Below, piece after piece: positions 1 to 64,000 of a stretch of 64,000 bases of DNA (its first letter is position 1; each line of letters begins with the position of its first letter). Both the position numbers and the translations under genes were made by a program. Under the pieces are notes generated by a model that was not told where the DNA came from, searched no databases, and was given only the letters and a program-made list of their open reading frames with translations. The stretch comes from Candidatus Brocadia sp. GTDB lineage: Bacteria; Planctomycetota; Brocadiia; Brocadiales; Brocadiaceae. The stretch spans positions 1 through 64,000 of the forward strand of contig WYAU01000031.1 of the NCBI GenBank assembly GCA_011525665.1, read 5' to 3'.

Positions 1-300
1 AAAGTTCCATGGAAATAAAATCGTGAAAACCAAGATTTTGCAGGCTATTCCGGCTATACCAACCTCACTTCCCTTACGGAGGGCTGGTTAGCTGGTGTTT
101 GCTCTATTTTTCACGCAACTTATGTGTTATTAAACGATAAAGGAATTTTGTAACAGTTTGGTTTTTTGAAAAACTTCTGTAACGAGACGATTTTCTTACC
201 CCTGTGGAGGCATTTCATGAATTGCCTCCACATAAAATTGATGCAAAGGCATTTTTCAACTATTGACATTTTCAAAAAAATTTTTACCGGATAGACATTC
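1..300. other. Left edge, no gene seen
   Basis: No convincing reading frame, RNA gene or terminator is visible. The open frame antisense to 120-392 has no recognisable protein content. A TTGACA hexamer at 263-268 could be a -35 box, but no good -10 box follows at normal spacing. Confidence 0.5.
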
Positions 301-954
301 ATGAGCCATGACCGCCCGCAAAAGTGCATGAAAATATATTGCCCTTCCGTAATCCCTCGTTTGGCTGAGCGCTTACGGGGAAGTCTCGTCAAGGGAGGGA
401 AAGTTTCCCCGCATCGCGCGGGAGGTGGTCAGGGTGGGGGATATATTCGTGCCAATACGGTTACGTCTTTTGCCTGTCTTGTCTTGGTATTCCTTTTTCC
501 TGTGTTTGCCGTGAATTGCGGCTATTCTTCACGGTCATTGCTCCGGTCCAATGTCCGGAGTATCTATGTCCCGATTTTTGACAATAATACCTTTCGGAGG
601 GGGTATGAGTTTGACCTCACCAAGGCCGTCCGTGATCAGATATTACTCAGAACGCGTCTTGACATTGTAGACAAGGATGAGGCAGATTCCATCTTGTTTG
701 GGAAGATAACGAGTGTCGATGAAAATGTACTGATTGAAGACAGGGAGGATAATATCGTGGAAAGCCGGGTTATGGTTGCCATTGAAATCCGGTGGGTGGA
801 TAAAAGAACAGGACGGACTATCCTTGAACGGAAAAATATAAGACGGCCGGCGGAGTTTATCGTTCTCAGAAATGAAACGCTCACCTCTTCCCGGAATGAG
901 GCGTTTGTGAAAATCGCGCAGGGCATCGTTGATGCAATGGAAGAGGACTGGTAA
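301..954 (+). CDS. lptE: LptE-like LPS-assembly lipoprotein
   Basis: Probable outer-membrane lipoprotein of the LptE family, the partner of the LptD barrel that places LPS in the outer leaflet. A hydrophobic stretch ending in a lipobox-like AVNC/GYSS precedes the family-typical segment SIYVPIFDNNTFRRGYEFD. The C-terminal half (SILFGKITSVDENVL, then IRWVDKRTGRTILE) fits the LptE fold. The start is uncertain. The ATG at 301 or 328 would put about 50 odd, basic, low-complexity residues before the signal sequence. The codon best placed for a normal signal peptide is an ATT at 445, just after a G-rich stretch. It lies upstream of folP on the same strand with a gap of about 145 bases. The family call is good; the 5' end is not settled. 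Confidence 0.72.
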   Translation: MSHDRPQKCMKIYCPSVIPRLAERLRGSLVKGGKVSPHRAGGGQGGGYIRANTVTSFACLVLVFLFPVFAVNCGYSSRSLLRSNVRSIYVPIFDNNTFRRGYEFDLTKAVRDQILLRTRLDIVDKDEADSILFGKITSVDENVLIEDREDNIVESRVMVAIEIRWVDKRTGRTILERKNIRRPAEFIVLRNETLTSSRNEAFVKIAQGIVDAMEEDW

Positions 955-1098
955 TACAGTATGAAAATTCAGGGGAAGGGATTGGCGCAACCATCGGTAA
1001 AAATTTAATGAAGTAAGCTGGAAGCCGAAGGCGGATGGCAATGGAAATCTGTCATTGCCCGTCTGCTGTTAATTGCCAGCGGCTTATCTTTAATTCAG

Positions 1099-2001
1099 AT
1101 GAACACGAATTTATACGAATACGAACAAAAAACGGGGGATAGCGCGGATAATTTTAAAAGAAGGATTTTTGATGTGCCTTATCCCCACGGCACACTGCAT
1201 CTCGGGAGTAAAACCTATGTCATGGGAATCCTGAATGTTACCCCGGATTCGTTTTATGATGGCAAAAGGTATAACACCCTGGAAAATGCCATTGACCGTG
1301 CGCTCAAAATGGCAGAGGAAGGCGCGGATATTATTGATGTTGGCGGCGAATCTACGAGGCCAGGTGCATATCCCGTATCGGAGGCAGAAGAGATAAAGAG
1401 GGTAATTCCTGTTATTAAAGTATTATCGGAGCAGGTGCGAAAGCCCATTTCCATAGATACGTATAAGGCAATAGTGGCAAAAAAAGCAATTGATGCGGGG
1501 GCATCCATTATCAATGACATTGGCGGACTGCTTATGGATAAGGAGATGGCAGAAATTGCCGCAGAGTCGAAGGTGCCTCTTGTTATTATGCATAAAAAAG
1601 GCACACCCAGAACAATGCAGAAATATCCCATACGGAAAAATGTAGTGTCGGAAATACTCTCTTCTCTCAGGAAATCCGTCTCCCTTGCGCTGAATGCTGG
1701 CATACAGGAGGACAGAATTATTCTGGACCCCGGCATTGGTTTCGGCAAGACCGCTCAGCATAATCTGGAAATCCTGAAGCGGCTGGATGAGTTTCGAAGC
1801 ATGGGGTTTCCCCTCTTGCTCGGCACATCACGAAAAAAGTTTATTGGGACTATTTTGAATCTTTCCGCGCGGGAAAGTTTATATGGAACGCTTGCTACCC
1901 TTGCCGTTGCAGTTATGAATGGAGCCCACATTGTGCGGGTTCATGACGTACGCGAAGCCGTTCAGGTGGTAACGGTGTGTGATGCAATCAGGAATAGTTG
2001 A
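1099..2001 (+). CDS. folP: Dihydropteroate synthase
   Basis: Condenses 6-hydroxymethyl-dihydropterin pyrophosphate with p-aminobenzoate to give dihydropteroate in folate synthesis. The 300-residue TIM-barrel protein shows the standard motifs in order: GILNVTPDSFYDG (about 43), DVGGESTRPGA (about 81), IDTYKA, NDIGG, LDPGIGFGKT (about 209), GTSRKKFIG, and the terminal RVHDV. Length is usual, with an N-terminal tail of about 30 residues. Its TGA overlaps the ATG of the next gene by one base, so it is probably translationally coupled to the diadenylate cyclase gene. The same folP-dacA-ybbR order is common in bacteria. Confidence 0.96.
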   Translation: MNTNLYEYEQKTGDSADNFKRRIFDVPYPHGTLHLGSKTYVMGILNVTPDSFYDGKRYNTLENAIDRALKMAEEGADIIDVGGESTRPGAYPVSEAEEIKRVIPVIKVLSEQVRKPISIDTYKAIVAKKAIDAGASIINDIGGLLMDKEMAEIAAESKVPLVIMHKKGTPRTMQKYPIRKNVVSEILSSLRKSVSLALNAGIQEDRIILDPGIGFGKTAQHNLEILKRLDEFRSMGFPLLLGTSRKKFIGTILNLSARESLYGTLATLAVAVMNGAHIVRVHDVREAVQVVTVCDAIRNS

Positions 2002-2819
2002 TGCAAGAAAGCATATCTGATTTATTCAACAACATAAATGTCTGGATGATCGGCAGGTCTCTGGGTGAGATATTCCTCATCTACATGGTGGTCTATGTTG
2101 TTTTAAGAATCATGCAGGGTACCAGCGGGACGAGCATTTTAAGAGGTCTGGCATTTATTATCGTTCTGATTTCCATTGGCGTTCTATTCTTTGTGCGAAA
2201 ATTGCAACTCTATACGATTGACTGGCTGATGACAGAGTTTGTCCCCGTCTTTATCATTCCCATTATCATCCTTTTTCAACCCGAGTTCCGGCGCGCGTTG
2301 CTCAAACTCGGTCAGAACCCCGTTTTCCGTATATTTTTAAAATCTGAATATCAGGTGACCAATGAAATCATCAAGGCTGTCGAAATTCTCTCCAAAAACA
2401 AAATTGGAGCATTGATCGCCTTAGAAAGAGAAATTGGGCTGGATAATATTGTGGAGACGGGAACGAAGCTCAATGCGGACGTATCGAGCGAACTGCTTAC
2501 TACCATATTCTGGCCCGGCTCTCCCTTGCATGACGGCGCCGTTATTATCCAGGAGCAGAAGATAAGCGCCGCCCGCTGCTTGCTTCCGCTTACGGAAAAG
2601 GCAGAAGTGTCAAAAAATCTTGGGACACGGCATCGCGCAGGTATTGGCCTCACGGAAGAAACCGATGCTATGGTGATCATCGTATCAGAACAAACCGGTA
2701 CGATTTCCACCGGGTTTAAAGGGGCGTTGAACCGGAACGTCGATGAAAAAGGATTGAAAAAGATACTCGACGAACTATCCACCGAACGGTTTGGAGTCGC
2801 AAGGAGTTCCCAGATATGA
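2001..2819 (+). CDS. dacA: Diadenylate cyclase (CdaA/DacA type)
   Basis: Membrane-bound enzyme that makes the second messenger c-di-AMP from two ATP. About three hydrophobic segments fill the first 90 residues. The DisA_N catalytic domain follows, with the signature DGAVII (about 173) and RHRAGIGLTEETDA (about 208). The ATG at 2001 overlaps the folP stop (TGATG), and it is preferred over the TTG one codon upstream. Its own stop overlaps the next ATG (ATGA). The downstream YbbR protein is its usual regulator, so folP, dacA, the ybbR gene and pdxJ read as one transcription unit. Confidence 0.95.
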   Translation: MQESISDLFNNINVWMIGRSLGEIFLIYMVVYVVLRIMQGTSGTSILRGLAFIIVLISIGVLFFVRKLQLYTIDWLMTEFVPVFIIPIIILFQPEFRRALLKLGQNPVFRIFLKSEYQVTNEIIKAVEILSKNKIGALIALEREIGLDNIVETGTKLNADVSSELLTTIFWPGSPLHDGAVIIQEQKISAARCLLPLTEKAEVSKNLGTRHRAGIGLTEETDAMVIIVSEQTGTISTGFKGALNRNVDEKGLKKILDELSTERFGVARSSQI

Positions 2820-3820
2820 TCAAAGAGATATTTACCGGCAATATCCTTACAAAGCTTATGGCATTGGTTATGGCGGTTGCCCTCTGGTTATACGCGATCA
2901 ACCGGCATACGGGCGATTTAACGGCGATGGTCAACCTCAGTGTTTTTGTCCCTGAAGGTATTACCGTACTCGAACAGAGCGCGGAGGAAATTACCGTACA
3001 TCTGCGGGGACCGCAAAATGTGATTGACACGGTTGAAGGTATGATAAAAGACCGAAAATTTATGGCCAAGTATGCCGTACAGGAATCTCCGAATATGATT
3101 GAAGATCAGATCAAACAAACGATCTTTATCACGAGGGAACACCTGGATCTGCCAAGCGCCGTTAAATTGGTTTCCGTCTATCCCGATAAGATCGATATAG
3201 TCCTTGGTAAACTGCAAAAGAGACGATTAAAGGTTAATTTACAGAAAAAAGGGGAACCGGCTATCGGGTACGTTGTCGCAAACGAATTTGTGTTTCCCGG
3301 AGAAGTGGAGGTAACGGGGCCCTTAAACGCCCTGAAAGAGGCCTCTTTTATTAATACGGTTCCTGTTGATATCGGTGGTATTACCGGAGAGCAGAACCGC
3401 ACTTTTCCCTGGAGGATCGAAATAGACCAGAAGGTAATAATCAAACGCGGCGATAAAAACATTGCCGTGCCGGTCGTATGCAATGAGGACGTACGGGTAT
3501 GGTTACAGATCGTTGAGCAGCAAGATACGAGGTTGTTTGAGAAAATAAAGATAAAGATCATAGGGCCTGCGGAGTATCCTTACACAATTAAACTGCAGGA
3601 TGAATTTGCCAACGTGCGGGTAAAGGGCCCGAAGCTTTTCCTTGATAAATTAAACGCTGAAGATATCGTATTATATATTGACGTTACTTCACTGAAACCA
3701 CCGGGACCCTATAAACAACCGGTAAAAAGTGTCCTCCCGAAAAGCATTGAACTTGTTGATAAATTACCGGAGGTACACTTGGACATTCGTGAAACCACAC
3801 GTTCTGCGGAGGTTAAATGA
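2816..3820 (+). CDS. cdaR: YbbR-domain protein, CdaR-like
   Basis: Predicted regulator of the upstream diadenylate cyclase. One N-terminal membrane anchor ([18 protein letters not shown], about 12-29) is followed by an extracytoplasmic part built of YbbR repeats. Recurrent strand patterns such as [10 protein letters not shown] (about 160) and [13 protein letters not shown] (about 270) mark the repeats. In Firmicutes, CdaR binds and modulates CdaA; that role is transferred here from family and position. The ATG at 2816 overlaps the dacA stop, and its stop overlaps the pdxJ start, both as ATGA. Confidence 0.85.
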
Positions 3821-4554
3821 TAAAGTTAGGAGTAAATATAGACCACGTCGCTACAATACGGCAGGCGAGGAGGACGTTTGAACCCGACCCGGTGACGGCA
3901 GCTCCTCTGGCAATCCTCGGTGGTGCTGATATTATTACCGCTCATCTGAGAGAGGATCGGAGGCATATACAGGACCGTGATGTGAAATTGCTCCGGGAAA
4001 CGGTGTTTACCAAGTTCAATCTGGAGATGTCTGTAACCCGGGAGATCGTAGATATTGCGCGTGAAACAAAACCGGAGCAGGTAACCCTTGTGCCGGAGAA
4101 AAGACAGGAAGTCACCACAGAGGGAGGGCTGGACGTTGTTTCTCAAAAAGGGGTGGTTGCGGATGTCGTCAAAAGATTCAGGGATGACGGCATCCTCGTT
4201 AGTATTTTTATCGATCCGGAAGAAGATCAGATAACTGCTGCAGGGGATGCTGGTGTGCAGTATATTGAACTGCATACGGGAAATTATGCTCTTGCACGAG
4301 ATGATATTTCCCTGGGTAAAATGATTGAGAAACTTCAACGGGGTATGGAGGTTGCCCGCAAAATGGGATTGCGGGTAAATGCGGGGCACGGTCTGACGTA
4401 CCAGAATGTCGGTTTGCTCGTGGAATCCCTGGACATTGAAGAATTGCATATCGGGCACAGTATTGTGTCACGAGCGGTTTTTGTCGGAATCCAGAGGGCC
4501 GTTTCAGAAATGAAGGAATTGATTTTCCGCCATTACCTGGCGAGGAAATCTTAG
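3817..4554 (+). CDS. pdxJ: Pyridoxine 5'-phosphate synthase
   Basis: Makes pyridoxine 5'-phosphate from 1-deoxyxylulose 5-phosphate and 3-amino-2-oxopropyl phosphate, the last step of the DXP-dependent vitamin B6 route. The N-terminus [18 protein letters not shown] is diagnostic, followed by [16 protein letters not shown] (about 36), [27 protein letters not shown] and HTGNYA. The C-terminal [12 protein letters not shown] and [16 protein letters not shown] complete the barrel. At 245 residues it is full length. It is translationally coupled to the ybbR gene. Confidence 0.97.
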
Positions 4555-4959
4555 ATCAATAAAGAAAATGAAGGAAAACCGCATATTCACAGATTACGCA
4601 GAAAGATCACCAGGGATCAGGATAAATTTATGATTGGGCATGAGAAATCAATCCGGTGTCAAAAAGATACGGCTCCGCACGGCCAGGGTTCGTTTCTGCC
4701 GATTCTGGAAGCATTCCTGAAATAGCGTGCACTTCATGATTGTTTTGCAACAGTGTCAGTACCGACTCCGGACACTGCATACACACATTCCTCAGCAAGA
4801 AAGCCGCTGTCAGTTTTAAGTTTTTCGATAATAAGAGGGATGGCAGGCCTTAACCGCATTTCACGCGACAATGCTCCCCGCCAAGGGTTTCCCTTCATCT
4901 CACCGGGTTATTCTCGTAATCTTTTATTTCTCCTTGACTGAAAAATGTAAGAGGGTATT
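4555..4959. other. Intergenic, no gene supported
   Basis: About 400 bases between pdxJ and the RND operon. A short open frame (4753-4941) has no protein-like composition. I see no clear promoter, terminator or RNA; the region must hold the promoter of the efflux genes. Confidence 0.5.
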
Positions 4960-6102
4960 ATGTGTGTAAGTAATAACGTACATGAGAATTTCTTTTTTTC
5001 TGGTAAGACAGACATGTTAAAGAAAATAGGCAGTCTTGGGGTAATTATTATCGTTTCGCTCTGGTATGATTTTTCCCTCATGGGGATGAAAGATACTCAC
5101 ATGCCTCCCGCAAAGGTGGTTGTATCGGAGGTCATGTCCGGTATGATAATTCCGGAAGCAGAATTTGTTGGAACGGTCTGTTACCCGCAGATTTCAGACG
5201 TTGCTTCGGAGGTGAGCGGCAAGATCGATAGCGTAAATTTTGAAGAAGGCGACCGGGTTAATAAGGGTCACGTGCTGGTAAAAATCAACTCGGACCTGCT
5301 CAGAAAAGACATCCAAACGAGGAAGGCGCTGTATGAACAGGTCTCTTTGGATCTGGAACTGGCCCGTCGTGACCTTAACAGGATAGAAAGGCTTTACCGT
5401 GAAGAAGCCGTTGCAGAGCAGGTGTATGATGAACACCGGTTCCGGGTAGCCGGTCTGGAAAAAAAATCCGCATCGATGAGGACTGAAATCGGGAGGCTTG
5501 GCGTGGAGTTCAGGAAAAAGACCGTCAGGGCGCCTTTTGACGGCGTAATTACAAAAAAATTTATTGATGTTGGTGAGTGGGTATCAGCCGGCACGACAGT
5601 GGCTACCGTTGCCAGGGATGATGCCGTGGATGTTCTTTTTCATGTTCCTGAGGATGTATTAGCATCGGTTACTCAGGGAAAAGTCACAGAGGTAAATGCC
5701 GGGAGAACCACGTTAACGGGAAAGGTATTTTCAATTATACCGCAAGGGCACATTCCAACGAGGACATTTCCTGTAAAAATCCGGGTGAGAAATTCTGCAT
5801 CGCTTGTGGCGGGTATGGAGGCAAGGGCAATGTTTCCCCGGGGGCCGGGAATAAAGACCCTGATTGTGGAAAGAGATGCCGTTGTCAGTGCATTCGGAGA
5901 AAATAGTGTATTTGCCTGTGCGGACTCACGTGTAAAGATGATTCCGGTAAGGGTGACGGGATACAGCGGCATAATGGCCGGAGTGGAGGCATCTGGACTG
6001 GAGGAAGGGATGAAGGTTGTGGTCAAAGGAAATGAAAGGCTTCAGGATGGCCAGGTGATTGAAATACTCTCCGCTGATACCGGTTTTCAGACGGATCGGT
6101 AA
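4960..6102 (+). CDS. RND efflux periplasmic adaptor (membrane fusion protein)
   Basis: Adaptor of the HlyD/AcrA family linking an inner-membrane RND pump to an outer-membrane channel. A signal anchor (GSLGVIIIVSLWYDF) lies near residue 24. The lipoyl halves are visible around EVSGKIDSVNFEEGDRVNKG (about 86) and VRAPFDGVITKKFIDVGEWV (about 188), with a coiled-coil hairpin between them and a beta-barrel after. The ATG at 4960 has GAGGG four bases upstream; the ATG at 5014 is the alternative and gives a shorter cytoplasmic tail. It is 40 bases upstream of the pump gene. No TolC-like channel is encoded nearby. Confidence 0.9.
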   Translation: MCVSNNVHENFFFSGKTDMLKKIGSLGVIIIVSLWYDFSLMGMKDTHMPPAKVVVSEVMSGMIIPEAEFVGTVCYPQISDVASEVSGKIDSVNFEEGDRVNKGHVLVKINSDLLRKDIQTRKALYEQVSLDLELARRDLNRIERLYREEAVAEQVYDEHRFRVAGLEKKSASMRTEIGRLGVEFRKKTVRAPFDGVITKKFIDVGEWVSAGTTVATVARDDAVDVLFHVPEDVLASVTQGKVTEVNAGRTTLTGKVFSIIPQGHIPTRTFPVKIRVRNSASLVAGMEARAMFPRGPGIKTLIVERDAVVSAFGENSVFACADSRVKMIPVRVTGYSGIMAGVEASGLEEGMKVVVKGNERLQDGQVIEILSADTGFQTDR

Positions 6103-6142
6103 AGATTTTTCGGGATGTATATGACTGCAGAAGGGTGGAAAT

Positions 6143-9100
6143 TTGGACATCGTTAAGTTTTCCTTAAGGAAACCGGTTACTATTATTGTTGGCGTTATCT
6201 TTGTGGTGCTTTTTGGCATCATCGGGCTGCGGACTATGCCTTATCAGCTAACTCCATCGGTTATTGAGCCCGAGATTACCGTCACTACCACGTGGACGGG
6301 CGCCACGCCTTATGAGATTGAACGCGAGATCATTGAAGAGCAGGAAAAAGTGTTAAAAGGGGTGCGGGGACTTACGAAAATGGAGAGTGAATCCTTCAAT
6401 GGTATCGGAATGATTACCCTGAAATTCAAGATCGAGATCAGTTTGGACGATGCACTATTACGGGTATCAAACAAACTTAACGAAGTCCCGTCCTATCCTG
6501 AAAACGTTGACAAACCAATAATCAGTGCAACTGGCGCATCCGCTCCTCCCGTGATATGGGTGGTGTTAAAAACTACCGATGAAAATCCGTCCTCTGCCTT
6601 TGCCTATAAAACGTATTTTGAAAATGAAGTCAGGCAGTATCTTGACAGGGTGGAAGGCGTTGCAGATCTCTATATCCGCGGCGGCAGGGAAAGGGAGATG
6701 CACATCGTTGTAAAAGCTGATAAACTGGCAGCCTATGGCCTTACCGTAGGAGAGTTGATACATATCCTGCAGTCGGAAAATATCAATATATCAGCCGGGA
6801 ACATGGGGGTCGGAAGGAGGGATTACCGGATAAGAACCGTGGGGGAGTTCAACTCCGAAAGGGAAATAGAAAATATCGTCATCAGGTCAACGGGGCAGGA
6901 ACGTGTATTGCTTTCAGACCTGGCCAGCGTAAGTTTTGGATATGAAAAACTGACAGAGGCGATGATTCATAACGGAAAAGAAGGTATTGCTATTGGTATA
7001 AAACCGGAACCGGGAACGAATATCCTGGATTTAACCAACAAAATAGACGCCGTGGTCAATTGGTTGAACAATGAAAAACTCAAAGAAGAAAAAATATATC
7101 TGGACTGGGTTTATGACCAGAGACCTTACATAAATGGAGCAATTCAGCTCGTCAAAGAAAATATCCTCTATGGCGGACTGCTGGCCAGTATTGTTCTGCT
7201 TATCTTTCTTGGGAGCATTTCACCAACACTGATTATTGCCGTATCAATACCCATCAGCATCATTGGCGCATTTATTTTCATGAGCGCCTTCGGCAGGAAT
7301 CTGAATGTTGTGAGTCTTGCCGGGATCTCATTTTCCGTTGGCATGGTTGTGGACAACGCCATTGTGGTGCTGGAAAATATTGACCGGCACCGGGGGATGG
7401 GCAGGTCGGCCATCGATGCCGCCTATCATGGCGCAAAAGAGGTCTGGGGCGCAATACTGGCGTCCACCCTTACCACCGTTGCGGTCTTTCTGCCGGTGAT
7501 CTTTGTGCAGGAAGAGGCAGGGCAGTTATTCAGAGATATTGCCTTAGCAATTACTTTTTCTATAACCTTGAGCCTGTTTGTTTCCCTCTTTGTCATTCCC
7601 ATGTTGTCAAACCAGTTTTTCACCCTGCAGGAAGGGAATCGATTTTCTCAAAAAAATGTATTTATGCGCTTTGCAAATGCCTGGGGCAAAAAGGCAGACG
7701 TGTTCAAAGATATTTTTGTAAAAACCGGTGCTACGATCACACATCTTTTGATGAAAATCGTGCAGTGTGTGATAAGAGACTGGAAAACCCGGCTCGTAAC
7801 CGTTCTCTCTCTCACCCTGGCATCGGTTGTGACAACAGTCTTCCTGTCACCAAAGATGGAGTATCTTCCCCAGGGTAACAGAAACATCATCATGAGCATC
7901 CTCGTTCCCCCGCCGGGCCTTTCTTACAAAGAAAGAAGGGAGATAGGAGAGCATATCCATACCTATGTCACCCCCTATATGGGGAAAGACCACAACGGCT
8001 ATCCGGGTATCAGGAATATATTCTATATTGGGGCGGAAACCATGATGGCCTTTGGCGCAATAAGCATCCACGAAGAGCGTGCGCGGGAGCTTATTCCTTT
8101 GTTTAAGCAGATAATTGATACAATCCCCGGTATGTACGGTGTGAGTTTGCAGGCAGGAATATTTGAAAAAGAGCTTGGGACGGGCAGAACTATCGATATT
8201 AATGCAAGCGGCAATGATATTCACCGTATCGTTCAGGCAGCGGGCGCTATGTTTGGCATGATAGGGAAAGAAATACCGGATGCACAGATACGGCCAAAAC
8301 CTTCTCTTGAAGTCCTTTATCCGGAAGTTAAGATAATACCCCGGAGAGACCGGCTGAAGACGGTGGGAATGGACGCAGAAGATCTGGGTATTGCCCTTGA
8401 CGTCCTCATGGACGGAAGAGAGATCGGCGATTTTAAACAGGAAGGGAAGAAAAAGATCGATCTTATCGTAAAGACGTCAGACGATGAAATGGATACCCCG
8501 GAACATCTTTACAACTCACCCCTTGCGATACCCGGTGAAAAGATAGTGCCGGTATATTCACTTTCCGAGCTTTTCAGAACAACGGGTATTACTCAAATAA
8601 GACACCTTGAAAGGATGCGCACCATCACCCTCCAAATAACGCCACCGGAAACCATTACCTTGCAGGAAGCAATGGAGTCCATAGATGACGCAATCATTCA
8701 ACCGCTCAAAAAGCAAGGCATGCTCAGGGGGGTGGATGTCACAATGACCGGTGCTGCCGATAAACTCACGGCAACAAGAAAGGCATTTCAGTGGAACTTT
8801 ATCCTTGCAGCGGTCATTACGTATCTTTTACTGTCCGCCTTGTTCGAACATTTTATCTATCCCTGTATCATCATGTTCACCATTCCGCTTGCGGCAGGGG
8901 GGGGATTTATCGGCCTGAAACTGGTCAACCTGTTCATTACCCCGCAACCCCTGGATATCCTTACCATGCTGGGCTTCGTAATACTGATTGGAGTCGTTGT
9001 CAATAATGCAATCCTCATTGTCCATCAGGCGCTTAATAATATCCGTTATTATGGAATGGACTATCGCCATGCAGTCATGGAATCAACGCGGACGCGATTA

Positions 9101-9352
9101 CGGCCAATTTATATGAGCGCAGCCACAAGCGTTTTCGGAATGCTTCCTCTTGTTATCGCACCGGGACCCGGTTCTGAGCTCTACAGGGGACTTGGAAGCG
9201 TTGTTCTTGGAGGGCTTGCCTTTTCAACCGTGTTTACCGTCTTTCTCATACCTCCGCTTCTTATGTTTGTCATACAGATAGAGAAACCCGGGAAACATGC
9301 AGATACTGATCGCGAAAACCGGCACGGCGGAATCTCAGCCGGAAAAAGTTAG
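6143..9352 (+). CDS. RND-family efflux permease
   Basis: Proton-driven inner-membrane transporter of the AcrB/HAE superfamily, 1069 residues, the normal length. The pattern is one N-terminal TM helix (KPVTIIVGVIFVVLFGIIGL), a large periplasmic loop, TM2-6 (about 335-500), a second loop and TM8-12 (about 875-1050). The TM4 region reads GMVVDNAIVVLENIDRHR, so the usual DD pair is DN here, a variant frequent in this superfamily. The likely start is a TTG at 6143 with AGGGTGG about six bases upstream; no ATG fits the family's MDIVKFSLRKPV beginning. Substrate cannot be told from sequence. It is co-directional with the adaptor and a TetR gene. Confidence 0.93.
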   Translation: MDIVKFSLRKPVTIIVGVIFVVLFGIIGLRTMPYQLTPSVIEPEITVTTTWTGATPYEIEREIIEEQEKVLKGVRGLTKMESESFNGIGMITLKFKIEISLDDALLRVSNKLNEVPSYPENVDKPIISATGASAPPVIWVVLKTTDENPSSAFAYKTYFENEVRQYLDRVEGVADLYIRGGREREMHIVVKADKLAAYGLTVGELIHILQSENINISAGNMGVGRRDYRIRTVGEFNSEREIENIVIRSTGQERVLLSDLASVSFGYEKLTEAMIHNGKEGIAIGIKPEPGTNILDLTNKIDAVVNWLNNEKLKEEKIYLDWVYDQRPYINGAIQLVKENILYGGLLASIVLLIFLGSISPTLIIAVSIPISIIGAFIFMSAFGRNLNVVSLAGISFSVGMVVDNAIVVLENIDRHRGMGRSAIDAAYHGAKEVWGAILASTLTTVAVFLPVIFVQEEAGQLFRDIALAITFSITLSLFVSLFVIPMLSNQFFTLQEGNRFSQKNVFMRFANAWGKKADVFKDIFVKTGATITHLLMKIVQCVIRDWKTRLVTVLSLTLASVVTTVFLSPKMEYLPQGNRNIIMSILVPPPGLSYKERREIGEHIHTYVTPYMGKDHNGYPGIRNIFYIGAETMMAFGAISIHEERARELIPLFKQIIDTIPGMYGVSLQAGIFEKELGTGRTIDINASGNDIHRIVQAAGAMFGMIGKEIPDAQIRPKPSLEVLYPEVKIIPRRDRLKTVGMDAEDLGIALDVLMDGREIGDFKQEGKKKIDLIVKTSDDEMDTPEHLYNSPLAIPGEKIVPVYSLSELFRTTGITQIRHLERMRTITLQITPPETITLQEAMESIDDAIIQPLKKQGMLRGVDVTMTGAADKLTATRKAFQWNFILAAVITYLLLSALFEHFIYPCIIMFTIPLAAGGGFIGLKLVNLFITPQPLDILTMLGFVILIGVVVNNAILIVHQALNNIRYYGMDYRHAVMESTRTRLRPIYMSAATSVFGMLPLVIAPGPGSELYRGLGSVVLGGLAFSTVFTVFLIPPLLMFVIQIEKPGKHADTDRENRHGGISAGKS

Positions 9353-9432
9353 GATCAGAAATTTTACAAATTATGCAGAATTAGATAGGGAAAATAAGTA
9401 CGCGATACTTTACCAGTAAACGATGCAGGCGC

Positions 9433-10017
9433 ATGATTATGAAGACAAGAGACAAAATCCTTGAAAGCGGACTAAAACTCTTCTCCCGACAAGGCTATCT
9501 CGGTGCAACCACAAAGGAGATTGCAAAGGATGCGGGTGTTGCGGAGATCACCCTTTTTCGATACTTTGTTTCAAAGGAAAAACTCTTTGAGGAAGTAATC
9601 AATACCCATTCATTCCTTCCGGCACTGAGAGGACTCCTCCCGGAGATTGCAGGGTTATCATATGAAGAAGGATTAAGGGTGATTGCAAAAAGATTTCTGG
9701 ACTCTCTCATGGAGAGAAAAGACTTAGTACGAATTATGCATTCAGAAATATACCGGTATACCGAAAAAATCCACAGGATTTACCATTCCATTATTGATGA
9801 AACAGTGAAAACCCTTGCATCCTACTTTGCGGACATGCAAAAGAAGGGAATACTGAGGACATTTGATACAGAATTAGCGGCACGGGCTTTCCTCGGGATG
9901 TTCTTTTCATACTTCGATGCCGAGAATTTTTTGTTGCTGAAAAAATACCGGCGTACCGATACGGACACGGTCGTCAGAGAATTTGTCGTAATCTTTATGA
10001 AAGGAACAGGGAAATGA
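9433..10017 (+). CDS. TetR/AcrR-family transcriptional regulator
   Basis: DNA-binding repressor, 194 residues. The N-terminal TetR helix-turn-helix is clear: KILESGLKLFSRQGYLGATT, then IAKDAGVAEITLFRYFVSKE (to about 55). The C-terminal ligand domain is helical and unassigned. It is 80 bases downstream of the RND permease on the same strand and probably controls that pump. ATG codons at 9433 and 9439 are both possible. Confidence 0.9.
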   Translation: MIMKTRDKILESGLKLFSRQGYLGATTKEIAKDAGVAEITLFRYFVSKEKLFEEVINTHSFLPALRGLLPEIAGLSYEEGLRVIAKRFLDSLMERKDLVRIMHSEIYRYTEKIHRIYHSIIDETVKTLASYFADMQKKGILRTFDTELAARAFLGMFFSYFDAENFLLLKKYRRTDTDTVVREFVVIFMKGTGK

Positions 10018-10087
10018 ATTTTTGTTTCTCCATCTACAGCCGGTTAGAAGGGGTTAAATAAAGTGAACCCATCGACATCGTAGTTTT

Positions 10088-10109
10088 GTTGGGTATGCTT
10101 TCACCCAAC
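10088..10109. repeat. Short palindromic repeat (GTTGGGT type)
   Basis: GTTGGGT and ACCCAAC are perfect 7-base arms around an 8-base loop. Related units occur at 32172-32200 (8-base arms) and as scattered GTTGGGT/GAACCCATC words near 63575-63600. It lies between the TetR gene and the convergent VOC gene. Confidence 0.55.
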
Positions 10110-10160
10110 CTGCAGACTACTCAACAACATCACGCATGTCATCAAATGAAAAAAATCATG

Positions 10161-10541
10161 TTAAGATTTTTGTTTTATTTCAATCAGGTTGCCGGAAAAA
10201 TCCTTGAGGAAGTATACGGTCTTCTCCTTATGTTTCCCAAGGATAAGCTCAACATGAGACCGCAGTGCCTTTTCTGTTACCTCTGCAAAATTATCCAGCA
10301 TCAGGCCGAAATGGATGAAATTGGGGCTGGCGTGTTGAAAATCGGATATGAATACCTCGATCTTTAGTCCTGGCTTTTCAAATACGAATACCTTAATCTC
10401 CCGCGAAAGAGAAAACAACTGTTCTGAAAGTTCCTGGGCCAGGAGTATTTCTCTTGTCTTTTCAAGGCCCAAAAAATCCTGATAGAACCGTATCGCCTGC
10501 TCTTCACTTTTATTTGTTATACCAATGTGATTTAATTCCAT
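10161..10541 (-). CDS. VOC-fold protein (glyoxalase / methylmalonyl-CoA epimerase-like)
   Basis: Small metalloprotein of the vicinal-oxygen-chelate superfamily, 126 residues. It begins MELNHIGITNKSEEQAIRFY, typical of methylmalonyl-CoA epimerases and related lyases. Candidate metal ligands are H5, the Glu of LKIEVF, the His of NFIHFGL and the Glu of NLIEIK. The open frame extends about 49 codons upstream, but that part has no VOC homology and would overlap queE, so the ATG at 10541 is chosen. The exact reaction is unknown. Confidence 0.75.
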   Translation of the reverse strand: MELNHIGITNKSEEQAIRFYQDFLGLEKTREILLAQELSEQLFSLSREIKVFVFEKPGLKIEVFISDFQHASPNFIHFGLMLDNFAEVTEKALRSHVELILGKHKEKTVYFLKDFSGNLIEIKQKS

Positions 10542-10628
10542 GCCGTATTGTATCGTTTCATTGTTCGGTATGCAAGTCCATAATGCCGGGAAGTGGTTTG
10601 CGCGCAGCATGGGGAGGCGATAATGCGC

Positions 10629-10656
10629 TTGAGATACAGGAAAAATGTAATACAAT
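10629..10656 (+). promoter_or_regulatory. Possible sigma70 promoter of queE-queC
   Basis: TTGAGA (10629-10634), a 16-base spacer and TACAAT (10651-10656). The predicted transcript start would be only a few bases before the queE ATG, which has no Shine-Dalgarno sequence. The mRNA may therefore be leaderless. Confidence 0.4.
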
Positions 10657-10665
10657 AAATGTTCT

Positions 10666-11301
10666 ATGAAAATAAATGAGATCTTCAAGAGTATCCAGGG
10701 GGAAACGTCCTATGCCGGCCTGCCCTGTGCCTTCATACGCATAACGGGATGCAACTTACGGTGCAGTTACTGCGATACCACGTATGCGTATGAAGAAGGG
10801 AGGGAGATGCCAATAGCCTCCATCCTTGAGCACGTTGCCGGATTGAAAACGAAATTGGCCTGCATAACAGGTGGTGAACCTCTCCGGGATAAAGATACTC
10901 CGTTATTGACGGATGAGTTGCTTGGTAACAATTATACGGTTTTGGTGGAAACAAACGGTAGTTACGACATTCGTGTCATTTCGCAAAAAGCCGTAAAAAT
11001 TATGGATATGAAGTGCCCTGACAGCAATATGAGTCATCTGATGCACTGGCAGAATATTCATTATCTGACGAAGTCAGACGAGGTAAAATTTGTCTTACAT
11101 TCCCGGAGAGATTATGACTGGGCAAAAGAAATGATAAAGGAATATCGTTTGTCTGAGATTACCAACGTATTGATAGGTACCGCTTTTGGCGCCATCTTGC
11201 CGAGAACGGTCGTTCAGTGGATTTTGGAGGACAATCTCAACGTCCGATTTCAACTGCAACTCCACAAATATATCTGGGAACCACAAACACGAGGGGTTTG
11301 A
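10666..11301 (+). CDS. queE: 7-carboxy-7-deazaguanine synthase
   Basis: Radical-SAM enzyme that turns 6-carboxytetrahydropterin into 7-carboxy-7-deazaguanine on the route to preQ0/queuosine. The N-terminus KINEIFKSIQGETSYAGLPC is diagnostic, and the cluster motif GCNLRCSYCDT (about 27-37) gives the CX3CX2C ligands. ITGGEPL (about 66) is the glycine-rich SAM motif. The protein has 211 residues, normal for QueE. It sits two bases before the GTG start of queC, which performs the next step. Confidence 0.95.
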   Translation: MKINEIFKSIQGETSYAGLPCAFIRITGCNLRCSYCDTTYAYEEGREMPIASILEHVAGLKTKLACITGGEPLRDKDTPLLTDELLGNNYTVLVETNGSYDIRVISQKAVKIMDMKCPDSNMSHLMHWQNIHYLTKSDEVKFVLHSRRDYDWAKEMIKEYRLSEITNVLIGTAFGAILPRTVVQWILEDNLNVRFQLQLHKYIWEPQTRGV

Positions 11302-11303
11302 CA

Positions 11304-11978
11304 GTGCATAAAGATTTAGCTATTGTGCTGGTCAGCGGCGGTATGGACAGTTGTGTTACTGCTGCCATTGCGTGCGAGCAATACCGGCTTGCGCTCTTGC
11401 ATGTTAACTACGGTCAGCGCACAGAATCGAGGGAGCTTCAGTCGTTTAACGATATCGCTTCATTTTACAACGTTCCCCGGGAGAGGGTTCTTATAGCAAA
11501 TATTGACTATCTCAGAAAGATCGGAGGGTCGAGTTTGACAGACCCGCGCATGGATGTACCTGACGTTCAGTCAGATACCAGGGAAATCCCTAATTCGTAT
11601 GTACCCTTCCGAAATACTCACTTGCTGGCAATTGCCGTCTCCTGGGGTGAGGTTGTTGGAGCGAGGAAAATATTTATCGGCGCTGTGGAGCAGGACAGCC
11701 CCGGCTATCCTGATTGCAGACCCAGCTATTATGATGCCTTCAATAAACTCATCAAGGTGGGCACAAAGTCAGCGACCCGCATCGAGATAGAAACTCCCCT
11801 GATACACAAGAGTAAATCGGAGATTGTAAAGATGGGCATTTCTTTAAATGCTCCGCTCCGCCTCAGCTGGTCCTGTTACAAAAATACCGATAAGGCATGC
11901 GGACAATGCCACAGTTGTTTCCTGCGTTTAAAAGCCTTTAAAGAAGCCGGTATACAGGACCCGATTCCTTATGTTTAA
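11304..11978 (+). CDS. queC: 7-cyano-7-deazaguanine (preQ0) synthase
   Basis: ATP-dependent conversion of 7-carboxy-7-deazaguanine to preQ0. The PP-loop VSGGMDS is at about residues 10-16, followed by LLHVNYGQRTESRE. The C-terminal zinc site is SCYKNTDKACGQCHSC. The open frame runs upstream into queE, but a GTG at 11304 with GAGGGG seven bases before it is the best start and gives 224 residues, the family length. It is in an operon with queE; queD and queF are not in the window. Confidence 0.95.
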   Translation: MHKDLAIVLVSGGMDSCVTAAIACEQYRLALLHVNYGQRTESRELQSFNDIASFYNVPRERVLIANIDYLRKIGGSSLTDPRMDVPDVQSDTREIPNSYVPFRNTHLLAIAVSWGEVVGARKIFIGAVEQDSPGYPDCRPSYYDAFNKLIKVGTKSATRIEIETPLIHKSKSEIVKMGISLNAPLRLSWSCYKNTDKACGQCHSCFLRLKAFKEAGIQDPIPYV

Positions 11979-12037
11979 TTTGTAATATGACGAACTTTTA
12001 AAATATTAAATTAATACGGAAAAAGGGGTCAACAGGG

Positions 12038-13822
12038 TCACCGAAAATAGACGTAATAAAGTAAACCTATCGTGATTATGCCGATAAGGCATTGTAATGG
12101 GATGCCGATTTTCAGATAATCTTTAAACCTGTAGCCGCCGGGACCATACACCATGAGATTCGTCTGATAACTGATTGGCGTTGCGAAACTGGCTGAGGCG
12201 GCAAAAAGGACTGTGAGTGCAAAGGCACGACTATCAGCGTGAATTGTCGATGCTGAAGAAATAGCTATGGGAAATAGTATTGCAGCGGCTGCATTATTGG
12301 TGATGAAGAGGGTATAAAAACTCGTCATGATATAAATGCTGGTTAAAACACCTATTACTCCGAAACGACAGCCGATTCCGGCGATTCCGTTGGCCAATAA
12401 TCCTGCAAGCCCTGATTGCTTAATTGCCGTTGCAATCCCCAGGGACATGGCAATAATAATGAGCGCCCGCCAGTCTATAGCCTTTTTTGCTTCTGCCATT
12501 CTTGTCGTCCGGGTTGCCATCAGGATGATAACTCCTAAACCTGCTGCAGACAGCAAGGGAAGCACTTCCAGAACGGTTAACAGGATGGTTAACAAAAAAA
12601 CACCAAGAGACAAATATCCCCGCCACTGCGGCTTGGAAGGCAACGTTTCTGCTTCTGCAATGAGATAAAAGTCGTTTGAATGGTACCATTTCTTACGGAA
12701 ATTCTTTCCTGCCAGTAATAGTAATGTATCGCCGGGCTTTAAGCTGATATTGCCGATTTTTTTCTGTATCCGCTCTCCGTGACGGTGGATGGCAATGATA
12801 ACCGCCTCGTATTTGGCGCGAAAATCACTTTCGCGAACCGTTTTTCCGACCAAAGGAGATCCGGGAGATACGACAGCTTCAAAGGTATTGATCACGGCGG
12901 AATCATATTGTTTTAAATCGAAATGAGAATCCTGTATCAGTTGTAAACCAGGCACCTTTTGTAATTCTAATATGGTTTTCGGTACACCGGTAAAAAACAA
13001 CCGGTCGCCGAACAATATTTTCTCGTTCGGTTCCGCCGGTGCAATAATCCGGCCATTGCGTTCTATCTGGAAAAGGAATAGGCCTTGTAAATGCCTCAGT
13101 CCTGCGTTTTCAATGGTTCTGCCGATATGTTCATATTCCTGAGTGACTTTTAGTTCGATAACAAATTCTCGGGTATGCTCCCCTAGTTCAACCAGGGGGT
13201 CTCTCCGGTTGGGAAGGAGGCGATGACCGATAAAACTAACGAATAAAATGCCCAGAAAAGCGAGTGGCGCGCCAACCCGTGAGATTTCAAAAAAGGATAT
13301 TCCTTTCATTCCGGAATCGATCATCAACCCGTGAATGATCAAATTGGTGCTTGTACCAATCAGCGTGCATGTCCCCCCCAGAATCGCAGCGTATGAAAGA
13401 GGAATCAGATACTTGGAAGATGCATAATGGTGTTTTTCCGCCCAGGAACGTATTACCGGGATAAACATCGCTACAACCGGAGTATTATTAATGAATGCGG
13501 AAACAACGGATACCGGAAATAAAAGCCTCAGGAGCTTGCGGGAATTACCGGTATTTTTTCTGCCAAAAATGACATGAGTGACCTGATTCAGCATACCGGT
13601 ATTGCTGAAAGCCCCGACCATCACGTACATCAGTGCAATGGTTAACATCCCTTCGTTGGAGAATCCGATGAAGGCGTCCTTCAGGGTAATAACCTTTCCT
13701 GCGATCAGGAGCAATAAAGTAGAAAAAATGACCACCTCTATTTCTAAAACTTCCAGGAAGAGGAGAATGCTCATAATGAGCAGCAAGGCAGCCGTATACC
13801 AAATTTTAAATTCAATTATCAT
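12038..13822 (-). CDS. SLC13/DASS-type anion transporter with two TrkA-C domains
   Basis: Sodium-coupled divalent-anion (sulfate/dicarboxylate-like) transporter, 594 residues. Two blocks of TM helices flank a cytosolic middle (about 210-395) with two RCK_C/TrkA-C domains (EYEHIGRTIENAGLRH and GSPLVGKTVRESDFRAKYEA). Signature loops include NNTPVVAMFIPVI (about 112) and, late in the protein, TNNAAAAILFPIA. This is the YfbS/SAC1-like architecture, often linked to sulfate but not proven by sequence. It follows transketolase on the same strand with a 70-base gap. Confidence 0.88.
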   Translation of the reverse strand: MIIEFKIWYTAALLLIMSILLFLEVLEIEVVIFSTLLLLIAGKVITLKDAFIGFSNEGMLTIALMYVMVGAFSNTGMLNQVTHVIFGRKNTGNSRKLLRLLFPVSVVSAFINNTPVVAMFIPVIRSWAEKHHYASSKYLIPLSYAAILGGTCTLIGTSTNLIIHGLMIDSGMKGISFFEISRVGAPLAFLGILFVSFIGHRLLPNRRDPLVELGEHTREFVIELKVTQEYEHIGRTIENAGLRHLQGLFLFQIERNGRIIAPAEPNEKILFGDRLFFTGVPKTILELQKVPGLQLIQDSHFDLKQYDSAVINTFEAVVSPGSPLVGKTVRESDFRAKYEAVIIAIHRHGERIQKKIGNISLKPGDTLLLLAGKNFRKKWYHSNDFYLIAEAETLPSKPQWRGYLSLGVFLLTILLTVLEVLPLLSAAGLGVIILMATRTTRMAEAKKAIDWRALIIIAMSLGIATAIKQSGLAGLLANGIAGIGCRFGVIGVLTSIYIMTSFYTLFITNNAAAAILFPIAISSASTIHADSRAFALTVLFAASASFATPISYQTNLMVYGPGGYRFKDYLKIGIPLQCLIGIITIGLLYYVYFR

Positions 13823-13894
13823 TTATTATTACAACCACAAAGGACAAGGACGCGGAGACAAAACGTGCCTTTGCATCCTTCGCGCCTTTTTGTT

Positions 13895-15907
13895 TTAAAT
13901 ACCCCATTTTTTGTTTATTTCATTCAGGATATTTTTTGTAGTAAAGCCAAAGTGCCCGGCTAATGTTTTTGCCGGCGCAGAGGCGCCGTATCGATCAATC
14001 CCGATGATAAGACCATCTCCCCCCACAAATTCATACCAATCGTTTTTTCCCGCGGCTTCTATTGCCACCAGCTTCCTGCATGCAGGGGGGAGTATGCTGT
14101 TCTTATATTCATCTGGGTTTGCCCTGAATAACTCAAAGCAAGGTACGCTAATCAGTCTTGCCTGGACGCCTTTTTCCTGTAACTGTGATGTGGCTTCCAG
14201 GGCAATAGAGACCTCAGAGCCGGTGGCCATGAGAATAATATCGGGAGGCTTTGCCGAGTCCTTTAGTATATAAGCGCCATATTTCAGTTGATCTTGTGAC
14301 GGATAGAGAGAGCGGTTGATTACCGGGATGTCCTGACGGGTCAGGATCAGCGCCGTTGGACCATCTTTATGATTGAGCGCCGCTATCCAGGCGGCCGCCG
14401 TTTCGGTGGCATCCGCCGGTCTTATGACGCGCAGGTTTGGGATTGCGCGCAGGGAAGGCAGATGTTCTATGGGCTGGTGGGTCGGTCCATCTTCTCCGAC
14501 AAAGATGCTATCGTGGGTAAACACGTAGATAACCTGGAGCTTCATCATGGCTGCAAGCCGGATGGAAGGTCGCATATAATCAGAAAACATCAGAAAGGTA
14601 GCGCCGAAGGGAATGGTGCCCCCATACAGCGCCAATCCGTTAAGAATACCCCCCATGGCGTGTTCCCTGACGCCAAAATGGATATTTCTTCCGGCAAACG
14701 TATCTTTGCCCAGAGAAGGCGCGCTTTTAATGTAGGTCTTTGTGGACGGACAAAGGTCTGCAGAACCACCGATAAGAGAGGGTATCAGGTGCGCAATCAC
14801 CTGCATCATCTCACCGGAGGCCGAGCGGGTGGCTATCGAATCCTTTTTGATTGTTTTGAGTAATTCAGATTCCAGGGCACCAGGGATTTCTTTCTTAAAG
14901 TAGCTATTCCACAACTGAGACAGATTCGGGTCTTCTTTAAGAGAGGAAGTGTACAGGGACTGCCAGTTTTCATATTCTTCCTTAAGTTCAGCCACACGGG
15001 TCTGGCAAAGCTGTTTTACTTCGTCCGGGATATAGAATGCCGGGCTTTTCGGCCAGCCGAGTTTTTCCTTTGTCAGTTCAAGCTCTTTGGCGCCCAATGG
15101 TTCTCCGTGCACGGAGGCAGTGTCTTGCTTGTTGGGGCTTCCCATGCCAATGTGTGTCCTGGCGATGATCAGGGAAGGCTTCTCCTTTTCGTTCCGCGCC
15201 GCTTCGACAGCCGCGACAATTTCACTATGGTTATGTCCGTCGATTTTAAAAATCCGCCAGTTATACGCCTCAAATCTTTTCCCGACGTCTTCCGTGAAGG
15301 TAATAGACGTCTTTCCCTCAATGGAAATCTGGTTGCTGTCGTAAATATAGATAATATTGGAAAGACAAAGGTGTCCGGCGAACGAGGCCGCCTCTGAGGT
15401 GATCCCTTCCATCAGGTCGCCGTCGCTTACCACCCCGTAAATCCGGTGATCGAAAATCGTTCTGCCGTCTCTGTTAAATCGTTCTGCCAGGATCTTTCCA
15501 GCCAGCGCCATGCCTACTCCGTTTGCAAATCCCTGCCCTAAGGGTCCGGTAGTAACTTCTACTCCCGGGGTATGTCCATACTCGGGATGGCCGGGTGTCT
15601 TACTGCCCAATTGACGGAATTGTTTTATGTCATCCAACGACACATCGTATCCGAAGAGGTGGAGTAATGTATATAACAGCACGGAACCGTGTCCTGCAGA
15701 AAGGATAAATCGGTCTCGATTGGGCCATTGCGGATCCTTCGGATTAAAACGCAGGAACTGCATCCAGAGTACAAAGGCGGCATCGGCGAATCCCATGGGC
15801 AGGCCGGGGTGGCCTGATTGGGCCTTTTCTACGGCATCTGCCGAGAGCATTCTTACTGTATTTACCGCCAGATCAAGTTGGTGTTTGTCAAGCTTATTTA
15901 TCAGCAT
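13895..15907 (-). CDS. tkt: Transketolase
   Basis: Thiamine-diphosphate enzyme of the non-oxidative pentose phosphate pathway and Calvin-type carbon rearrangements. It has 670 residues, full length. The N-terminal pyrophosphate domain shows SGHPGLPMG, GPLGQGFANGVGMA and the TPP motif GDGDLMEGITSEAASFAGH with the later SNQISI. The pyrimidine domain carries NIHFGVREHAMGGILNGLAL and DSIFVGEDGPTHQP. It starts at the ATG at 15907, 16 bases after proC on the same strand. Confidence 0.97.
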   Translation of the reverse strand: MLINKLDKHQLDLAVNTVRMLSADAVEKAQSGHPGLPMGFADAAFVLWMQFLRFNPKDPQWPNRDRFILSAGHGSVLLYTLLHLFGYDVSLDDIKQFRQLGSKTPGHPEYGHTPGVEVTTGPLGQGFANGVGMALAGKILAERFNRDGRTIFDHRIYGVVSDGDLMEGITSEAASFAGHLCLSNIIYIYDSNQISIEGKTSITFTEDVGKRFEAYNWRIFKIDGHNHSEIVAAVEAARNEKEKPSLIIARTHIGMGSPNKQDTASVHGEPLGAKELELTKEKLGWPKSPAFYIPDEVKQLCQTRVAELKEEYENWQSLYTSSLKEDPNLSQLWNSYFKKEIPGALESELLKTIKKDSIATRSASGEMMQVIAHLIPSLIGGSADLCPSTKTYIKSAPSLGKDTFAGRNIHFGVREHAMGGILNGLALYGGTIPFGATFLMFSDYMRPSIRLAAMMKLQVIYVFTHDSIFVGEDGPTHQPIEHLPSLRAIPNLRVIRPADATETAAAWIAALNHKDGPTALILTRQDIPVINRSLYPSQDQLKYGAYILKDSAKPPDIILMATGSEVSIALEATSQLQEKGVQARLISVPCFELFRANPDEYKNSILPPACRKLVAIEAAGKNDWYEFVGGDGLIIGIDRYGASAPAKTLAGHFGFTTKNILNEINKKWGI

Positions 15908-15922
15908 CTCTCACCCCTCTGT

Positions 15923-16738
15923 TTATAATAATTCACCTAATTTCTTCGATTTCACGGTGGCGGACTCAACGGCGTTTATCATGGCTGACCTGAGTCCACC
16001 GTCTTCCAATTTACTTATCCCTTCAATGGTTGTCCCGCCCGGTGAGGCAACGGCGTCCTTCAGTTGTGCGGGATGTTGTCCTGTTTCCAGTACCATCCTT
16101 GCAGCGCCCAGCACGGTCTGTGCGGCAAGGGTGGCAGCCACATCCCGTGGTAAACCCATTTTGACTCCCCCATCGGACAATGCCTCAATAATCATGTACA
16201 CGTATGCAGGACCGCTTCCGCTCAGACCCGTTACGGCATCAAGGTGCTTTTCGTCCATCCGGAATACCTTTCCAACGGCATTAAATAGCTGGAACACCAA
16301 CTGCCCGTCCGCGTCCGTTGCGTTTTTCCCCAGCGCGAAGGCTGTGGCCGATGCACCTATAAGACAGGGGGTATTGGGCATTACCCGGATGACCCGCATA
16401 CCCTCCTGTAATCTGGATTCAATAAACCGGATAGGAATGCCCGCTGCAATTGATACCACCAAATGCCGCCCGGTAATCTCATTTTTTAAATTGTCGAGCG
16501 CCTCGTTCATTATTTGAGGTTTTACAGCCAACAGAATAACCTCAGCGAACGAAGCAATGTCCTTGTTATTTTGAGTGGCCTTTATCCCAATTTCTTTGCT
16601 TAAAAGGGCGCATCGTTCCGCAACCACGTCGCTTGCCATGATATTGCCAGGGGTGCTTAATCCGGCGTTAATGATACCCCTGATTAACGCCTCCCCCATT
16701 TTCCCAGCACCAATAAACCCGATCTTTTCTTTCAGCAT
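15923..16738 (-). CDS. proC: Pyrroline-5-carboxylate reductase
   Basis: Last step of proline synthesis, reducing pyrroline-5-carboxylate with NAD(P)H. The N-terminal Rossmann motif is IGFIGAGKMGEALI. The C-terminal dimer domain contains GLSGSGPAYVYMIIEALSDG and VASPGGTTIEGI. The ATG at 16738 has AAGGA seven bases upstream and gives 271 residues; a start ten codons earlier has no such site. It leads transketolase by 16 bases. Confidence 0.96.
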   Translation of the reverse strand: MLKEKIGFIGAGKMGEALIRGIINAGLSTPGNIMASDVVAERCALLSKEIGIKATQNNKDIASFAEVILLAVKPQIMNEALDNLKNEITGRHLVVSIAAGIPIRFIESRLQEGMRVIRVMPNTPCLIGASATAFALGKNATDADGQLVFQLFNAVGKVFRMDEKHLDAVTGLSGSGPAYVYMIIEALSDGGVKMGLPRDVAATLAAQTVLGAARMVLETGQHPAQLKDAVASPGGTTIEGISKLEDGGLRSAMINAVESATVKSKKLGELL

Positions 16739-16979
16739 AGGTATTTCCTTGCAAAAAATTTTCCCCATATCTTAGCATTTTCATCCGTTCAAATTCTATA
16801 TTTTTTTATCTTTGCCATTTTTGCGGATATTTTTTAAAGGGGGTAAATCTTTCGGGTGCACTTTAATCCTGAACGGTATTCATAATCAATGTCTTTTTAT
16901 ACCCAGGAAAGCAACGATGAGGATTTTGGCCGTTTGCCGTATCACTCCATTAAAATAGTTGTATATTCTCTTTTTTTGC

Positions 16980-17008
16980 TTGACATAAACTACTTTTTTG
17001 TTTTTAAT
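16980..17008 (+). promoter_or_regulatory. Sigma70-type promoter of the riboswitch operon
   Basis: TTGACA (16980-16985), a 17-base spacer and TTTAAT (17003-17008). The predicted start near 17015 would give a leader of about 245 bases that contains the GEMM aptamer and its terminator. Confidence 0.65.
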
Positions 17009-17049
17009 ATGTCGCAATACACTCCTCTGGCGAAACATAAAAATAAAAC

Positions 17050-17166
17050 ATTACGATAAAGGCAAACCCTGAGTGATCAGGGGACGCAAAGTAAAGGGTC
17101 TTCAAACTTACACGGAAGTATATGTAGTAAAGACACTTGGGTAAAAAAAGATAGCCTTACTGCCGA
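17050..17166 (+). promoter_or_regulatory. c-di-GMP-I (GEMM) riboswitch aptamer
   Basis: The conserved core reads GGCAAA (17061-17066), a hairpin CCCTGA-GTGA-TCAGGG (17067-17082) closed by a GNRA tetraloop, then GACGCAAAG (17083-17091). This is the same arrangement as in the Vc2 class-I aptamer, where GGGCAAACC and GGGACGCAAAG flank a GAAA-capped stem. The second helix is framed by GTCTT (17098-17102) and AAGAC (17130-17134). The 3' strand TAGCCTTACTGCCG (17152-17165) sits where class-I aptamers have their conserved ...GG.T.CCG segment. This same strand is the left arm of the following terminator, which points to transcriptional control. Confidence 0.9.
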
Positions 17167-17208
17167 AAATGTTCGTTGTCAAAATATGTGTGCAGTAAGG
17201 CTTTTTTG
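17153..17208 (+). terminator. Intrinsic terminator overlapping the riboswitch
   Basis: AGCCTTACTGC (17153-17163) pairs perfectly with GCAGTAAGGCT (17192-17202) and is followed directly by TTTTTTG. The 11-base stem uses the last conserved strand of the aptamer. Aptamer folding and terminator folding should therefore exclude each other, which predicts an ON switch when c-di-GMP binds; the sign is inferred. Confidence 0.88.
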
Positions 17209-17259
17209 TTTTAACTTACACCGGTCACTCAGAATACAAACGAAAGGTGAAGGTAAAAC

Positions 17260-17829
17260 ATGGTCCAGGTCGATATACCGATAGCGTTTGCCATAGGCCA
17301 AATCTTTGCCGATGCAGCCCAAAGACAACTGCTGACCCGAAGGCCTGAGTATTACTTGGGTGCATTGGTAAAAAACAACCTGTTTCATATATTCTTCTTT
17401 AGCTGGATTCCCGTTTATTTCCTTGTGAATTATTTTGGCTGGGAAACCACTCATATGTGGTGGCACAAGGATTCTGTGACGGATTACCCTTTCTTCCTGC
17501 CCATATTTCTCCTTGTGTTCTTTTTTGCTGCAAACAGCGGGTTCTGTATATCAACATTCCTGATAAGAAAAAACAAACTTTCCTGGGTCAGAATCACGTA
17601 TAGTGGTATATTCATTTATACCTTCCTGTGGATTTTTGGCCTATGGGGGAGAACAAGCTATCTTGGTTCTTATCATGAATGGGTTCAGGGGACGGCCAAA
17701 AGGGTATGGGATATATCAGGAGGAGAAACATTTATCTACGCGCTGTTTTTTACCCTGGTTGTATGGTTTGTTCCCCTTATTTTTTTCATCCTTAATCTTC
17801 GTTCAGAAGGAAAGCACCTCGATACATAG
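17260..17829 (+). CDS. Polytopic membrane protein of unknown function
   Basis: First gene behind the c-di-GMP riboswitch, 189 residues. I do not recognise a family. About four to five hydrophobic segments are visible: LFHIFFFSWIPVYFLVNYF (about 47), FFLPIFLLVFFFAANSGFCI (about 79), ITYSGIFIYTFLWIFGLW (about 111) and FIYALFFTLVVWFVPLIFFI (about 155). The loops are rich in Trp, Tyr and His. The start ATG at 17260 has GAAAGGTGAAGG just upstream. It is about 140 bases before the lipocalin-like gene, with a palindromic repeat between them. Being first in the operon suggests a membrane part of the same process. Confidence 0.75.
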   Translation: MVQVDIPIAFAIGQIFADAAQRQLLTRRPEYYLGALVKNNLFHIFFFSWIPVYFLVNYFGWETTHMWWHKDSVTDYPFFLPIFLLVFFFAANSGFCISTFLIRKNKLSWVRITYSGIFIYTFLWIFGLWGRTSYLGSYHEWVQGTAKRVWDISGGETFIYALFFTLVVWFVPLIFFILNLRSEGKHLDT

Positions 17830-17855
17830 TGCAGTGCATCCGCAACCAAATTGAC

Positions 17856-17922
17856 ACCTCTTTATCCTCCCCCTTCGCAAGGAGGGGTAAGGGGGGTGGT
17901 AAAAAACTTGCTAAAAAGAGGT
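17856..17922. repeat. Composite palindromic repeat with terminal inverted repeats
   Basis: Flanked by ACCTCTTT (17856-17863) and AAAGAGGT (17915-17922). The core CCTTCGCAAGG is palindromic, and the right half carries GGTGGTAAAAAACTTGCTAA. The same right half recurs at 30181-30215 and, more diverged, near 59436-59460. The ends and lack of coding capacity suggest a small non-autonomous element in the operon's first gap. Confidence 0.7.
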
Positions 17923-17969
17923 TTGTATAAGGTAAAGAATAAGCCGGTACAATAGCGAGGTATAGCCCT

Positions 17970-19130
17970 ATGTTCACGTTATGGTACACCCTTCTTATCG
18001 GATCTTTTGCAGCTTTCATCTTCTTCCTGATTCTGCAAAGGATCATCCCCCTGGTGATAAACTGTTTTGACAGGTCAAATCTCAACGACCGCTATCACCT
18101 CCCGCCGGAGTATGAAATCCCAAGGTATTTTGCCATTAACCCTGACGGCTCCGTTAATGCCAAACGGAAATGGCCGGGGTGGGACGGTTGGTATTTCCTG
18201 GCGCCTTTTGGGCAAAAAGACTCCGCACGACTCGTCCGCGGAAGCATAATGACAGGGATGTACGGCGTTGAAGACATTGATAATTACCAGAGACTGATGT
18301 TAAATCTTTCTACCGATAACGTCATAGAGTGTTTATTCACGTTACCGCAGCCGGAAATAACCTTGCTCTCCCACGAATACCTTCCCAAAGACCTTTATTT
18401 ACAAATGCAGCCTGATCATCTGGATGTAACCGTGGCAAACCGGGGCAAAATAACGGGGAAATGGCCGGAGTATCGGTTTGAGTTGTCTGACCCGCAGGAT
18501 GAAATCACGCTCTCTTTGAGATACAGGGCACAGGATATCATCTGGTGGGCTGATGTGCCTGAAGTGTTTAGTTATTTCACGAGCTTTGGCCACATGGAGG
18601 GTGAATTAACGAGAAGCGGGGAATTGTTACAGGATATAAACTCTATGGGAAGCTTTGAGCATGGTTTTGCAAAAAAGTGTTTTAATTATGATCCACTATT
18701 TTTCCCTGTAAGAATAGTGAAGCGATTGTTCCCGTTTAACGTTATTCGTTATCACTATGATCTGCTATTTAATGAAGAGGGGCTCCATGGAGGATTAATG
18801 TGCTCGGATGGATTCGGAATCAAGCTGCGCAATTTAGGCGGTGTGTATTTGCCGGGAGGTGCGTACGTAAAAATCAAAAAGATTACATCTATTCAGTACG
18901 AGCATCCGAGACGTATGGAGATTGACTGCATGGCCAGACCGGTGACCTTTTACGAACGGTGGCAGGTAAAGGCGGTAACGGAAAAAGGTATTTTAAGCTA
19001 TACCGCCAGGCAAGTTCATCCTCCCGCCCATATTGCCCGGCACATGATTTACTACAGCTTTCTTTTTGATGGTTCATTGGGAGATCAGCGTCTTAGCGGC
19101 AGAGGATACGGGGAATATGTATGCATGTGA
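17970..19130 (+). CDS. Membrane-anchored CrtC/AttH-like lipocalin-fold protein
   Basis: 386 residues with one N-terminal membrane helix (LLIGSFAAFIFFLILQRII), then a large soluble part rich in beta strands and tryptophan. The pattern and the ending LSGRGYGEYV resemble the hydroxyneurosporene synthase (CrtC)/AttH lipocalin-like group, which handles hydrophobic isoprenoid or lipid substrates. This assignment rests on weak motif resemblance. Other notable segments are KWPGWDGWYFLAPFGQ (about 65) and MCSDGFGIKLRNLGGVYLPG (about 276). Between two membrane proteins and a sterol-oxidase-like enzyme, a role in binding or modifying a lipid is reasonable. Confidence 0.65.
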   Translation: MFTLWYTLLIGSFAAFIFFLILQRIIPLVINCFDRSNLNDRYHLPPEYEIPRYFAINPDGSVNAKRKWPGWDGWYFLAPFGQKDSARLVRGSIMTGMYGVEDIDNYQRLMLNLSTDNVIECLFTLPQPEITLLSHEYLPKDLYLQMQPDHLDVTVANRGKITGKWPEYRFELSDPQDEITLSLRYRAQDIIWWADVPEVFSYFTSFGHMEGELTRSGELLQDINSMGSFEHGFAKKCFNYDPLFFPVRIVKRLFPFNVIRYHYDLLFNEEGLHGGLMCSDGFGIKLRNLGGVYLPGGAYVKIKKITSIQYEHPRRMEIDCMARPVTFYERWQVKAVTEKGILSYTARQVHPPAHIARHMIYYSFLFDGSLGDQRLSGRGYGEYVCM

Positions 19131-19202
19131 CGGACTTTATTTGCATTTTTCTCAGCCTCTCAGCATGAAGGTGCAAATTACATTTATCCTGAGGAAGGGT
19201 TT

Positions 19203-19256
19203 TTCTCCTTTACCTCCCCTTATCCCCTCCTCGCGAAGGAGGGAAAAGAGGGGGCA
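19203..19256. repeat. Palindromic repeat of the composite family
   Basis: A stretch reading TACCTCCCCTTATCCCCTCC, then TCGCGA, then GGAGGGAAAAGAGGGGG. It matches the core of the copies at 17856 and 29298 and sits in the second larger gap of the riboswitch operon. Confidence 0.6.
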
Positions 19257-19280
19257 ATTCGGTTGCGGTTCTGATGCGCC

Positions 19281-19661
19281 ATGATATTGACCGATAGCTT
19301 TTTCAAACGTATGTTCCTTATCGCAAGCTTATGGAATCTGCTGGGCTGCGGATTCCTTTTTTTCTTGCCGGGTGTTGTCTTTGTTTCACCTTCCATGGCA
19401 AAACCGGTCCCGCCGTTATTTTACCAGTCCTGGCTTGCCCTTGCCTTTGTTTTTGGCGCTGGGTACTACTTTGTCTATAAAGACATGTATGCCAATAAAA
19501 ATATCGTTATTTTAGGCATCATGGGAAAGACCTTTTTTGCAATAATCTTTTCGGTAAACATGCTCCTGTACGCGGACATACCGAAAATATTCTGGGGTGC
19601 AGTTGGTGGTGATGCAGTCTTCGTCATCCTTTTTTTAATGTTTCTTGCCTATGCAGAATAG
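19281..19661 (+). CDS. Small four-helix membrane protein
   Basis: 126 residues with four hydrophobic segments: FLIASLWNLLGCGFLFFLPG (about 12), WLALAFVFGAGYYFVY (about 51), IVILGIMGKTFFAIIFSVNM (about 74) and WGAVGGDAVFVILFLMFLA (about 104). The overall look is DoxX/DUF-type, but I cannot name a family. Its end overlaps the ATG of the GMC oxidoreductase gene, so the two are translationally coupled. Confidence 0.72.
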   Translation: MILTDSFFKRMFLIASLWNLLGCGFLFFLPGVVFVSPSMAKPVPPLFYQSWLALAFVFGAGYYFVYKDMYANKNIVILGIMGKTFFAIIFSVNMLLYADIPKIFWGAVGGDAVFVILFLMFLAYAE

Positions 19662-21312
19662 AAAATTCAAAAGCCACACAACAAAAAGACGTTACGATAC
19701 AGTCATTATCGGTTCAGGCTTTGGAGGATCGGCAGCGGCATGCCGGTTGGCCCCGTACCTGAAAGATTCTCTCTGTGTCCTGGAGCGTGGTAAACGTTAT
19801 CACATGGGCGAATTTCCCCGTGATTTTTTTAAGCCTAAAGACTGGTGGTGGCGCAATGAAGGAAGCGACGGCTGGACGGGTCTGTTCGATTATACCAGCT
19901 ACGATACGTTTGCCGTGCACCGGTGCAGCGGTGTCGGGGGAGGGTCTTTGATTTATGCCAATGTCATCCTGGAACCGGTCAAAGAAATCTTCAAAAATTC
20001 CCGATGGCCGAGGGAATGTACTGAAGGCAGGCTAATCACCTGGGAAAAGGAGTTTGAGAGACAGTGTAAAAAAGTGCATGATATGCTCAGACCGCAAAAA
20101 ATTCCTTATGGTCTTTTTAAGACACGGGCGCTGAGGCGTGCAGCGGAAAAGATCGGCAGCGGAGATGTGTTTGATACGCCCCCACTGGCTATATATTTTG
20201 GGGAAAGGGGTGTTTATCGGGAAGACCCTTATGACCGAAAATGTCCTGCCCAGATTGGTTGTACCCTATGCGGAGAATGTGTCATTGGCTGTAATAACCA
20301 TTCAAAAAATACCGTTGATTTAAATTATCTTGCCGTTGCCCGGAACCATGGCGCCCAGGTGTTTTCACAGCATGTCGTTCGATATCTGGAACCGGTTGCC
20401 GAAGGATACATTATTCATTTCACCAATCTGAGATGGAACTACAGGGATAGCGTCATCGCCAAGAGGGTTATACTCTCTGCCGGGAGTCTCGGATCAACAG
20501 AACTTCTGTTACGCTGCAAATATGGGTATAAGCGGTATAAGTTTAAAACAGGTCCAACCTTACCCGACCTTAGTGACAAGCTGGGTCATTACTTTTCCGG
20601 GAATGGTGATTTTGGCGGGCTTGCCACCTATACCGACCAGGTGGTCAATTTTGCCGAGGGGCCCACCATAACCGGCATGATAAACTACAGCGCCGGAAAG
20701 AACGGCCAGCGGTTCATCATTGAGGAGGGTGGTTTTCCCGATATCCTGCGGTCGTATCTCAGGAGCAAATTCCCCGATTATGGTATTGCCAGAAAGATCA
20801 TTCAAAAGATCAAGACCTTCGCGGGGTTTGATCGTGGATTGAGCAAAACCTTTTCTGAACTGCTCGGACTCCTGGAATTCCGGTCTGACCATCGCATGCT
20901 GATGTATCTCGTCATGGGACTCGATGCGGCCGACGGGAGAATGGAAATAAATGAGGAGGGATACCTGAACATAAAGTGGGACCCGGAAAAATCATTGCCA
21001 CTGTACCACGAAATAGAAAATACCCTCCAGAAACTTACCCACGGAATTAAGGGAAAATTGATGGGAAATCCCTGGTGGATATCCAGAAACAAGGTCTATA
21101 CGGTGCATCCCCTGGGGGGATGTCCTATGGGACGCAGCAGGGATGAAGGCGTGGTGGATTGCTATGGAAGGGTATTTGGTTATAAAAACCTCTACGTCTC
21201 GGATGGTTCTGTTTTTCCCACTTCGGTAGGGAGCAACCCTGCCATGAGTATTGCCGCATGGGGTGAAAGGGTTTCTGAACATATTATTGACACGGAACGG
21301 AAAAAGGAGTGA
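19651..21312 (+). CDS. GMC-family flavin oxidoreductase, cholesterol-oxidase-like
   Basis: FAD enzyme of 553 residues, predicted to oxidise an alcohol on a hydrophobic (sterol- or isoprenoid-like) substrate. The FAD motif is DTVIIGSGFGGSAAACRLA (near the N-terminus). GVGGGSLIYANV (about 90) is the second flavin contact. The C-terminal HPLGGCPMGRSRD and SVGSNPAMSIAA hold the catalytic His/Asn region. A Cys cluster, CPAQIGCTLCGECVIGCNNH (about 200), matches the Cys-rich insert of ChoD-type enzymes and could hold a metal or Fe-S centre. Only the ATG at 19651 gives a sensible N-terminus. It ends five bases before the phosphoesterase start. Confidence 0.88.
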   Translation: MQNRKFKSHTTKRRYDTVIIGSGFGGSAAACRLAPYLKDSLCVLERGKRYHMGEFPRDFFKPKDWWWRNEGSDGWTGLFDYTSYDTFAVHRCSGVGGGSLIYANVILEPVKEIFKNSRWPRECTEGRLITWEKEFERQCKKVHDMLRPQKIPYGLFKTRALRRAAEKIGSGDVFDTPPLAIYFGERGVYREDPYDRKCPAQIGCTLCGECVIGCNNHSKNTVDLNYLAVARNHGAQVFSQHVVRYLEPVAEGYIIHFTNLRWNYRDSVIAKRVILSAGSLGSTELLLRCKYGYKRYKFKTGPTLPDLSDKLGHYFSGNGDFGGLATYTDQVVNFAEGPTITGMINYSAGKNGQRFIIEEGGFPDILRSYLRSKFPDYGIARKIIQKIKTFAGFDRGLSKTFSELLGLLEFRSDHRMLMYLVMGLDAADGRMEINEEGYLNIKWDPEKSLPLYHEIENTLQKLTHGIKGKLMGNPWWISRNKVYTVHPLGGCPMGRSRDEGVVDCYGRVFGYKNLYVSDGSVFPTSVGSNPAMSIAAWGERVSEHIIDTERKKE

Positions 21313-21317
21313 AAGAT

Positions 21318-22745
21318 ATGCCGGATATACGATATGTATGCCTGTCTGATATGCATCTGGGTGAAGAAGACAGCATTTTAACTAATCTCAAGGGCGCCGG
21401 GAGTGAAATTGATCCATTAAAAGCTGGTCCTGTAATGAAACAACTGGCTGAGTGTCTGCGTGGGCTTATTTCAAAAAACGAGGACAACAAAAAGCCGACG
21501 CTGATTTTGAATGGAGATATCCTCGAACTGGCGCTCTCTAACACCAACCTTGCTGCCATGGTTTTCGAGCGCTTTATAGAGCTGATAATGCCGAAGGGCG
21601 GGGAAATGTTCGAAAGGATACTGTACATTCCGGGCAATCATGATCACCACCTCTGGGAACTTGCACGCGAAACGCAATACGTAAATCACATGAAAAAGTT
21701 CAAGCCCGGTGAAGAGTTGCCGATCCCCTGGCATACAACCAATATGTTTGTCGAAAACGCCCCCTATAGCCCGCCGTCCTATTTCCTGACGAATCTCGTG
21801 AAGAGATCCGAACACTTAAGAGATTTTGTCATTGCCACAGCGTACCCGAACTTTGGTCTTCTTTCAAGGGACCAGCAGAAGTGTGTCATGTTCCATCATG
21901 GTCATTACATAGAAACAATCTACCATGGCATGAGCATATTTAAGAACCTGCTCCATGAGAAACACAATATGCCTGAAAACATCTATGATATTGAGGCGGA
22001 AAATTTCGCCTGGATAGATTTCTTCTGGTCTGCGCTGGGCCGTTCCGGAAAGGCTGGCCAGGAGATGGAAACACTCTACGAAAAAATGATTGACCGGGAG
22101 GAATTTGAAAATGCCCTTTCTGCCTTTGCCGACAATCTTGGCAAAAGGTATAACTTGCCGGGAATTGACTGGCTTACCGTGAAAGGCCTGAAAGTACTCT
22201 TTGGGTACCTTGCAGATATGGTTGCCGGCAGGGAAAGGGCTTATAAAGATCAGGTGTTAAGCAATGATACAGAAAGCGGTCTTCGGAAATATATGAATGT
22301 GCCCCTGAAACAGCAGATCATGACGGACTGCAAACAAAATATCCCCTCTGATGTGACCTTTGTGTTTGGCCATACCCACAAACCTTTTCAGAACGATATG
22401 ATGTTTACAGAGTATCCAGGCTGGGTGAATGTGTATAACACCGGGGGATGGGTGGTAGATACCATAGAGCCGCAGCCGATCCATGGTGGTGCAATGGTGC
22501 TTATTGACGAAGACCTCCATGCCGTTTCGCTCCGGTTGTATAATGAAAATGCCGATCCCGATGCGTATGCAGTAAAGGTTGAAGAAGCCACGCATGCCGG
22601 AGAGGAATCCAATCCATTTCATAAACGGATTGCTGGAATGGTTGATCCCTCCGGCGAACCGTGGAAGAGGTTTTCCCGCATCGTGGCCCGCGCGGTATAT
22701 GAACGCGCACAACTTTTACGTGCACGGATACAGGAAAAGAGTTAG
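21318..22745 (+). CDS. Calcineurin-like metallophosphoesterase
   Basis: 475 residues with the full two-metal set: LSDMHLGEED (about 9), LNGDILEL (about 61), IPGNHDHHLW (about 104), FHHGHYIETIY (about 193) and FGHTHKPF (about 350). The insert between the last two motifs (about 200-340) is helical and carries ENFAWIDFFWSALGRSG. The substrate is unknown; nucleotide, phospholipid headgroup or prenyl phosphate are all possible. The ATG at 21318 has GGAG eight bases upstream. It is last in the riboswitch operon, tightly coupled to the GMC enzyme. Confidence 0.88.
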   Translation: MPDIRYVCLSDMHLGEEDSILTNLKGAGSEIDPLKAGPVMKQLAECLRGLISKNEDNKKPTLILNGDILELALSNTNLAAMVFERFIELIMPKGGEMFERILYIPGNHDHHLWELARETQYVNHMKKFKPGEELPIPWHTTNMFVENAPYSPPSYFLTNLVKRSEHLRDFVIATAYPNFGLLSRDQQKCVMFHHGHYIETIYHGMSIFKNLLHEKHNMPENIYDIEAENFAWIDFFWSALGRSGKAGQEMETLYEKMIDREEFENALSAFADNLGKRYNLPGIDWLTVKGLKVLFGYLADMVAGRERAYKDQVLSNDTESGLRKYMNVPLKQQIMTDCKQNIPSDVTFVFGHTHKPFQNDMMFTEYPGWVNVYNTGGWVVDTIEPQPIHGGAMVLIDEDLHAVSLRLYNENADPDAYAVKVEEATHAGEESNPFHKRIAGMVDPSGEPWKRFSRIVARAVYERAQLLRARIQEKS

Positions 22746-22960
22746 CTCTATTATACAGGGAATTTTCATTTTATTTATGCGGTTTTTTAGGTATCTTATG
22801 GAACTCAAAACTTTAACCTTGAGAACGCTGGGCTCAAACCTAAAAGTTTTGGTAAAGGAAGTAAAATGTGGTGAAACAGTAAGAAGTCAGGTATATTTGC
22901 AAGATTGGGGTGGAGCAACGCACGCACACGGGGGGCTGCCGAACCATCGCGCTGGATAAA

Positions 22961-23431
22961 TTATATCCTTACCCCAACCTTTTTAAATTCCTTCTCACTG
23001 TAAAGGACGACGTAGTCGTTTAATCCTGTCTTTTCCTTAATCGCCTGGATTACTGCCTCGCATTCGGCATCTGTATAACCATGGATCATGGTAAAGACAT
23101 TATATTCCCAATCGGAATAGACAGGGCGCTCGTAACAGTGGGTTACCTCTTCAAAACCGGCCATGATCACGCCTACTTCATCCACCCGTTCCTTTGGCAC
23201 CTTCCACACGCACATGGCATTGGCATTGATGCCGATCTTGCGGTGGGCAATAGAGGCGGCAAGACGCCTGATCTTTCCAGCCTCCAGGAGTTTCTTGAGT
23301 CTTTGTATTACTTCATCTTCTGACATTCCCAGTGCCTGGCCAATGTCTTTATACGGGGTTTTCGTGACAGGCAGACCTTCCTGAATGTGTTTAATGAGTT
23401 TAACGTCGATGTCTTCTTTTTTCATTGTCAT
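22961..23431 (-). CDS. ahbB: Siroheme decarboxylase subunit (AhbB-like, Lrp/AsnC fold)
   Basis: 156-residue protein with an N-terminal AsnC-like winged helix and a C-terminal RAM-like domain. It belongs to the AhbA/AhbB/NirDHLG family that decarboxylates siroheme to 12,18-didecarboxysiroheme. Landmarks are LLEAGKIRRLAASIAHRKIG (about 48) and THCYERPVYSDWEYNVFTMI (about 96), where the His/Tyr pattern is that of the catalytic family rather than of true regulators. It starts three bases after ahbA on the same strand. AhbA and AhbB form the enzyme together in sulfate reducers and archaea. Confidence 0.88.
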   Translation of the reverse strand: MTMKKEDIDVKLIKHIQEGLPVTKTPYKDIGQALGMSEDEVIQRLKKLLEAGKIRRLAASIAHRKIGINANAMCVWKVPKERVDEVGVIMAGFEEVTHCYERPVYSDWEYNVFTMIHGYTDAECEAVIQAIKEKTGLNDYVVLYSEKEFKKVGVRI

Positions 23432-23434
23432 AGT

Positions 23435-23902
23435 TTAATAAATTTTAAAACGAACGCCGATCTTGAATTTCTTTGTTGTAGGCATACTTCGAACGGTGAG
23501 TCCTGTTCGGTTCTCAATCTCTTTTAATCTGCTATGGAGTTCTTCGTCGTCCTTAGCCGACATGGTAAACCACATATTGTAAGGGATATGTTTGTTTTTG
23601 CCTTTCCGCAGGTAATTGTGGGAAACACCACTGTATTCGTTGATGATTGCACTCACCTCATCGATGCGGTCTTCCGGAACCTTTATCGCTGCAAGGGTTG
23701 CCTCCCGGCCCATGGCCTGGGTATTGATGATAGGTGCAAGCCTCCTGACATATCCCTTCTCGATCATAAACTTAATACGTTCAATAATGGTATCTTCGTC
23801 TATATCAAGCTCTTTGCTTAATTCCAGGAATGGCCTTGATACAAGGGGCAGGTTAGACTGTAAACGGTGCAGTATTTTTCTATCAGTGTCACTCAGTATC
23901 AT
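23435..23902 (-). CDS. ahbA: Siroheme decarboxylase subunit (AhbA-like, Lrp/AsnC fold)
   Basis: 155 residues, paralogous to the next gene. The segment IEKGYVRRLAPIINTQAMGR (about 47) and the catalytic-type region SHNYLRKGKNKHIPYNMWFT (about 93) place it with AhbA/NirD proteins of alternative haem and haem d1 synthesis. Its ATG overlaps the stop of the upstream sulfite-reductase-like gene (ATGA), and ahbB follows three bases after its stop. The pair should act on siroheme in the cytoplasm. AhbC and AhbD radical-SAM partners are not in the window. Confidence 0.88.
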   Translation of the reverse strand: MILSDTDRKILHRLQSNLPLVSRPFLELSKELDIDEDTIIERIKFMIEKGYVRRLAPIINTQAMGREATLAAIKVPEDRIDEVSAIINEYSGVSHNYLRKGKNKHIPYNMWFTMSAKDDEELHSRLKEIENRTGLTVRSMPTTKKFKIGVRFKIY

Positions 23903-24789
23903 ATTTTCTTTTTAATTTCCTCAATTCCGTGTTGTTCTATCACTGTTCTGAAGCGATGTTCGGTTTTGTTTGAAAGTATCATATCGACGCAGACGTCCAA
24001 TGCCTTTAACGCAGCGGATTCATCTGCCCGGGGTAACAGGTCTAAGGCAAACCTGGGATGTCGCCCAACCTTCCCGCCAACCATTACCCGGTATTTTTTT
24101 TCAGAGGCCTTTATGGAACCTGTCGGACATACCCTCGCGCATAATCCGCAGTGGACACATCGTTCCTGGTCAATGGATACATGACGGTCTTTTATGGCAA
24201 TGGCATCTTCACGGCATGTCTCCACGCACTTCATGCACTCAATGCATTCAGAGTCGGGGTCTACGGAAACGGGTTCGATTGCATGGACGCCAAAGTCCTT
24301 GATTTGCGGCATGGAACAGCTATTCGGACATCCCGATACGGCGAGTTTCATCGTATGATGGGGGAGAATTTGTCCTTCAATCTTGTTCATCAGATTCTCG
24401 GTAAAATTCAACTCCTCCAGCCTGTTTCTGAGTTTATTGCTCAGGACGTTGGAATCGGTAATAAGAAAAGGACAATTGACCTCCGCGCCTCTGCAGGGTT
24501 TCACCTGATACAGCACGGGATTTCCGTCTTTATCGAAATATTTTGCATATTTTTTGAGGATAGAGAGTTTCCCATTGTCTACGGGTTTCTTTGCGGCCGC
24601 ATGCTGCGCTGGCGTGGTGGTATTCTGTGGCCTGCCCATAAACGCCTCCCGTGCAGCCATAACCTCCGCCTCCGTAACTAAAGTCTTCCCGCGTTCACGG
24701 GCAAGTATCTCCACCTTTTCTCGGACGGTTTTTTGCACAAAGGGGGGTACTTTTTCCAGCAGCTGCGATGCAGACTTATCCCACTCCAA
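23899..24789 (-). CDS. PCP-reductase domain / sulfite-reductase-like / 2[4Fe-4S] ferredoxin fusion
   Basis: 296 residues in three parts. The N-terminus (about 1-50: PPFVQKTVREKVEILARERG) looks like the small helical domain at the C-terminus of protochlorophyllide reductase subunits (PCP_red). The middle (about 75-165) is a nitrite/sulfite reductase half-domain with CRGAEVNC and VSGCPNSCSMPQIKDFGV. The C-terminal part has two ferredoxin motifs, CIECMKCVETC and CVHCGLCARVCP. It resembles anaerobic sulfite reductase C subunits without the substrate-channel half. Coupled to ahbA and ahbB, it may work in siroheme/haem metabolism or as an electron donor; that role is inferred. Confidence 0.75.
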   Translation of the reverse strand: MEWDKSASQLLEKVPPFVQKTVREKVEILARERGKTLVTEAEVMAAREAFMGRPQNTTTPAQHAAAKKPVDNGKLSILKKYAKYFDKDGNPVLYQVKPCRGAEVNCPFLITDSNVLSNKLRNRLEELNFTENLMNKIEGQILPHHTMKLAVSGCPNSCSMPQIKDFGVHAIEPVSVDPDSECIECMKCVETCREDAIAIKDRHVSIDQERCVHCGLCARVCPTGSIKASEKKYRVMVGGKVGRHPRFALDLLPRADESAALKALDVCVDMILSNKTEHRFRTVIEQHGIEEIKKKI

Positions 24790-24952
24790 TTTGCTATCTC
24801 CTTAAAACAAAATTGCCACAATACAAAATTGCGGCAGATTTTGTAAACCACATAGAAAACGAAATTTTTTTAAATTATATGTGCAAAAAAGGGGATTGTC
24901 AATCTCAAATTTTGTGGGGTTTTTCTTCCGGCATTCTCCATTATTTTAAACC

Positions 24953-24981
24953 TTGACATTTTATCAGGTGTCACTTATATT
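24953..24981 (+). promoter_or_regulatory. Strong sigma70-type promoter
   Basis: TTGACA (24953-24958), exactly 17 bases, then TATATT (24976-24981). It drives rightward transcription into the coiled-coil/nucleotidyltransferase/TPM genes with a leader of about 100 bases. Confidence 0.75.
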
Positions 24982-25089
24982 TTGATTGTCAAGAAGACCT
25001 TTGTTCTAAAAGAGAGTCAAAATATATTTTAAGTCAGAAGCGCGGGTTGCACCTGCCGCTGATGAAAATAACTGATGGAGGTTGTTTAT

Positions 25090-25356
25090 ATGGACGAGGA
25101 AACTTTTCATAAAAAACTGCTGGATTTAATCGAAGAGGTCAAACGGTTTCCCGAGGCAAAGAAGGAGAGTCTGGAGATGCTTGCCGGTGAGATCGGCAAA
25201 AAATATGAAGACCTTCGAAGCAGCCTGATGTTTTTGCAGGATACCCTGGATTCATTACGATTGAATGTAAAGTATTTGCTCTTTGATCTGGAGGCAACGA
25301 AAAAGGAAAATGCGGCATTGAGAAAAAAACTGGAAGAACACGGGAATAACAGATAA
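25090..25356 (+). CDS. Short coiled-coil protein, unknown function
   Basis: 88 residues, strongly charged and helical. The second half is a heptad pattern (SLMFLQDTLDSLRLNVKYLL, then KKENAALRKKLEEHGNN). GGAGG lies eight bases before the ATG at 25090, so this start is preferred over the ATG at 25075 that falls inside the ribosome site. It is five bases upstream of the nucleotidyltransferase-like gene and behind a strong promoter. No family recognised. Confidence 0.75.
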   Translation: MDEETFHKKLLDLIEEVKRFPEAKKESLEMLAGEIGKKYEDLRSSLMFLQDTLDSLRLNVKYLLFDLEATKKENAALRKKLEEHGNNR

Positions 25357-25361
25357 CGAAA

Positions 25362-26117
25362 ATGGAAGATATTAAACTATCACATCTGTCGGAACAAACG
25401 CGGAAGATTATAGAGCCTTTCCTCCTGGATATCCTCACCCATTGCTCGGAAGACATTGTTTCGATATACGTCATAGGCAGCGCTGTAACAAAAGATTTTC
25501 ACACAAAATATTCCGATATTAATACCCTGATTGTTGTAAAAGAAACCAGAGTCCCCTTTCTCGATTTTATTGCGACTCTGGGCAAACGCTACGGAAAAAA
25601 GAGGATACACGCCCCGCTCATCATGACCCGTGATTACATCAGCAGGTCGTTAGAGGTATTTCCCTTAGAATTCCTGGAGATGAATCTCATACATCAGTTG
25701 GTTTACGGGGAGGACATCTTAAAAGATATAAAGATTGAAAAGGCCGATGTACGGCTCCAGTGCGAACGGGAATTGAAAGGAAAATTTCAGCAGATCTGCC
25801 AGGGTTACATAAGGTCAATGGGAAACAGAACGGCCTTAACAGACCTGTTTGTAGGGTCACTCTCCGGATATTTTCCGGCATTTCACGGTATACTTTTTTT
25901 GTGCAATCAAAAAATTCCCAGAGAAAAAACCGATGTCCTTTCCGCCCTGGAAGAGCACTTTAATATAGATATGAACGTCTTTAAAAAAATCCTCGAAATA
26001 AGGGCGAAAGATGTTTATCCCTCTGTTGAGGTGCTCAAGGAGATATTTGAAAACCTGTATCATGTATTGGATGCGATTATTAAAAAGGTGGACGAATTTG
26101 AGATCAAATCTGCGTAG
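25362..26117 (+). CDS. Nucleotidyltransferase-fold protein
   Basis: 251 residues. The region IYVIGSAVTKDFHTKYSDIN (about 36-55) is the GS-x(9-13)-DhD motif of the pol-beta nucleotidyltransferase superfamily, but the second acidic residue is Asn (SDIN rather than SDID). The rest is helical, with no partner domain I can name. With a metal-binding Asp replaced, it may be a binding or regulatory version rather than an active enzyme. Its 3' end overlaps the TPM-domain gene by 20 bases. Confidence 0.72.
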   Translation: MEDIKLSHLSEQTRKIIEPFLLDILTHCSEDIVSIYVIGSAVTKDFHTKYSDINTLIVVKETRVPFLDFIATLGKRYGKKRIHAPLIMTRDYISRSLEVFPLEFLEMNLIHQLVYGEDILKDIKIEKADVRLQCERELKGKFQQICQGYIRSMGNRTALTDLFVGSLSGYFPAFHGILFLCNQKIPREKTDVLSALEEHFNIDMNVFKKILEIRAKDVYPSVEVLKEIFENLYHVLDAIIKKVDEFEIKSA

Positions 26118-26892
26118 AGGAAATTTTTACCGGTATTTTGGACTTTTCGTATTTTTCTTGTGCCTTTGCTCAATTGCAGAGGCACAGGGATTACCTGTTC
26201 CCCAGAGATATGTGGAAGACAGGGCCAACATTATCAGTGATGCAGTAGAGAATGGGCTTAATGGTTATCTCCAGGAACTGGCACAGAAGACCGGCGCACA
26301 GATGATCGTTCTTACGATTAACACAACCGGAGACATTCCCATCGAAACATACGCCATAGAACTGGCAACAAAGTGGAAATTGGGTCAGGCGGGAAAGGAT
26401 AATGGCGCTCTCGTTGTCATAGCAAAGGATGATCGCGCTTACAGGATTGAGGTCGGGTATGGGCTCGAAGGGATATTGCCCGATAGCTTTTGCGGTACGG
26501 TTGGAAGGACGTATTTTGTGCCCAATTTCCGAAAGGGGCATTTCAGTGAGGGCATATTCCAGGGCGTGGTCGTCATGGTGCACAAGATTGCAGAGGAAAA
26601 CGGCGTGAAAATTACGGGGATGCCCGATATTGCCGAGCTGAGAAAAAAATCCACAGGACGCCAGAACCCGTTTCTTTCATTGTTAATCCTGCTTGTTGTA
26701 TTGCCGTTTTTCATAAGCCGCCTGTTCAATCGGAGACGATACTCATCGTATTGGTGGGGTGGTCCGCCGATCATCTTTGGCGGGTCACGGGGGTTTGGTT
26801 CCGGAGGCTCTGGTGGATTCGGAGGGTTTGGCAGCTTTGGCGGAGGCATGGGTGGCTCGTTTGGTGGTGGGGGTGCTTCAGGAAGGTGGTAA
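26098..26892 (+). CDS. TPM-domain (YgcG-like) membrane protein
   Basis: 264 residues. A signal peptide ends near IAEAQG, followed by a TPM domain (about 30-155; RANIISDAVENGLNGYLQEL, TTGDIPIETYAIELATKWKL). One TM helix (SLLILLVVLPFFISRLF) and a glycine-rich cytoplasmic tail (GGFGGFGSFGGGMGG) complete the YgcG architecture. The chosen start is a TTG at 26098: AAGGTGG lies six bases upstream and it opens directly into the signal peptide. Earlier ATGs lie inside the preceding gene. TPM proteins often pair with LemA, as here (next gene). Confidence 0.85.
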   Translation: MRSNLRRGNFYRYFGLFVFFLCLCSIAEAQGLPVPQRYVEDRANIISDAVENGLNGYLQELAQKTGAQMIVLTINTTGDIPIETYAIELATKWKLGQAGKDNGALVVIAKDDRAYRIEVGYGLEGILPDSFCGTVGRTYFVPNFRKGHFSEGIFQGVVVMVHKIAEENGVKITGMPDIAELRKKSTGRQNPFLSLLILLVVLPFFISRLFNRRRYSSYWWGGPPIIFGGSRGFGSGGSGGFGGFGSFGGGMGGSFGGGGASGRW

Positions 26893-26931
26893 TCAATGGA
26901 TCGGACACAGATTTTTCGCAGGCTTATACAG

Positions 26932-26959
26932 ACTTCGTTGTGAGCACTCAGTCGAACGA
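26932..26959. repeat. Dispersed repeat (ACTTCGTCGTGAGCGCTCAG type)
   Basis: Bases 26932-26959 match 57669-57696 in nearly all positions, and a diverged copy is embedded in the U32 gene at 30151-30178. It appears both alone and as an insert inside the composite palindromic repeat. Confidence 0.65.
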
Positions 26960-27019
26960 TAATACTATACTAAAAAGGCACAGGTCTGTTTTTTTATCAT
27001 TCTCAAGTTAATAGAGTAG

Positions 27020-27036
27020 GGTGGGCATTGCCCACC
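27020..27036. repeat. Small palindrome GGTGGGC-ATT-GCCCACC
   Basis: Perfect 7-base arms with a 3-base loop. Related palindromes occur at 33280-33296 (GGTAGGC/GCCTACC) and near 33443-33466. There is no T-run, so it is unlikely to be a terminator. Confidence 0.6.
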
Positions 27037-27082
27037 AAATAGCTGCAAAATTTCTCTGTTATGTAAATAAGAAAGGTAAATT

Positions 27083-27646
27083 ATGAAAAAGATATTACCT
27101 GCTATTGCTATTACCGTATTTTTGGGTATTATCTTCAGCGCCTGGTATATTAAGGGGTATAATAAAGTTATTGCCCTCAATGAAAACGTAAAGAATGCCT
27201 GGTCTCAGGTAGATACCCAACTCAAGAGACGATACGACCTTATTCCCAACCTTGTAGAGACCGTGAAGGGTTACGCCTCGCACGAAAAAGAAATCTTTGA
27301 AAAACTTGCTGAGGCCAGAAAGGGCTATTTTAGCGCAGGAACGATAGAAGATAAGACCCGTGCGGCAACACAGATTGAAGGATTTTTATCCCGGTTGTTA
27401 ATGTTCCGGGAAACGTATCCGGACTTGAAGGCAAATGAATCGTTTCTCAAGATGCAGGATTCATTGGAAGGTACGGAAAACCGTATCTCTGTGGAACGTA
27501 AGCGCTATAATGATGCCGTTCGGGAACTCAATACCTACATCAAAAGCTTTTATGGTAGGTTTTTTGCTGCACGCACAGGGATTGCAGAGGCACAGTATTT
27601 CGAGATTGCAGAGGCAGAAAAAGAAGTACCCACGGTGAAATTTTAG
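27083..27646 (+). CDS. lemA: LemA-family protein
   Basis: 187 residues. An N-terminal membrane helix (LPAIAITVFLGIIFSAWYI) is followed by the LemA helical domain: NVKNAWSQVDTQLKRRYDLI, then PNLVETVKGYASHEKE, with the C-terminal NRISVERKRYNDAVRELNTY. LemA proteins are small anchored helical proteins of unclear function, often encoded beside TPM-domain proteins as seen here. The gap to the TPM gene holds two small repeats. Confidence 0.92.
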   Translation: MKKILPAIAITVFLGIIFSAWYIKGYNKVIALNENVKNAWSQVDTQLKRRYDLIPNLVETVKGYASHEKEIFEKLAEARKGYFSAGTIEDKTRAATQIEGFLSRLLMFRETYPDLKANESFLKMQDSLEGTENRISVERKRYNDAVRELNTYIKSFYGRFFAARTGIAEAQYFEIAEAEKEVPTVKF

Positions 27647-27747
27647 CGGGGCATTTTCCTGATCACCTGATCAATAGAAAAAATGTTTAAAAACCTCAAC
27701 AAGCCAAAACAGAGACGCTGTAAAGGCAAAAGCGAATTTATATAATT

Positions 27748-27787
27748 CACCCTTCCCAATCCCTCCCATCGAGGGAAAGGTGTTTTT
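27748..27787 (+). terminator. Probable terminator after lemA
   Basis: Nested pairing: CACC(C)TT with AAGGTG on the outside, TCCCTC with GAGGGA inside, then TTTTT at 27783-27787. It is about 100 bases downstream of lemA on the same strand. Confidence 0.5.
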
Positions 27788-27984
27788 CCATTAAGGAAGA
27801 GGCATAATTATACCGTTTCTTCTCCTCAATAATTTATTATAATCATTTATGATTCGACATGTCTTCGACATGAGTTTAAACGAACGCTCACCATGAATGG
27901 TTTGATATTCAGCTACCCGATCATCCTGAGAACCTTTATAAAGGATGTTTTCCTACGACAATAAATACAAATGCTAGAATAAAA

Positions 27985-28158
27985 ATGGGTAAATGCCAGG
28001 ACAAAAAATATCCATGTGAGGACTGTTTTAGCTGTCAGTTTTGCAGTGACGAACGCTGCGCCATGTGCCTGTGCGGCAAGCATAAGGCCAGACAGTTAAG
28101 CGTGGAAGAGCAAATCGCCATGTATGAAGCTCTAAATAAGGATACGTTCGGTAAATGA
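27985..28158 (+). CDS. Cysteine-rich 57-residue protein
   Basis: A short frame from ATG 27985 to TGA 28156-28158. Eight of 57 residues are Cys (positions 4, 11, 14, 17, 20, 25, 28, 30), all in the first 30, in the pattern CEDCFSCQFC and CAMCLCGKH. The C-terminal 25 residues look like an amphipathic helix (SVEEQIAMYEALNKD). The spacing could bind two zinc ions or an Fe-S cluster. No strong ribosome site is visible, so expression is uncertain, but the composition is very unlike random sequence. It lies between lemA and the U32 gene. Confidence 0.6.
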   Translation: MGKCQDKKYPCEDCFSCQFCSDERCAMCLCGKHKARQLSVEEQIAMYEALNKDTFGK

Positions 28159-28205
28159 GGGAAACAAGACACAACATCTGGTTCTAACAAACCGGAGCTA
28201 AAAAA

Positions 28206-28260
28206 TTTTAGATTTACGATTTCTGATTTGAGATTTAAATCGCAAATCGTAAGTCTAAAA
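28206..28260. repeat. Large imperfect palindrome
   Basis: TTTTAGATTTACGATTT (28206-28222) pairs with 28244-28260 at 16 of 17 positions around a 21-base loop. It lies between the Cys-rich gene and the U32 gene. The run of T that follows is about ten bases away, so a repeat is more likely than a terminator. Confidence 0.6.
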
Positions 28261-28313
28261 TCGCAAATCACAATTTTTTCCACACTTGCTAAAATTTAAC
28301 TCGTACTATATTC

Positions 28314-31199
28314 ATGCCCACTCCTTATTCCCAAAACAGGAGACCTGAATTACTCTCCCCCGCCGGCAATATGGAATGCTTTTTTGCTGCCCTTGAAAAT
28401 GGGGCTGATGCCGTTTATTTTGGCTTAGAACATTTCAGCGCCCGTGCAGGGGCACAAAATTTTACCCTGGATGATACCAGCAAGGTCATTGCCTCTGCCC
28501 GCAAAAGGTCTGTTAAGGTGTATATCGCCTTGAATACACTGATCAAAACACATGAACTGGAACGGGTAGTTGACCTTCTTGTTGCACTGGAAGAACTACA
28601 ACCCGATGCCCTGATCCTCCAGGATTTGGGGCTTCTCTATTTGATACGATCCCAATTTCCCCAATTTAGTCTCCACGCCAGCACTCAAATGACCATTCAC
28701 AACCTTGCCGGGGCTAGACAACTGGAAAAGATGGGATTTAAAAGGGTTGTTCTGGCCAGGGAGCTATCGGTCGATGAAATAAGGCATGTTTCCCAAAATA
28801 CCTCAATAGAGACAGAGGCCTTTGTCCACGGGGCATTGTGTTATTCCTATTCAGGGCTCTGTTTTTTTAGCAGCATGATCGGCGGACGGAGCGGAAACCG
28901 AGGGAGGTGTGCACAGCCATGCAGGATGTATTATAAATCTCCATCGGGGGAAGGCTGTCTTTTTTCCATGAAAGACCTCCTCACCCTTTCCCGAATGAAC
29001 GAATTAATGACAGCAGGTATCCATTCATTTAAGATTGAAGGACGTATGAAGTCGCCGGAATACGTGGCTGTCGTGACAAATACGTATCGCCAGGCAATTG
29101 ATGGCAAGCTGCAAGACAGCGACGAGGCCATTAGCAGGATAAAGACCGTATTCAGCCGTGAGACAACACATGCGTACTTATTTCAGGATAGTGATCATCG
29201 CATTAAAAAAAGTACAAATACCAAGTCTGCTCAACATCGAGTGAAAGGCACCCTTCCTCGCGAAGGAGTGATACGAAAAGTTATTAATTTTACCTCCCCT
29301 TTATCCCCTCCTTCGCAAGGAGGGGATAAAGGGATGGTTATAAAATCCTCAGTGAGACCCTTGGACATTGAGGAATTGCCAAATTATGATGAGATTAAGG
29401 CAGCGGATATGATCAATCCATCCTATCCTGCAAACATTGGTTTTTATGCCGGAGAGGTAATAAGGTCTGAAAAGGGATACGTTGTTATCAGGGCTGATGC
29501 CGATATTGGTGTGAGAGATTTATTACAGGTGTTTGAAAATATTCGGGGAAAACCCACCTTGCTGCATGTTAAGAATATTAAGATAAATGGGAAAAGGGTA
29601 TTTGGTGTCAAGGCAGGAGAAATTGCCGCTATTGATTCTGGACAGAAATTTAAGCCAGGCGCAAAGCTCTCTATAATTTCTTCCCAAAAGGTCAATGAAT
29701 CATTTGCCTCAAAAATTCCAAAAAAACTTATGCCCTGTAAGGTACTTGTAGATGTAGAGGTCAAAATAAGCACCGATGGGGTATCTATAAGGGGAACGGT
29801 AAGGCGAATTTCATTTGCCAAAGATTATCCAATGAAACTTGAGAAGGGAATGAACCGGGTAATTGGGGAAGAACAGATAAGGGATGTCTTTTCCCGCCTG
29901 GGTGAGACACCATTTGAGTTGTCAGGTATTTATACGGATATTTCCGAAAAATTATTTGTCCCATTAAGTGTATTAAACGATATTCGGAGGGATTATTTCC
30001 AAAACCTTTGGGAAGCATGGCAAACGGAAAGGGAACGGCGGTCTCAAGAGATAAAGCAATGGACAAAAAAGAGATGTTTGGATAATAACCTAACGCAGCA
30101 CAGCCTCGACCAAAAGACCACCCCTTTTTCCCCTCCTTCGCAGGGCAGGGACTCCATCGTAAGCGCTTATTCTAACGATAAAGGGGTGGTAAAAAACCTC
30201 CTAAAAAAGAAGTTTTTACCTGGTGATACAATAGACTGGAATGGGGGTTTTGGGGATGATATTTTTCATGACAGCATTCGGCTTTCCCTGAAGGTAGATA
30301 AATTATATTATTTGAACCATATTCCCTTAGAAAAGGTTTATAAAATCTATATTGTATTATCAAACGAAATCCTCACGGTTCCTGGGCCAACAAAAAAGAC
30401 TGAAACGAGTCCCCTTCTCTCTCCCCCTTACGAAGGGGGAGACAATGAGGGGGTGAAAAATCTATCCTCGGATGAGATCACCACAAACTCAATGAGAGAA
30501 AATAACGTCATGCATACCTTGTCAAAATTTAGAGACAAGGTTGTTTTCTCATTGCCAACTATTATGCGTGATATGGGAGATAATTTTGGAACGTATGACT
30601 ATTTTAAAAAGGCCGTGCAGGCACTGATAGCTCAAAATTTTCAAAAATTCCAGATTTCCAATCCGGGTGCCCTGGATTTATTTGAGGGAGAAGACGTGCA
30701 GTTGTATGCCGACTATCCCCTGTATTGCCTGAATCCGCTTTCTGCAATGAAGTTGAGGGAATTGGGATTTACCAGATATACCCTTTCCCCGGAAGATGGC
30801 GAAGAAAATCTGCAGACGCTGTTTTCTGCAGATGCAGATCTGATCATTTATCAAGATGTCCCGCTCTTTACGTCAGAAACCTGTGTATGGGCCAATATAA
30901 AAGGATCATGCCCTGGAACAAGCCGGTGCGGTTTCAAGGAGGTAACCATAGAAAATGAACACCGTGACCGGTTTACAGCCATAAATGAGCGGTGTAAGAC
31001 GATCGTCATTGGCGGACGACCATTCTCCATTACCCATCTTATCCCAAAACTCCTCGATGCCGGGCAGGGGGTTTTCAGGATTGATCTGTGTTACCGGGAT
31101 TACACGCCTGAAATGATAGAGGACATATTCCGGAGTTTTCAAAAGAAGGGCAAGGTTAAAGATTCAATGATAGGAAATTTTGAGAGGGGGTTATTATAA
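28314..31199 (+). CDS. Large U32-family protein with DUF3656 (RlhA-like), repeat-invaded
   Basis: 961 residues. The N-terminal U32 domain is clear: PELLSPAGNMECFFAALENG, DAVYFGLEHFSARAGAQNFT, then FVHGALCYSYSGLCFFSSMI and GNRGRCAQPC, whose cysteines are the proposed Fe-S ligands. The DUF3656 region and a C-terminal U32-like half (CVWANIKGSCPGTSRCGFKE) follow. Relatives such as RlhA hydroxylate a 23S rRNA cytidine. Three in-frame palindromic repeats (residues about 311-350, 598-640 and 695-728) add about 110 residues, including the tell-tale SPPSQGGDKG, SPPSQGRD and SPPYEGGD. Without them the length would be about 850, near the family norm. Confidence 0.85.
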   Translation: MPTPYSQNRRPELLSPAGNMECFFAALENGADAVYFGLEHFSARAGAQNFTLDDTSKVIASARKRSVKVYIALNTLIKTHELERVVDLLVALEELQPDALILQDLGLLYLIRSQFPQFSLHASTQMTIHNLAGARQLEKMGFKRVVLARELSVDEIRHVSQNTSIETEAFVHGALCYSYSGLCFFSSMIGGRSGNRGRCAQPCRMYYKSPSGEGCLFSMKDLLTLSRMNELMTAGIHSFKIEGRMKSPEYVAVVTNTYRQAIDGKLQDSDEAISRIKTVFSRETTHAYLFQDSDHRIKKSTNTKSAQHRVKGTLPREGVIRKVINFTSPLSPPSQGGDKGMVIKSSVRPLDIEELPNYDEIKAADMINPSYPANIGFYAGEVIRSEKGYVVIRADADIGVRDLLQVFENIRGKPTLLHVKNIKINGKRVFGVKAGEIAAIDSGQKFKPGAKLSIISSQKVNESFASKIPKKLMPCKVLVDVEVKISTDGVSIRGTVRRISFAKDYPMKLEKGMNRVIGEEQIRDVFSRLGETPFELSGIYTDISEKLFVPLSVLNDIRRDYFQNLWEAWQTERERRSQEIKQWTKKRCLDNNLTQHSLDQKTTPFSPPSQGRDSIVSAYSNDKGVVKNLLKKKFLPGDTIDWNGGFGDDIFHDSIRLSLKVDKLYYLNHIPLEKVYKIYIVLSNEILTVPGPTKKTETSPLLSPPYEGGDNEGVKNLSSDEITTNSMRENNVMHTLSKFRDKVVFSLPTIMRDMGDNFGTYDYFKKAVQALIAQNFQKFQISNPGALDLFEGEDVQLYADYPLYCLNPLSAMKLRELGFTRYTLSPEDGEENLQTLFSADADLIIYQDVPLFTSETCVWANIKGSCPGTSRCGFKEVTIENEHRDRFTAINERCKTIVIGGRPFSITHLIPKLLDAGQGVFRIDLCYRDYTPEMIEDIFRSFQKKGKVKDSMIGNFERGLL
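29298..29332. repeat. In-frame palindromic repeat, U32 copy 1
   Basis: CCTTTATCCCCTCCTT (29298-29313), CGC, then its exact complement (29317-29332): a perfect 16-base hairpin inside the coding sequence. A related half-palindrome (CTTCCTCGCGAAGGAG) lies just upstream near 29252. The insert translates as TSPLSPPSQGGDKG. Confidence 0.8.
30117..30217. repeat. In-frame composite repeat, U32 copy 2
   Basis: Perfect 11-base inverted ends ACCACCCCTTT (30117-30127) and AAAGGGGTGGT (30180-30190). A diverged copy of the 28-base dispersed repeat lies inside (30151-30178; 22 of 28 match 57669-57696). The right-hand tail resembles that at 17893-17922. It remains open in the U32 frame. Confidence 0.75.
30409..30456. 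repeat. In-frame palindromic repeat, U32 copy 3
   Basis: CTCCCCCTT (30421-30429), ACG, AAGGGGGAG (30433-30441): a perfect 9-base hairpin with GAGGGGGTG to the right. It is translated as SPLLSPPYEGGDNEGVK. Confidence 0.7.
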
Positions 31200-31269
31200 C
31201 ATACATTACATTGACGAAATAACCATTGGCATTTCATCACCAAACGCATTTTGTAAATTCCTTTTCTTA

Positions 31270-31298
31270 TTGACATTGTTTTGGCAATTACTTAAATA
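31270..31298 (+). promoter_or_regulatory. Sigma70-type promoter of the toxin-antitoxin pair
   Basis: TTGACA (31270-31275), 17 bases, TAAATA (31293-31298). The leader before the antitoxin ATG would be about 58 bases. Confidence 0.6.
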
Positions 31299-31363
31299 TA
31301 TCGGTAAATAATGTACAAACTTTATCTTGGATAAAAACTCAGAACTATACCTAGGAGAATAAA

Positions 31364-31582
31364 ATGGAAATTACTTTACTATTAGAAAAAATGTCTATTG
31401 AAGAAAAGATCCGAGCTATGGAAACTATTTGGGATGATTTGTGTAGAAAAGCGGATAGTATATCGTCTCCCTCGTGGCATAAAAAAGTTTTGAATGAAAG
31501 AGGTGAAAGAATAAAAAAAGGAGAAGAAGAATTTGTTGATTGGAGCAGTGCTAAAAAAAACATAAGAAATAAGATTTCATGA
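31364..31582 (+). CDS. Addiction-module antitoxin component
   Basis: 72 residues of the short 'putative addiction module component' family. It begins MEITLLLEKMSIEEKIRAME and continues TIWDDLCR, a pattern typical of antitoxins paired with RelE/ParE toxins. The end (VDWSSAKKNIRNKI) matches the family's W..AK..IR ending. AGGAG lies about six bases before the ATG. Its stop overlaps the toxin ATG (ATGA), so the two are co-translated. Confidence 0.85.
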   Translation: MEITLLLEKMSIEEKIRAMETIWDDLCRKADSISSPSWHKKVLNERGERIKKGEEEFVDWSSAKKNIRNKIS

Positions 31583-31872
31583 AAATCAAAATACTTTCTT
31601 CAGCGATTCAAGATTTAATAGATGGTTATTGGTTTTACGAGAAACAGGCTGAAGGACTTGGTTCATATTTTTTGGACTCCCTTTTTTCGGATATAGATTC
31701 ATTGATTATCAGTGCTGGCATCCATCCCTTATATTTCGGCAAATACCATCGTATGCTATCAAAACGATTTCCATTTGCTGTTTATTATCGTGTTGAGAAT
31801 AAAACAGCACATGTATATGGAGTTCTTGATTGTCGCAGAAGTCCTGCATGGATAAAAAAGAAACTGGAATAA
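31579..31872 (+). CDS. RelE/ParE-family toxin
   Basis: 97 residues. Family features are the start MKIKILSSAIQDLIDGYWFY, the central HPLYFGKYHRMLSKRFPFAV and the end VYGVLDCRRSPAWIKKKL. ParE toxins act on gyrase and RelE toxins on ribosome-bound mRNA; the sequence alone does not decide which. It is translationally coupled to the antitoxin, at the left border of the accessory region. Confidence 0.87.
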   Translation: MKIKILSSAIQDLIDGYWFYEKQAEGLGSYFLDSLFSDIDSLIISAGIHPLYFGKYHRMLSKRFPFAVYYRVENKTAHVYGVLDCRRSPAWIKKKLE

Positions 31873-32268
31873 AAAATAACAAGTCACTCTACCTGACCGC
31901 TATTCCATTTTAAATTTGGAGATTCGAATCATTATGAATCTGCTCCGGAAAATCTATTATTTCTTGAGGAACTCCAAACAAGAATAGAAAAAAGGAAAAT
32001 GACATACATCCTGCGTTTTCTTCTCAATCAGATTATCGTATTTTGGGCTCTTCTATAGTGCGCGTGATCCCCGTACCATGAGAATGCAATTGCAAAATCG
32101 AGACGAACCAAAGAGTCCGTAATGTTAGGTTGGGGAACGAAACCCAACTTTTCTGTAAATCTATGGTTAGTGTTGGGTTTTCGCTTACACTTAACCCAAC
32201 CTTAACTAATAACCGTAAAATAAGATGGCTATTAGTAAGGCTAATTCGTGTTATGCCTAATCCTAAAT
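31873..32268. other. Intergenic with small palindromes
   Basis: Contains GTTGGGTT (32172-32179) paired with AACCCAAC (32193-32200), plus a further AACCCAAC near 32145. A short open stretch (about 31917-32058, reading NHYESAPENLLFLEELQTRI) looks protein-like but has no start, and may be gene debris. The rest is featureless. Confidence 0.5.
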
Positions 32269-33228
32269 ATGTTAGAAATTGAACGCGACGATGGTGACAT
32301 TCTTTCAATTACACTGAACGGAGAACCACTCCATTCAGGTGATGGTGAAATTTGGTTCCTACCCAAAGGTTTAGTCAAGGATATTGAGGTAAACGATTTT
32401 CCGGACAATGCCGTTTTTGAAGTCTGTAATCGTATCGATGATTCCATGATTGTCCTCGACACAATTCCCTTTCGTATCCAAAAAATTGGCGATAAAAAAG
32501 TTCGTATCGATTTTGATAACTCTGGAACTCGAAAATACTGGGATGGAACAATTGGTTTTAAGCCGTATATGGAAGCCAAAAAAGCAATAGTTGAAGAACG
32601 TGCCAATGAAGTCGGCGATGTTTCGCTTGTCAATTATGAAGATGATGGTGCTTGGATTCATTTGTCATACTCAGCCGAAGTTGAGGCGGAGAAGGTTGAT
32701 TTAGCAATTCAGCTTGCTGAACAAATCGTTACAGAAATAGAAGGTGCTGCTGAGATGCGTCTGGGTTCAGAACTTTGGGCACCAAAAACTACTGACAACG
32801 AGAAGGAATTTACTTTAAGAACAGTACTTCCCATCTTGAGAAAACTCGGATTCCAAAATGTAAAATATAATCATGGTAAACGAGAATATGGCCGTGATGT
32901 TTTATTTTCTCGGATTACAGAGTTTTATGAATTTGAGCACTGGGCGGCACAAGTAAAGTTTGTTGACATTTCTGGTGGCGTGGATAGTGAAATCGATGAA
33001 ATATTAGGTCAAATCGACGATGCATTCAAGATGCCATTTTATGATTTATATACCAAACAGAAGCAACGCATTTCAAAGCTTGCAATAATTGTCTCTGGAA
33101 AATTTACTGAGAATGCAATTGAAAAAATATGCGAGAAAATCGAAAGCCATGCTGTACGTAACAACTTGACTTTCATTGATGGTGAGAAACTACAAACACT
33201 TGCAGAACATTTTGGAAGCAAGGCATAA
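32269..33228 (+). CDS. Mrr-like restriction endonuclease-fold protein
   Basis: 319 residues. The C-terminal half has the PD-(D/E)XK pattern of Mrr-type enzymes: LPILRKLGFQNVKYNHGKRE, YGRDVLF with the active-site Asp, then HWAAQVKF with QXK. A helical tail follows. The N-terminal 170 residues are beta-rich and unassigned, perhaps a target-sensing domain. The ATG at 32269 is preferred over a GTG seven codons earlier. No methyltransferase is nearby, so a solitary (type IV-like) restriction factor is the natural reading. It lies in the accessory region next to a toxin-antitoxin pair. Confidence 0.78.
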   Translation: MLEIERDDGDILSITLNGEPLHSGDGEIWFLPKGLVKDIEVNDFPDNAVFEVCNRIDDSMIVLDTIPFRIQKIGDKKVRIDFDNSGTRKYWDGTIGFKPYMEAKKAIVEERANEVGDVSLVNYEDDGAWIHLSYSAEVEAEKVDLAIQLAEQIVTEIEGAAEMRLGSELWAPKTTDNEKEFTLRTVLPILRKLGFQNVKYNHGKREYGRDVLFSRITEFYEFEHWAAQVKFVDISGGVDSEIDEILGQIDDAFKMPFYDLYTKQKQRISKLAIIVSGKFTENAIEKICEKIESHAVRNNLTFIDGEKLQTLAEHFGSKA

Positions 33229-33571
33229 CATTTTTTTGCAGCTGATAGCGGGACTTTTGTGCGAATTCAGCCACATAACGGTAGGCACCGCCTACCAAAA
33301 ATTGAGCAATCGGGGTGGGTTCTGCATGAAGAATTGGATCGAAATGGTTTTGGCAATTAATCGGTAATTGGGGTGGTGCGTGTACGACATTCTGCGATAA
33401 ATATTCGGATGTCTGCCGCTTTGGAACCGTGGGATTGATTATGGCGGGCAATGCCCTGCCCTACCTGACTTTAAAAAGCAATGGAGTTCTCCGATTGCAA
33501 GGATGTGATAATTACAAATGTTAGTGGCATAACGTGATGTTAGCCTCAACGAAGCAGAAAGAAGGATACCG
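33229..33571. other. Intergenic with two palindromes, no gene
   Basis: Holds GGTAGGC-ACC-GCCTACC (33280-33296) and a diverged GGCGGGCAATGCCC unit (33443-33466), members of the same small palindrome family as 27020-27036. No coding frame is supported. Confidence 0.55.
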
Positions 33572-34246
33572 ATGTTCAGTATTTTCAAAGGATGGTTGGG
33601 AGAGAAAGCTACGCAGTTCGGCATGTGGCTGAAACTCGATGCCAAGACCTACAAGCGCTTTCACAATCTCATCGTGAGCACCCGAAATGGAACGACACAG
33701 ATTGATCATGTCCTGCTGTCGCGGTTTGGAATATTCGTGATTGAAACAAAGAATTACAACGGATGGATCTTTGGTAGTGAAAATCAAAAGTCCTGGAGTC
33801 AAGTTTTGTATGGGACAAAGCATGCATTTCAAAATCCACTGCATCAGAACTATAGACACACTAAGGCCTTAGCCGAACATCTAAAGGTTGACCCCCGTCA
33901 GGTTCACTCGGTTGTGTTCTTCATTGGTGATGCGGAGCTAAAAACTAATCTGCCCACCAATGTCATGACGTCGGGACTCTCTGATTACATCAAGCAATTT
34001 GATCGTGTGGTCTTTTCGGATGTTGAACTGACCCGACTTGAACAGCAACTGTCAAAACTCCACAGTGCTTCATTGTCAACAAAAGAGCACGTCTCTAATC
34101 TCAAAGAGAGGTATTCGAGCAATACGACATGTCCAAAGTGTGGTAGTCCACTCGTTAAGAGAATAGCAAAGCGAGGACCACAAGCAGGAGACGGGTTTCT
34201 GGGTTGTTCCGGCTTTCCAAACTGCAAGTACATCAAGAAAAAATAG
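33572..34246 (+). CDS. NERD-domain nuclease-like protein with C4 zinc ribbon
   Basis: 224 residues. An N-terminal NERD (nuclease-related) domain shows GEKATQFGMWLKLD, then TQIDHVLLSRFGIFVIETKN with the D...E-x-K active-site order. The C-terminus carries a topoisomerase-type zinc finger: CPKCGSPLVKRIAKRG, then FLGCSGFPNCKYIKKK. This combination is found in DNA-processing and defence-associated proteins. It follows the Mrr-like gene after a 340-base gap with repeats. Confidence 0.85.
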   Translation: MFSIFKGWLGEKATQFGMWLKLDAKTYKRFHNLIVSTRNGTTQIDHVLLSRFGIFVIETKNYNGWIFGSENQKSWSQVLYGTKHAFQNPLHQNYRHTKALAEHLKVDPRQVHSVVFFIGDAELKTNLPTNVMTSGLSDYIKQFDRVVFSDVELTRLEQQLSKLHSASLSTKEHVSNLKERYSSNTTCPKCGSPLVKRIAKRGPQAGDGFLGCSGFPNCKYIKKK

Positions 34247-34273
34247 AAGTGACTAATTAAGGCATGCAGGCAA

Positions 34274-35094
34274 ATGGTTCGGCCACGCGGCTTTGCCTTC
34301 GCAAATCAAGTGAAAAAGGCGGAATATCGGAATATTAGCGAAAAGAAGCCTGTTGTAAAAATAGCAAATAATGGTATCTCAGAAGGCAAAAGAAACACCA
34401 CCCTTTTTAAACTGGCTTGCAGTTTTCGGGCAAAAGGGTTAAGTCCTGATGCCACATTGAAGGCATTGGAAATAGAAAATCCTAAAAAGTGTAGTCCTCC
34501 TTTAAGCAATCACGAAATCCAACAAATTGTTTACTCAGCATACAATTACGGAAATGAAACTATTGTTGAGATACGCATTAATGCAACGGATTTGGGGAAT
34601 GCCCGACGACTTGTAAATTTATATAGGGGAAATATCCATTATTGTTTTGCATGGAAGAAATGGCTTGTTTGGGGCGGTAAGTCCTGGCATATCGACAACA
34701 ACGGTCAGATTCTACGGCTTGCAAAAGAGGGGCTTCGTTTGTTACTGACCAAGGCCGGAGGGAAGAGATTGCAAAGTGGGCAATAAAATCCGAGGAAGAA
34801 AAGAGATTAAAACCAATGGTATTGTAGGCGCAAAGCGAGGAATGCGTACCTATTTCACCCGACCAGTTAGATACAAACCCTTTCCTACTTAATTGCCTTA
34901 ACGGGATGGTCATCCTGAAGACAGGTCAATTAAAATCATACGGTCCGAAAGACTCCATCACTAAGATAATACCTGTATTATCTGATTGTGCGCAAACAGC
35001 CGATTTTGAGACATTCCTAAAGACATTCATTTGCAAGCTTGCAAGGCGACATCGGGAGGGGTGCTATCGTGACACAAGACATCTTGGGTCATAG
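34274..35094 (+). pseudogene. Broken phage/plasmid primase-helicase
   Basis: The first open part (34274-34786) has a PriCT-like segment (RNTTLFKLACSFRAKGLSPD, then LSNHEIQQIVYSAYNYG) and the start of a D5-type domain (GNARRLVNLYRGNIHYCFAW, then WLVWGGKSWHIDNNGQI). A frameshift near 34745-34780 moves into another frame reading EIAKWAIKSEEEKRLKPM. A third piece (34906-35020) reads NGMVILKTGQLKSYGPKDSI, as expected next in these primases. The helicase core is gone. At least two frame changes and a large deletion make it non-functional. Confidence 0.8.
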
Positions 35095-35170
35095 CAAGGT
35101 CGACATGACTAAACACCATAATTTGTATGTTGTTAATGGTCAAAGATTTATGGAATTTCCCAAAGTATGA
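35024..35170 (+). pseudogene. C-terminal remnant of a tyrosine recombinase
   Basis: In this frame the sequence reads HSFASLQGDIGRGAIVTQDI, then LGHSKVDMTKHHNLYVV, and stops at 35168-35170. The box-II HxFAS and LGHS..DMT pattern is that of phage/plasmid integrases. The catalytic Tyr position (usually T..Y.H) is occupied by His. It fuses directly onto the primase debris, so an element was deleted between its replication and integration genes. Confidence 0.72.
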
Positions 35171-35179
35171 GTCAATTAT

Positions 35180-35800
35180 TTATTTAAAGCCAATCTCTGT
35201 TGTAGAATCAATACCACGATTGGCCAAGGCATCAGCAATGACATTTTCCTCTCTGCGCACATGCTGAATCTTCCATGCGGGTATTTTGCTCAGGAGTTTC
35301 ATAAGATGATTGTAGAGTGGCAGAATGTTTGGACTTTTTACCCGGTATTCGCCGTTGATCTGGCGAACCAGGAGTTCACTGTCAGTTTTAAAGATTACTT
35401 TTTTGGCATGATAGGCAATTGACTTCTGGGCTGCAAGTATCATCGCCTGATATTCGGCAACGTTATTTGTAGATTCTCCGATAAAACTGCACACATCCTC
35501 AATAAGATGATAATCCTTGTCGAAAATGGCTACACCAATGCCCGCCTTACCCGGATTTCCCCTTGACGCCCCATCGGTATGAATGATAAATTCCTGTAAC
35601 CCTTTCGGTCTGTGTTGCGACACATCGTGATGCGGGAGGCAGCTATCGGCCCCGTCTTTCCCTCTTTCAGTTTCTAAGATTTCTTTAAAAAGCGCATGGA
35701 TCATTTCTTTGGTAACTGAAGGATTTTCCCTCGTCAATCCTTCTATATCGAGATACTTTGTTATTAGTGCCACCAATTCCTGCGAAGATATATTTTTCAT
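35180..35800 (-). CDS. Ribonuclease HI-family protein
   Basis: 206 residues. The C-terminal 135 residues are an RNase H domain with all acidic catalytic positions: IIHTDGASRGNPGKAGIGVA (Asp), NNVAEYQAM (Glu), FKTDSELLVRQINGEYRVK (Asp), ENVIADALANRG (Asp). The N-terminal 70 residues are helical and unassigned; they are not the usual hybrid-binding domain. GAGGG lies about eight bases before the ATG at 35800. It is probably an RNase HI-like housekeeping enzyme next to mobile-element debris. Confidence 0.88.
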   Translation of the reverse strand: MKNISSQELVALITKYLDIEGLTRENPSVTKEMIHALFKEILETERGKDGADSCLPHHDVSQHRPKGLQEFIIHTDGASRGNPGKAGIGVAIFDKDYHLIEDVCSFIGESTNNVAEYQAMILAAQKSIAYHAKKVIFKTDSELLVRQINGEYRVKSPNILPLYNHLMKLLSKIPAWKIQHVRREENVIADALANRGIDSTTEIGFK

Positions 35801-36322
35801 ACAAAAACCCTCTGAGTGGAATTTTTAAAATTTATGATGTATTCTAAAAACCTGCTCAGTGAATAGCAAATATTTTAAACTGCCCATCCCTTGCGCTGGA
35901 AACAATTGGTTTTTTTCTTGAAACACGACACGTTTCAACGTAGCATGAATGATTATCACTATTTTGGTAACAGCCATCTTCACCCCAAACGCCGCAGACT
36001 TCACAGAAGTAATAATATTCTGAAATTACGTGATCTTCGGGGTATAGTGATTCAGGGTACTCTTACTGGTGATAAAGCTTATTCCTCACCCGAAAGATCG
36101 TTACAGGAGAATTTTTAAAATAAAAATGTTAAGCTGACACAAAAAGCAATCCTGAAGGGTGCCTTATAGTGTAAAATCTGATTGGCGCTACGATTAAAAT
36201 CTGCTATTCAGTGCCATCAGCAGGGATAAAGCCTTGCCCTGCGTCACTGTGTTTTTTGCGTTTAACTATCTGTATTGAGAATTTTCATAAAACCTCACGA
36301 ACAACATAAACAAATCAATTCC
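35801..36322. other. Intergenic; possible transposase scrap
   Basis: A 75-codon frame (35891-36118) ends in IQGTLTGDKAYSSPERSLQE, which faintly recalls the GDKxY motif of IS4/IS5 transposases. Too little is left to be sure. Nothing else is recognisable. Confidence 0.3.
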
Positions 36323-37378
36323 ATGGGAAGAGTTATCTCATTCATTAACTACAAGGGCGGGGTCGGCAAAACAACCACCACTTATCACATCGGATGCGCC
36401 CTGACCTTGTACCACAACAAAAAGGTATTGCTCATCGATGCCGATCCACAAACCAACCTGACCTTTCTCTGCGTTGTGCCCGAACGATGGGAAGTATTCA
36501 AAAATGATAACGGAACACTTGCAAAACTCTTTGAGTCATATTTAAAGGATAGTTTTGATACGTATCAAATTAAAAACATTTTATGGAAATCTCCTATTGA
36601 ATTATTTACAAAGGGCAAGGTCACGAAAGATGTGGCGAGGAACCTTGACCTCATCCCATCTGACGTTGATTTGCTGGGGGTTGATATTGAATTGGCTGCA
36701 AAAACATGGAGAAAAATAGAATCCGGTTTTTATCAGGAACAACTTCAAATTTGCAGGCGAACAATCAAGGGTATAAAGGAGTTCTTCGGGATTGATACTT
36801 CTGATGATATACGCGATGCCCTGTATTACGTCGAGCAGCGTCATATCCTGAAAAATGCCATTCACAGGATAAAAGACAACTATGATTATATCCTCATTGA
36901 TTGTCCCCCAAACCTCTATCTGGTGACGCAAAATGCCCTTGCTGCAAGTGATGCATTTATTATAACGACCATACCAGACCATATGTCAACCATTGGAATA
37001 AATATCCTCACCAAGAAAATCAGGGAATTACATGGTAAGCTGAATCAGAAATGTTGTTTGACGAACACAATAATAGATAACCTGACACTAAAAGGAATAG
37101 TGTTTACCATGGTGCGTACCGCAGGCCAGAGCATTGTCAGCACCCACAAGGACAAAATGAATGAACTTAGAAAAGACAAGGACTACAGTAATGCATGCTT
37201 TGAAAACTCTGTCTCATGGGGTACCGGTTACACCGAGGCCTCTGCGCTGGCAGTACCCGTGTTTTTGATGGACGATGAAAATGCAATGCGCGTGGCCGAA
37301 CAATATAAAGAGGTAACAAAGGAATTCATAGAGAAAGTCAGTGGTGATTACTATGGCAAAAAGGACGAAAAAACCTGA
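36323..37378 (+). CDS. ParA/Soj-type AAA ATPase
   Basis: 351 residues. A deviant Walker A (INYKGGVGKTTTTYHIGCAL) starts at about residue 8, with LLIDADPQTNLT (about 36) and ILIDCPPNL (about 190). It is longer than minimal ParA because of an insert of about 100 residues (about 60-165) with helical content. The ATG at 36323 gives the normal MGRVISFINYKGG start. A 174-residue partner overlaps its 3' end. There is no ParB, which suggests plasmid/element partition or a filament-type accessory system. Confidence 0.87.
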   Translation: MGRVISFINYKGGVGKTTTTYHIGCALTLYHNKKVLLIDADPQTNLTFLCVVPERWEVFKNDNGTLAKLFESYLKDSFDTYQIKNILWKSPIELFTKGKVTKDVARNLDLIPSDVDLLGVDIELAAKTWRKIESGFYQEQLQICRRTIKGIKEFFGIDTSDDIRDALYYVEQRHILKNAIHRIKDNYDYILIDCPPNLYLVTQNALAASDAFIITTIPDHMSTIGINILTKKIRELHGKLNQKCCLTNTIIDNLTLKGIVFTMVRTAGQSIVSTHKDKMNELRKDKDYSNACFENSVSWGTGYTEASALAVPVFLMDDENAMRVAEQYKEVTKEFIEKVSGDYYGKKDEKT

Positions 37379-37877
37379 TCTGATTGAAGCCTTAACAAAA
37401 ATAAAAGGATGCCTGCCGTTCCTCCCGAAAGAAGATGAAAGACATATGATGGCACAAATTATCCCGGAGATAATACAAGAGCTCAAGGTATTACAGGAAA
37501 GCATCGACCATTTCCCCGACGAATCTGAGACACATCAGGTATCGGATGCCATTAACACCCTGCTATCATTCTTTGACACGCTGAAAGAAAAACCCCTCCT
37601 CGCCGAAATGCTGCTTCCAAAAAAGACAAAACCCGGGAAAACCCCAGGCATTGCCGTTGACATTAATGCTTTACAAAACCGGCTGGAAACGCTGCCGACA
37701 GAAAAGATCCTTGAAGAACTCACAAAACACAAAAAAGACGTCCTGCTTGAGTTATCTGCAAAGATGAATATAACCACAAACAAAAAATTGACAAAGCATG
37801 TCCTGGCGGACAGGATTGTTAAACTAGGGTTTGCAAATAAGAGGGGATATAATTTATTGGGTAATCAACAAAGTTAA
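37353..37877 (+). CDS. ParA-partner protein, SAP/Rho-N-like C-terminus
   Basis: 174 residues, lysine-rich, overlapping the ATPase gene by 26 bases. The first half is helical (AQIIPEIIQELKVLQESIDH). The C-terminal 50 residues (EKILEELTKHKKDVLLELSA, then TTNKKLTKHVLADRIVKLGF) look like a SAP- or Rho-N-type helix-extended-helix DNA-binding unit. It probably links the ATPase to DNA in place of ParB. I do not recognise the family beyond that; the domain call is by pattern only. Confidence 0.7.
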   Translation: MAKRTKKPDLIEALTKIKGCLPFLPKEDERHMMAQIIPEIIQELKVLQESIDHFPDESETHQVSDAINTLLSFFDTLKEKPLLAEMLLPKKTKPGKTPGIAVDINALQNRLETLPTEKILEELTKHKKDVLLELSAKMNITTNKKLTKHVLADRIVKLGFANKRGYNLLGNQQS

Positions 37878-37909
37878 AGAAATTACCAAACCTTTGTCAT
37901 TCCCCTCTA

Positions 37910-39925
37910 TTACGACCACTTGGAATATTGCGGAGCATTATGTAAATCGATAGCGGGTTCTTGCGTTATAACCGCATCCGCCCGAGTTGTCGCTGCCTCA
38001 TCCCCTTCCCGTTTCACCTTTTCCCGGGCATTGAATTGCATCTCGAAGAGCTTTTTGTAAAGTCCTCCACGGGCAAGAAGTTCATGGTGGAGTCCCGCTT
38101 CCACAATCCGTCCCTTCTCCAGTGCCACGATCACATCGGCATGGAGTATGGTCGATAAGCGGTGCGCAATAACGAAGGTGGTGCGGTTTTTTACCAGACG
38201 GTAGATGGCATTCTGGATAAGTTGTTCGGTCTCCGTATCGACGGAAGATGTGGCCTCATCCAGAATGAGTATCCGGGGATTGGCAAGGATGGCCCGGGCA
38301 ATGGCGATGCGTTGCTTTTGGCCGCCGGAAAGTTTCACCCCACGTTCACCGATCAGGGAATCGTATCCCTTCGGCAACTCAATAATAAAATCATGTGCAT
38401 TGGCGGCACGGGCCGCTTCTTCAATTTCCTTGTCCAATGCATCGGATCGGGCATACGCAATATTCGCTTTTACCGTATCATTGAAAAGAAACGGTTCCTG
38501 AAGCACCATGGCCATTTGCCTGCGCAGGGAGTGAAGTTTTACTTCCCTGATATTGTAACCATCAATGAAAATCCCTCCCTTTGTGGGGTCATAAAACCGA
38601 GGAATAAGTTTTGTAAGGGTAGTCTTCCCGCTACCGCTGGGACCCACAAAGGCAATCATCTGGCCCGGGTGTGCAATGATATTGATATCTGTCAAGACTT
38701 CTGTATCCGGGCTATAGCTGAAGTGAACATGTTTGAATTCTACAACACCACTCACGGGCGGCAAAGCAATAGACGTGGGGGCATCTTTCAAATCACACGG
38801 CGTATCCAGTATCTCAAAGATACGCTCGGTTGAGGCAATGGCGCGCTGCACCTGATTGTAAAAGCGTGTCAGACCCGTAATGGGACTGTACATCATCTGG
38901 AGATAGGGAAAGAATATGACGAAGGTACCCGCAGAGAGTTGTCCCTGAAGTACTTTATAGCCACCCAGGCAGATGACGACCACGGCACCCGTTTCGGTTA
39001 TCAGGTCTACAATGGGTCTTAGCGCTGAAACGAGTTTTAATATCCGGACATAGAGATTATAATTCTCATAGTTTCTATTCCGGAAGCGTTCCATTTCCTC
39101 GGCCTCTTTCGCAAATCCCGCAATGACCCGGATACCGGAGATATTGTCCTGAATGAGGGAGTTCAGTTCCGCAGTCTTGTCCCTCAGGGAGCGAAAGACC
39201 TTCCTGATCCTTGTCCCGAAATTATAGGTGCACAGGGAGATAAACGGGCAAACAAATAAGGCGATGCCGGTGAGCTGCCAGTCGAGTTTTAAACAGAAAT
39301 AGAGAATCCAGCCAAATTTAAACATGTCCGTGATGAAGGTAATGACAGGGCCTACAACTGCCTGTTCCAGTGAATTCACGTCATTCATGAGACGGCTCAT
39401 GATGTCTCCGGTCTTCGTATTCTCAAAATATTGCAAGGGGAATCGCTGAATATGGCCATAAAGCTGATTCCGCATATCATAAATGAGCCTCTGCCCCAAT
39501 TCGGAGGTAATAAAGCCGTGTACCAGCGTAATGCCGCTATGAAAGGTATGCATGAGGATAAAACTCACAGCGAGAAAAGCCAATGTCACGATAGTCGGAT
39601 TATAGCCTTCAAACCAGTGCTTCTGAATAGAATGTGAGGCCGTTAGTAACGGCCTTGAAAGCGGAATAGGGTTTTTTTGTCCGTAAAAGGAGTTTGTATC
39701 GGATGGCTTTTCCTCATGCGGATTGCCAGGAGTCGTTTTTATAAATCTGTCAGCCATCCTGATTTCATCCACCGCAATGCCCAATATCTGGGTCGGCAAG
39801 ACGGCAATACAGGCACTGACCGCCGAAAGCATGAGAATAATTACTGATTTATACCAATACGGTTTTAAATAACCTAACAGTCTGATGTAGGTGCTTTTTG
39901 AAGAGACTTCTTTTTTCATACGCAC
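37910..39925 (-). CDS. ABC exporter, MsbA-type (TM-NBD fusion)
   Basis: 671 residues: a six-helix membrane domain (about 15-330), then one ATPase domain. Walker A is FVGPSGSGKTTLTKLIPRFY, the signature is KLSGGQKQRIAIARAILANP, and Walker B with a normal catalytic Glu is ILILDEATSSVD. An insert of about 60 residues follows the first helix (RMADRFIKTTPGNPHEEKPS). It could export lipid or drug as a homodimer. It is convergent with the ParA pair; its ATG at 39925 fits family length. Confidence 0.93.
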   Translation of the reverse strand: MRMKKEVSSKSTYIRLLGYLKPYWYKSVIILMLSAVSACIAVLPTQILGIAVDEIRMADRFIKTTPGNPHEEKPSDTNSFYGQKNPIPLSRPLLTASHSIQKHWFEGYNPTIVTLAFLAVSFILMHTFHSGITLVHGFITSELGQRLIYDMRNQLYGHIQRFPLQYFENTKTGDIMSRLMNDVNSLEQAVVGPVITFITDMFKFGWILYFCLKLDWQLTGIALFVCPFISLCTYNFGTRIRKVFRSLRDKTAELNSLIQDNISGIRVIAGFAKEAEEMERFRNRNYENYNLYVRILKLVSALRPIVDLITETGAVVVICLGGYKVLQGQLSAGTFVIFFPYLQMMYSPITGLTRFYNQVQRAIASTERIFEILDTPCDLKDAPTSIALPPVSGVVEFKHVHFSYSPDTEVLTDINIIAHPGQMIAFVGPSGSGKTTLTKLIPRFYDPTKGGIFIDGYNIREVKLHSLRRQMAMVLQEPFLFNDTVKANIAYARSDALDKEIEEAARAANAHDFIIELPKGYDSLIGERGVKLSGGQKQRIAIARAILANPRILILDEATSSVDTETEQLIQNAIYRLVKNRTTFVIAHRLSTILHADVIVALEKGRIVEAGLHHELLARGGLYKKLFEMQFNAREKVKREGDEAATTRADAVITQEPAIDLHNAPQYSKWS

Positions 39926-40146
39926 CTATTATAAGGGAAAAATATCTTTTTACAAACTTTAGATGTGACGCTTCAGTCACAATTATGCCTCGCAGTACGT
40001 ATGGAAATAGCCGTACTCCATGATCCTTAGCGATTTGGTTTTGGATAATGCACTGAAATACCTGAGAGAGTTCACAACAAATATCTTTTGAACGCTGGTA
40101 TTGAGGCAGAGAATTTCCCGTCGTTTTATTCCGGATGGGTCGGGCA

Positions 40147-40235
40147 GGACAGGAACTGTTGCGGCAAGGGCGATTGAAAAGTCACGGACGCCAATTCTCG
40201 CACGGCAAGAGTCTTTCCCCGGAAAGTTCCTGTCC
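40147..40235. repeat. Inverted repeat with 67-base loop
   Basis: GGACAGGAACT (40147-40157) is the exact complement of AGTTCCTGTCC (40225-40235). The enclosed sequence could form further stems. No T-run follows. Confidence 0.5.
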
Positions 40236-40306
40236 GGACCAAGCCGCTGCGGTGTAATCTGCGAGATTAACGATGACTTAGGAGGAGACTGATCAGGCTA
40301 CCCTAC

Positions 40307-40342
40307 TGTTGGGATGCCGCCTTTTTTGACGACATCCCAACA
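40307..40342. repeat. Hairpin TGTTGGGATG / CATCCCAACA
   Basis: Perfect 10-base arms (40307-40316 and 40333-40342) around a 16-base loop. The loop holds a T6 run on the plus strand. It lacks the 3' T-run of an intrinsic terminator in either direction. Confidence 0.6.
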
Positions 40343-40634
40343 AGAAAGGTATAGGAGGAGAGGTAATGCGGTATAATGGCCTTTCATTTTATCTTTGCCT
40401 CCATACCGACTTGCCACTAAGAAAGGGAGCATAAAATATGCCAATTAAATAAAATCTCTTTATCCTCAACAAAATTATTCAAAACGGGCAAGAAATTTTC
40501 GATATTGCTGTGAAAAGGTTCTACATTCTCCCGGTATTTGAGCAGGAATGAAATGTTTTTTCCCGTCCGATCATCAAGAATGTCTTTTACAATAGCAACG
40601 TTATACACACATTAACCACAAAAGCAAAAATCAT

Positions 40635-40678
40635 GTATGTATAATTATTAAACGTTTTCGTTTAATAATTATACATAC
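40635..40678. repeat. Perfect 20-bp palindrome with TTTT loop
   Basis: GTATGTATAATTATTAAACG (40635-40654), TTTT, then its exact complement (40659-40678). No mismatch in 20 pairs, in AT-rich DNA, about 150 bases downstream of a small minus-strand gene. Confidence 0.85.
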
Positions 40679-40823
40679 GGTACAAAATACGGACAATATC
40701 ATGCGAAAAAATATATTAAAAAATCTTTTTAATCATTATTGCACTCACATGTACGCAAAAACACCAAAAAATAACCAATAAATGACAATTATGTTTTTTT
40801 CTATATCCTGATATTCATCGGCA

Positions 40824-41012
40824 TTATTGATCCTGTATTGCAAAGTTTGCACCATCATCTTGTGATGCTATGTATGACCCGATAGGACACAGCACCTTAC
40901 TGTCCGCTTCGCAGCGGATCAGAATCTTCCATAACGACTCAAGATTCTCTTTTTCATGTTCTGTTTCCGGAATTAATTTAATCCTCGTCTTGCTTTCAAT
41001 AGAAATTTTCAT
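40824..41012 (-). CDS. Small protein of unknown function
   Basis: 62 residues from the ATG at 41012, which has AAGGA about eight bases upstream. The sequence is charged and mixed (KISIESKTRIKLIPETEHEK, then LWKILIRCEADSKVLCPIGS) with two Cys. The frame runs 22 codons further up, but only the inner ATG has a ribosome site. No family recognised; it is probably real because of the ribosome site and composition. Confidence 0.55.
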   Translation of the reverse strand: MKISIESKTRIKLIPETEHEKENLESLWKILIRCEADSKVLCPIGSYIASQDDGANFAIQDQ

Positions 41013-41154
41013 GCAGTAATTCCTTTCACCTTTAATCTGGAGTCTTGTAATGCTTCGCAGACCATGGCTCGTATTCACGTATGATACTGAACAAAAGAAC
41101 AGTTTAAATGAAAATCATTATATATTCAATATTCTTTTTCAAGCAAATCACCAT

Positions 41155-42363
41155 TTATTCATACCTGAGCGCCTCGATGGGATTAAGTCTTGATGCCTTC
41201 CTTGCCGGATAATAACCGAAGAAAATGCCAACCATATTGGAAAAGAGAAATGCAACGACAATGGACGGCGAAGAGAGTAACGATGGCCATCCTCCGTAGT
41301 AGGAGACTAATTTTGATACTAGAATGCCAAAGATTATTCCTATTAGCCCCCCGATGGAGCTCAGCACGGTAGATTCTATCAGAAATTGGAAGAGGATATC
41401 CTTTTCCTTTGCACCAACCGCCATCCTGATGCCAATCTCCCTTGTCCTTTCGGTCGTGGAAACCAGCATGATATTCATAATGCCAATGCCTCCGACAAAC
41501 AGGGAGACCAATGCAATACTTCCCAGAAGAATAGTCATCGTCTGACTTGTTTCCATTACTGTTGAAGCGAATTCTACCTGGCTGATAACGGTAAAATCAT
41601 TCTCTTCATTGGGTCTCAGCCGGTGGCGTTGCCTTAAGAGCGCAGTAATCTGATCGATCGCCTCGAATCGTGCCTCCGTAGTGATGGTTGAAGCGAGAAT
41701 GTAATTAATATAAGTAACCCCCATAATCTTTCTCTGTATGGTCGTGTAAGGCATGAGAACCGTGTCATCCTGGTCCTGTCCCGTGGGCGATTGCCCTTTC
41801 GCGCTGAGCACACCGATTACCCGAAAGGGAATATTATTTACACGAACCCACCGGTCAACAGGGTCCAGCATTCCAAAAAGGTTAGTTACAACGGTTTGTC
41901 CCAAAACACAAACCTTTGCCATAGTATTTACGTCCCGCTGGGTAATAAATCTCCCGCTTTTTAAAGGCCAATTCCGTATTATCTGATAGTCAGGGCCTAC
42001 CCCCGACACGCCGGTTGTCCAGTTCATATTGCCGTAAACAACCTGTGTAGTTGTCCTCATACCGGGTGAAACGTAACCGACCGCACCACATTCCCTTGCT
42101 ATAGCATAGGCATCCTCTGCCGTTAAGGTGATCGTTCCGGTGGTACCCCGGGCAGCTGCATGGGTGGTGCTGATGGGGATAATAATGAGTACGTTTATGC
42201 CCAAACTCTCAAGTTGTTTCTCAACAAAGACCTTCGCGCCCTGTCCAATACTTACCATAACAATTACGGCGCCAACGCCAATAACGATGCCCAGGATCGT
42301 CAGGGAGGAACGCAATTTGTTCCTCATAATTGCACGTAAAGCTATTTTAAAAAGCGCCGTCAT
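41155..42363 (-). CDS. MacB-type ABC transporter permease (FtsX domain)
   Basis: 402 residues. The N-terminal helix and motif ALRAIMRNKLRSSLTILGIV, then VIGVGAVIVMVSIG, are classic for MacB/YknZ permeases. A periplasmic MacB_PCD domain (about 40-270) follows, then three C-terminal FtsX helices with the junction TERTREIGIRMAVGAKEKDI. The ATG at 42363 is preferred; the TTG two codons upstream has no support. It is the last gene of a MacA-ATPase-permease run on the minus strand and would export lipids, peptides or drugs with the two upstream products. Confidence 0.92.
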   Translation of the reverse strand: MTALFKIALRAIMRNKLRSSLTILGIVIGVGAVIVMVSIGQGAKVFVEKQLESLGINVLIIIPISTTHAAARGTTGTITLTAEDAYAIARECGAVGYVSPGMRTTTQVVYGNMNWTTGVSGVGPDYQIIRNWPLKSGRFITQRDVNTMAKVCVLGQTVVTNLFGMLDPVDRWVRVNNIPFRVIGVLSAKGQSPTGQDQDDTVLMPYTTIQRKIMGVTYINYILASTITTEARFEAIDQITALLRQRHRLRPNEENDFTVISQVEFASTVMETSQTMTILLGSIALVSLFVGGIGIMNIMLVSTTERTREIGIRMAVGAKEKDILFQFLIESTVLSSIGGLIGIIFGILVSKLVSYYGGWPSLLSSPSIVVAFLFSNMVGIFFGYYPARKASRLNPIEALRYE

Positions 42364-42400
42364 AGGCAAAAAAGGTTTTGCTAAAAATTACCTTGCGGAT

Positions 42401-43135
42401 TTAGGGGACTGTTTCGCAGGACGCATGAACGGCGGGCGTGCCGGGGGAATGAGAAGGGGTATCACTTAAAACCCTGCCATCCTTGAGAACGACAACCCTG
42501 CCAGCGTATCGTGCGATATCAGTTTCATGAGTCACCAGCACAATGGTGATACCCATTGTACGGTTAAGGTCACACAGTACATTCATAACGTCTGTGCTGG
42601 TAGCGCTATCCAGATTCCCTGTCGGCTCGTCAGCAAGGAGCAGGGTAGGATTATTGGCAATCGCCCGCGCAATGGCAACGCGTTGTTGCTGCCCCCCGGA
42701 TAATTGATTGGGATAATGTTTTTCAAACCCCTCGAGACCCAGAATACGTATGATCCGATAAATCTCATCGGTATCGTTCTTGGATATTTTCTTGCCATAA
42801 ATAAGAGGGAGTTCGATATTCTCCACTACCGTAGTCCTGCTGAGAAGGTTAAAGTTCTGAAACACAAACCCCAGTTTTTTGTTACGAATTTCGGCCAATT
42901 CATTTTTTGAGAAACGGGAAACTTCAATACCTTCCAGATAATATTTCCCCTGAGTAGGACTATCGAGACATCCGAGTATATTCATTAGGGTGGACTTGCC
43001 TGACCCGGATGCCCCCATAATAGCCATAAACTCGCCTTTTTTAATCGCCAGAGACACCCCGTCTAAGGCCGTGACCTTAATATCCCCCATCGTATATACC
43101 TTATACACGTCCTTTAACAGCACAATATCCTGCAT
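42401..43135 (-). CDS. MacB/LolD-type ABC transporter ATPase
   Basis: 244 residues. Walker A is MGASGSGKSTLMNILGCLDS, the signature LSGGQQQRVAIARAIANNP, Walker B LLADEPTGNLDS. The family feature KKLGFVFQNFNLL (Q-loop) is present. The C-terminal tail (after VVLKDGRVLS) is proline- and His-rich and short. It starts three bases after the MacA-like gene and ends 37 bases before the permease, so the three are one operon. Confidence 0.94.
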   Translation of the reverse strand: MQDIVLLKDVYKVYTMGDIKVTALDGVSLAIKKGEFMAIMGASGSGKSTLMNILGCLDSPTQGKYYLEGIEVSRFSKNELAEIRNKKLGFVFQNFNLLSRTTVVENIELPLIYGKKISKNDTDEIYRIIRILGLEGFEKHYPNQLSGGQQQRVAIARAIANNPTLLLADEPTGNLDSATSTDVMNVLCDLNRTMGITIVLVTHETDIARYAGRVVVLKDGRVLSDTPSHSPGTPAVHASCETVP

Positions 43136-43138
43136 ATT

Positions 43139-44341
43139 TTAATAACGGGCCCTGCCCCAGGGAACTTTTTGATGGCCTTTTTTTCCTGTCGGAGGAAGTA
43201 TCTCGCCAATTACAATCTCCTGACCTTCTTTTATGTCGCCCTCCAAAATTTCGGTAAAGCTGTCGTCTCCTATTCCCAGATTCACAGGCACCTGCGTCAA
43301 TTTTCCCCTCTCTAACACCCAAATATGCGCAAAGGCTTTTTTCGCAGACTTCCTGTCCGGAAGCGCTTTTTTCTCCGCTTCGGTTTTGAGCGTCTCCGAA
43401 GGGGCATATCGCAGCGCGGCATTGGGGATCCTTAAAACATTTTCTGTCCCGGCCACAAGAATGGACGTATTTGCCGTCATGCCGGGCCTGAGCTTCAAAG
43501 AGGAATTATCAACATTAATTATCGTATCGTAGGTCACGACATTCTGAAAAATAATGGGTGCCATGCGGATCTCGGAAACCCTGCCCTCAAACAAATCGTC
43601 AGGAAAAGCATCGACGGTAAACTTTGCCTCCTGCCCTATTTTGACCATACCAATGTCGGCTTCATCGACATTCGTATTAACCTGCATGTGAACCAGATCT
43701 TCGGCAATAGTAAAAAGCGTGGGGGTTTGAAAGCTGGACACAACCGTCTGTCCCACATCCACATTTCTGGAAATCACAATGCCGTTCAAAGGAGATAAAA
43801 TTACCGTATGTTTTAAATCTGTTTTTGCAATTTCCAGGGCTGCTTTGGCCTGCAATACTTGCGATTCTGCCAGTTTTACATCGGCCAGGCCCGCCTGATA
43901 AGTAGTCCTGGCAGCATCAAGTTCTTCAATGGAAATTACTTTCCTGGCAAACAATTGTTTTGAACGATGGTAATTTCTCCGGTTATTCTTAGAGTTTACC
44001 CTTGCCTTTTCAAGAGAAGCTATAGCAGTGGCAAGGGCTGCGTCCGCCTTTTTTACCTGATGCTCGAAGGGGACAGGGTCAATTTGGGCCACGACCTGTC
44101 CCACCATGACTTCAGAGTTGAAATCAACATATAGTTTCGAAATAATGCCGGTGACCTGACTGCCGATGATAACGGTCCTTACAGGGTTTATGGTACCGGT
44201 TGCAGTAACATATCTCCTTATATCCCCCCTGTCTATTTTTTCTGTCCTGTATTGAATAGATTCCGCGTTGCCAAGAAAATAGACTGACGCTGTGACAATG
44301 GCAATAAGACAAGGAATACCAATAATAATGTACTTTTTCAT
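43139..44341 (-). CDS. MacA-type periplasmic adaptor
   Basis: 400 residues. Signal anchor IIGIPCLIAIVTASVYFL, then lipoyl/HlyD parts: VTGIISKLYVDFNSEVMVGQ (about 69) and ILSPLNGIVISRNVDVGQTV (about 180). A long coiled-coil hairpin (about 95-170) lies between them and a beta-barrel domain follows. A His/Lys-rich tail ends the protein. It is the adaptor for the downstream MacB-like ATPase and permease, reaching an outer-membrane channel encoded elsewhere. Confidence 0.92.
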   Translation of the reverse strand: MKKYIIIGIPCLIAIVTASVYFLGNAESIQYRTEKIDRGDIRRYVTATGTINPVRTVIIGSQVTGIISKLYVDFNSEVMVGQVVAQIDPVPFEHQVKKADAALATAIASLEKARVNSKNNRRNYHRSKQLFARKVISIEELDAARTTYQAGLADVKLAESQVLQAKAALEIAKTDLKHTVILSPLNGIVISRNVDVGQTVVSSFQTPTLFTIAEDLVHMQVNTNVDEADIGMVKIGQEAKFTVDAFPDDLFEGRVSEIRMAPIIFQNVVTYDTIINVDNSSLKLRPGMTANTSILVAGTENVLRIPNAALRYAPSETLKTEAEKKALPDRKSAKKAFAHIWVLERGKLTQVPVNLGIGDDSFTEILEGDIKEGQEIVIGEILPPTGKKGHQKVPWGRARY

Positions 44342-44813
44342 AATTCAGTCTAAGATAATAAAATTTGGTAATGATGGCAATTACTATTTTAAAAGTGTCG
44401 TAAATGACATCGGCTTTTCTATGCCAGCGGCGGAAACCCCGTTTATAATATTCAACACCGGCAGATATTAACCGCTGATTATGAAGACACTCTGTGGCAG
44501 GCGATGTAGTCTTCCGGAATTTGGCAGCAGATGCCGGGAAAAGGCAGATAACCGGGGCTGTATTGGAGGCGCTGTGCCGAGACGGGGAAAGGGGCGTCAT
44601 GATTGTCGGTGTTGCGGATGGTATCGGTGGCGGTACATAAACAGCGCGGAACACGAAAAGAGAAAGAGGGAAGGACGGTAAATTGGGACGTACTGCCGAT
44701 GGCACCGCAGTACCGGCAGCGAGCGCCCCGATTCCATGGTCAACCGATTTATCTTCCTGATTCGAGGAAATTATCCCCTTCCCTATAAATGAGAAGCAAT
44801 CACGTGGGTCAAA
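44342..44813. other. Intergenic, no supported gene
   Basis: About 470 bases between the lpoB-like gene and the MacA-like gene. Several short frames exist on both strands, but none has homology or a ribosome site. A few codons (VGVADGIGGGT, about 44600-44638) recall PP2C phosphatases but stop at once. Confidence 0.5.
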
Positions 44814-45419
44814 TTACCACCCAATAACACCCCTCTTGCTCTGTTTGGAAATTTCCTTTTCATCTTCCCATACCGCCAAACCATCGTTGTTTGTAAGGGA
44901 GAGCTGGAAGCTATAGGAAACCTGTCGAACTTCATCCTGACGGTCTCGCTTCTCAATGATCTTGCCGGAAAGTGTGAAATCAGGCATGCGCTGCGGCTCC
45001 TTTTTGTCTGCGTAAAATTCTTTTTCCTGTTGAATGCCCTTAGCCAGCGGATCCTCCGCTATACCACCTATCCCGATTGTAGTAGTGGTCAGTGCCTTTC
45101 CGCTCTGGTTGAGGGCAACACGGATCTTTTTTGTTAACAGGTCGGTATCAATCTGCTGGGTGGTATTGTTGACAATGCGGCTGATGGCGAGCATTGCAGG
45201 CTGTATCTGCGTTTTATCCAATGCCCCTGAGGCCAGAAGCGAGTTGATCATCTCTTCGGCCGCGTAAGAAAAGTCCTGGATATTGATATCGGTGGTAACT
45301 ATAGTGCGCGGACCGGTGGATTCAACATACCTGGTATGCGTGGCACATCCCCCGAAGAATAATAATGAAGGTAAAAACAAAAGACAATATTTCAAATATT
45401 TTCTCATCTTGATTTTCAT
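44814..45419 (-). CDS. lpoB: LpoB-like penicillin-binding-protein activator lipoprotein
   Basis: 201 residues. Lipobox FFGGC near residue 24, then the LpoB pattern: DINIQDFSYAAEEMINSLLA, PAMLAISRIVNNTTQQIDTD and PDFTLSGKIIEKRDRQDEVR. In E. coli LpoB reaches from the outer membrane to PBP1b and stimulates wall synthesis. The ATG at 45407 (MRKYLKY) is an alternative start with better ribosome-site spacing. It sits after ycfL and the COG3014-like gene; the same neighbours are known elsewhere. Confidence 0.9.
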   Translation of the reverse strand: MKIKMRKYLKYCLLFLPSLLFFGGCATHTRYVESTGPRTIVTTDINIQDFSYAAEEMINSLLASGALDKTQIQPAMLAISRIVNNTTQQIDTDLLTKKIRVALNQSGKALTTTTIGIGGIAEDPLAKGIQQEKEFYADKKEPQRMPDFTLSGKIIEKRDRQDEVRQVSYSFQLSLTNNDGLAVWEDEKEISKQSKRGVIGW

Positions 45420-45434
45420 CCTTTCTCAATGTCC

Positions 45435-45875
45435 TTAGTTTTTTCGTACATTTTCAATAAATTTTACACGAAAATCCTTTACACCTGCTGCAGGGGCTAC
45501 GGCAGTGATCGTCATTGTCTCCTGCCCTTCAATCTGTCGTGGTATCCATACGGAAGTTGGCGTATCCACCAGCATGCCGTTCATATCGAACCATTCAAAG
45601 CGATAACTAAAATCCTGCAGGGAATTCTTTCGGTTAAGCACTTCAATTTGTACTTGCAAAAATCCGCCATTTGTGACACCTTCGTTCAGGCCAACAATAC
45701 TGACTTTTTTATTCAGGGTCGAGTCAGTAATAACCCGTTTGTCAGCAATTATCTGCTTTGTTCCAACAGGGGTTTCCCGCTCAACGGTATTAACCGTTGT
45801 ACACGAAGAAAAGAGAGCAATACCAGAAAGTATATACGCCGATAATAAAGGTTTATAAAAAATATTTCTCATCAT
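45435..45875 (-). CDS. ycfL: YcfL-like (DUF1425) lipoprotein
   Basis: 146 residues. Lipobox-type ALFSSC near residue 25. The domain has GGFLQVQIEVLNRKNSLQDF, then YRFEWFDMNGMLVDTPTSVW, typical of YcfL, and an all-beta profile. The function is unknown, but it is commonly encoded with lpoB, as here 15 bases downstream. ATG codons at 45875 and 45872 are both possible. Confidence 0.85.
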   Translation of the reverse strand: MMRNIFYKPLLSAYILSGIALFSSCTTVNTVERETPVGTKQIIADKRVITDSTLNKKVSIVGLNEGVTNGGFLQVQIEVLNRKNSLQDFSYRFEWFDMNGMLVDTPTSVWIPRQIEGQETMTITAVAPAAGVKDFRVKFIENVRKN

Positions 45876-45921
45876 AATATTTCCTTACTCCAAATGTTTT
45901 GTGATTTCGATAACGCGAAGA

Positions 45922-47589
45922 TCATTTGTTAAATCTTCCGACAGATTCCGTTGATTCGACTGTGTCCGTTTGAGGATGAAGCGCAACCTGTTCTGATTTC
46001 TGAGAGACATGGGGATGGGCGCTTTTCGCCATTTCAGTTTCGGAAGGCGGGAAAGCAGCATCGCTCAATTTAAACTGGTTTACCAGTAATGGACTACCCC
46101 GGCTTACTGACTTAACCCATACGACATTAATGAGTCCTTCGTCTATAGTTACGGGCAGTTTGTATCCTGAATACGGGGACGTCAGTTCGATCTTCCGATC
46201 GGCGGGGGTGCAGAAACGGCAAAATTGAATTTCCTTGGGCAATGTCGTCCACGTCCTTAAATCAGCCTGGTTCATGGCTGCCTGATAAATAGCTCCGGCA
46301 ATTAACGTTACAAATCCGGCGGTATCGTTTTTCTGTGACACTGCCTTGCTTATCCCATAGGCAGCACCGGCCTTTACAGCAGATGCAATAAGCGTCTTTG
46401 TGATAATAACAGGCAATTCATTTTTAAACTCACGGGCAATGACTTTATCCATGCTTGACAACAACACAGTCGACTCTGTCGTTTCACCGGCCACGATACA
46501 TTGGCGTCTCTGTTGGCGGAGTTTTATGACTTCTTGCGTTTTCTTGCCGGGATGAAGGGGAGCCTTTTTCCGAGTTTTAGACTGTGCGAAAGAAACATGA
46601 AGAACCGACAGATAGTTGTTGCGATACTGGAGCTTCGGAAACGCAGCGCCCACGTATGGCACACCGGGCGTGATCAGAAAAAGCGGCAGGTCAATGCGAA
46701 TTTGCTCTCGTAAAGGCGCCAGACCTGTCTCAAAAATGACATAGGTTGTTGCCGGTATTGGTTGTCCGTTAATAATCCTCTGCACCGTTTCTATGTCCTG
46801 CAAAATAAACTTATTTTCACCAATCATGTCCCGGACACGTTTGAAGGAATTACGGGAACGTTCCAGGTCGGAACCTCCCGTTGCCTGCGCCATGAAATAC
46901 AGTCCATCCAGATAAACGGTTGCCGGATTTACATAATCTGCATAAGCACTGAGTTGGTTGAGGTCCGCGTAATAATTGTCAAACTGGTTTCTAAATCGTT
47001 TGTCGTTATTGACCGCATGCAGGTCGACGTGAATGTTTTGTTTCTTCCCTTCCTCCTGCGCTTTTTCGATGCGCCTTGTATTGAGACGGACGGCGTCTCT
47101 CTGTCGTTCATACGCACGGTTCAGTTCTACGCGCGCCTTTTCATAATCTCCCAGCCCCAGATAATTCAAGGCCTTGTAAGCATTCATCATTATCTTGTCG
47201 TATGCAAAACCTTCGTATGGGAGGGTTGTCAGGTTTGTGACGGCGGCAATCGCCTCCCGGGAAACACTCATTTTTGCGGCATCATCATATTTGTTAATCA
47301 ATTCTTCCGCCTTATCAAATGCATCGTTACTCTCCCCCAATCTCCCTGCCGCACGCAAGACAGCCCCCTGCTCCAATCGCCATACAACGGCATCTTTCCC
47401 TTCTCCTCGCTTGTCCGCCTCAGCCGATATTTGTGTTGCTGCAGTTTGCATGTCGCCCAGTCCGTAACTTTGACTTATTTTTTGGGTTTGCATATTGTAA
47501 CTGGCGCATCCGGAACCTACATATCCAATCATGCACACAACAAAAATAGCACGAAGCCAGATTTTACCTTTTCTGTTTGTATACTCCAT
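45922..47589 (-). CDS. COG3014-like envelope lipoprotein
   Basis: 555 residues. Lipobox YVGSGC near residue 28. The N-terminal half is helical and TPR-like (AVLRAAGRLGESNDAFDKAE, AYKALNYLGLGDYEKARVEL, NRAYERQRDAVRLN). A later hydrophobic, glycine-rich stretch (IAGAIYQAAMNQADLRTWTT) and a beta-rich end follow. This matches the uncharacterised COG3014 lipoproteins that co-occur with LpoB. It lies 46 bases upstream of ycfL and probably belongs to the same cell-wall support cluster. Confidence 0.8.
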   Translation of the reverse strand: MEYTNRKGKIWLRAIFVVCMIGYVGSGCASYNMQTQKISQSYGLGDMQTAATQISAEADKRGEGKDAVVWRLEQGAVLRAAGRLGESNDAFDKAEELINKYDDAAKMSVSREAIAAVTNLTTLPYEGFAYDKIMMNAYKALNYLGLGDYEKARVELNRAYERQRDAVRLNTRRIEKAQEEGKKQNIHVDLHAVNNDKRFRNQFDNYYADLNQLSAYADYVNPATVYLDGLYFMAQATGGSDLERSRNSFKRVRDMIGENKFILQDIETVQRIINGQPIPATTYVIFETGLAPLREQIRIDLPLFLITPGVPYVGAAFPKLQYRNNYLSVLHVSFAQSKTRKKAPLHPGKKTQEVIKLRQQRRQCIVAGETTESTVLLSSMDKVIAREFKNELPVIITKTLIASAVKAGAAYGISKAVSQKNDTAGFVTLIAGAIYQAAMNQADLRTWTTLPKEIQFCRFCTPADRKIELTSPYSGYKLPVTIDEGLINVVWVKSVSRGSPLLVNQFKLSDAAFPPSETEMAKSAHPHVSQKSEQVALHPQTDTVESTESVGRFNK

Positions 47590-47644
47590 ACTATCCCCCT
47601 GTTTGTGGGCATTCGCCCTTTTCCCTCTCCATGAGAAACGGCTA

Positions 47645-48547
47645 TTATTGCGGCTTTCTTAAAATAGCATCTTTGGTGATCCCGAAATCTTCAAGAATTT
47701 CCGCGGTTGATGTCTTAGGCAGTACGCTGATGATTTTAGCCTTGCCGACATGCACCTCTTCTCTCCCCAGGGACTCTTTGGTGTCGGGATCGATCAATTC
47801 TTCACCCACAGCGAAGATGTTCCAGATTTGTCCGGCTGCTATGTCTGTGCCGTCTCCCCGGTTGATGGTTATTTGTTTGTCCCTTTTGACAAGCACCTTT
47901 GGCGGAAAAATCACGTCGATTACGCGATTGGCAATTTTTCCCGCCATTTCACGGGCGATTGCCACCAACAGCTCATCGCTCATCATACCGTCCATCACGG
48001 AATAAGTCTTCATTTCAGATATATCCTTGTTGCATATCTGGAAGTTAGCAGATTCCAGCAATTTCCCCGTCGTAGAATCATAGATTTTTCCCACGCAGGA
48101 AAATCTGATAACACGCTTCACGGCCTTTCTCCCCGTGCCTTGAAATGTGGCTGTTTCATTGTAATCCTGAAAATCATCGGCGGTAGTAACAAGGAGATAT
48201 TTCACCCCTGCCAATTTAAAAAGCTGTGCGGATGATTTGTCATCAATATCAACATTTCCTGAGTGGGCAAACTCCTGTTCCCTTACCACATCCTGGACAT
48301 CACTCCGCCCCACCACCTGAAACTTTCTGGTTGCGTTAATGCGGTCAATTAGCTGGCCATCAAGCGACTGTATTACACGCTCCATTTCTCCCTTTTTACC
48401 GGATCGCTCCGCGCTCTGCACCAGCGCAGCCGTTGTTTTGACGGCGCCAACGCCAATTGTCTCCAGTTGTGCCAGTGCAAGTGCAGGTGTCAAAAAAACC
48501 ACAATACAAAATGCAAAAGAACTTTTCGTGACGGCTGGTAATTTCAT
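47645..48547 (-). CDS. CsgG-like secreted protein
   Basis: 300 residues with a signal peptide (cleavage near ALALAQLE). The core is CsgG/TolB-N-like: MERVIQSLDGQLIDRINATR, FQVVGRSDVQDVVREQEFAH, KLAGVKYLLVTTADDFQDY, and the SH3-like end GQIWNIFAVGEELIDPDTKE. There is no lipobox Cys, so it is periplasmic rather than a pore like curli CsgG. The last part resembles FlgT/CsgG-associated C-terminal domains. It lies between the TPR/CsgG gene and the COG3014-like gene on the same strand. Confidence 0.82.
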   Translation of the reverse strand: MKLPAVTKSSFAFCIVVFLTPALALAQLETIGVGAVKTTAALVQSAERSGKKGEMERVIQSLDGQLIDRINATRKFQVVGRSDVQDVVREQEFAHSGNVDIDDKSSAQLFKLAGVKYLLVTTADDFQDYNETATFQGTGRKAVKRVIRFSCVGKIYDSTTGKLLESANFQICNKDISEMKTYSVMDGMMSDELLVAIAREMAGKIANRVIDVIFPPKVLVKRDKQITINRGDGTDIAAGQIWNIFAVGEELIDPDTKESLGREEVHVGKAKIISVLPKTSTAEILEDFGITKDAILRKPQ

Positions 48548-48566
48548 GCGTACTCCGTTTGTTTAA

Positions 48567-51140
48567 TTAATTGAATACGTTATAAACAGAATGCCAACTT
48601 TTTCTGGTATCCACTTTAATATCCTCTTTAATGTCCACCTTATATCCGCTTTGTCTGAACATCTGGGCAATACCTTTTATCTTTTCAACTTCTGCATCAG
48701 TCAGTTTCTCATCTCTTTTAAATTTGTAGAGAAAGTCTGTATTATCTTTCCACCGCCTATAACCCTCATCACTCATCTGCAAGGCCACTTTAAGCTTTAG
48801 ACTATCAATAAGATTAACCGCCCTTTCCCAGTCATTAAAACCCTCGCGGGATAGACGTATCCTGCCAAGGCCAGGCGACACTTTGAATGTTCCGGGGGCC
48901 GAACCTATAACGACACCGTTAAGTTCTACGGTAACGTCCAGCGTCTGTATTTCCAGCGTATTCTGTTTTATCATTATCCTGTTGTCTTTGTCAATCCGGA
49001 TGTCTGGAATACCTATCGGCAGTTGTGCCAAATCCTGCATGCCACAGGCAATGGTAATTTCGACAAGTTCTGGCCTGGCTTGGGGTGGAGCAACTTGTTT
49101 TTTAGACAGGCTCTCAGCAACCTTAATTGCGGCTTCATCGAGTAGTTCGTTGATGATATCGCTGTTGTCATTTTGGCTATCTTCGGTAAAACGGGTAGTT
49201 TTACTCACCTTAACCGTATCAGCAACAAGGGTTCCACCACCGTATCCAGCGTCAAGGATTTTGTAACTCACGCGTAAATTGTATATAATATTCTCTGTCG
49301 TTACCCCATACCCTTTAAATGTCTTTTTCTCACTGCCAAAGGATGCGATGGATGCCACAATGATGTAGTCTACAAGATATTTTACACCCGTCGATTGCGC
49401 AAGTTGCACGGAAATAAAGTCTGCCATATTGGTTACGCCTGCCGATTTTTGAATATTACTCAGTTGCGGACCCGCCTTACCGGCTGCCGCGCCTTGACCC
49501 GGCTTTTGACTTGAGTCTTGCTTTGAACCAGAGGGCTCTTTATTATTGGGACTTCCAAATGCACTGAGCAGCGTTTCCTGATTGACAATGCTGAAGCCTT
49601 GTTCTGTAATCCGGCTGGTTATAAATTCTTCCAGAACAGACTCCTTATCACCTAAGAATTCTTCCCCTTTGTAGAAATTTCCCGCCAGGTTTTCAACAAA
49701 AATTGTAGCCTTCCTCATACCCTGATCACTTGGCTGCTCCCAATTACAGGGTGTTCCAGTGTCAAGCATCGATTTAACTTTCATTGTGCCCGGATCCCTA
49801 TCCCCGCATTTGGATCTATATATTTCAAGTGCTTTTTTTAAATACTCGATGACCTCATCTCGTTTATCTAACTTACACAACATAAGACCGAGATTACAAT
49901 AATTGGTTGCAACCATGAGATGCTCTTGTCCATAAGCCTTGATGTTGATGTCAAGCGCCTTTTTTAAATACCCGATGGCTTCATCTGGTTTATCCAAAGA
50001 ACCCAATGCCGAACTAATATTATTATAATTGTTTGCAACAGCGGGGTGTTTATCTCCATACACCTTTTTGTTGATATCGATTGCCTTGTTATAATATTCG
50101 ATGGCCTTATTTATGTCATTTATGTCGTATGAAGAGGCTAACGCCAGGCCAATATTATTATAATTAGTTGCAACAGCAGGATGCTCTTCTCCGTATACCG
50201 AGCGGTTGATCTCAAGAGCCTTTTCGTAATATTCGAGCGCCTTATCCGTGTTGTGTAAAGAAGCCGATGTCAAACCCATGTAATTATAGTCTCTTGCAAT
50301 GTTGGGATGATTGAAATGTTTTTTCCCATCCACCTTGAGATCGATTTCGAGCGCTTTTTTGAAATTATCTTCAGCATCTTTGATCTGGTGTAAATTATAC
50401 GACGCTTCACCAATATTACAATAAATAGTTGCAAGATCAGGGTGTTCTTCTCCATATAGGCTACGGCTGATAGTGAGCGCATCATTAAAATACCGGATGG
50501 CATCTTTTGAGTTACCTAAAGTAAGTAATATCTCTCCGTACTTATTGAGGTATTTGCTATTTTGAGGATCGTATTTTATCGCTTGTTCGTAATCCCGCCT
50601 GGCTTCTTCGTAGTTTAAATCCAACTCCTTAGTCAAACCGAGCACATAATAATCTGCGGCGGTTTCTGCTTTGTTCTTTTTTGCACGCTGCTTTTTTTGT
50701 TTCAGCGACTCTTGCAGAAGTTTCTCTACGCCCTCAAGATCTCCGGCATTCAATTTTTCCTTCGCCTGAAAACCAAGGGCATCCTTGCGTGTGCGTGACG
50801 CAAGTTGCTCCTGTAATTCATTATATCTTTCAACCCATTTTTGAATTTCTTCATCACGGTCTTTTTTATCGATGTTTTTTTCTTCAAGAATTTTCAGGAA
50901 ACGGTCTATCGTCTTCTGATTTCCTTTAACCACCTCTGCAAAGGTATTGAACATTTCCTGAGATACACCATAATTAATTGTCACATCTCCACCTGCTTCA
51001 ATTGACGGACTATGATTCCCGGTGGTGTCCTGTTTTACTGATTTTTCAGCATAGGAAGGGTTGCCAGATAAAATCCCGAACAGTATACAGCTGAAAAAAT
51101 ATGTTACAAATCGTGTATTATCGCGGAACGTCATGGTCAT
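48567..51140 (-). CDS. Secreted TPR / CsgG-like / PEGA multidomain protein
   Basis: 857 residues. Order: signal peptide (about 1-31); motif NHSPSIEAGGDVTINYG (about 42-58); coiled coil (about 65-130); kinesin-light-chain-type TPRs (about 160-450; repeats such as HPAVATNYNNIGLALASSYD); a CsgG-like domain (about 480-700; ATIFVENLAGNFYKGEEFL, then QLAQSTGVKYLVDYIIVASI); and a PEGA-like domain (about 745-810; VTVELNGVVIGSAPGTFKVS). The combination suggests a periplasmic scaffold with a lipid- or wall-associated part. It is 62 bases from the upstream gene, which shares the glycine-rich motif. Confidence 0.82.
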   Translation of the reverse strand: MTMTFRDNTRFVTYFFSCILFGILSGNPSYAEKSVKQDTTGNHSPSIEAGGDVTINYGVSQEMFNTFAEVVKGNQKTIDRFLKILEEKNIDKKDRDEEIQKWVERYNELQEQLASRTRKDALGFQAKEKLNAGDLEGVEKLLQESLKQKKQRAKKNKAETAADYYVLGLTKELDLNYEEARRDYEQAIKYDPQNSKYLNKYGEILLTLGNSKDAIRYFNDALTISRSLYGEEHPDLATIYCNIGEASYNLHQIKDAEDNFKKALEIDLKVDGKKHFNHPNIARDYNYMGLTSASLHNTDKALEYYEKALEINRSVYGEEHPAVATNYNNIGLALASSYDINDINKAIEYYNKAIDINKKVYGDKHPAVANNYNNISSALGSLDKPDEAIGYLKKALDINIKAYGQEHLMVATNYCNLGLMLCKLDKRDEVIEYLKKALEIYRSKCGDRDPGTMKVKSMLDTGTPCNWEQPSDQGMRKATIFVENLAGNFYKGEEFLGDKESVLEEFITSRITEQGFSIVNQETLLSAFGSPNNKEPSGSKQDSSQKPGQGAAAGKAGPQLSNIQKSAGVTNMADFISVQLAQSTGVKYLVDYIIVASIASFGSEKKTFKGYGVTTENIIYNLRVSYKILDAGYGGGTLVADTVKVSKTTRFTEDSQNDNSDIINELLDEAAIKVAESLSKKQVAPPQARPELVEITIACGMQDLAQLPIGIPDIRIDKDNRIMIKQNTLEIQTLDVTVELNGVVIGSAPGTFKVSPGLGRIRLSREGFNDWERAVNLIDSLKLKVALQMSDEGYRRWKDNTDFLYKFKRDEKLTDAEVEKIKGIAQMFRQSGYKVDIKEDIKVDTRKSWHSVYNVFN

Positions 51141-51202
51141 AAACCTTTTTTTCTGAATAGGATTGTCAGCGTTTTTTATGCAATTATTTATGTTTCACGT
51201 CC

Positions 51203-51811
51203 TTATTTGTTGCCATAGGTAATATTTATATCTCCGCCGCTGCTTATAGCAGGACTTTGATCCCCACGGGTGTGTTGTTCAATATGCTTCGTAGTACCAG
51301 CAAACTTCTCCTTCAGATAATCGCTCTTATTGACTGCATCATCAAACCAGCTAAAGAGTTTCTGTAAGAATTCCTTCTTAAGATTTGGGTCTTCCAGTTC
51401 GGTTAGTTTTATGCTATGGAAGATTACCATGAACGAGGTAAAGGCATTTCTTATCCACTCGGCCTTCTCGTTGTATTCTTCTCTGGTTACCGCAAAGGCA
51501 TTCCAGTCTTTACAAAGTTCTCTACTCTGCATCTGGAGTAATTCCAGGACTTCGCTCGCATCCCTAATTTTCTTTTTTTCTACAGAGCCACTTACATCTA
51601 CCTTATCAAGGACATTTACCTTTAAAGAAAACGCCTTCCCCTGATACTCGATATCTTTATCACAATCCCTGAGTATCCTCGTTTCCTTTTTACCATCTAT
51701 TTCCCCTTCGATTGTCTTATTTTTATCCCAAAACCATCCGTATGTTGGGATATTATATAGAAGTATGGTTATTAAAAGAGAAAGTAACAGTGGGATAATA
51801 TATTTACGCAT
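51203..51811 (-). CDS. Secreted helical protein ending in a GGD-INITYG motif
   Basis: 202 residues from the ATG at 51811, which has GGAGG nine bases upstream. An N-terminal hydrophobic signal (IIPLLLSLLITILLYNI) precedes a helical domain (AEWIRNAFTSFMVIFHSIKL). The protein ends with RGDQSPAISSGGDINITYGN, nearly the same motif as residues 42-58 of the next protein. The family is unknown. It is first in the envelope cluster, and the shared tail suggests the two proteins bind each other or a common partner. Confidence 0.7.
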   Translation of the reverse strand: MRKYIIPLLLSLLITILLYNIPTYGWFWDKNKTIEGEIDGKKETRILRDCDKDIEYQGKAFSLKVNVLDKVDVSGSVEKKKIRDASEVLELLQMQSRELCKDWNAFAVTREEYNEKAEWIRNAFTSFMVIFHSIKLTELEDPNLKKEFLQKLFSWFDDAVNKSDYLKEKFAGTTKHIEQHTRGDQSPAISSGGDINITYGNK

Positions 51812-52369
51812 ACATATAATCCTCCACATAAATTGAGTTTGATCATGTATGGACACTTATTAGCTACTTTGATCGCTTCAGCGCAAGTTTCGTTGCGCAC
51901 TATCTCAAAAAAACATAAATCAAATATTTCACACCATTACGGCATTATGGAAAAAACCCCCTTTTCCCTATCCATCCTGCGGCAAACCATACTGAAAAAA
52001 GACAGTGGGAAAGCAGGAAAAAAGAATTGATTTATCATCACTACCACAAAAAGGTAACATTAATGCATCAGAGCAAAAAAAAGCCCACAGCAAGGATACA
52101 GAAAAATAATTTACAAAAAAAATCATTAAATTTCTAATTTCCAATACTTATGATTACAAAAAACAGAAGGTCTGGCAATAAGTTTATCCAGGCAAGGCCG
52201 GAAAAATGTAACATGACACACTTGTGTAACGTCACACTTCTGTGCCATGACACACACGCTCGTCAATTTCAAAATTATAAAAACACAGATCGAATGGAAA
52301 TGAAGTTCTACGGGAAAGGGTAATGAACGCATGTACTATTGCCGGAGGGTGCTTTGGCCGTGTCCTTTT
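51812..52369. other. Intergenic, regulatory-looking
   Basis: About 560 bases upstream of the envelope cluster. A frame at 51833-52030 (+) is not protein-like. The one notable element is the CACAC direct-repeat cluster at 52214-52256. Confidence 0.5.
52214..52256. promoter_or_regulatory. Three spaced (G)ACACAC/GTCACAC repeats
   Basis: GACACAC at 52215, GTCACAC at 52231 and GACACAC at 52249, spaced 16 and 18 bases, with inverted GTGT words between (ACACTTGTGT at 52217-52226). This may be a multi-site operator; no regulator can be named. Confidence 0.35.
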
Positions 52370-53131
52370 TTAAAGCTCAACCACCAATCCGTCAAAAGCA
52401 AATTCAACACCTGGCGGCAGTTTTTTATTGTCTTCTTCATGTTCGATATCATGGCACATATGGGTAAAATAAGTCTTTCGTGGCTTTAACAGTCTGACGA
52501 TACGCAGCGCCTGGTCGATGCTGAAATGTTTTACGTGAGGAATATAGCGAAGCGCTCCCAAAACAAGCACATCCAGGTCTTTTAATTTCTCCAGCGACCC
52601 GACGGGTATCTCGCTTGCATCGGTAACATAAGCAAATTTTTCAAATCTGTAACCCGTTACCTGGCCGTCACCATGAATCGCTTCGATAGGCGCAACGGGA
52701 ATACCTCCTATTGTTACATTATCATGGATAACGTTCATCGAAAATCTGGGTTTATAACCACCCGGATTCGATTCGTTATTGAAAACATATGAAAAGGCAT
52801 TCCGTATGGTATTGAGGCTTTCGAAGGTGCCATAAATCGGGATATCCATTCGTTGAACCATGTTGAACCGCCGAAGGTCATCCAGACCAAAGATGTGATC
52901 GGCATGGGGGTGGGTAATAAGCACGGCGTCCAGCCTTGTAACGTTGTTTTTAATGCACTGGAGCCTCAGCTCCGGCGTGGCATCAATAAGGATATTGCAT
53001 CCGTTTTTGCTTATCAGCACGGAAGTGCGCATCCGCTTATTTTTCGGATTATCAGAGGTACAAACCCTGCAATCGCAGGCAATCATGGGAACACCATGAG
53101 AAGTACCAGTGCCGAGAAATGTTATCTTCAT
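52370..53131 (-). CDS. MBL-fold phosphodiesterase (PhnP-like)
   Basis: 253 residues of the metallo-beta-lactamase fold. It begins MKITFLGTGTSHGVPMIACD, followed by CRVCTS, as in PhnP cyclic-phosphate phosphodiesterases, whose extra structural zinc uses such Cys. The main metal motif is THPHADHIFGLDDLRR (about 75). Later ligands include YVTDASEIP and FTHMCHDIEHEED. The substrate may be a cyclic phosphate; no phosphonate genes are present. It is divergent from a secreted-protein gene. Confidence 0.9.
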   Translation of the reverse strand: MKITFLGTGTSHGVPMIACDCRVCTSDNPKNKRMRTSVLISKNGCNILIDATPELRLQCIKNNVTRLDAVLITHPHADHIFGLDDLRRFNMVQRMDIPIYGTFESLNTIRNAFSYVFNNESNPGGYKPRFSMNVIHDNVTIGGIPVAPIEAIHGDGQVTGYRFEKFAYVTDASEIPVGSLEKLKDLDVLVLGALRYIPHVKHFSIDQALRIVRLLKPRKTYFTHMCHDIEHEEDNKKLPPGVEFAFDGLVVEL

Positions 53132-53180
53132 AAATTCCGGAATGCCCTTTATCGACGAACAATTTTTCCCCTGTACACCA

Positions 53181-53208
53181 TTGACTGAATTCTGTTATTG
53201 TTTATTAT
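53181..53208 (+). promoter_or_regulatory. Possible sigma70 promoter
   Basis: TTGACT (53181-53186), 16 bases, TATTAT (53203-53208), reading toward the secreted-protein and nitrilase genes. Confidence 0.45.
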
Positions 53209-53261
53209 TATAGGAATAATTTTGTTACGATTTCAAGGATTCTTTCAATTTGCGAATAACG

Positions 53262-53858
53262 ATGAAGCAAAAATTTCTGTTGCCATGGATAATGATTCTC
53301 CTTTTTGTATTTTCCAGAGATGCACATGCGGTATATTTTTTTCTGTCCGACGATCAAATAAAAGAGGCCATCGAGTATGGCGAAAAAAACAAGGACAGTG
53401 ACTATGTCTCTTTTTTCAGCGAATGGATGGACGTATCGAACGAGGGGTATGAATGGGCGGTCTTAAACACGGAATTTAGCACCCTGGCGTATGAAGCAAG
53501 GCAGTCTGCCCTCGCCTCCGGAAAGCTAACGCAAACCCGTATATTTCACCTGATTTCCGAGGCGGAGGATATTTTGTCATTTCAGGTTATCTTGTACGGC
53601 AATTCTCCCGATTTTGCAACGGATTATCATGCTGTCCTGTTATACAAAAACAAACCCATTCATCCGGTCAACGAGCAAAACGACACACACGCCAGACCCA
53701 GTAATCTTGGAATCCGGCTGCCTGCGACTTACCGTGCCGCGTGCCGGTATGATTTTCCAAATTATTTTATAGAACCCGATGAAGTGGTTACCCTCATAAT
53801 CATCAGTCCACTCGATAAAGAACGAAGGTTTTTTTTTGACCTGAAGGAAATGCGATGA
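53262..53858 (+). CDS. Secreted protein of unknown function
   Basis: 198 residues. The signal peptide (FLLPWIMILLFVFSRDAHAV) is followed by a mixed alpha/beta domain with DDQIKEAIEYGEKNKDSDYV, then FFSEWMDV. A late beta part carries YHAVLLYKNKPIHPVN. I recognise no family. A TTG at 53250 has AAGGA ten bases upstream and could be the true start, adding four residues. Its end overlaps the nitrilase start by four bases (ATGA), so the two are co-translated. Confidence 0.72.
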   Translation: MKQKFLLPWIMILLFVFSRDAHAVYFFLSDDQIKEAIEYGEKNKDSDYVSFFSEWMDVSNEGYEWAVLNTEFSTLAYEARQSALASGKLTQTRIFHLISEAEDILSFQVILYGNSPDFATDYHAVLLYKNKPIHPVNEQNDTHARPSNLGIRLPATYRAACRYDFPNYFIEPDEVVTLIIISPLDKERRFFFDLKEMR

Positions 53859-54694
53859 AGGTTGGCTTTTTACAAACATCTCCCCTTTTTGGAAAAAAGG
53901 ATGAGAATGTGCTCAATGCCATTCAGATAATAAAACAGATGGATGCCGACCTGGTAGTTTTACCCGAACTCTTTAATACGGGTTATCAGTTCACATCAAA
54001 AGACGAAGCCCTTGCCTTGGCAGAAACAGTACCTGATGGACAGACGACACGCGCATTGATCCGTCTATCACAGGAAAAACACCTTTATATTGTCGCAGGC
54101 CTTGCGGAACGGGAAAAGGGATGTTGTTATAACTCGGCCGTGCTGGTGGGACCGGGCGGTCTTATCGGCTGCTACCGGAAGCTCCATCTGTTTTATCATG
54201 AAAAACGCTGGTTTGAGCCGGGAAATCTCGGGTTAAGCGTCTATGATATCGGACAGGCAAGGGTCGGCATCATGATCTGTTTTGATTGGTTCTTTCCCGA
54301 AGTTGCAAGATATTTGGCCCTGAAAGGGGCGGATATTATCTGCCACCCCGCGAACCTCGTCCTGCCGTACTGTCCACAGGCCATGATAACGCGATGCATC
54401 GAAAACAGAGTCTTTGCGGTCACCGCTAACCGCACGGGCGTCGAAAAACGTTCAGAAGAAACGCTTACTTTTATCGGAACAAGCCAGATTGTAGGGACAA
54501 AGGGGGAGGTCTTCTGTCGCGCATCTTCTGATCGCGATGAGGCAATCGTCATTGAATGTGACCCAAAAAACGCACGTGATAAGCAAATCACACCGCAGAA
54601 TCATCTCTTCAATGACCGGCGGTTACAGTTCGCTGTCTCCGTCGAGCCGTCGAATGATCACGACCATCAAAAGTCGCTGATAAAGGATCATTAA
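53855..54694 (+). CDS. Nitrilase-superfamily carbon-nitrogen hydrolase
   Basis: 279 residues with the Glu-Lys-Cys triad: LVVLPELFNTGYQF (Glu, about 41), YRKLHLFYHEK (Lys, about 112), GIMICFDWFFPE (Cys, about 145). GCCYNSAVLVGPGG and CIENRVFAVTANRTG are further family landmarks. It resembles amidases of the omega-amidase/carbamoylase branch, acting on small amides; the substrate is unknown. It is coupled to the secreted protein before it, and its 3' end is overlapped by a BrnT remnant on the other strand. Confidence 0.92.
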   Translation: MKVGFLQTSPLFGKKDENVLNAIQIIKQMDADLVVLPELFNTGYQFTSKDEALALAETVPDGQTTRALIRLSQEKHLYIVAGLAEREKGCCYNSAVLVGPGGLIGCYRKLHLFYHEKRWFEPGNLGLSVYDIGQARVGIMICFDWFFPEVARYLALKGADIICHPANLVLPYCPQAMITRCIENRVFAVTANRTGVEKRSEETLTFIGTSQIVGTKGEVFCRASSDRDEAIVIECDPKNARDKQITPQNHLFNDRRLQFAVSVEPSNDHDHQKSLIKDH

Positions 54695-54770
54695 ACACCT
54701 TTGAGGCTTCTTCAAAACGGACACGATTTTTTGTATTTTTTGCCTTTGCGGTATCCCGTTCAAATTCCAT
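54609..54770 (-). pseudogene. Truncated BrnT-type toxin
   Basis: 53 codons from an internal ATG at 54770. The start MEFERDTAKAKNTKNRVRFE, then EASKVFNDPLSATFDGRDHS, matches the first half of BrnT toxins. The second half (the catalytic part) is missing: after RRRQRTVTAGH the frame stops inside the nitrilase 3' end. No BrnA antitoxin follows. A dead fragment of a toxin-antitoxin system. Confidence 0.65.
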
Positions 54771-54854
54771 ATTTGAGTATCTACGAAGCCATGACGTCCC
54801 ATTGCGCAATCCTCCTGCGCCACATGTCCGTGCTAATGACCTTGCTGAGGAATA

Positions 54855-55928
54855 TCACGCGCTGCTGCAGCATCCATGGCCCGCAGAATATTGGATGGCT
54901 AAGGAAAGATCATGTGTCAGCATCATGACCCTCTCCGCCTCTTCTCTCGTTAATGTCCCTGTCCCGCAACTGGGGGTAATGATAGACCTTTCTTGAATTA
55001 GTGTCTTTGAAAAACCTTTATTAATGAGAAATTGGATACCTTCTTCCAGTTTTTTGATCAGGTCATTGAGTGAAACGTTCATTACCTTAGGAGAAGTTGG
55101 AACAATGCCCCAGGCCAGGTAACCTCCTCTGTCAAGAAATGCCTGTATTTCACGCCAGTACATGAGGTACTTATCCATAAATTCATAGGCATCAAAACTG
55201 ATGATGTCCACCTTGGATTCCATGAGCATGGCCCAGTCCGTATTGCCGCAACAATGAGTGCCTGTTAATCCACCATGAGATTGAACTGCCTCGTAGACCT
55301 CGTTGAGAGCGCCAATTGCCCTTTCCCGGCTGATGTTCATAAATGCCGAGCCGAAGCTGGTGAGATACGGCTCGTCCGCAAAGATTATGACAGGCAAACC
55401 ATATTGGGATAGCTTTGTAAACTGCCAATATGCCTTCATCACCATCAGCTTGATGATTACATCAAAAAATTCCTCGCTGTACAGGGCTGTAATGCCCGTT
55501 GAAAGTTTTAAAGAGCCTGCCAGGGTAATAGGACCAACCACCTGCCCTTTGAGCGCCCGCAGAGATTTTTGGGATGATTTGTTGAGTCGATCCAGCATCG
55601 CATAAAATCCTGCAGCACATTCAGGGCTTATCTTGAACAAATCCGGGTCATTTTTCAAATACACCTCATAGAAGCCTGCCAGCGCGTTTGATGTATCTTG
55701 AGAAACGTCAATGTTGACTGTTTTTCCATCTGCATCTATTACCGTGCAGGGTAGTCCTTCGGTGTATTGAATGCACATATCCTCCCTGACACTGAGCTTT
55801 GGCAGCTGAGGCCAGCAAGGAATCTCCGGAAGTGATTTAAACATGAGCTCACATGCCGCTTCGACGTTGGTATGGGGAAGACTGCCAATGGCAGTAGCAG
55901 AAAAATTACCCTTAAAAGTAGTTGGCAT
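54855..55928 (-). CDS. MetE-like methionine synthase lacking the folate domain
   Basis: 357 residues equal to the catalytic (C-terminal) half of cobalamin-independent methionine synthase. The start (FKGNFSATAIGSLPHTNVEA) and LKGQVVGPITLAGSL (about 138) are typical. Zinc ligands are probably the His and Cys of TGTHCCGNTDWA (about 238) and the late Cys of TPSCGTGTLTREEAERVM. Proteins of this 'core-MetE' shape are thought to take the methyl from a corrinoid protein rather than from methyl-tetrahydrofolate. It is divergent from nothing close: MFS is upstream on the same strand. Confidence 0.78.
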   Translation of the reverse strand: MPTTFKGNFSATAIGSLPHTNVEAACELMFKSLPEIPCWPQLPKLSVREDMCIQYTEGLPCTVIDADGKTVNIDVSQDTSNALAGFYEVYLKNDPDLFKISPECAAGFYAMLDRLNKSSQKSLRALKGQVVGPITLAGSLKLSTGITALYSEEFFDVIIKLMVMKAYWQFTKLSQYGLPVIIFADEPYLTSFGSAFMNISRERAIGALNEVYEAVQSHGGLTGTHCCGNTDWAMLMESKVDIISFDAYEFMDKYLMYWREIQAFLDRGGYLAWGIVPTSPKVMNVSLNDLIKKLEEGIQFLINKGFSKTLIQERSIITPSCGTGTLTREEAERVMMLTHDLSLAIQYSAGHGCCSSA

Positions 55929-55990
55929 AGACTGTTACTTTCATAGAAAAATTCTCGATATTAACGGTGCTATAGTTACGAAGCAAATTA

Positions 55991-57211
55991 TTATAAAACC
56001 TCTTCCTTTTGGCCTTTTAAGGCGCTTTTTCTGACCAAAAGGAGCAATGGGGCCGAGGCAAGCTGTGTCACAACTGAGAATGCAATGAGGAACGTGAGGG
56101 AGAAGTCGTAGAGAATCCCCATGAGTGCACTGCCGAGAAACCAGCATATGCCATACCCGGTATTGAAGATGCCATATCCCGTGCCACGCCGGGCTATGGG
56201 GACCATTTCTGCAACAGCGGCCCGCATGATGGATTCCTGTGCCCCCATCCCCACCCCCCAGAGTGTCACTCCAATGATAGCAACAGAGAAGTTTCCTAAA
56301 AAAACCAACGGTGCGAAGAGCAGGGAAAAGAGAGAAGCAAAGATCAGGATAGAAACGCCGTTACGGTCAAACAGATATCCGAAGAAAAGCGCCGCGATGG
56401 CATCGACACCCATTGCAATCGCGTAAAAGAGAGGTATCCAGGTATCGGGGACGGTCGATACTTTTTTGAAATGATATGCAATCAGCGGAAAGTCAGCATA
56501 ACCTGCGGCAATCAACGCAACGGCAATAAGATAAAGCCAGAATTTTTTTGGGAATCCCTTCGTCTCCAGTTTATGCTGATCCACTTCTAAATTTCTGGGT
56601 TGAGGGTATAACCACCAGGCCGTCACGAGCACGCATATAGCCATGATAGCAGGTACAAGCAGGACAATGTAGCCTGCCTCATAACCCTTCTTGAAGTAAA
56701 GGACCCCCGCAACGGTGAGAGGGCCTAGCACGGCTCCAATTTGGTCCAATGCCTCGTGTAATCCAAAGCCCTTTCCCCTTCCAATCTCCCTGGTTGCATG
56801 CGAAAGCATTGCGTCACGTGCCGGTGTCCGGATTGCCTTCCCTATGCGTTCTGTGATCATAAGCATGGCGGCAATCTCCCAACGTCCCGCCAAAGCCAGG
56901 GCTGGTACCGCCAGCATATTCAGGGTATAGCCAAACAACGTGATTGCCCAGTATCTCCCGATCCTGTCGCAAATATAACCCGAAACAAGCCGCAGGCTAT
57001 GTCCGATTAACTCCCCAAGTCCGGCAACAAATCCAACCGTCGTTGCACTTGCCCCAAGTAAGGCCAGATACGGACCGTTTATACTGCGGGCACCTTCGTA
57101 TGTCACATCCGCAAAGAGACTCACAACACCAAGCAATACGATAAATTTCAGGGCAGTTGCTTTTTTTGTACTGGGATTGTTCCTTATACCTGAAATTGAA
57201 TAGTTTTTCAT
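55991..57211 (-). CDS. Major facilitator superfamily transporter
   Basis: 406 residues and about 12 TM helices. Loop motifs include GELIGHSLRLVSGYICDRIG (about 68, the MFS loop 2-3 G...D..GR-type motif) and RIGKAIRTPARDAMLSHATR (about 106). The second half has YLFDRNGVSILIFASLFSLL. It is close to a group of uncharacterised planctomycete/deltaproteobacterial MFS carriers. It starts at 57211 and is followed 60 bases on by the MetE-like gene. The substrate is unknown. Confidence 0.87.
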   Translation of the reverse strand: MKNYSISGIRNNPSTKKATALKFIVLLGVVSLFADVTYEGARSINGPYLALLGASATTVGFVAGLGELIGHSLRLVSGYICDRIGRYWAITLFGYTLNMLAVPALALAGRWEIAAMLMITERIGKAIRTPARDAMLSHATREIGRGKGFGLHEALDQIGAVLGPLTVAGVLYFKKGYEAGYIVLLVPAIMAICVLVTAWWLYPQPRNLEVDQHKLETKGFPKKFWLYLIAVALIAAGYADFPLIAYHFKKVSTVPDTWIPLFYAIAMGVDAIAALFFGYLFDRNGVSILIFASLFSLLFAPLVFLGNFSVAIIGVTLWGVGMGAQESIMRAAVAEMVPIARRGTGYGIFNTGYGICWFLGSALMGILYDFSLTFLIAFSVVTQLASAPLLLLVRKSALKGQKEEVL

Positions 57212-57256
57212 TATATATTATATTGTAAAATCTTCTCTTCTTCGCAAGTTTCCTTA

Positions 57257-57334
57257 CAACCCCCTTCGCCTCCTAGTTTGTTAAGGGGGACACTCTGAAA
57301 TCCCCCTTAGAAACTAGGGGGACTTAGGGGGTTG
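57257..57334. repeat. Long imperfect palindromic element
   Basis: CAACCCCC...AAGGGGGA (57257-57290) and TCCCCCTT...GGGGGTTG (57301-57334) are 34-base arms, mostly complementary, around a 10-base centre. It lies upstream of the MFS gene. Confidence 0.7.
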
Positions 57335-57668
57335 TTTCCCTTTGATGAGAGGATTTGGTTGCGGCTTTACGGCATTATGATGTTTTTAAATCAGATGATC
57401 CATATGCATCTGTGTCCAAAGCGAAAGAACACATACTAATAAATTTAAAATGTTGAGTCAAGCAAGTTAAAGATGTTATAGTATTTCTTTGAAAAACTCT
57501 TATGTAATATAACCCGTAACACGCAACACGTAACCCGATCGTATAGTATTTTCCAAAGATAAATTTGACATTTTTAGCAAAAATTATGAATAAAACTAAC
57601 CTTGACAGGGTTGACTAACAAATTTCGTACGGGTTTCAAGGGTGTTATGAGTAAAAAATCCCCCATAG

Positions 57669-57759
57669 ACTTCGTCGTGAGCGCTCAGTCGAACGAAAAG
57701 GGGGAGAGGGGGTTGTAAATAATCTTGTTGAAAGAAAAAATACAACCCCCTGTTCCCCC
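57669..57759. repeat. Dispersed repeat nested between C/G-rich inverted arms
   Basis: 57669-57696 is the 28-base dispersed repeat (also at 26932). GGGGGAGAGGGGGTTGTA (57700-57717) pairs with 57741-57759 apart from one bulge. It belongs to the family spread around the window. Confidence 0.65.
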
Positions 57760-57819
57760 TTTGGTAAGGGGGACTAACTTAAAACAGTTTTATTTTTGCC
57801 AGAGAAACCAAGGGATTTT

Positions 57820-58746
57820 ATGGGTGAATTCTCGTTCATACAATGGATTCGGAAGCGGCAGAAACGGCGTAAAGACGTTATTCTGGGTATAGGGGACGAT
57901 TGTGCAATACTAGATGTATCTGCAGATAAGTTGTGTCTTATTACAACGGACATGCTGGTCGACGGCACCCATTTTGATCTCAAACAATGTGCCATCCGGG
58001 ACGCCGGCAGGAAGGCAATTGCCTGCAGTATCAGCGATGTGGCGGCTATGGGGTGTCAGCCCACAGTTGCGGTGATTTCTATCTGTTTCCCTGAGCATAC
58101 CACTGAAAAATTTGCGGGGGAACTCTATAAAGGTATATGGGACATTGCAGATAAGTATAATATCGAGATTGTGGGCGGGGACATTATCAGTGGCCGTAGT
58201 CCTTTCTGTATCAATGTTGCCATGCTGGGGAGGGACGATGGACTAAAACCCGTCAGGCGCTCAGGGGCAAAAGCCGGCGACATGATACTGGTAACGGGGG
58301 CACTGGGAGGGTCGATTCTTGGCAAGCATCTCCATTTCGAACCTCGGCTGAAAGAGGCACTCACGTTAAACAAAAACTTTCCGATTCATGCCATGATTGA
58401 TATCAGTGACGGGTTGACGGCAGATTTAAATCACATTTTGGAAGAGAGTGGTGTGGGTGCCATCCTGTATGAAGATCAAATTCCCTTCTCTGATGCTGCC
58501 GTAGAATTATCAAGGAAAACAGGACATACACCGCTTTACCACGCGTTATCGGACGGTGAGGATTACGAATTGTTGATGACAGTATCGAAAGCCCAGGCAA
58601 AAAGGGTCTTGTCGTCCGGATTACTTACAGAGGTAAAGGTAAGTTGCATTGGGGAGATCGTTAAAGGAAGGGGTATTCGGATGAAGTCCCCTGGTGGTAC
58701 TATCCGCCGTATAAAGCCACGCGGGTACGAGCATCTGAAACAATAA
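57820..58746 (+). CDS. thiL: Thiamine-monophosphate kinase
   Basis: 308 residues. Phosphorylates thiamine monophosphate to thiamine diphosphate. The N-terminus MGEFSFIQWIRKRQ and VILGIGDDCAILD are typical, followed by TTDMLVDGTHFDL (about 51), CSISDVAAMGCQPTVAVISI, and GGDIISGRSPFCINVAMLGR. The late MIDISDGLTADLNHIL and HALSDGEDYELL complete the signature. AAGGGA lies five bases before the ATG at 57820; an upstream TTG is less likely. tsaE follows after 21 bases. Confidence 0.95.
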   Translation: MGEFSFIQWIRKRQKRRKDVILGIGDDCAILDVSADKLCLITTDMLVDGTHFDLKQCAIRDAGRKAIACSISDVAAMGCQPTVAVISICFPEHTTEKFAGELYKGIWDIADKYNIEIVGGDIISGRSPFCINVAMLGRDDGLKPVRRSGAKAGDMILVTGALGGSILGKHLHFEPRLKEALTLNKNFPIHAMIDISDGLTADLNHILEESGVGAILYEDQIPFSDAAVELSRKTGHTPLYHALSDGEDYELLMTVSKAQAKRVLSSGLLTEVKVSCIGEIVKGRGIRMKSPGGTIRRIKPRGYEHLKQ

Positions 58747-58767
58747 AGGAAAAAGTATTCGTTAGCC

Positions 58768-59238
58768 GTGAAAGGGAAAAAATTAACTTTTAAAAGTACG
58801 AGTGTGGATGAAACGATAGGCTTTGGCAGGAAGCTTGGTATGCTGTTATCACCAGGAGATACAATCGCCCTGGTAGGTGAACTTGGTGCCGGAAAGACTA
58901 CTCTGGTGAAGGGCATTGTCCAGGGGCTGGGCGTTACGGACAGGAGAGTAGTGAAAAGTCCTACGTTTGCTTTAGTGCATAAATATGAAGGGCGTATTCC
59001 GATTTATCATTTCGATGCGTACAGACTGGAAGATGCTCAGGAGATGCTAGACATCGGGAGTGATGAGATGATTCACGGAAACGGTGTGGCTATTGTGGAG
59101 TGGGCAGATAAGGTACCAGGATGTTTGCCAGATGAATATCTGAAGATAACGTTGACAGCCATTTCTGAAAATGAAAGAAATATTGAGATAAGGAGTTACG
59201 GAAGCCGTTATGACAAAATAATAAACAATCTATTATAG
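58768..59238 (+). CDS. tsaE: tRNA threonylcarbamoyladenosine biosynthesis ATPase TsaE
   Basis: 156 residues. ATPase partner of TsaB/TsaD in making t6A37 on ANN-decoding tRNAs. Walker A is LVGELGAGKTTLVKGIVQGL (about 33). SPTFALVHKYEGRIPIYHFD and RLEDAQEMLDIGSDE are family-specific, as is VAIVEWADKVP near the end. The start is a GTG at 58768; the nearest purine-rich site is 17 bases away, so this start is only the best available. It is cotranscribed with thiL. Confidence 0.93.
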   Translation: MKGKKLTFKSTSVDETIGFGRKLGMLLSPGDTIALVGELGAGKTTLVKGIVQGLGVTDRRVVKSPTFALVHKYEGRIPIYHFDAYRLEDAQEMLDIGSDEMIHGNGVAIVEWADKVPGCLPDEYLKITLTAISENERNIEIRSYGSRYDKIINNLL

Positions 59239-59294
59239 CCCATGCGTGATTCTTGCGCCACATACAGAGCACATTGAAGGCAACCAAAATAAAT

Positions 59295-59460
59295 CACCCC
59301 TTGCTCCCCTCCTTCGCAAGGAGGGGACTTCATCGTGTGGTTCTATAGACTCACCATGACCGGTGTTGCACTGCACCTGAGTCCTTCGATGAACTCAGGA
59401 CATGCCTGTCGAATAGTCAGTTGAACAATGAAGGGGAGAAAAAAACTTGCTTAAAAAGGA
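59295..59460. repeat. Composite palindromic repeat with dispersed insert
   Basis: CCCCTCCTT-CGC-AAGGAGGGG (59306-59326) forms a perfect 9-base hairpin. A diverged middle follows, then AAGGGGAGAAAAAAACTTGC near 59431-59450, the same right-hand tail as at 17895-17922. Confidence 0.65.
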
Positions 59461-59508
59461 AAATTTTATGGAGCAAACAATGCTGTAGCAGCCATTCCAT
59501 AAGGGTGG

Positions 59509-59533
59509 CACGGACAAGCTTGGCTTGTCCGTG
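59509..59533. repeat. Perfect 11-bp hairpin
   Basis: CACGGACAAGC (59509-59519), TTG, GCTTGTCCGTG (59523-59533). No T-run follows on either strand; it is REP-like, between the tsaE and mqnD 3' ends. It could also act as a bidirectional transcription barrier there. Confidence 0.65.
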
Positions 59534-59604
59534 ATCTTCAATACCATGTGAACATGCTTGTATGATGAGTTCCTTTGCCCCTGGCAAGTATTTACCCCAG
59601 AAAA

Positions 59605-60444
59605 TTATTCAGCCGATGGGAGGAAAATGTTCTCGTGGGTGTCCTTGATTAATTTATTTCTTCTTGCCCATGCAAAAAGCATTGTAACGGCTTGCTTCCC
59701 GATTTCACCCAGGTCAACACTGTAGTTATTAACGTATAACTGGATGTGCTGATTCCGAACGATTTCATCCATTTCCTGGGCATGGCATCTGACGAATTCC
59801 CTGGATGCCGCAGGATGGGCAAGGGCATATTCCACGCTTTTTCTCACAATGAGGTTCACTTTTTGTGCAATTCCAGCGGGGATGTTCCTTTTTATGGCAA
59901 TTCCACCCAAAGGGATGGGAAGTCCTGTCTGTGTTTCCCAATATTCTCCCAGATCCATAATTTTAACCAGCCCTTTCCCCTCATAGGTAAACCGGTTCTC
60001 GTGGATGATGACGCCTGCATCTACTTTGTCGTGTACAATTGCGTTTTCGATTTCTGAAAAAAGCATTTCTACTTTACTCGTTACCGTAGGAAATGCCATG
60101 CTCAATAAAAAATTAGCGGTTGTGTATTTTCCTGGAATTGCGATGATGAGACCTTCGAAGTCACTTTTTTGTTTTTCCGGCTTTGTAATGAATAACGGTC
60201 CGCAATTCTTACCCAAGGCGCTCCCTGCATCCAATAAAACATACTGGTTGGTTATGTGAGCATAGGCGTAATAGCTGAGTTTTGTGATGTCCAATACATG
60301 CTGAAAGGCGAGTATATTCAGTTTTTCCACGTCGGCCATGACCAGTTCAAACGACAACCCTTCCGTATCAATTTTTTTATTCACCATGGCATCAAAGATA
60401 AAGGTGTCATTGGGACAGGGAGAAATACCGAGGGTTAGTTTCAT
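59605..60444 (-). CDS. mqnD: 1,4-dihydroxy-6-naphthoate synthase
   Basis: 279 residues. Converts cyclic de-hypoxanthine futalosine to 1,4-dihydroxy-6-naphthoate in the alternative menaquinone pathway. The N-terminus is LTLGISPCPNDTFIFDAMVN, as in MqnD. Further marks are KLSYYAYAHITNQYVLLDAG, PGKYTTANFLLSMAFP (about 100) and VDAGVIIHENRFTYEGKGL. The fold is a periplasmic-binding-protein-like one. It is 150 bases downstream of mqnB on the same strand. MqnA, MqnC and MqnE are elsewhere. Confidence 0.93.
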   Translation of the reverse strand: MKLTLGISPCPNDTFIFDAMVNKKIDTEGLSFELVMADVEKLNILAFQHVLDITKLSYYAYAHITNQYVLLDAGSALGKNCGPLFITKPEKQKSDFEGLIIAIPGKYTTANFLLSMAFPTVTSKVEMLFSEIENAIVHDKVDAGVIIHENRFTYEGKGLVKIMDLGEYWETQTGLPIPLGGIAIKRNIPAGIAQKVNLIVRKSVEYALAHPAASREFVRCHAQEMDEIVRNQHIQLYVNNYSVDLGEIGKQAVTMLFAWARRNKLIKDTHENIFLPSAE

Positions 60445-60595
60445 ACGTTAAGGCATTCCTTTGTAAAAACTGCCTTTTGCAGGTTTTTGTTCATGAAGAA
60501 TCTTCAGAATAACTCTTTTATGGTTTCATCATTCTATAATCATGTCATCCCTTCGGGATTTTTCCAGACTGCCCGTTTTCCCTATTGGCTTTTAA

Positions 60596-61309
60596 CTATT
60601 CTGAGAAAATATTCTCTGTCAGTTTCGCTGAATAGTTATGAATAATTTTTAAAGCGATTTTATTGAGATTTTCTACAGCCAAAGGGATGTTCCACCGGTC
60701 TTTGTTTCTGTCTTCTATATAATTTGAAATAGCCCTGATTTGAAGAAATGGGACATGTTCCATTAAACAGGCATAAAAAAAAGCCGCCCCTTCCATGCTT
60801 TCAATATCAGGCTGATATTTTGAAATAGTTTTATCAATGCTGTATTGGTAACCGTGAACTTTGTTGACGCTTATACCTTTTACCTTTTTTATCGCTGCTA
60901 CTCCATACGCCGAATCAGGGGTTGTGTTCAACAATTTACCGGTATTATAAGGGAATTGGTCAGGGGGTAACAGGTGTAGTTCCGTAACATCCAAAAAATT
61001 TTCTCTATCCTCTGCGCCTAAATCTGCCACGACTTCTTCCACGACATTCACGGTCATACCAGGTGCAATCTCTTTTCTGAAACTCCCTGCAATTCCGAAT
61101 TGTAATGCCAGATTATAGGTGTTGTTTGCCAAAACCTTCCCCATGAAATAGGCCGTATGCATCAGTCCTACCCCGGTAATAAGGATATCTATGCTCAATT
61201 GGTGGTAATGAATCTTTTTTATGCTAAATTCTTTGGCTTCACTATGTCCAAGAGATAATATGAGCGGCTTAATCTCAGGGAAGGTAGCTGCAACAACAAG
61301 TAATTTCAT
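60596..61309 (-). CDS. mqnB: Futalosine hydrolase
   Basis: 237 residues of the nucleoside-phosphorylase/5'-methylthioadenosine nucleosidase fold. Removes hypoxanthine from futalosine. Marks are LLVVAATFPEIKPLI, LITGVGLMHTAYFMGKVL, ALQFGIAGSFRKEIAPG and the substrate region IESMEGAAFFYACLMEHVPF, then LQIRAISNYIEDRN. Presence beside mqnD identifies it as MqnB rather than a general MTAN. Start at 61309. Confidence 0.92.
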   Translation of the reverse strand: MKLLVVAATFPEIKPLILSLGHSEAKEFSIKKIHYHQLSIDILITGVGLMHTAYFMGKVLANNTYNLALQFGIAGSFRKEIAPGMTVNVVEEVVADLGAEDRENFLDVTELHLLPPDQFPYNTGKLLNTTPDSAYGVAAIKKVKGISVNKVHGYQYSIDKTISKYQPDIESMEGAAFFYACLMEHVPFLQIRAISNYIEDRNKDRWNIPLAVENLNKIALKIIHNYSAKLTENIFSE

Positions 61310-61454
61310 ACATTCTTTTCCTTAAAAATATGACACTATTTTATAAGAAACGATTTGAAAAAATCACGGCAGTTTTTCCTTTTTCCTGATTACACTTGAG
61401 TTCAACTAATATTAGGAAATCTGGGGTCACCCATTAGATCTGTGAGAAACAAAG

Positions 61455-63221
61455 CTAATCAAGCCTTTCTTCCAGCGCCTCTTTTGTATATAAGGAAGTA
61501 TACAACCCGTTTGCAGTAATGAGTTGTCCATGTGTACCTTTTTCAACAATCATACCGTCTTTCATTACTGCAATCATATCAAAATCTCTGATTGCAGGCA
61601 GCCTGTGGGTAACAACCAGCAATGTCCTCCCGGGGAAATTTTTCAGGATATTTTTCATGATGGTGTCTTCTACCCGTGCATCCACGGCCGAAAGGCAATC
61701 ATCCAGGATGATAATGGCGGGATTTATGGCCAGCGCCCGTGCGATAGTAATCCGCTGCTTTTGTCCGCCGGACAGATTAATTCCCCGTTCACCCAGATAA
61801 CTTTCAAACTTATGGGGAAGTTCCATGATCTCCTCTTCCACTCCCGCAATGCAGGCAAGTTTCCTGACGCCATTATCATCGCCGCCTGTCTTTACGCCAA
61901 ACAACAGATTATCTTCGATCCTCTCAGAAAACAGGAACGTGTCCTGCGGGACAAAGCCTATATACTGCCGTAAAATCTTGACCTCTATCGAATTAATATC
62001 TATACCGTCGATAAAAATACACCGATCATTTACCGGGATAATGCGGGGAAGCATATTTACCAGGGTTGATTTTCCGCTTCCTATGGGACCTACAATAGCC
62101 ACACGTTGCCCGGCGGAAATCTTCAGGTTTATGCCTTTCACTATCCATTTCGATTGCCGGTCATAGCGAAAATTTACATCCCGGAATTCAATCTCACCCC
62201 GGGGTATAAATTTCGTTGCAACAGTATCTCTTGAGACGATCTCAGGCCTTTCATCCATCACCTCGTCGATACGCTTCATCGATGCATTTCCGCGCTGCAG
62301 AAGTGACAAACACCACCCGATGGCGGTCATAGGCCAGACCATCATAGAAATATAACGCTGAAAGGCCACGAGGGTACCCAGCGTAATCGCCCCCTCGATA
62401 ACCATCTTTCCCCCAACAAAGAGTAACAGAATGATGCCCATATAGGTAATATATTCGAATACGGGTCCCAGGAGGGACTGCGGGATGGCAAGTTTAAGAT
62501 TCTTCTTCACAAAATCTTTACACAGACCCAGGAATATCCTTTCTTCCTGTTGAGACATATTGAATGACTTCACAATACGGATACCGGATATGTTTTCCTG
62601 CGTCTTTTCGCTAATCCTCGAAAAGTGTTCCTGCACATCACGGAATCGTCTGTCAATGACATCCTTGATCGTATAAGCGAGGAAGGGTGTCAGCGGCATC
62701 AGCAGGAATGTATAGAAAGATAATTTTGGCGATAAATAGATAATGACGGGAGGTATCACAAAAAAATAAAATATGGCATCAAGACCGATCAATAACCCTG
62801 GTCCTACGGCCATGCGGACGGCGCTGATGTCGTTGGTGGCTCTCGACATGAGGTCACCCGTCTTGTATTTTTGAAAAAATCTCTGGGAGAGGTTCTCGAT
62901 ATGGTCAAAGAAGGCCATACGGAGGTCATAATCGCACCGAAAGGAGGTTCCAATGAAGTTCATCCGCCAGAGATACCGGCATATCCCCTGACAGAGGCTC
63001 ACCAGGAGGAATAGCCCGGAAAAAACCGCAATTTTCGAGAGATTGACCTCCTCCGAGAGGGTATCTATGGCCTTTTTGATAATGAGGGGAGGAAAAATAT
63101 TAATGATATCTACAGCAATCAGCGATATCGTGCCGAAAATAAAGTAACGCTTATACTTCTTTATAAAAACCCTGTAAATAATGCTTTTTTCCCAATACCC
63201 CCTTATCTTCTTAAACACCAT
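61455..63221 (-). CDS. ABC exporter half-transporter with degenerate Walker B
   Basis: 588 residues from the ATG at 63221. Six TM helices lie at about 15-310, then the ATPase domain: Walker A IVGPIGSGKSTLVNMLPRII, Q-loop FVPQDTFLFSE, signature NLSGGQKQRITIARALAINP. Walker B reads IIILDDCLSAVD, so the catalytic Glu is Asp. This variant is typical of one partner in heterodimeric exporters (MdlA/YheI-type, with an ILDDxLSAVD box). No partner is adjacent. A TTG eight codons upstream has no ribosome site. Confidence 0.9.
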   Translation of the reverse strand: MVFKKIRGYWEKSIIYRVFIKKYKRYFIFGTISLIAVDIINIFPPLIIKKAIDTLSEEVNLSKIAVFSGLFLLVSLCQGICRYLWRMNFIGTSFRCDYDLRMAFFDHIENLSQRFFQKYKTGDLMSRATNDISAVRMAVGPGLLIGLDAIFYFFVIPPVIIYLSPKLSFYTFLLMPLTPFLAYTIKDVIDRRFRDVQEHFSRISEKTQENISGIRIVKSFNMSQQEERIFLGLCKDFVKKNLKLAIPQSLLGPVFEYITYMGIILLLFVGGKMVIEGAITLGTLVAFQRYISMMVWPMTAIGWCLSLLQRGNASMKRIDEVMDERPEIVSRDTVATKFIPRGEIEFRDVNFRYDRQSKWIVKGINLKISAGQRVAIVGPIGSGKSTLVNMLPRIIPVNDRCIFIDGIDINSIEVKILRQYIGFVPQDTFLFSERIEDNLLFGVKTGGDDNGVRKLACIAGVEEEIMELPHKFESYLGERGINLSGGQKQRITIARALAINPAIIILDDCLSAVDARVEDTIMKNILKNFPGRTLLVVTHRLPAIRDFDMIAVMKDGMIVEKGTHGQLITANGLYTSLYTKEALEERLD

Positions 63222-63245
63222 GTCCTCACCATTTCTCAAATTCAA

Positions 63246-63772
63246 TTAAATATAGAAAATAGGTAAAAATTGCTCATTTGACCCAGTCTGGGAGTTTGGG
63301 AACGAATGTGGTAATACTCCCGTAACTTCTTATTGAAAAATTGTTTCTGAATTTCCTGAATTTACCAGTAAAATACAAACAGCATTTTTACCAGAATTAT
63401 AGAAATTTGCAAAACCATATTTTGACTGGTTTCTTTTTAACAATTTTCGGGTATAATAGACTCAAAATAAAAACTTGCCGAAGACCTATTTATATTGTAG
63501 AGAATTTTTATTTTATGTAAGCGGTTTTCCTGTGGCGCGGGCAACCCCCCCCCTGTCGGTGCCCACAACTACGTTGGGTCAAGCTAAGCGAACCCATCAA
63601 TAATAATAGTAATCTTCAACTACCCGCATCCAAACTCCTATTTGGGAGTTAATTGACGAGAAACTCAGTTTTCCGGTAACGGTTGAACCAGTAAAACTTC
63701 GTTCAGCATGACAATACTGTCATTCTGAGAGAAACGAAGAATCTCATTTAATCTAAATCACGGAGGTGTTGT
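63246..63772. other. Intergenic upstream of dodecin
   Basis: About 530 bases without a gene. TATAAT at 63452-63457 is a perfect -10 box, but its -35 (TTTCTT at 63430) is poor. A diverged GTTGGGT/GAACCCATC unit lies at 63573-63600. Confidence 0.5.
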
Positions 63773-63988
63773 ATGGATGATCACATCTATAGAGTAATTG
63801 AACTGGCAGGTACTTCCACGACGACAATGGAAGATGCTATTAAAAATGCTATTTCAAGGGCATCAAAAACTTTACGCAATTTGCGGTGGTTTCAGGTGGT
63901 TGAAACCCGGGGACGCATTGAAAATGAGAGGATTGCCCGCTGGGAAGTTATATTAAAGGTGGGGTTTGCATTAGAGGACACCCTTTAG
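63773..63988 (+). CDS. Dodecin (flavin-binding small protein)
   Basis: 71 residues, full length for dodecin, which forms a dodecamer storing flavins. The sequence YRVIELAGTSTTTMEDAIKN, then ISRASKTLRNLRWFQVVETR, is typical; the Trp stacks on flavin. GGAGG lies about eight bases before the ATG. The gene is alone in the window's right end. Confidence 0.94.
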   Translation: MDDHIYRVIELAGTSTTTMEDAIKNAISRASKTLRNLRWFQVVETRGRIENERIARWEVILKVGFALEDTL

Positions 63989-64000
63989 TTAGAGAGAATT

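Follow-up and report, generated by a model that had tools for sequence, protein, structure and literature searches.

A c-di-GMP class I riboswitch before a putative membrane oxidation operon in Candidatus Brocadia is one of about 35 such cassettes in the genome

The DNA analysed here is a stretch of 64,000 nucleotides (the window) from Candidatus Brocadia sp., comprising positions 1 to 64,000 of contig WYAU01000031.1 in assembly GCA_011525665.1. Its family, Ca. Brocadiaceae of the anammox planctomycetes, is shared with the relative Ca. Loosdrechtia, in agreement with the lineage of unusual lipids (ladderanes among them) originally supposed. In the window, a riboswitch is followed by five co-directional open reading frames, here termed p1 to p5, and the locus carries these features:

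17047-17051, + strand: AACAU, 5' arm of an extended P1 as read from the sequence, predicted to pair with AUGUU at 17169-17173 in the ligand-bound form
17052-17168, + strand: c-di-GMP class I aptamer (RF03167, 66.5 bits; RF01051, 64.1 bits)
17067-17082, + strand: P2 hairpin with a GUGA (GNRA) tetraloop cap, from the sequence and the Rfam alignment
17153-17163, + strand: switching strand, both the 3' strand of aptamer P3 and the left arm of the terminator, from the Rfam alignment set against the terminator fold
17192-17207, + strand: intrinsic terminator, right arm at 17192-17202 and U tract as far as 17207, from a fold of -18.4 kcal/mol
17260-17829, + strand: p1, open reading frame for a 189-aa multi-pass membrane protein, with AGGTGAAGG upstream
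17970-19130, + strand: p2, probable 386-aa membrane-anchored AttH/CrtC-like beta protein, from a fold match
19281-19661, + strand: p3, open reading frame for a 126-aa small membrane protein
19651-21312, + strand: p4, GMC flavoprotein, cholesterol-oxidase-like, from Pfam
21318-22745, + strand: p5, calcineurin-like metallophosphoesterase, from Pfam (Metallophos, 29.9 bits, over the cut-off)

A cmscan search of the whole window returned a single family match, at 17052-17168 on the forward strand, to RF03167 (E=1.6e-13; gathering cut-off 59 bits). The same nucleotides align to RF01051, the c-di-GMP-I model, over its full length of 1-87 (E=4.3e-12; gathering cut-off 35 bits), and the class I GEMM aptamer that had been proposed for this site is thus confirmed by covariance search. 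The GNRA-capped stem and the two core segments named in the same proposal are also present, with P2 reading CCCUGA-GUGA-UCAGGG and the cores reading GGCAAA and GACGCAAAG. By what we take to be the numbering of the Vc2 aptamer, the pocket positions G20, A47 and C92 correspond to 17061, 17088 and about 17163, the last in a GCC context. Judged by these residues, the pocket is canonical for c-di-GMP class I.

The aptamer runs into an exact 11-bp intrinsic terminator, in which AGCCTTACTGC at 17153-17163 is matched by GCAGTAAGGCT at 17192-17202 and followed by T6. None of 200 shuffled sequences folds as stably (z=-3.7, or -3.69 to two decimals). A motif scan misses this hairpin because its loop exceeds the limit of the scan; the fold does show it. 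Both the perfect pairing and the overlap with the aptamer had been predicted, and both are found, given that the same nucleotides serve as the 3' strand of P3, the 3' strand of P1 and the left arm of the terminator, which makes aptamer and expression platform mutually exclusive. Because the 3' strand of the aptamer is the 5' arm of the terminator, ligand binding should block termination and the RNA should operate as an ON switch. Without ligand, 17153-17163 would pair with 17192-17202 and RNA polymerase would stop at the U tract upstream of p1. Once c-di-GMP binds, P1 and P3 would hold 17153-17163 within the aptamer, such that the terminator could not form and the operon would be transcribed. 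A scan for promoters yielded no site exceeding chance (8 found, 9.8 expected). A TTGACA element lies at about 16980, with a spacing too long to be listed by that scan.

This arrangement is repeated throughout the genome, where 35 class I switches exceed the cut-off (34 besides 17052-17168), 34 of them complete and with nearly the same terminator. G20, A47 and GCC are identical in all 34 complete cassettes, and ACAT or a close variant of the extended P1 arm is found again in many. The terminator arms pair at 366 of 374 positions across the 34 cassettes, 27 of which are perfect; at two arm positions both partners differ, with G-C for A-U in two cassettes and C-G for U-A in one, and one-sided G-U changes are numerous. 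Sister species carry 15-53 such switches per genome, the highest number being in one congener. Reading the regulon region by region, we find behind the cassettes genes for Ig-like, FG-GAP, RCC1 and Kelch surface proteins (matrix and adhesion), an exosortase, a DUF1559 pilin-like protein, peptidases, cytochromes, a PAS-GGDEF diguanylate cyclase and an injection-system cluster, a content that is typical of c-di-GMP control. This anammox bacterium would, we propose, use one standard aptamer-terminator cassette to run a genome-wide c-di-GMP regulon of sessile or aggregated life. It is very probable that the RNA at 17052-17168 is a c-di-GMP class I riboswitch that serves as a transcriptional ON switch for p1-p5 as one of these roughly 35 cassettes. 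The switch is ordinary in kind, since it is one among about 35 near-identical copies. Thus, the proposal of a switch dedicated to a lipid operon holds only in that a genuine c-di-GMP-I switch precedes the operon; the regulon to which it belongs is a general one.

The five-gene operon that had been anticipated behind the terminator is represented by p1-p5. The membrane protein p1 has no Pfam or NCBIfam family and is kept in eight genomes of the anammox order at 49-92% identity; its AlphaFold model (pLDDT 50) is unusable beyond helices. For p2, which has no Pfam match, the best Foldseek match to a low-confidence model (pLDDT 58) is AttH (2ich; E=1.2e-6, TM 0.38), followed by the pericyclases Phm7 and Fsa2 and by 25-phosphosteroid lyase (9g2i). 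These matches lend support to the predicted AttH/CrtC-type lipocalin-like fold, as far as such a model allows. No PDB sequence matches were obtained for p2 or p5. The p3 protein is 76-77% identical in L048 and L049. With its start set at ATG 19651, p4 exceeds the gathering scores of GMC_oxred_N (40.0 bits) and GMC_oxred_C (69.6 bits), matches a PDB cholesterol oxidase at E=1.1e-31, and has the conserved His/Asn, the FAD motif and a Cys-rich CxxCGECxxGC insert, as suits the cholesterol-oxidase-like GMC enzyme foreseen. However, its 218 bits against CholsOxChoxAB (NF058674) lie under the equivalog cut-off of 850 and denote superfamily membership only. The start of p5 is most likely ATG 21318, after AGGAG, and its Metallophos match agrees with the metallophosphoesterase assignment. 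Read-through from p1 to p5 as one transcript is not certain, because the p1-p2 (140 bp) and p2-p3 (150 bp) gaps hold repeat elements.

These genes would form a membrane-associated module for a hydrophobic alcohol, in which an AttH-type binding, lyase or cyclase fold (p2) and a GMC alcohol oxidase (p4) act with the membrane partners p1 and p3, and p5 would add a phosphoesterase activity. We give the hydrophobic substrate about an even chance. A lipid or isoprenoid is a plausible candidate, whereas the more specific readings of a sterol substrate and of dephosphorylation are unsupported; a literature search on phosphosteroid lyase with AttH returned nothing relevant. A broader and more tentative reading, which we consider rather doubtful, is that c-di-GMP acts in this genus through dozens of cassettes to induce both biofilm matrix and a membrane oxidation module, which would modify a lipid or isoprenoid while the cells grow in aggregates. 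This module would combine a metallophosphoesterase and a GMC alcohol oxidase with an AttH-type protein or a haem peroxidase. If true, lipid modification would be under c-di-GMP control.

An intact p1-p4 module was found elsewhere only in two relatives, Ca. Loosdrechtia of the same family and a second-family relative, so that the gene order is kept in three genera. No aptamer lies near the module in either relative, and c-di-GMP control is thus not intrinsic to p1-p4. Nor can p5 be counted as a core member: it is present in some relatives only (G295 has a 53% orthologue, located some 5 kb ahead of a p1-like gene), and Ca. Loosdrechtia has no p5 match in the 0.9 kb behind p4, up to the contig end. 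The G122 contig stops immediately after p4. The link of the aptamer to all five genes is not conserved: outside the genus, two relatives have the module without an aptamer, and within it the congener G138 retains only the aptamer and p1, with p2-p4 lost and p5 a broken remnant. What does recur is the pairing of the same switch with GMC and metallophosphoesterase genes, which form different operons directly behind it in G106, G138 and G308, and distally in G305. A co-directional GMC gene lies 2.3-2.5 kb behind a cassette in four of the five congeners having such a gene (two operon types) and in none of 11 genomes from other genera.

It might be argued that the cassette is present through spread alone, a dispersing switch having landed before a decaying operon with no selected role. 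The 35-53 near-identical cassettes per genome, the missing switch-operon link outside the genus and the losses in G138 all fit such a history. However, all five frames are open here and both terminator and aptamer are intact, and the different-type operons behind cassettes in G106, G138 and G308 have a chance probability of about 0.003 (a rough, post hoc value that assumes about 3% of the genome to lie within 3 kb behind a cassette). We judge this history unlikely.

We regard as improbable the proposal that these genes serve defence or competition instead of lipid metabolism, with the phosphoesterase as a nuclease and the GMC enzyme as a source of hydrogen peroxide. Related GMC clusters do contain haem peroxidase, catalase-like and caspase-like genes, and p5 weakly matches the anti-phage phosphoesterase model NF053862 (E=0.0012), although at 17.8 bits of 420 it falls far below the cut-off. 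Moreover, two genera keep p1-p4 without p5, and the modelled fold of p2 appears to be of the AttH type.

The ligand of the riboswitch is likely c-di-GMP, because the pocket looks canonical and the selectivity residue of the genome's 19 GGDEF domains is Asp in 18 and Asn in 1, with no case of the Ser/Thr that a cGAMP cyclase should carry. The cGAMP-sensing GEMM-Ib RNAs are, by the rule we assume, marked by A at position 20 and accompanied by Hypr GGDEF proteins; neither is found here, and cGAMP is an unlikely ligand. The c-di-GMP-I-GGC label was rejected despite a passing score for RF03167. That variant presumably carries G at the position-47 equivalent, the second letter of GGC, whereas A stands here (GACGCAAAG against the consensus GACGCGAAG). 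These pocket residues place the aptamer outside the -GGC class, and the top rank of RF03167 is a score artefact. Hence, even though Rfam favours the variant model and Geobacter GEMM-I RNAs for cGAMP precede a similar list of cytochrome and pilus genes (PMC6456294, PMC8835794), the binding of 3',3'-cGAMP or of the -GGC class ligand is highly improbable, given the pocket shared by all complete cassettes and the GGDEF residues.

The riboswitch is thus real and of a class already known, and it belongs to a large c-di-GMP regulon; our literature search found no account of such a regulon, or of c-di-GMP riboswitches, in anammox bacteria. The interest lies in the size of the regulon and in the unusual oxidation genes it has acquired. 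Anammox bacteria, which remove nitrogen while growing as granules and biofilms, are hard to engineer, and little is known of how they control aggregation. The 35 readable switches, and up to 53 in congeners, point directly to the genes that c-di-GMP would turn on, among them those for adhesins, exosortase targets, cytochromes and an injection system, as well as p1-p5. The operon joins a second messenger to GMC, AttH and phosphoesterase chemistry, and offers a way into the possible modification of lipids or alcohols by these bacteria.

Among known systems, RF01051 aptamers such as Vc2 of Vibrio cholerae share the secondary structure, the GNRA-capped P2 and the G20/A47/C92 pocket; what differs here is a single 11-bp terminator platform that uses the 3' strand of P3 and is common to 34 complete copies in an anammox planctomycete. 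RF03167 gives the best Rfam score and has similar joining sequences, but differs in the A at position 47. G. sulfurreducens has 17 GEMM-I RNAs, and Geobacter GEMM-Ib RNAs sense cGAMP (PMC8835794, PMC6456294). Like the cassettes described here, the GEMM-Ib RNAs are numerous within a genome, are sometimes arranged in tandem, and precede genes for cytochromes, pili and polysaccharides, whereas the Brocadia genome combines a c-di-GMP-type pocket with an absence of Ser/Thr GGDEF domains and reaches higher copy numbers. The p4 protein shares the flavin fold and the HPLGGC and SxGxNPxxSI motifs of GMC cholesterol oxidases (1b4v, NF058674), from which its equivalog score and Cys-rich insert set it apart. 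Finally, p2 appears by Foldseek to share the two-domain lipocalin-like fold of 2ich, Fsa2/Phm7 and 9g2i, while differing from them in its 8-12% identity and an extra N-terminal membrane helix.

The riboswitch that the original prediction assigned to a single operon is one of 35 matches over the RF01051 cut-off in this Candidatus Brocadia genome (3.63 Mb, 111 contigs, 99.9% complete); the RNA itself was read correctly, and its many siblings were missed. Copy numbers are 15-53 in sister species of the genus and 1-22 in the family's remaining genera; the search returned none in nine genomes of the order's second family. This expansion of one aptamer-terminator cassette in the genus looks like the spread of a ready-made switch.

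In all 34 complete cassettes of the genome, the equivalents of ligand-pocket positions 20, 47 and 92 (Vc2 numbering) are G, A and GCC. The terminator arms of these cassettes pair at 366 of 374 positions (27 cassettes are perfect), with double changes at two positions. Rfam labels the aptamer a ‘-GGC’ variant (RF03167), but the pocket does not support this label because the variant consensus has G at position 47, versus A here. Hypr cGAMP cyclases carry Ser/Thr at the GGDEF selectivity site, whereas the 19 GGDEF domains of this genome have Asp (18) or Asn (1), which points to c-di-GMP as the likely messenger. The cassettes form a very large expansion, nearly alike over ~180 bases ahead of unrelated genes, and tandem cassettes occur on contigs C17 (9212 and 8997; 10963 and 10676) and C58.

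Together, the genes behind the cassettes make up a predicted c-di-GMP regulon for living on surfaces and in aggregates:

Surface proteins: Ig-like, FG-GAP, RCC1, Kelch, beta-helix
Exosortase cluster, with four cassettes upstream
DUF1559 pilin-like protein
Peptidases (matrixin, M23, M28) and an amidase
Cytochrome c552 (nitrite-reductase type), cytochrome P460, cytochrome c'
Sigma-54 response regulator
PAS-GGDEF cyclase, locus L030 (contig C60), 4162-5169 (-)
Trehalose synthase
Contractile injection cluster: sheath, AAA ATPase, spike, gp25, baseplate J

The cytochromes, encoded at c552-, P460- and c'-like loci (L019 on contig C65, 1791-3332; L020, 1250-2311; L021, 5044-5691), would connect c-di-GMP with redox proteins of nitrogen or respiratory metabolism. 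The injection system (L110; contig C15, 15500-35400) looks complete, has an AAA ATPase with a WHD domain and stands directly behind its cassette (aptamer core ~693, sheath gene 1206). A predicted diguanylate cyclase behind a c-di-GMP riboswitch would make positive feedback possible.

At the locus in the window, the riboswitch precedes five co-directional genes:

17052-17168 (+): aptamer, sole Rfam match in the whole window by cmscan (RF03167, 66.5 bits, E=1.6e-13)
17153-17163 with 17192-17202: terminator stem, 11 bp, perfect, then T6
17260-17829: p1, membrane protein without family
17970-19130: p2, N-terminal helix plus beta fold
19281-19661: p3, membrane protein without family
19651-21312: p4, GMC flavoenzyme, nearest to cholesterol oxidase
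21318-22745: p5, calcineurin-like phosphoesterase

The proposed class-I aptamer (RF01051, 64.1 bits versus a cut-off of 35) and its overlap with a perfect terminator were both confirmed. Helices P1, P2 (CCCUGA-GUGA-UCAGGG) and P3 are visible in the Rfam alignment, P1 is lengthened by AUGUU pairing with AACAU at 17047-17051, and the 3' strands of P3 (GAUAGCCUUACU) and P1 (CCGAA) form the left half of the terminator hairpin (-18.4 kcal/mol, z=-3.69, 0/200 shuffles as stable). When the growing transcript is folded, P2-retaining folds are best (-28.8) until ~4 bases of the right arm are present, and the terminator state is preferred once that arm is complete (-42.7, whole RNA). Ligand holding the aptamer would therefore give read-through, and we infer an ON switch.

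The gene families originally assigned also hold. The low-confidence model of p2 best matches AttH (2ich, E=1.2e-6) and the pericyclases Phm7/Fsa2, and more weakly a 25-phosphosteroid lyase; p4 falls far below the cholesterol oxidase equivalog cut-off. Two inverted copies of a palindromic, REP-like intergenic repeat (18 matches in the genome) flank p2 at 17839-17904 and 19208-19268.

The aptamer and the five genes do not stay together in the relatives. The p2 gene is present in 3/294 genomes drawn from the phylum; matches in the named collection come from just two genomes, Ca. Loosdrechtia aerotolerans and one Planctomycetota MAG. Both keep the order p1-p2-p3-p4 (61-79% identity), with no aptamer near these genes. 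Likewise, p1 stands alone in three genomes of another genus, and a search there found no switch. Judging by these switchless relatives outside it, the genus recruited the switch, unless other lineages lost theirs. At the syntenic site of one congener (G138), adjoining ProC and transketolase, an aptamer (49.5 bits) immediately precedes p1 (92% identical), followed only by a broken p5 with in-frame stops (L091, 5454-5916 (-)); the operon is eroding there, lost behind a surviving riboswitch.

Pure accident is an unlikely account of the pairing of cassette and operon: in G138 and two further congeners (G106, G308) a different operon, encoding a metallophosphoesterase (708 aa), a GMC enzyme (783-788 aa), a haem peroxidase (~810-818 aa) and a thiamine-PP enzyme, begins right behind a cassette. 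About 3% of a genome lies no more than 3 kb downstream of a cassette; the chance of finding two of three operon types so placed is then ~0.003, a rough, post hoc estimate that also argues against accident. A fourth congener (G305) has GMC and metallophosphoesterase genes in a co-directional cluster ~7-11 kb downstream of two cassettes. Between cassettes and a GMC gene (L109, contig C122), 9159-11753 (-) encodes a protein that carries both a caspase and a DUF7379 domain. Outside the genus, the fetched flanks of p4 relatives held no aptamer (0/11 genomes). In a genome of another family, one 16-kb stretch holds p5 (53%) together with p1-like, metallophosphoesterase, GMC and catalase-like genes, which supports a common oxidative pathway.

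Most likely, c-di-GMP rising on attachment would prevent termination at 17202-17207, so that p1-p5 would be expressed together with matrix genes. The gene products of the module probably act at a membrane, where they would oxidise the alcohol group of a hydrophobic molecule; by analogy only, this molecule might be a sterol, ladderane or hopanoid, and a dephosphorylation step might be included.

The regulon as a whole is more surprising than the single riboswitch-operon pair. Our literature searches, of incomplete coverage, found no paper that describes anammox bacteria with c-di-GMP riboswitches. By comparison, the count of GEMM-I riboswitches in G. sulfurreducens is 17 (PMC8835794, PMC6456294).
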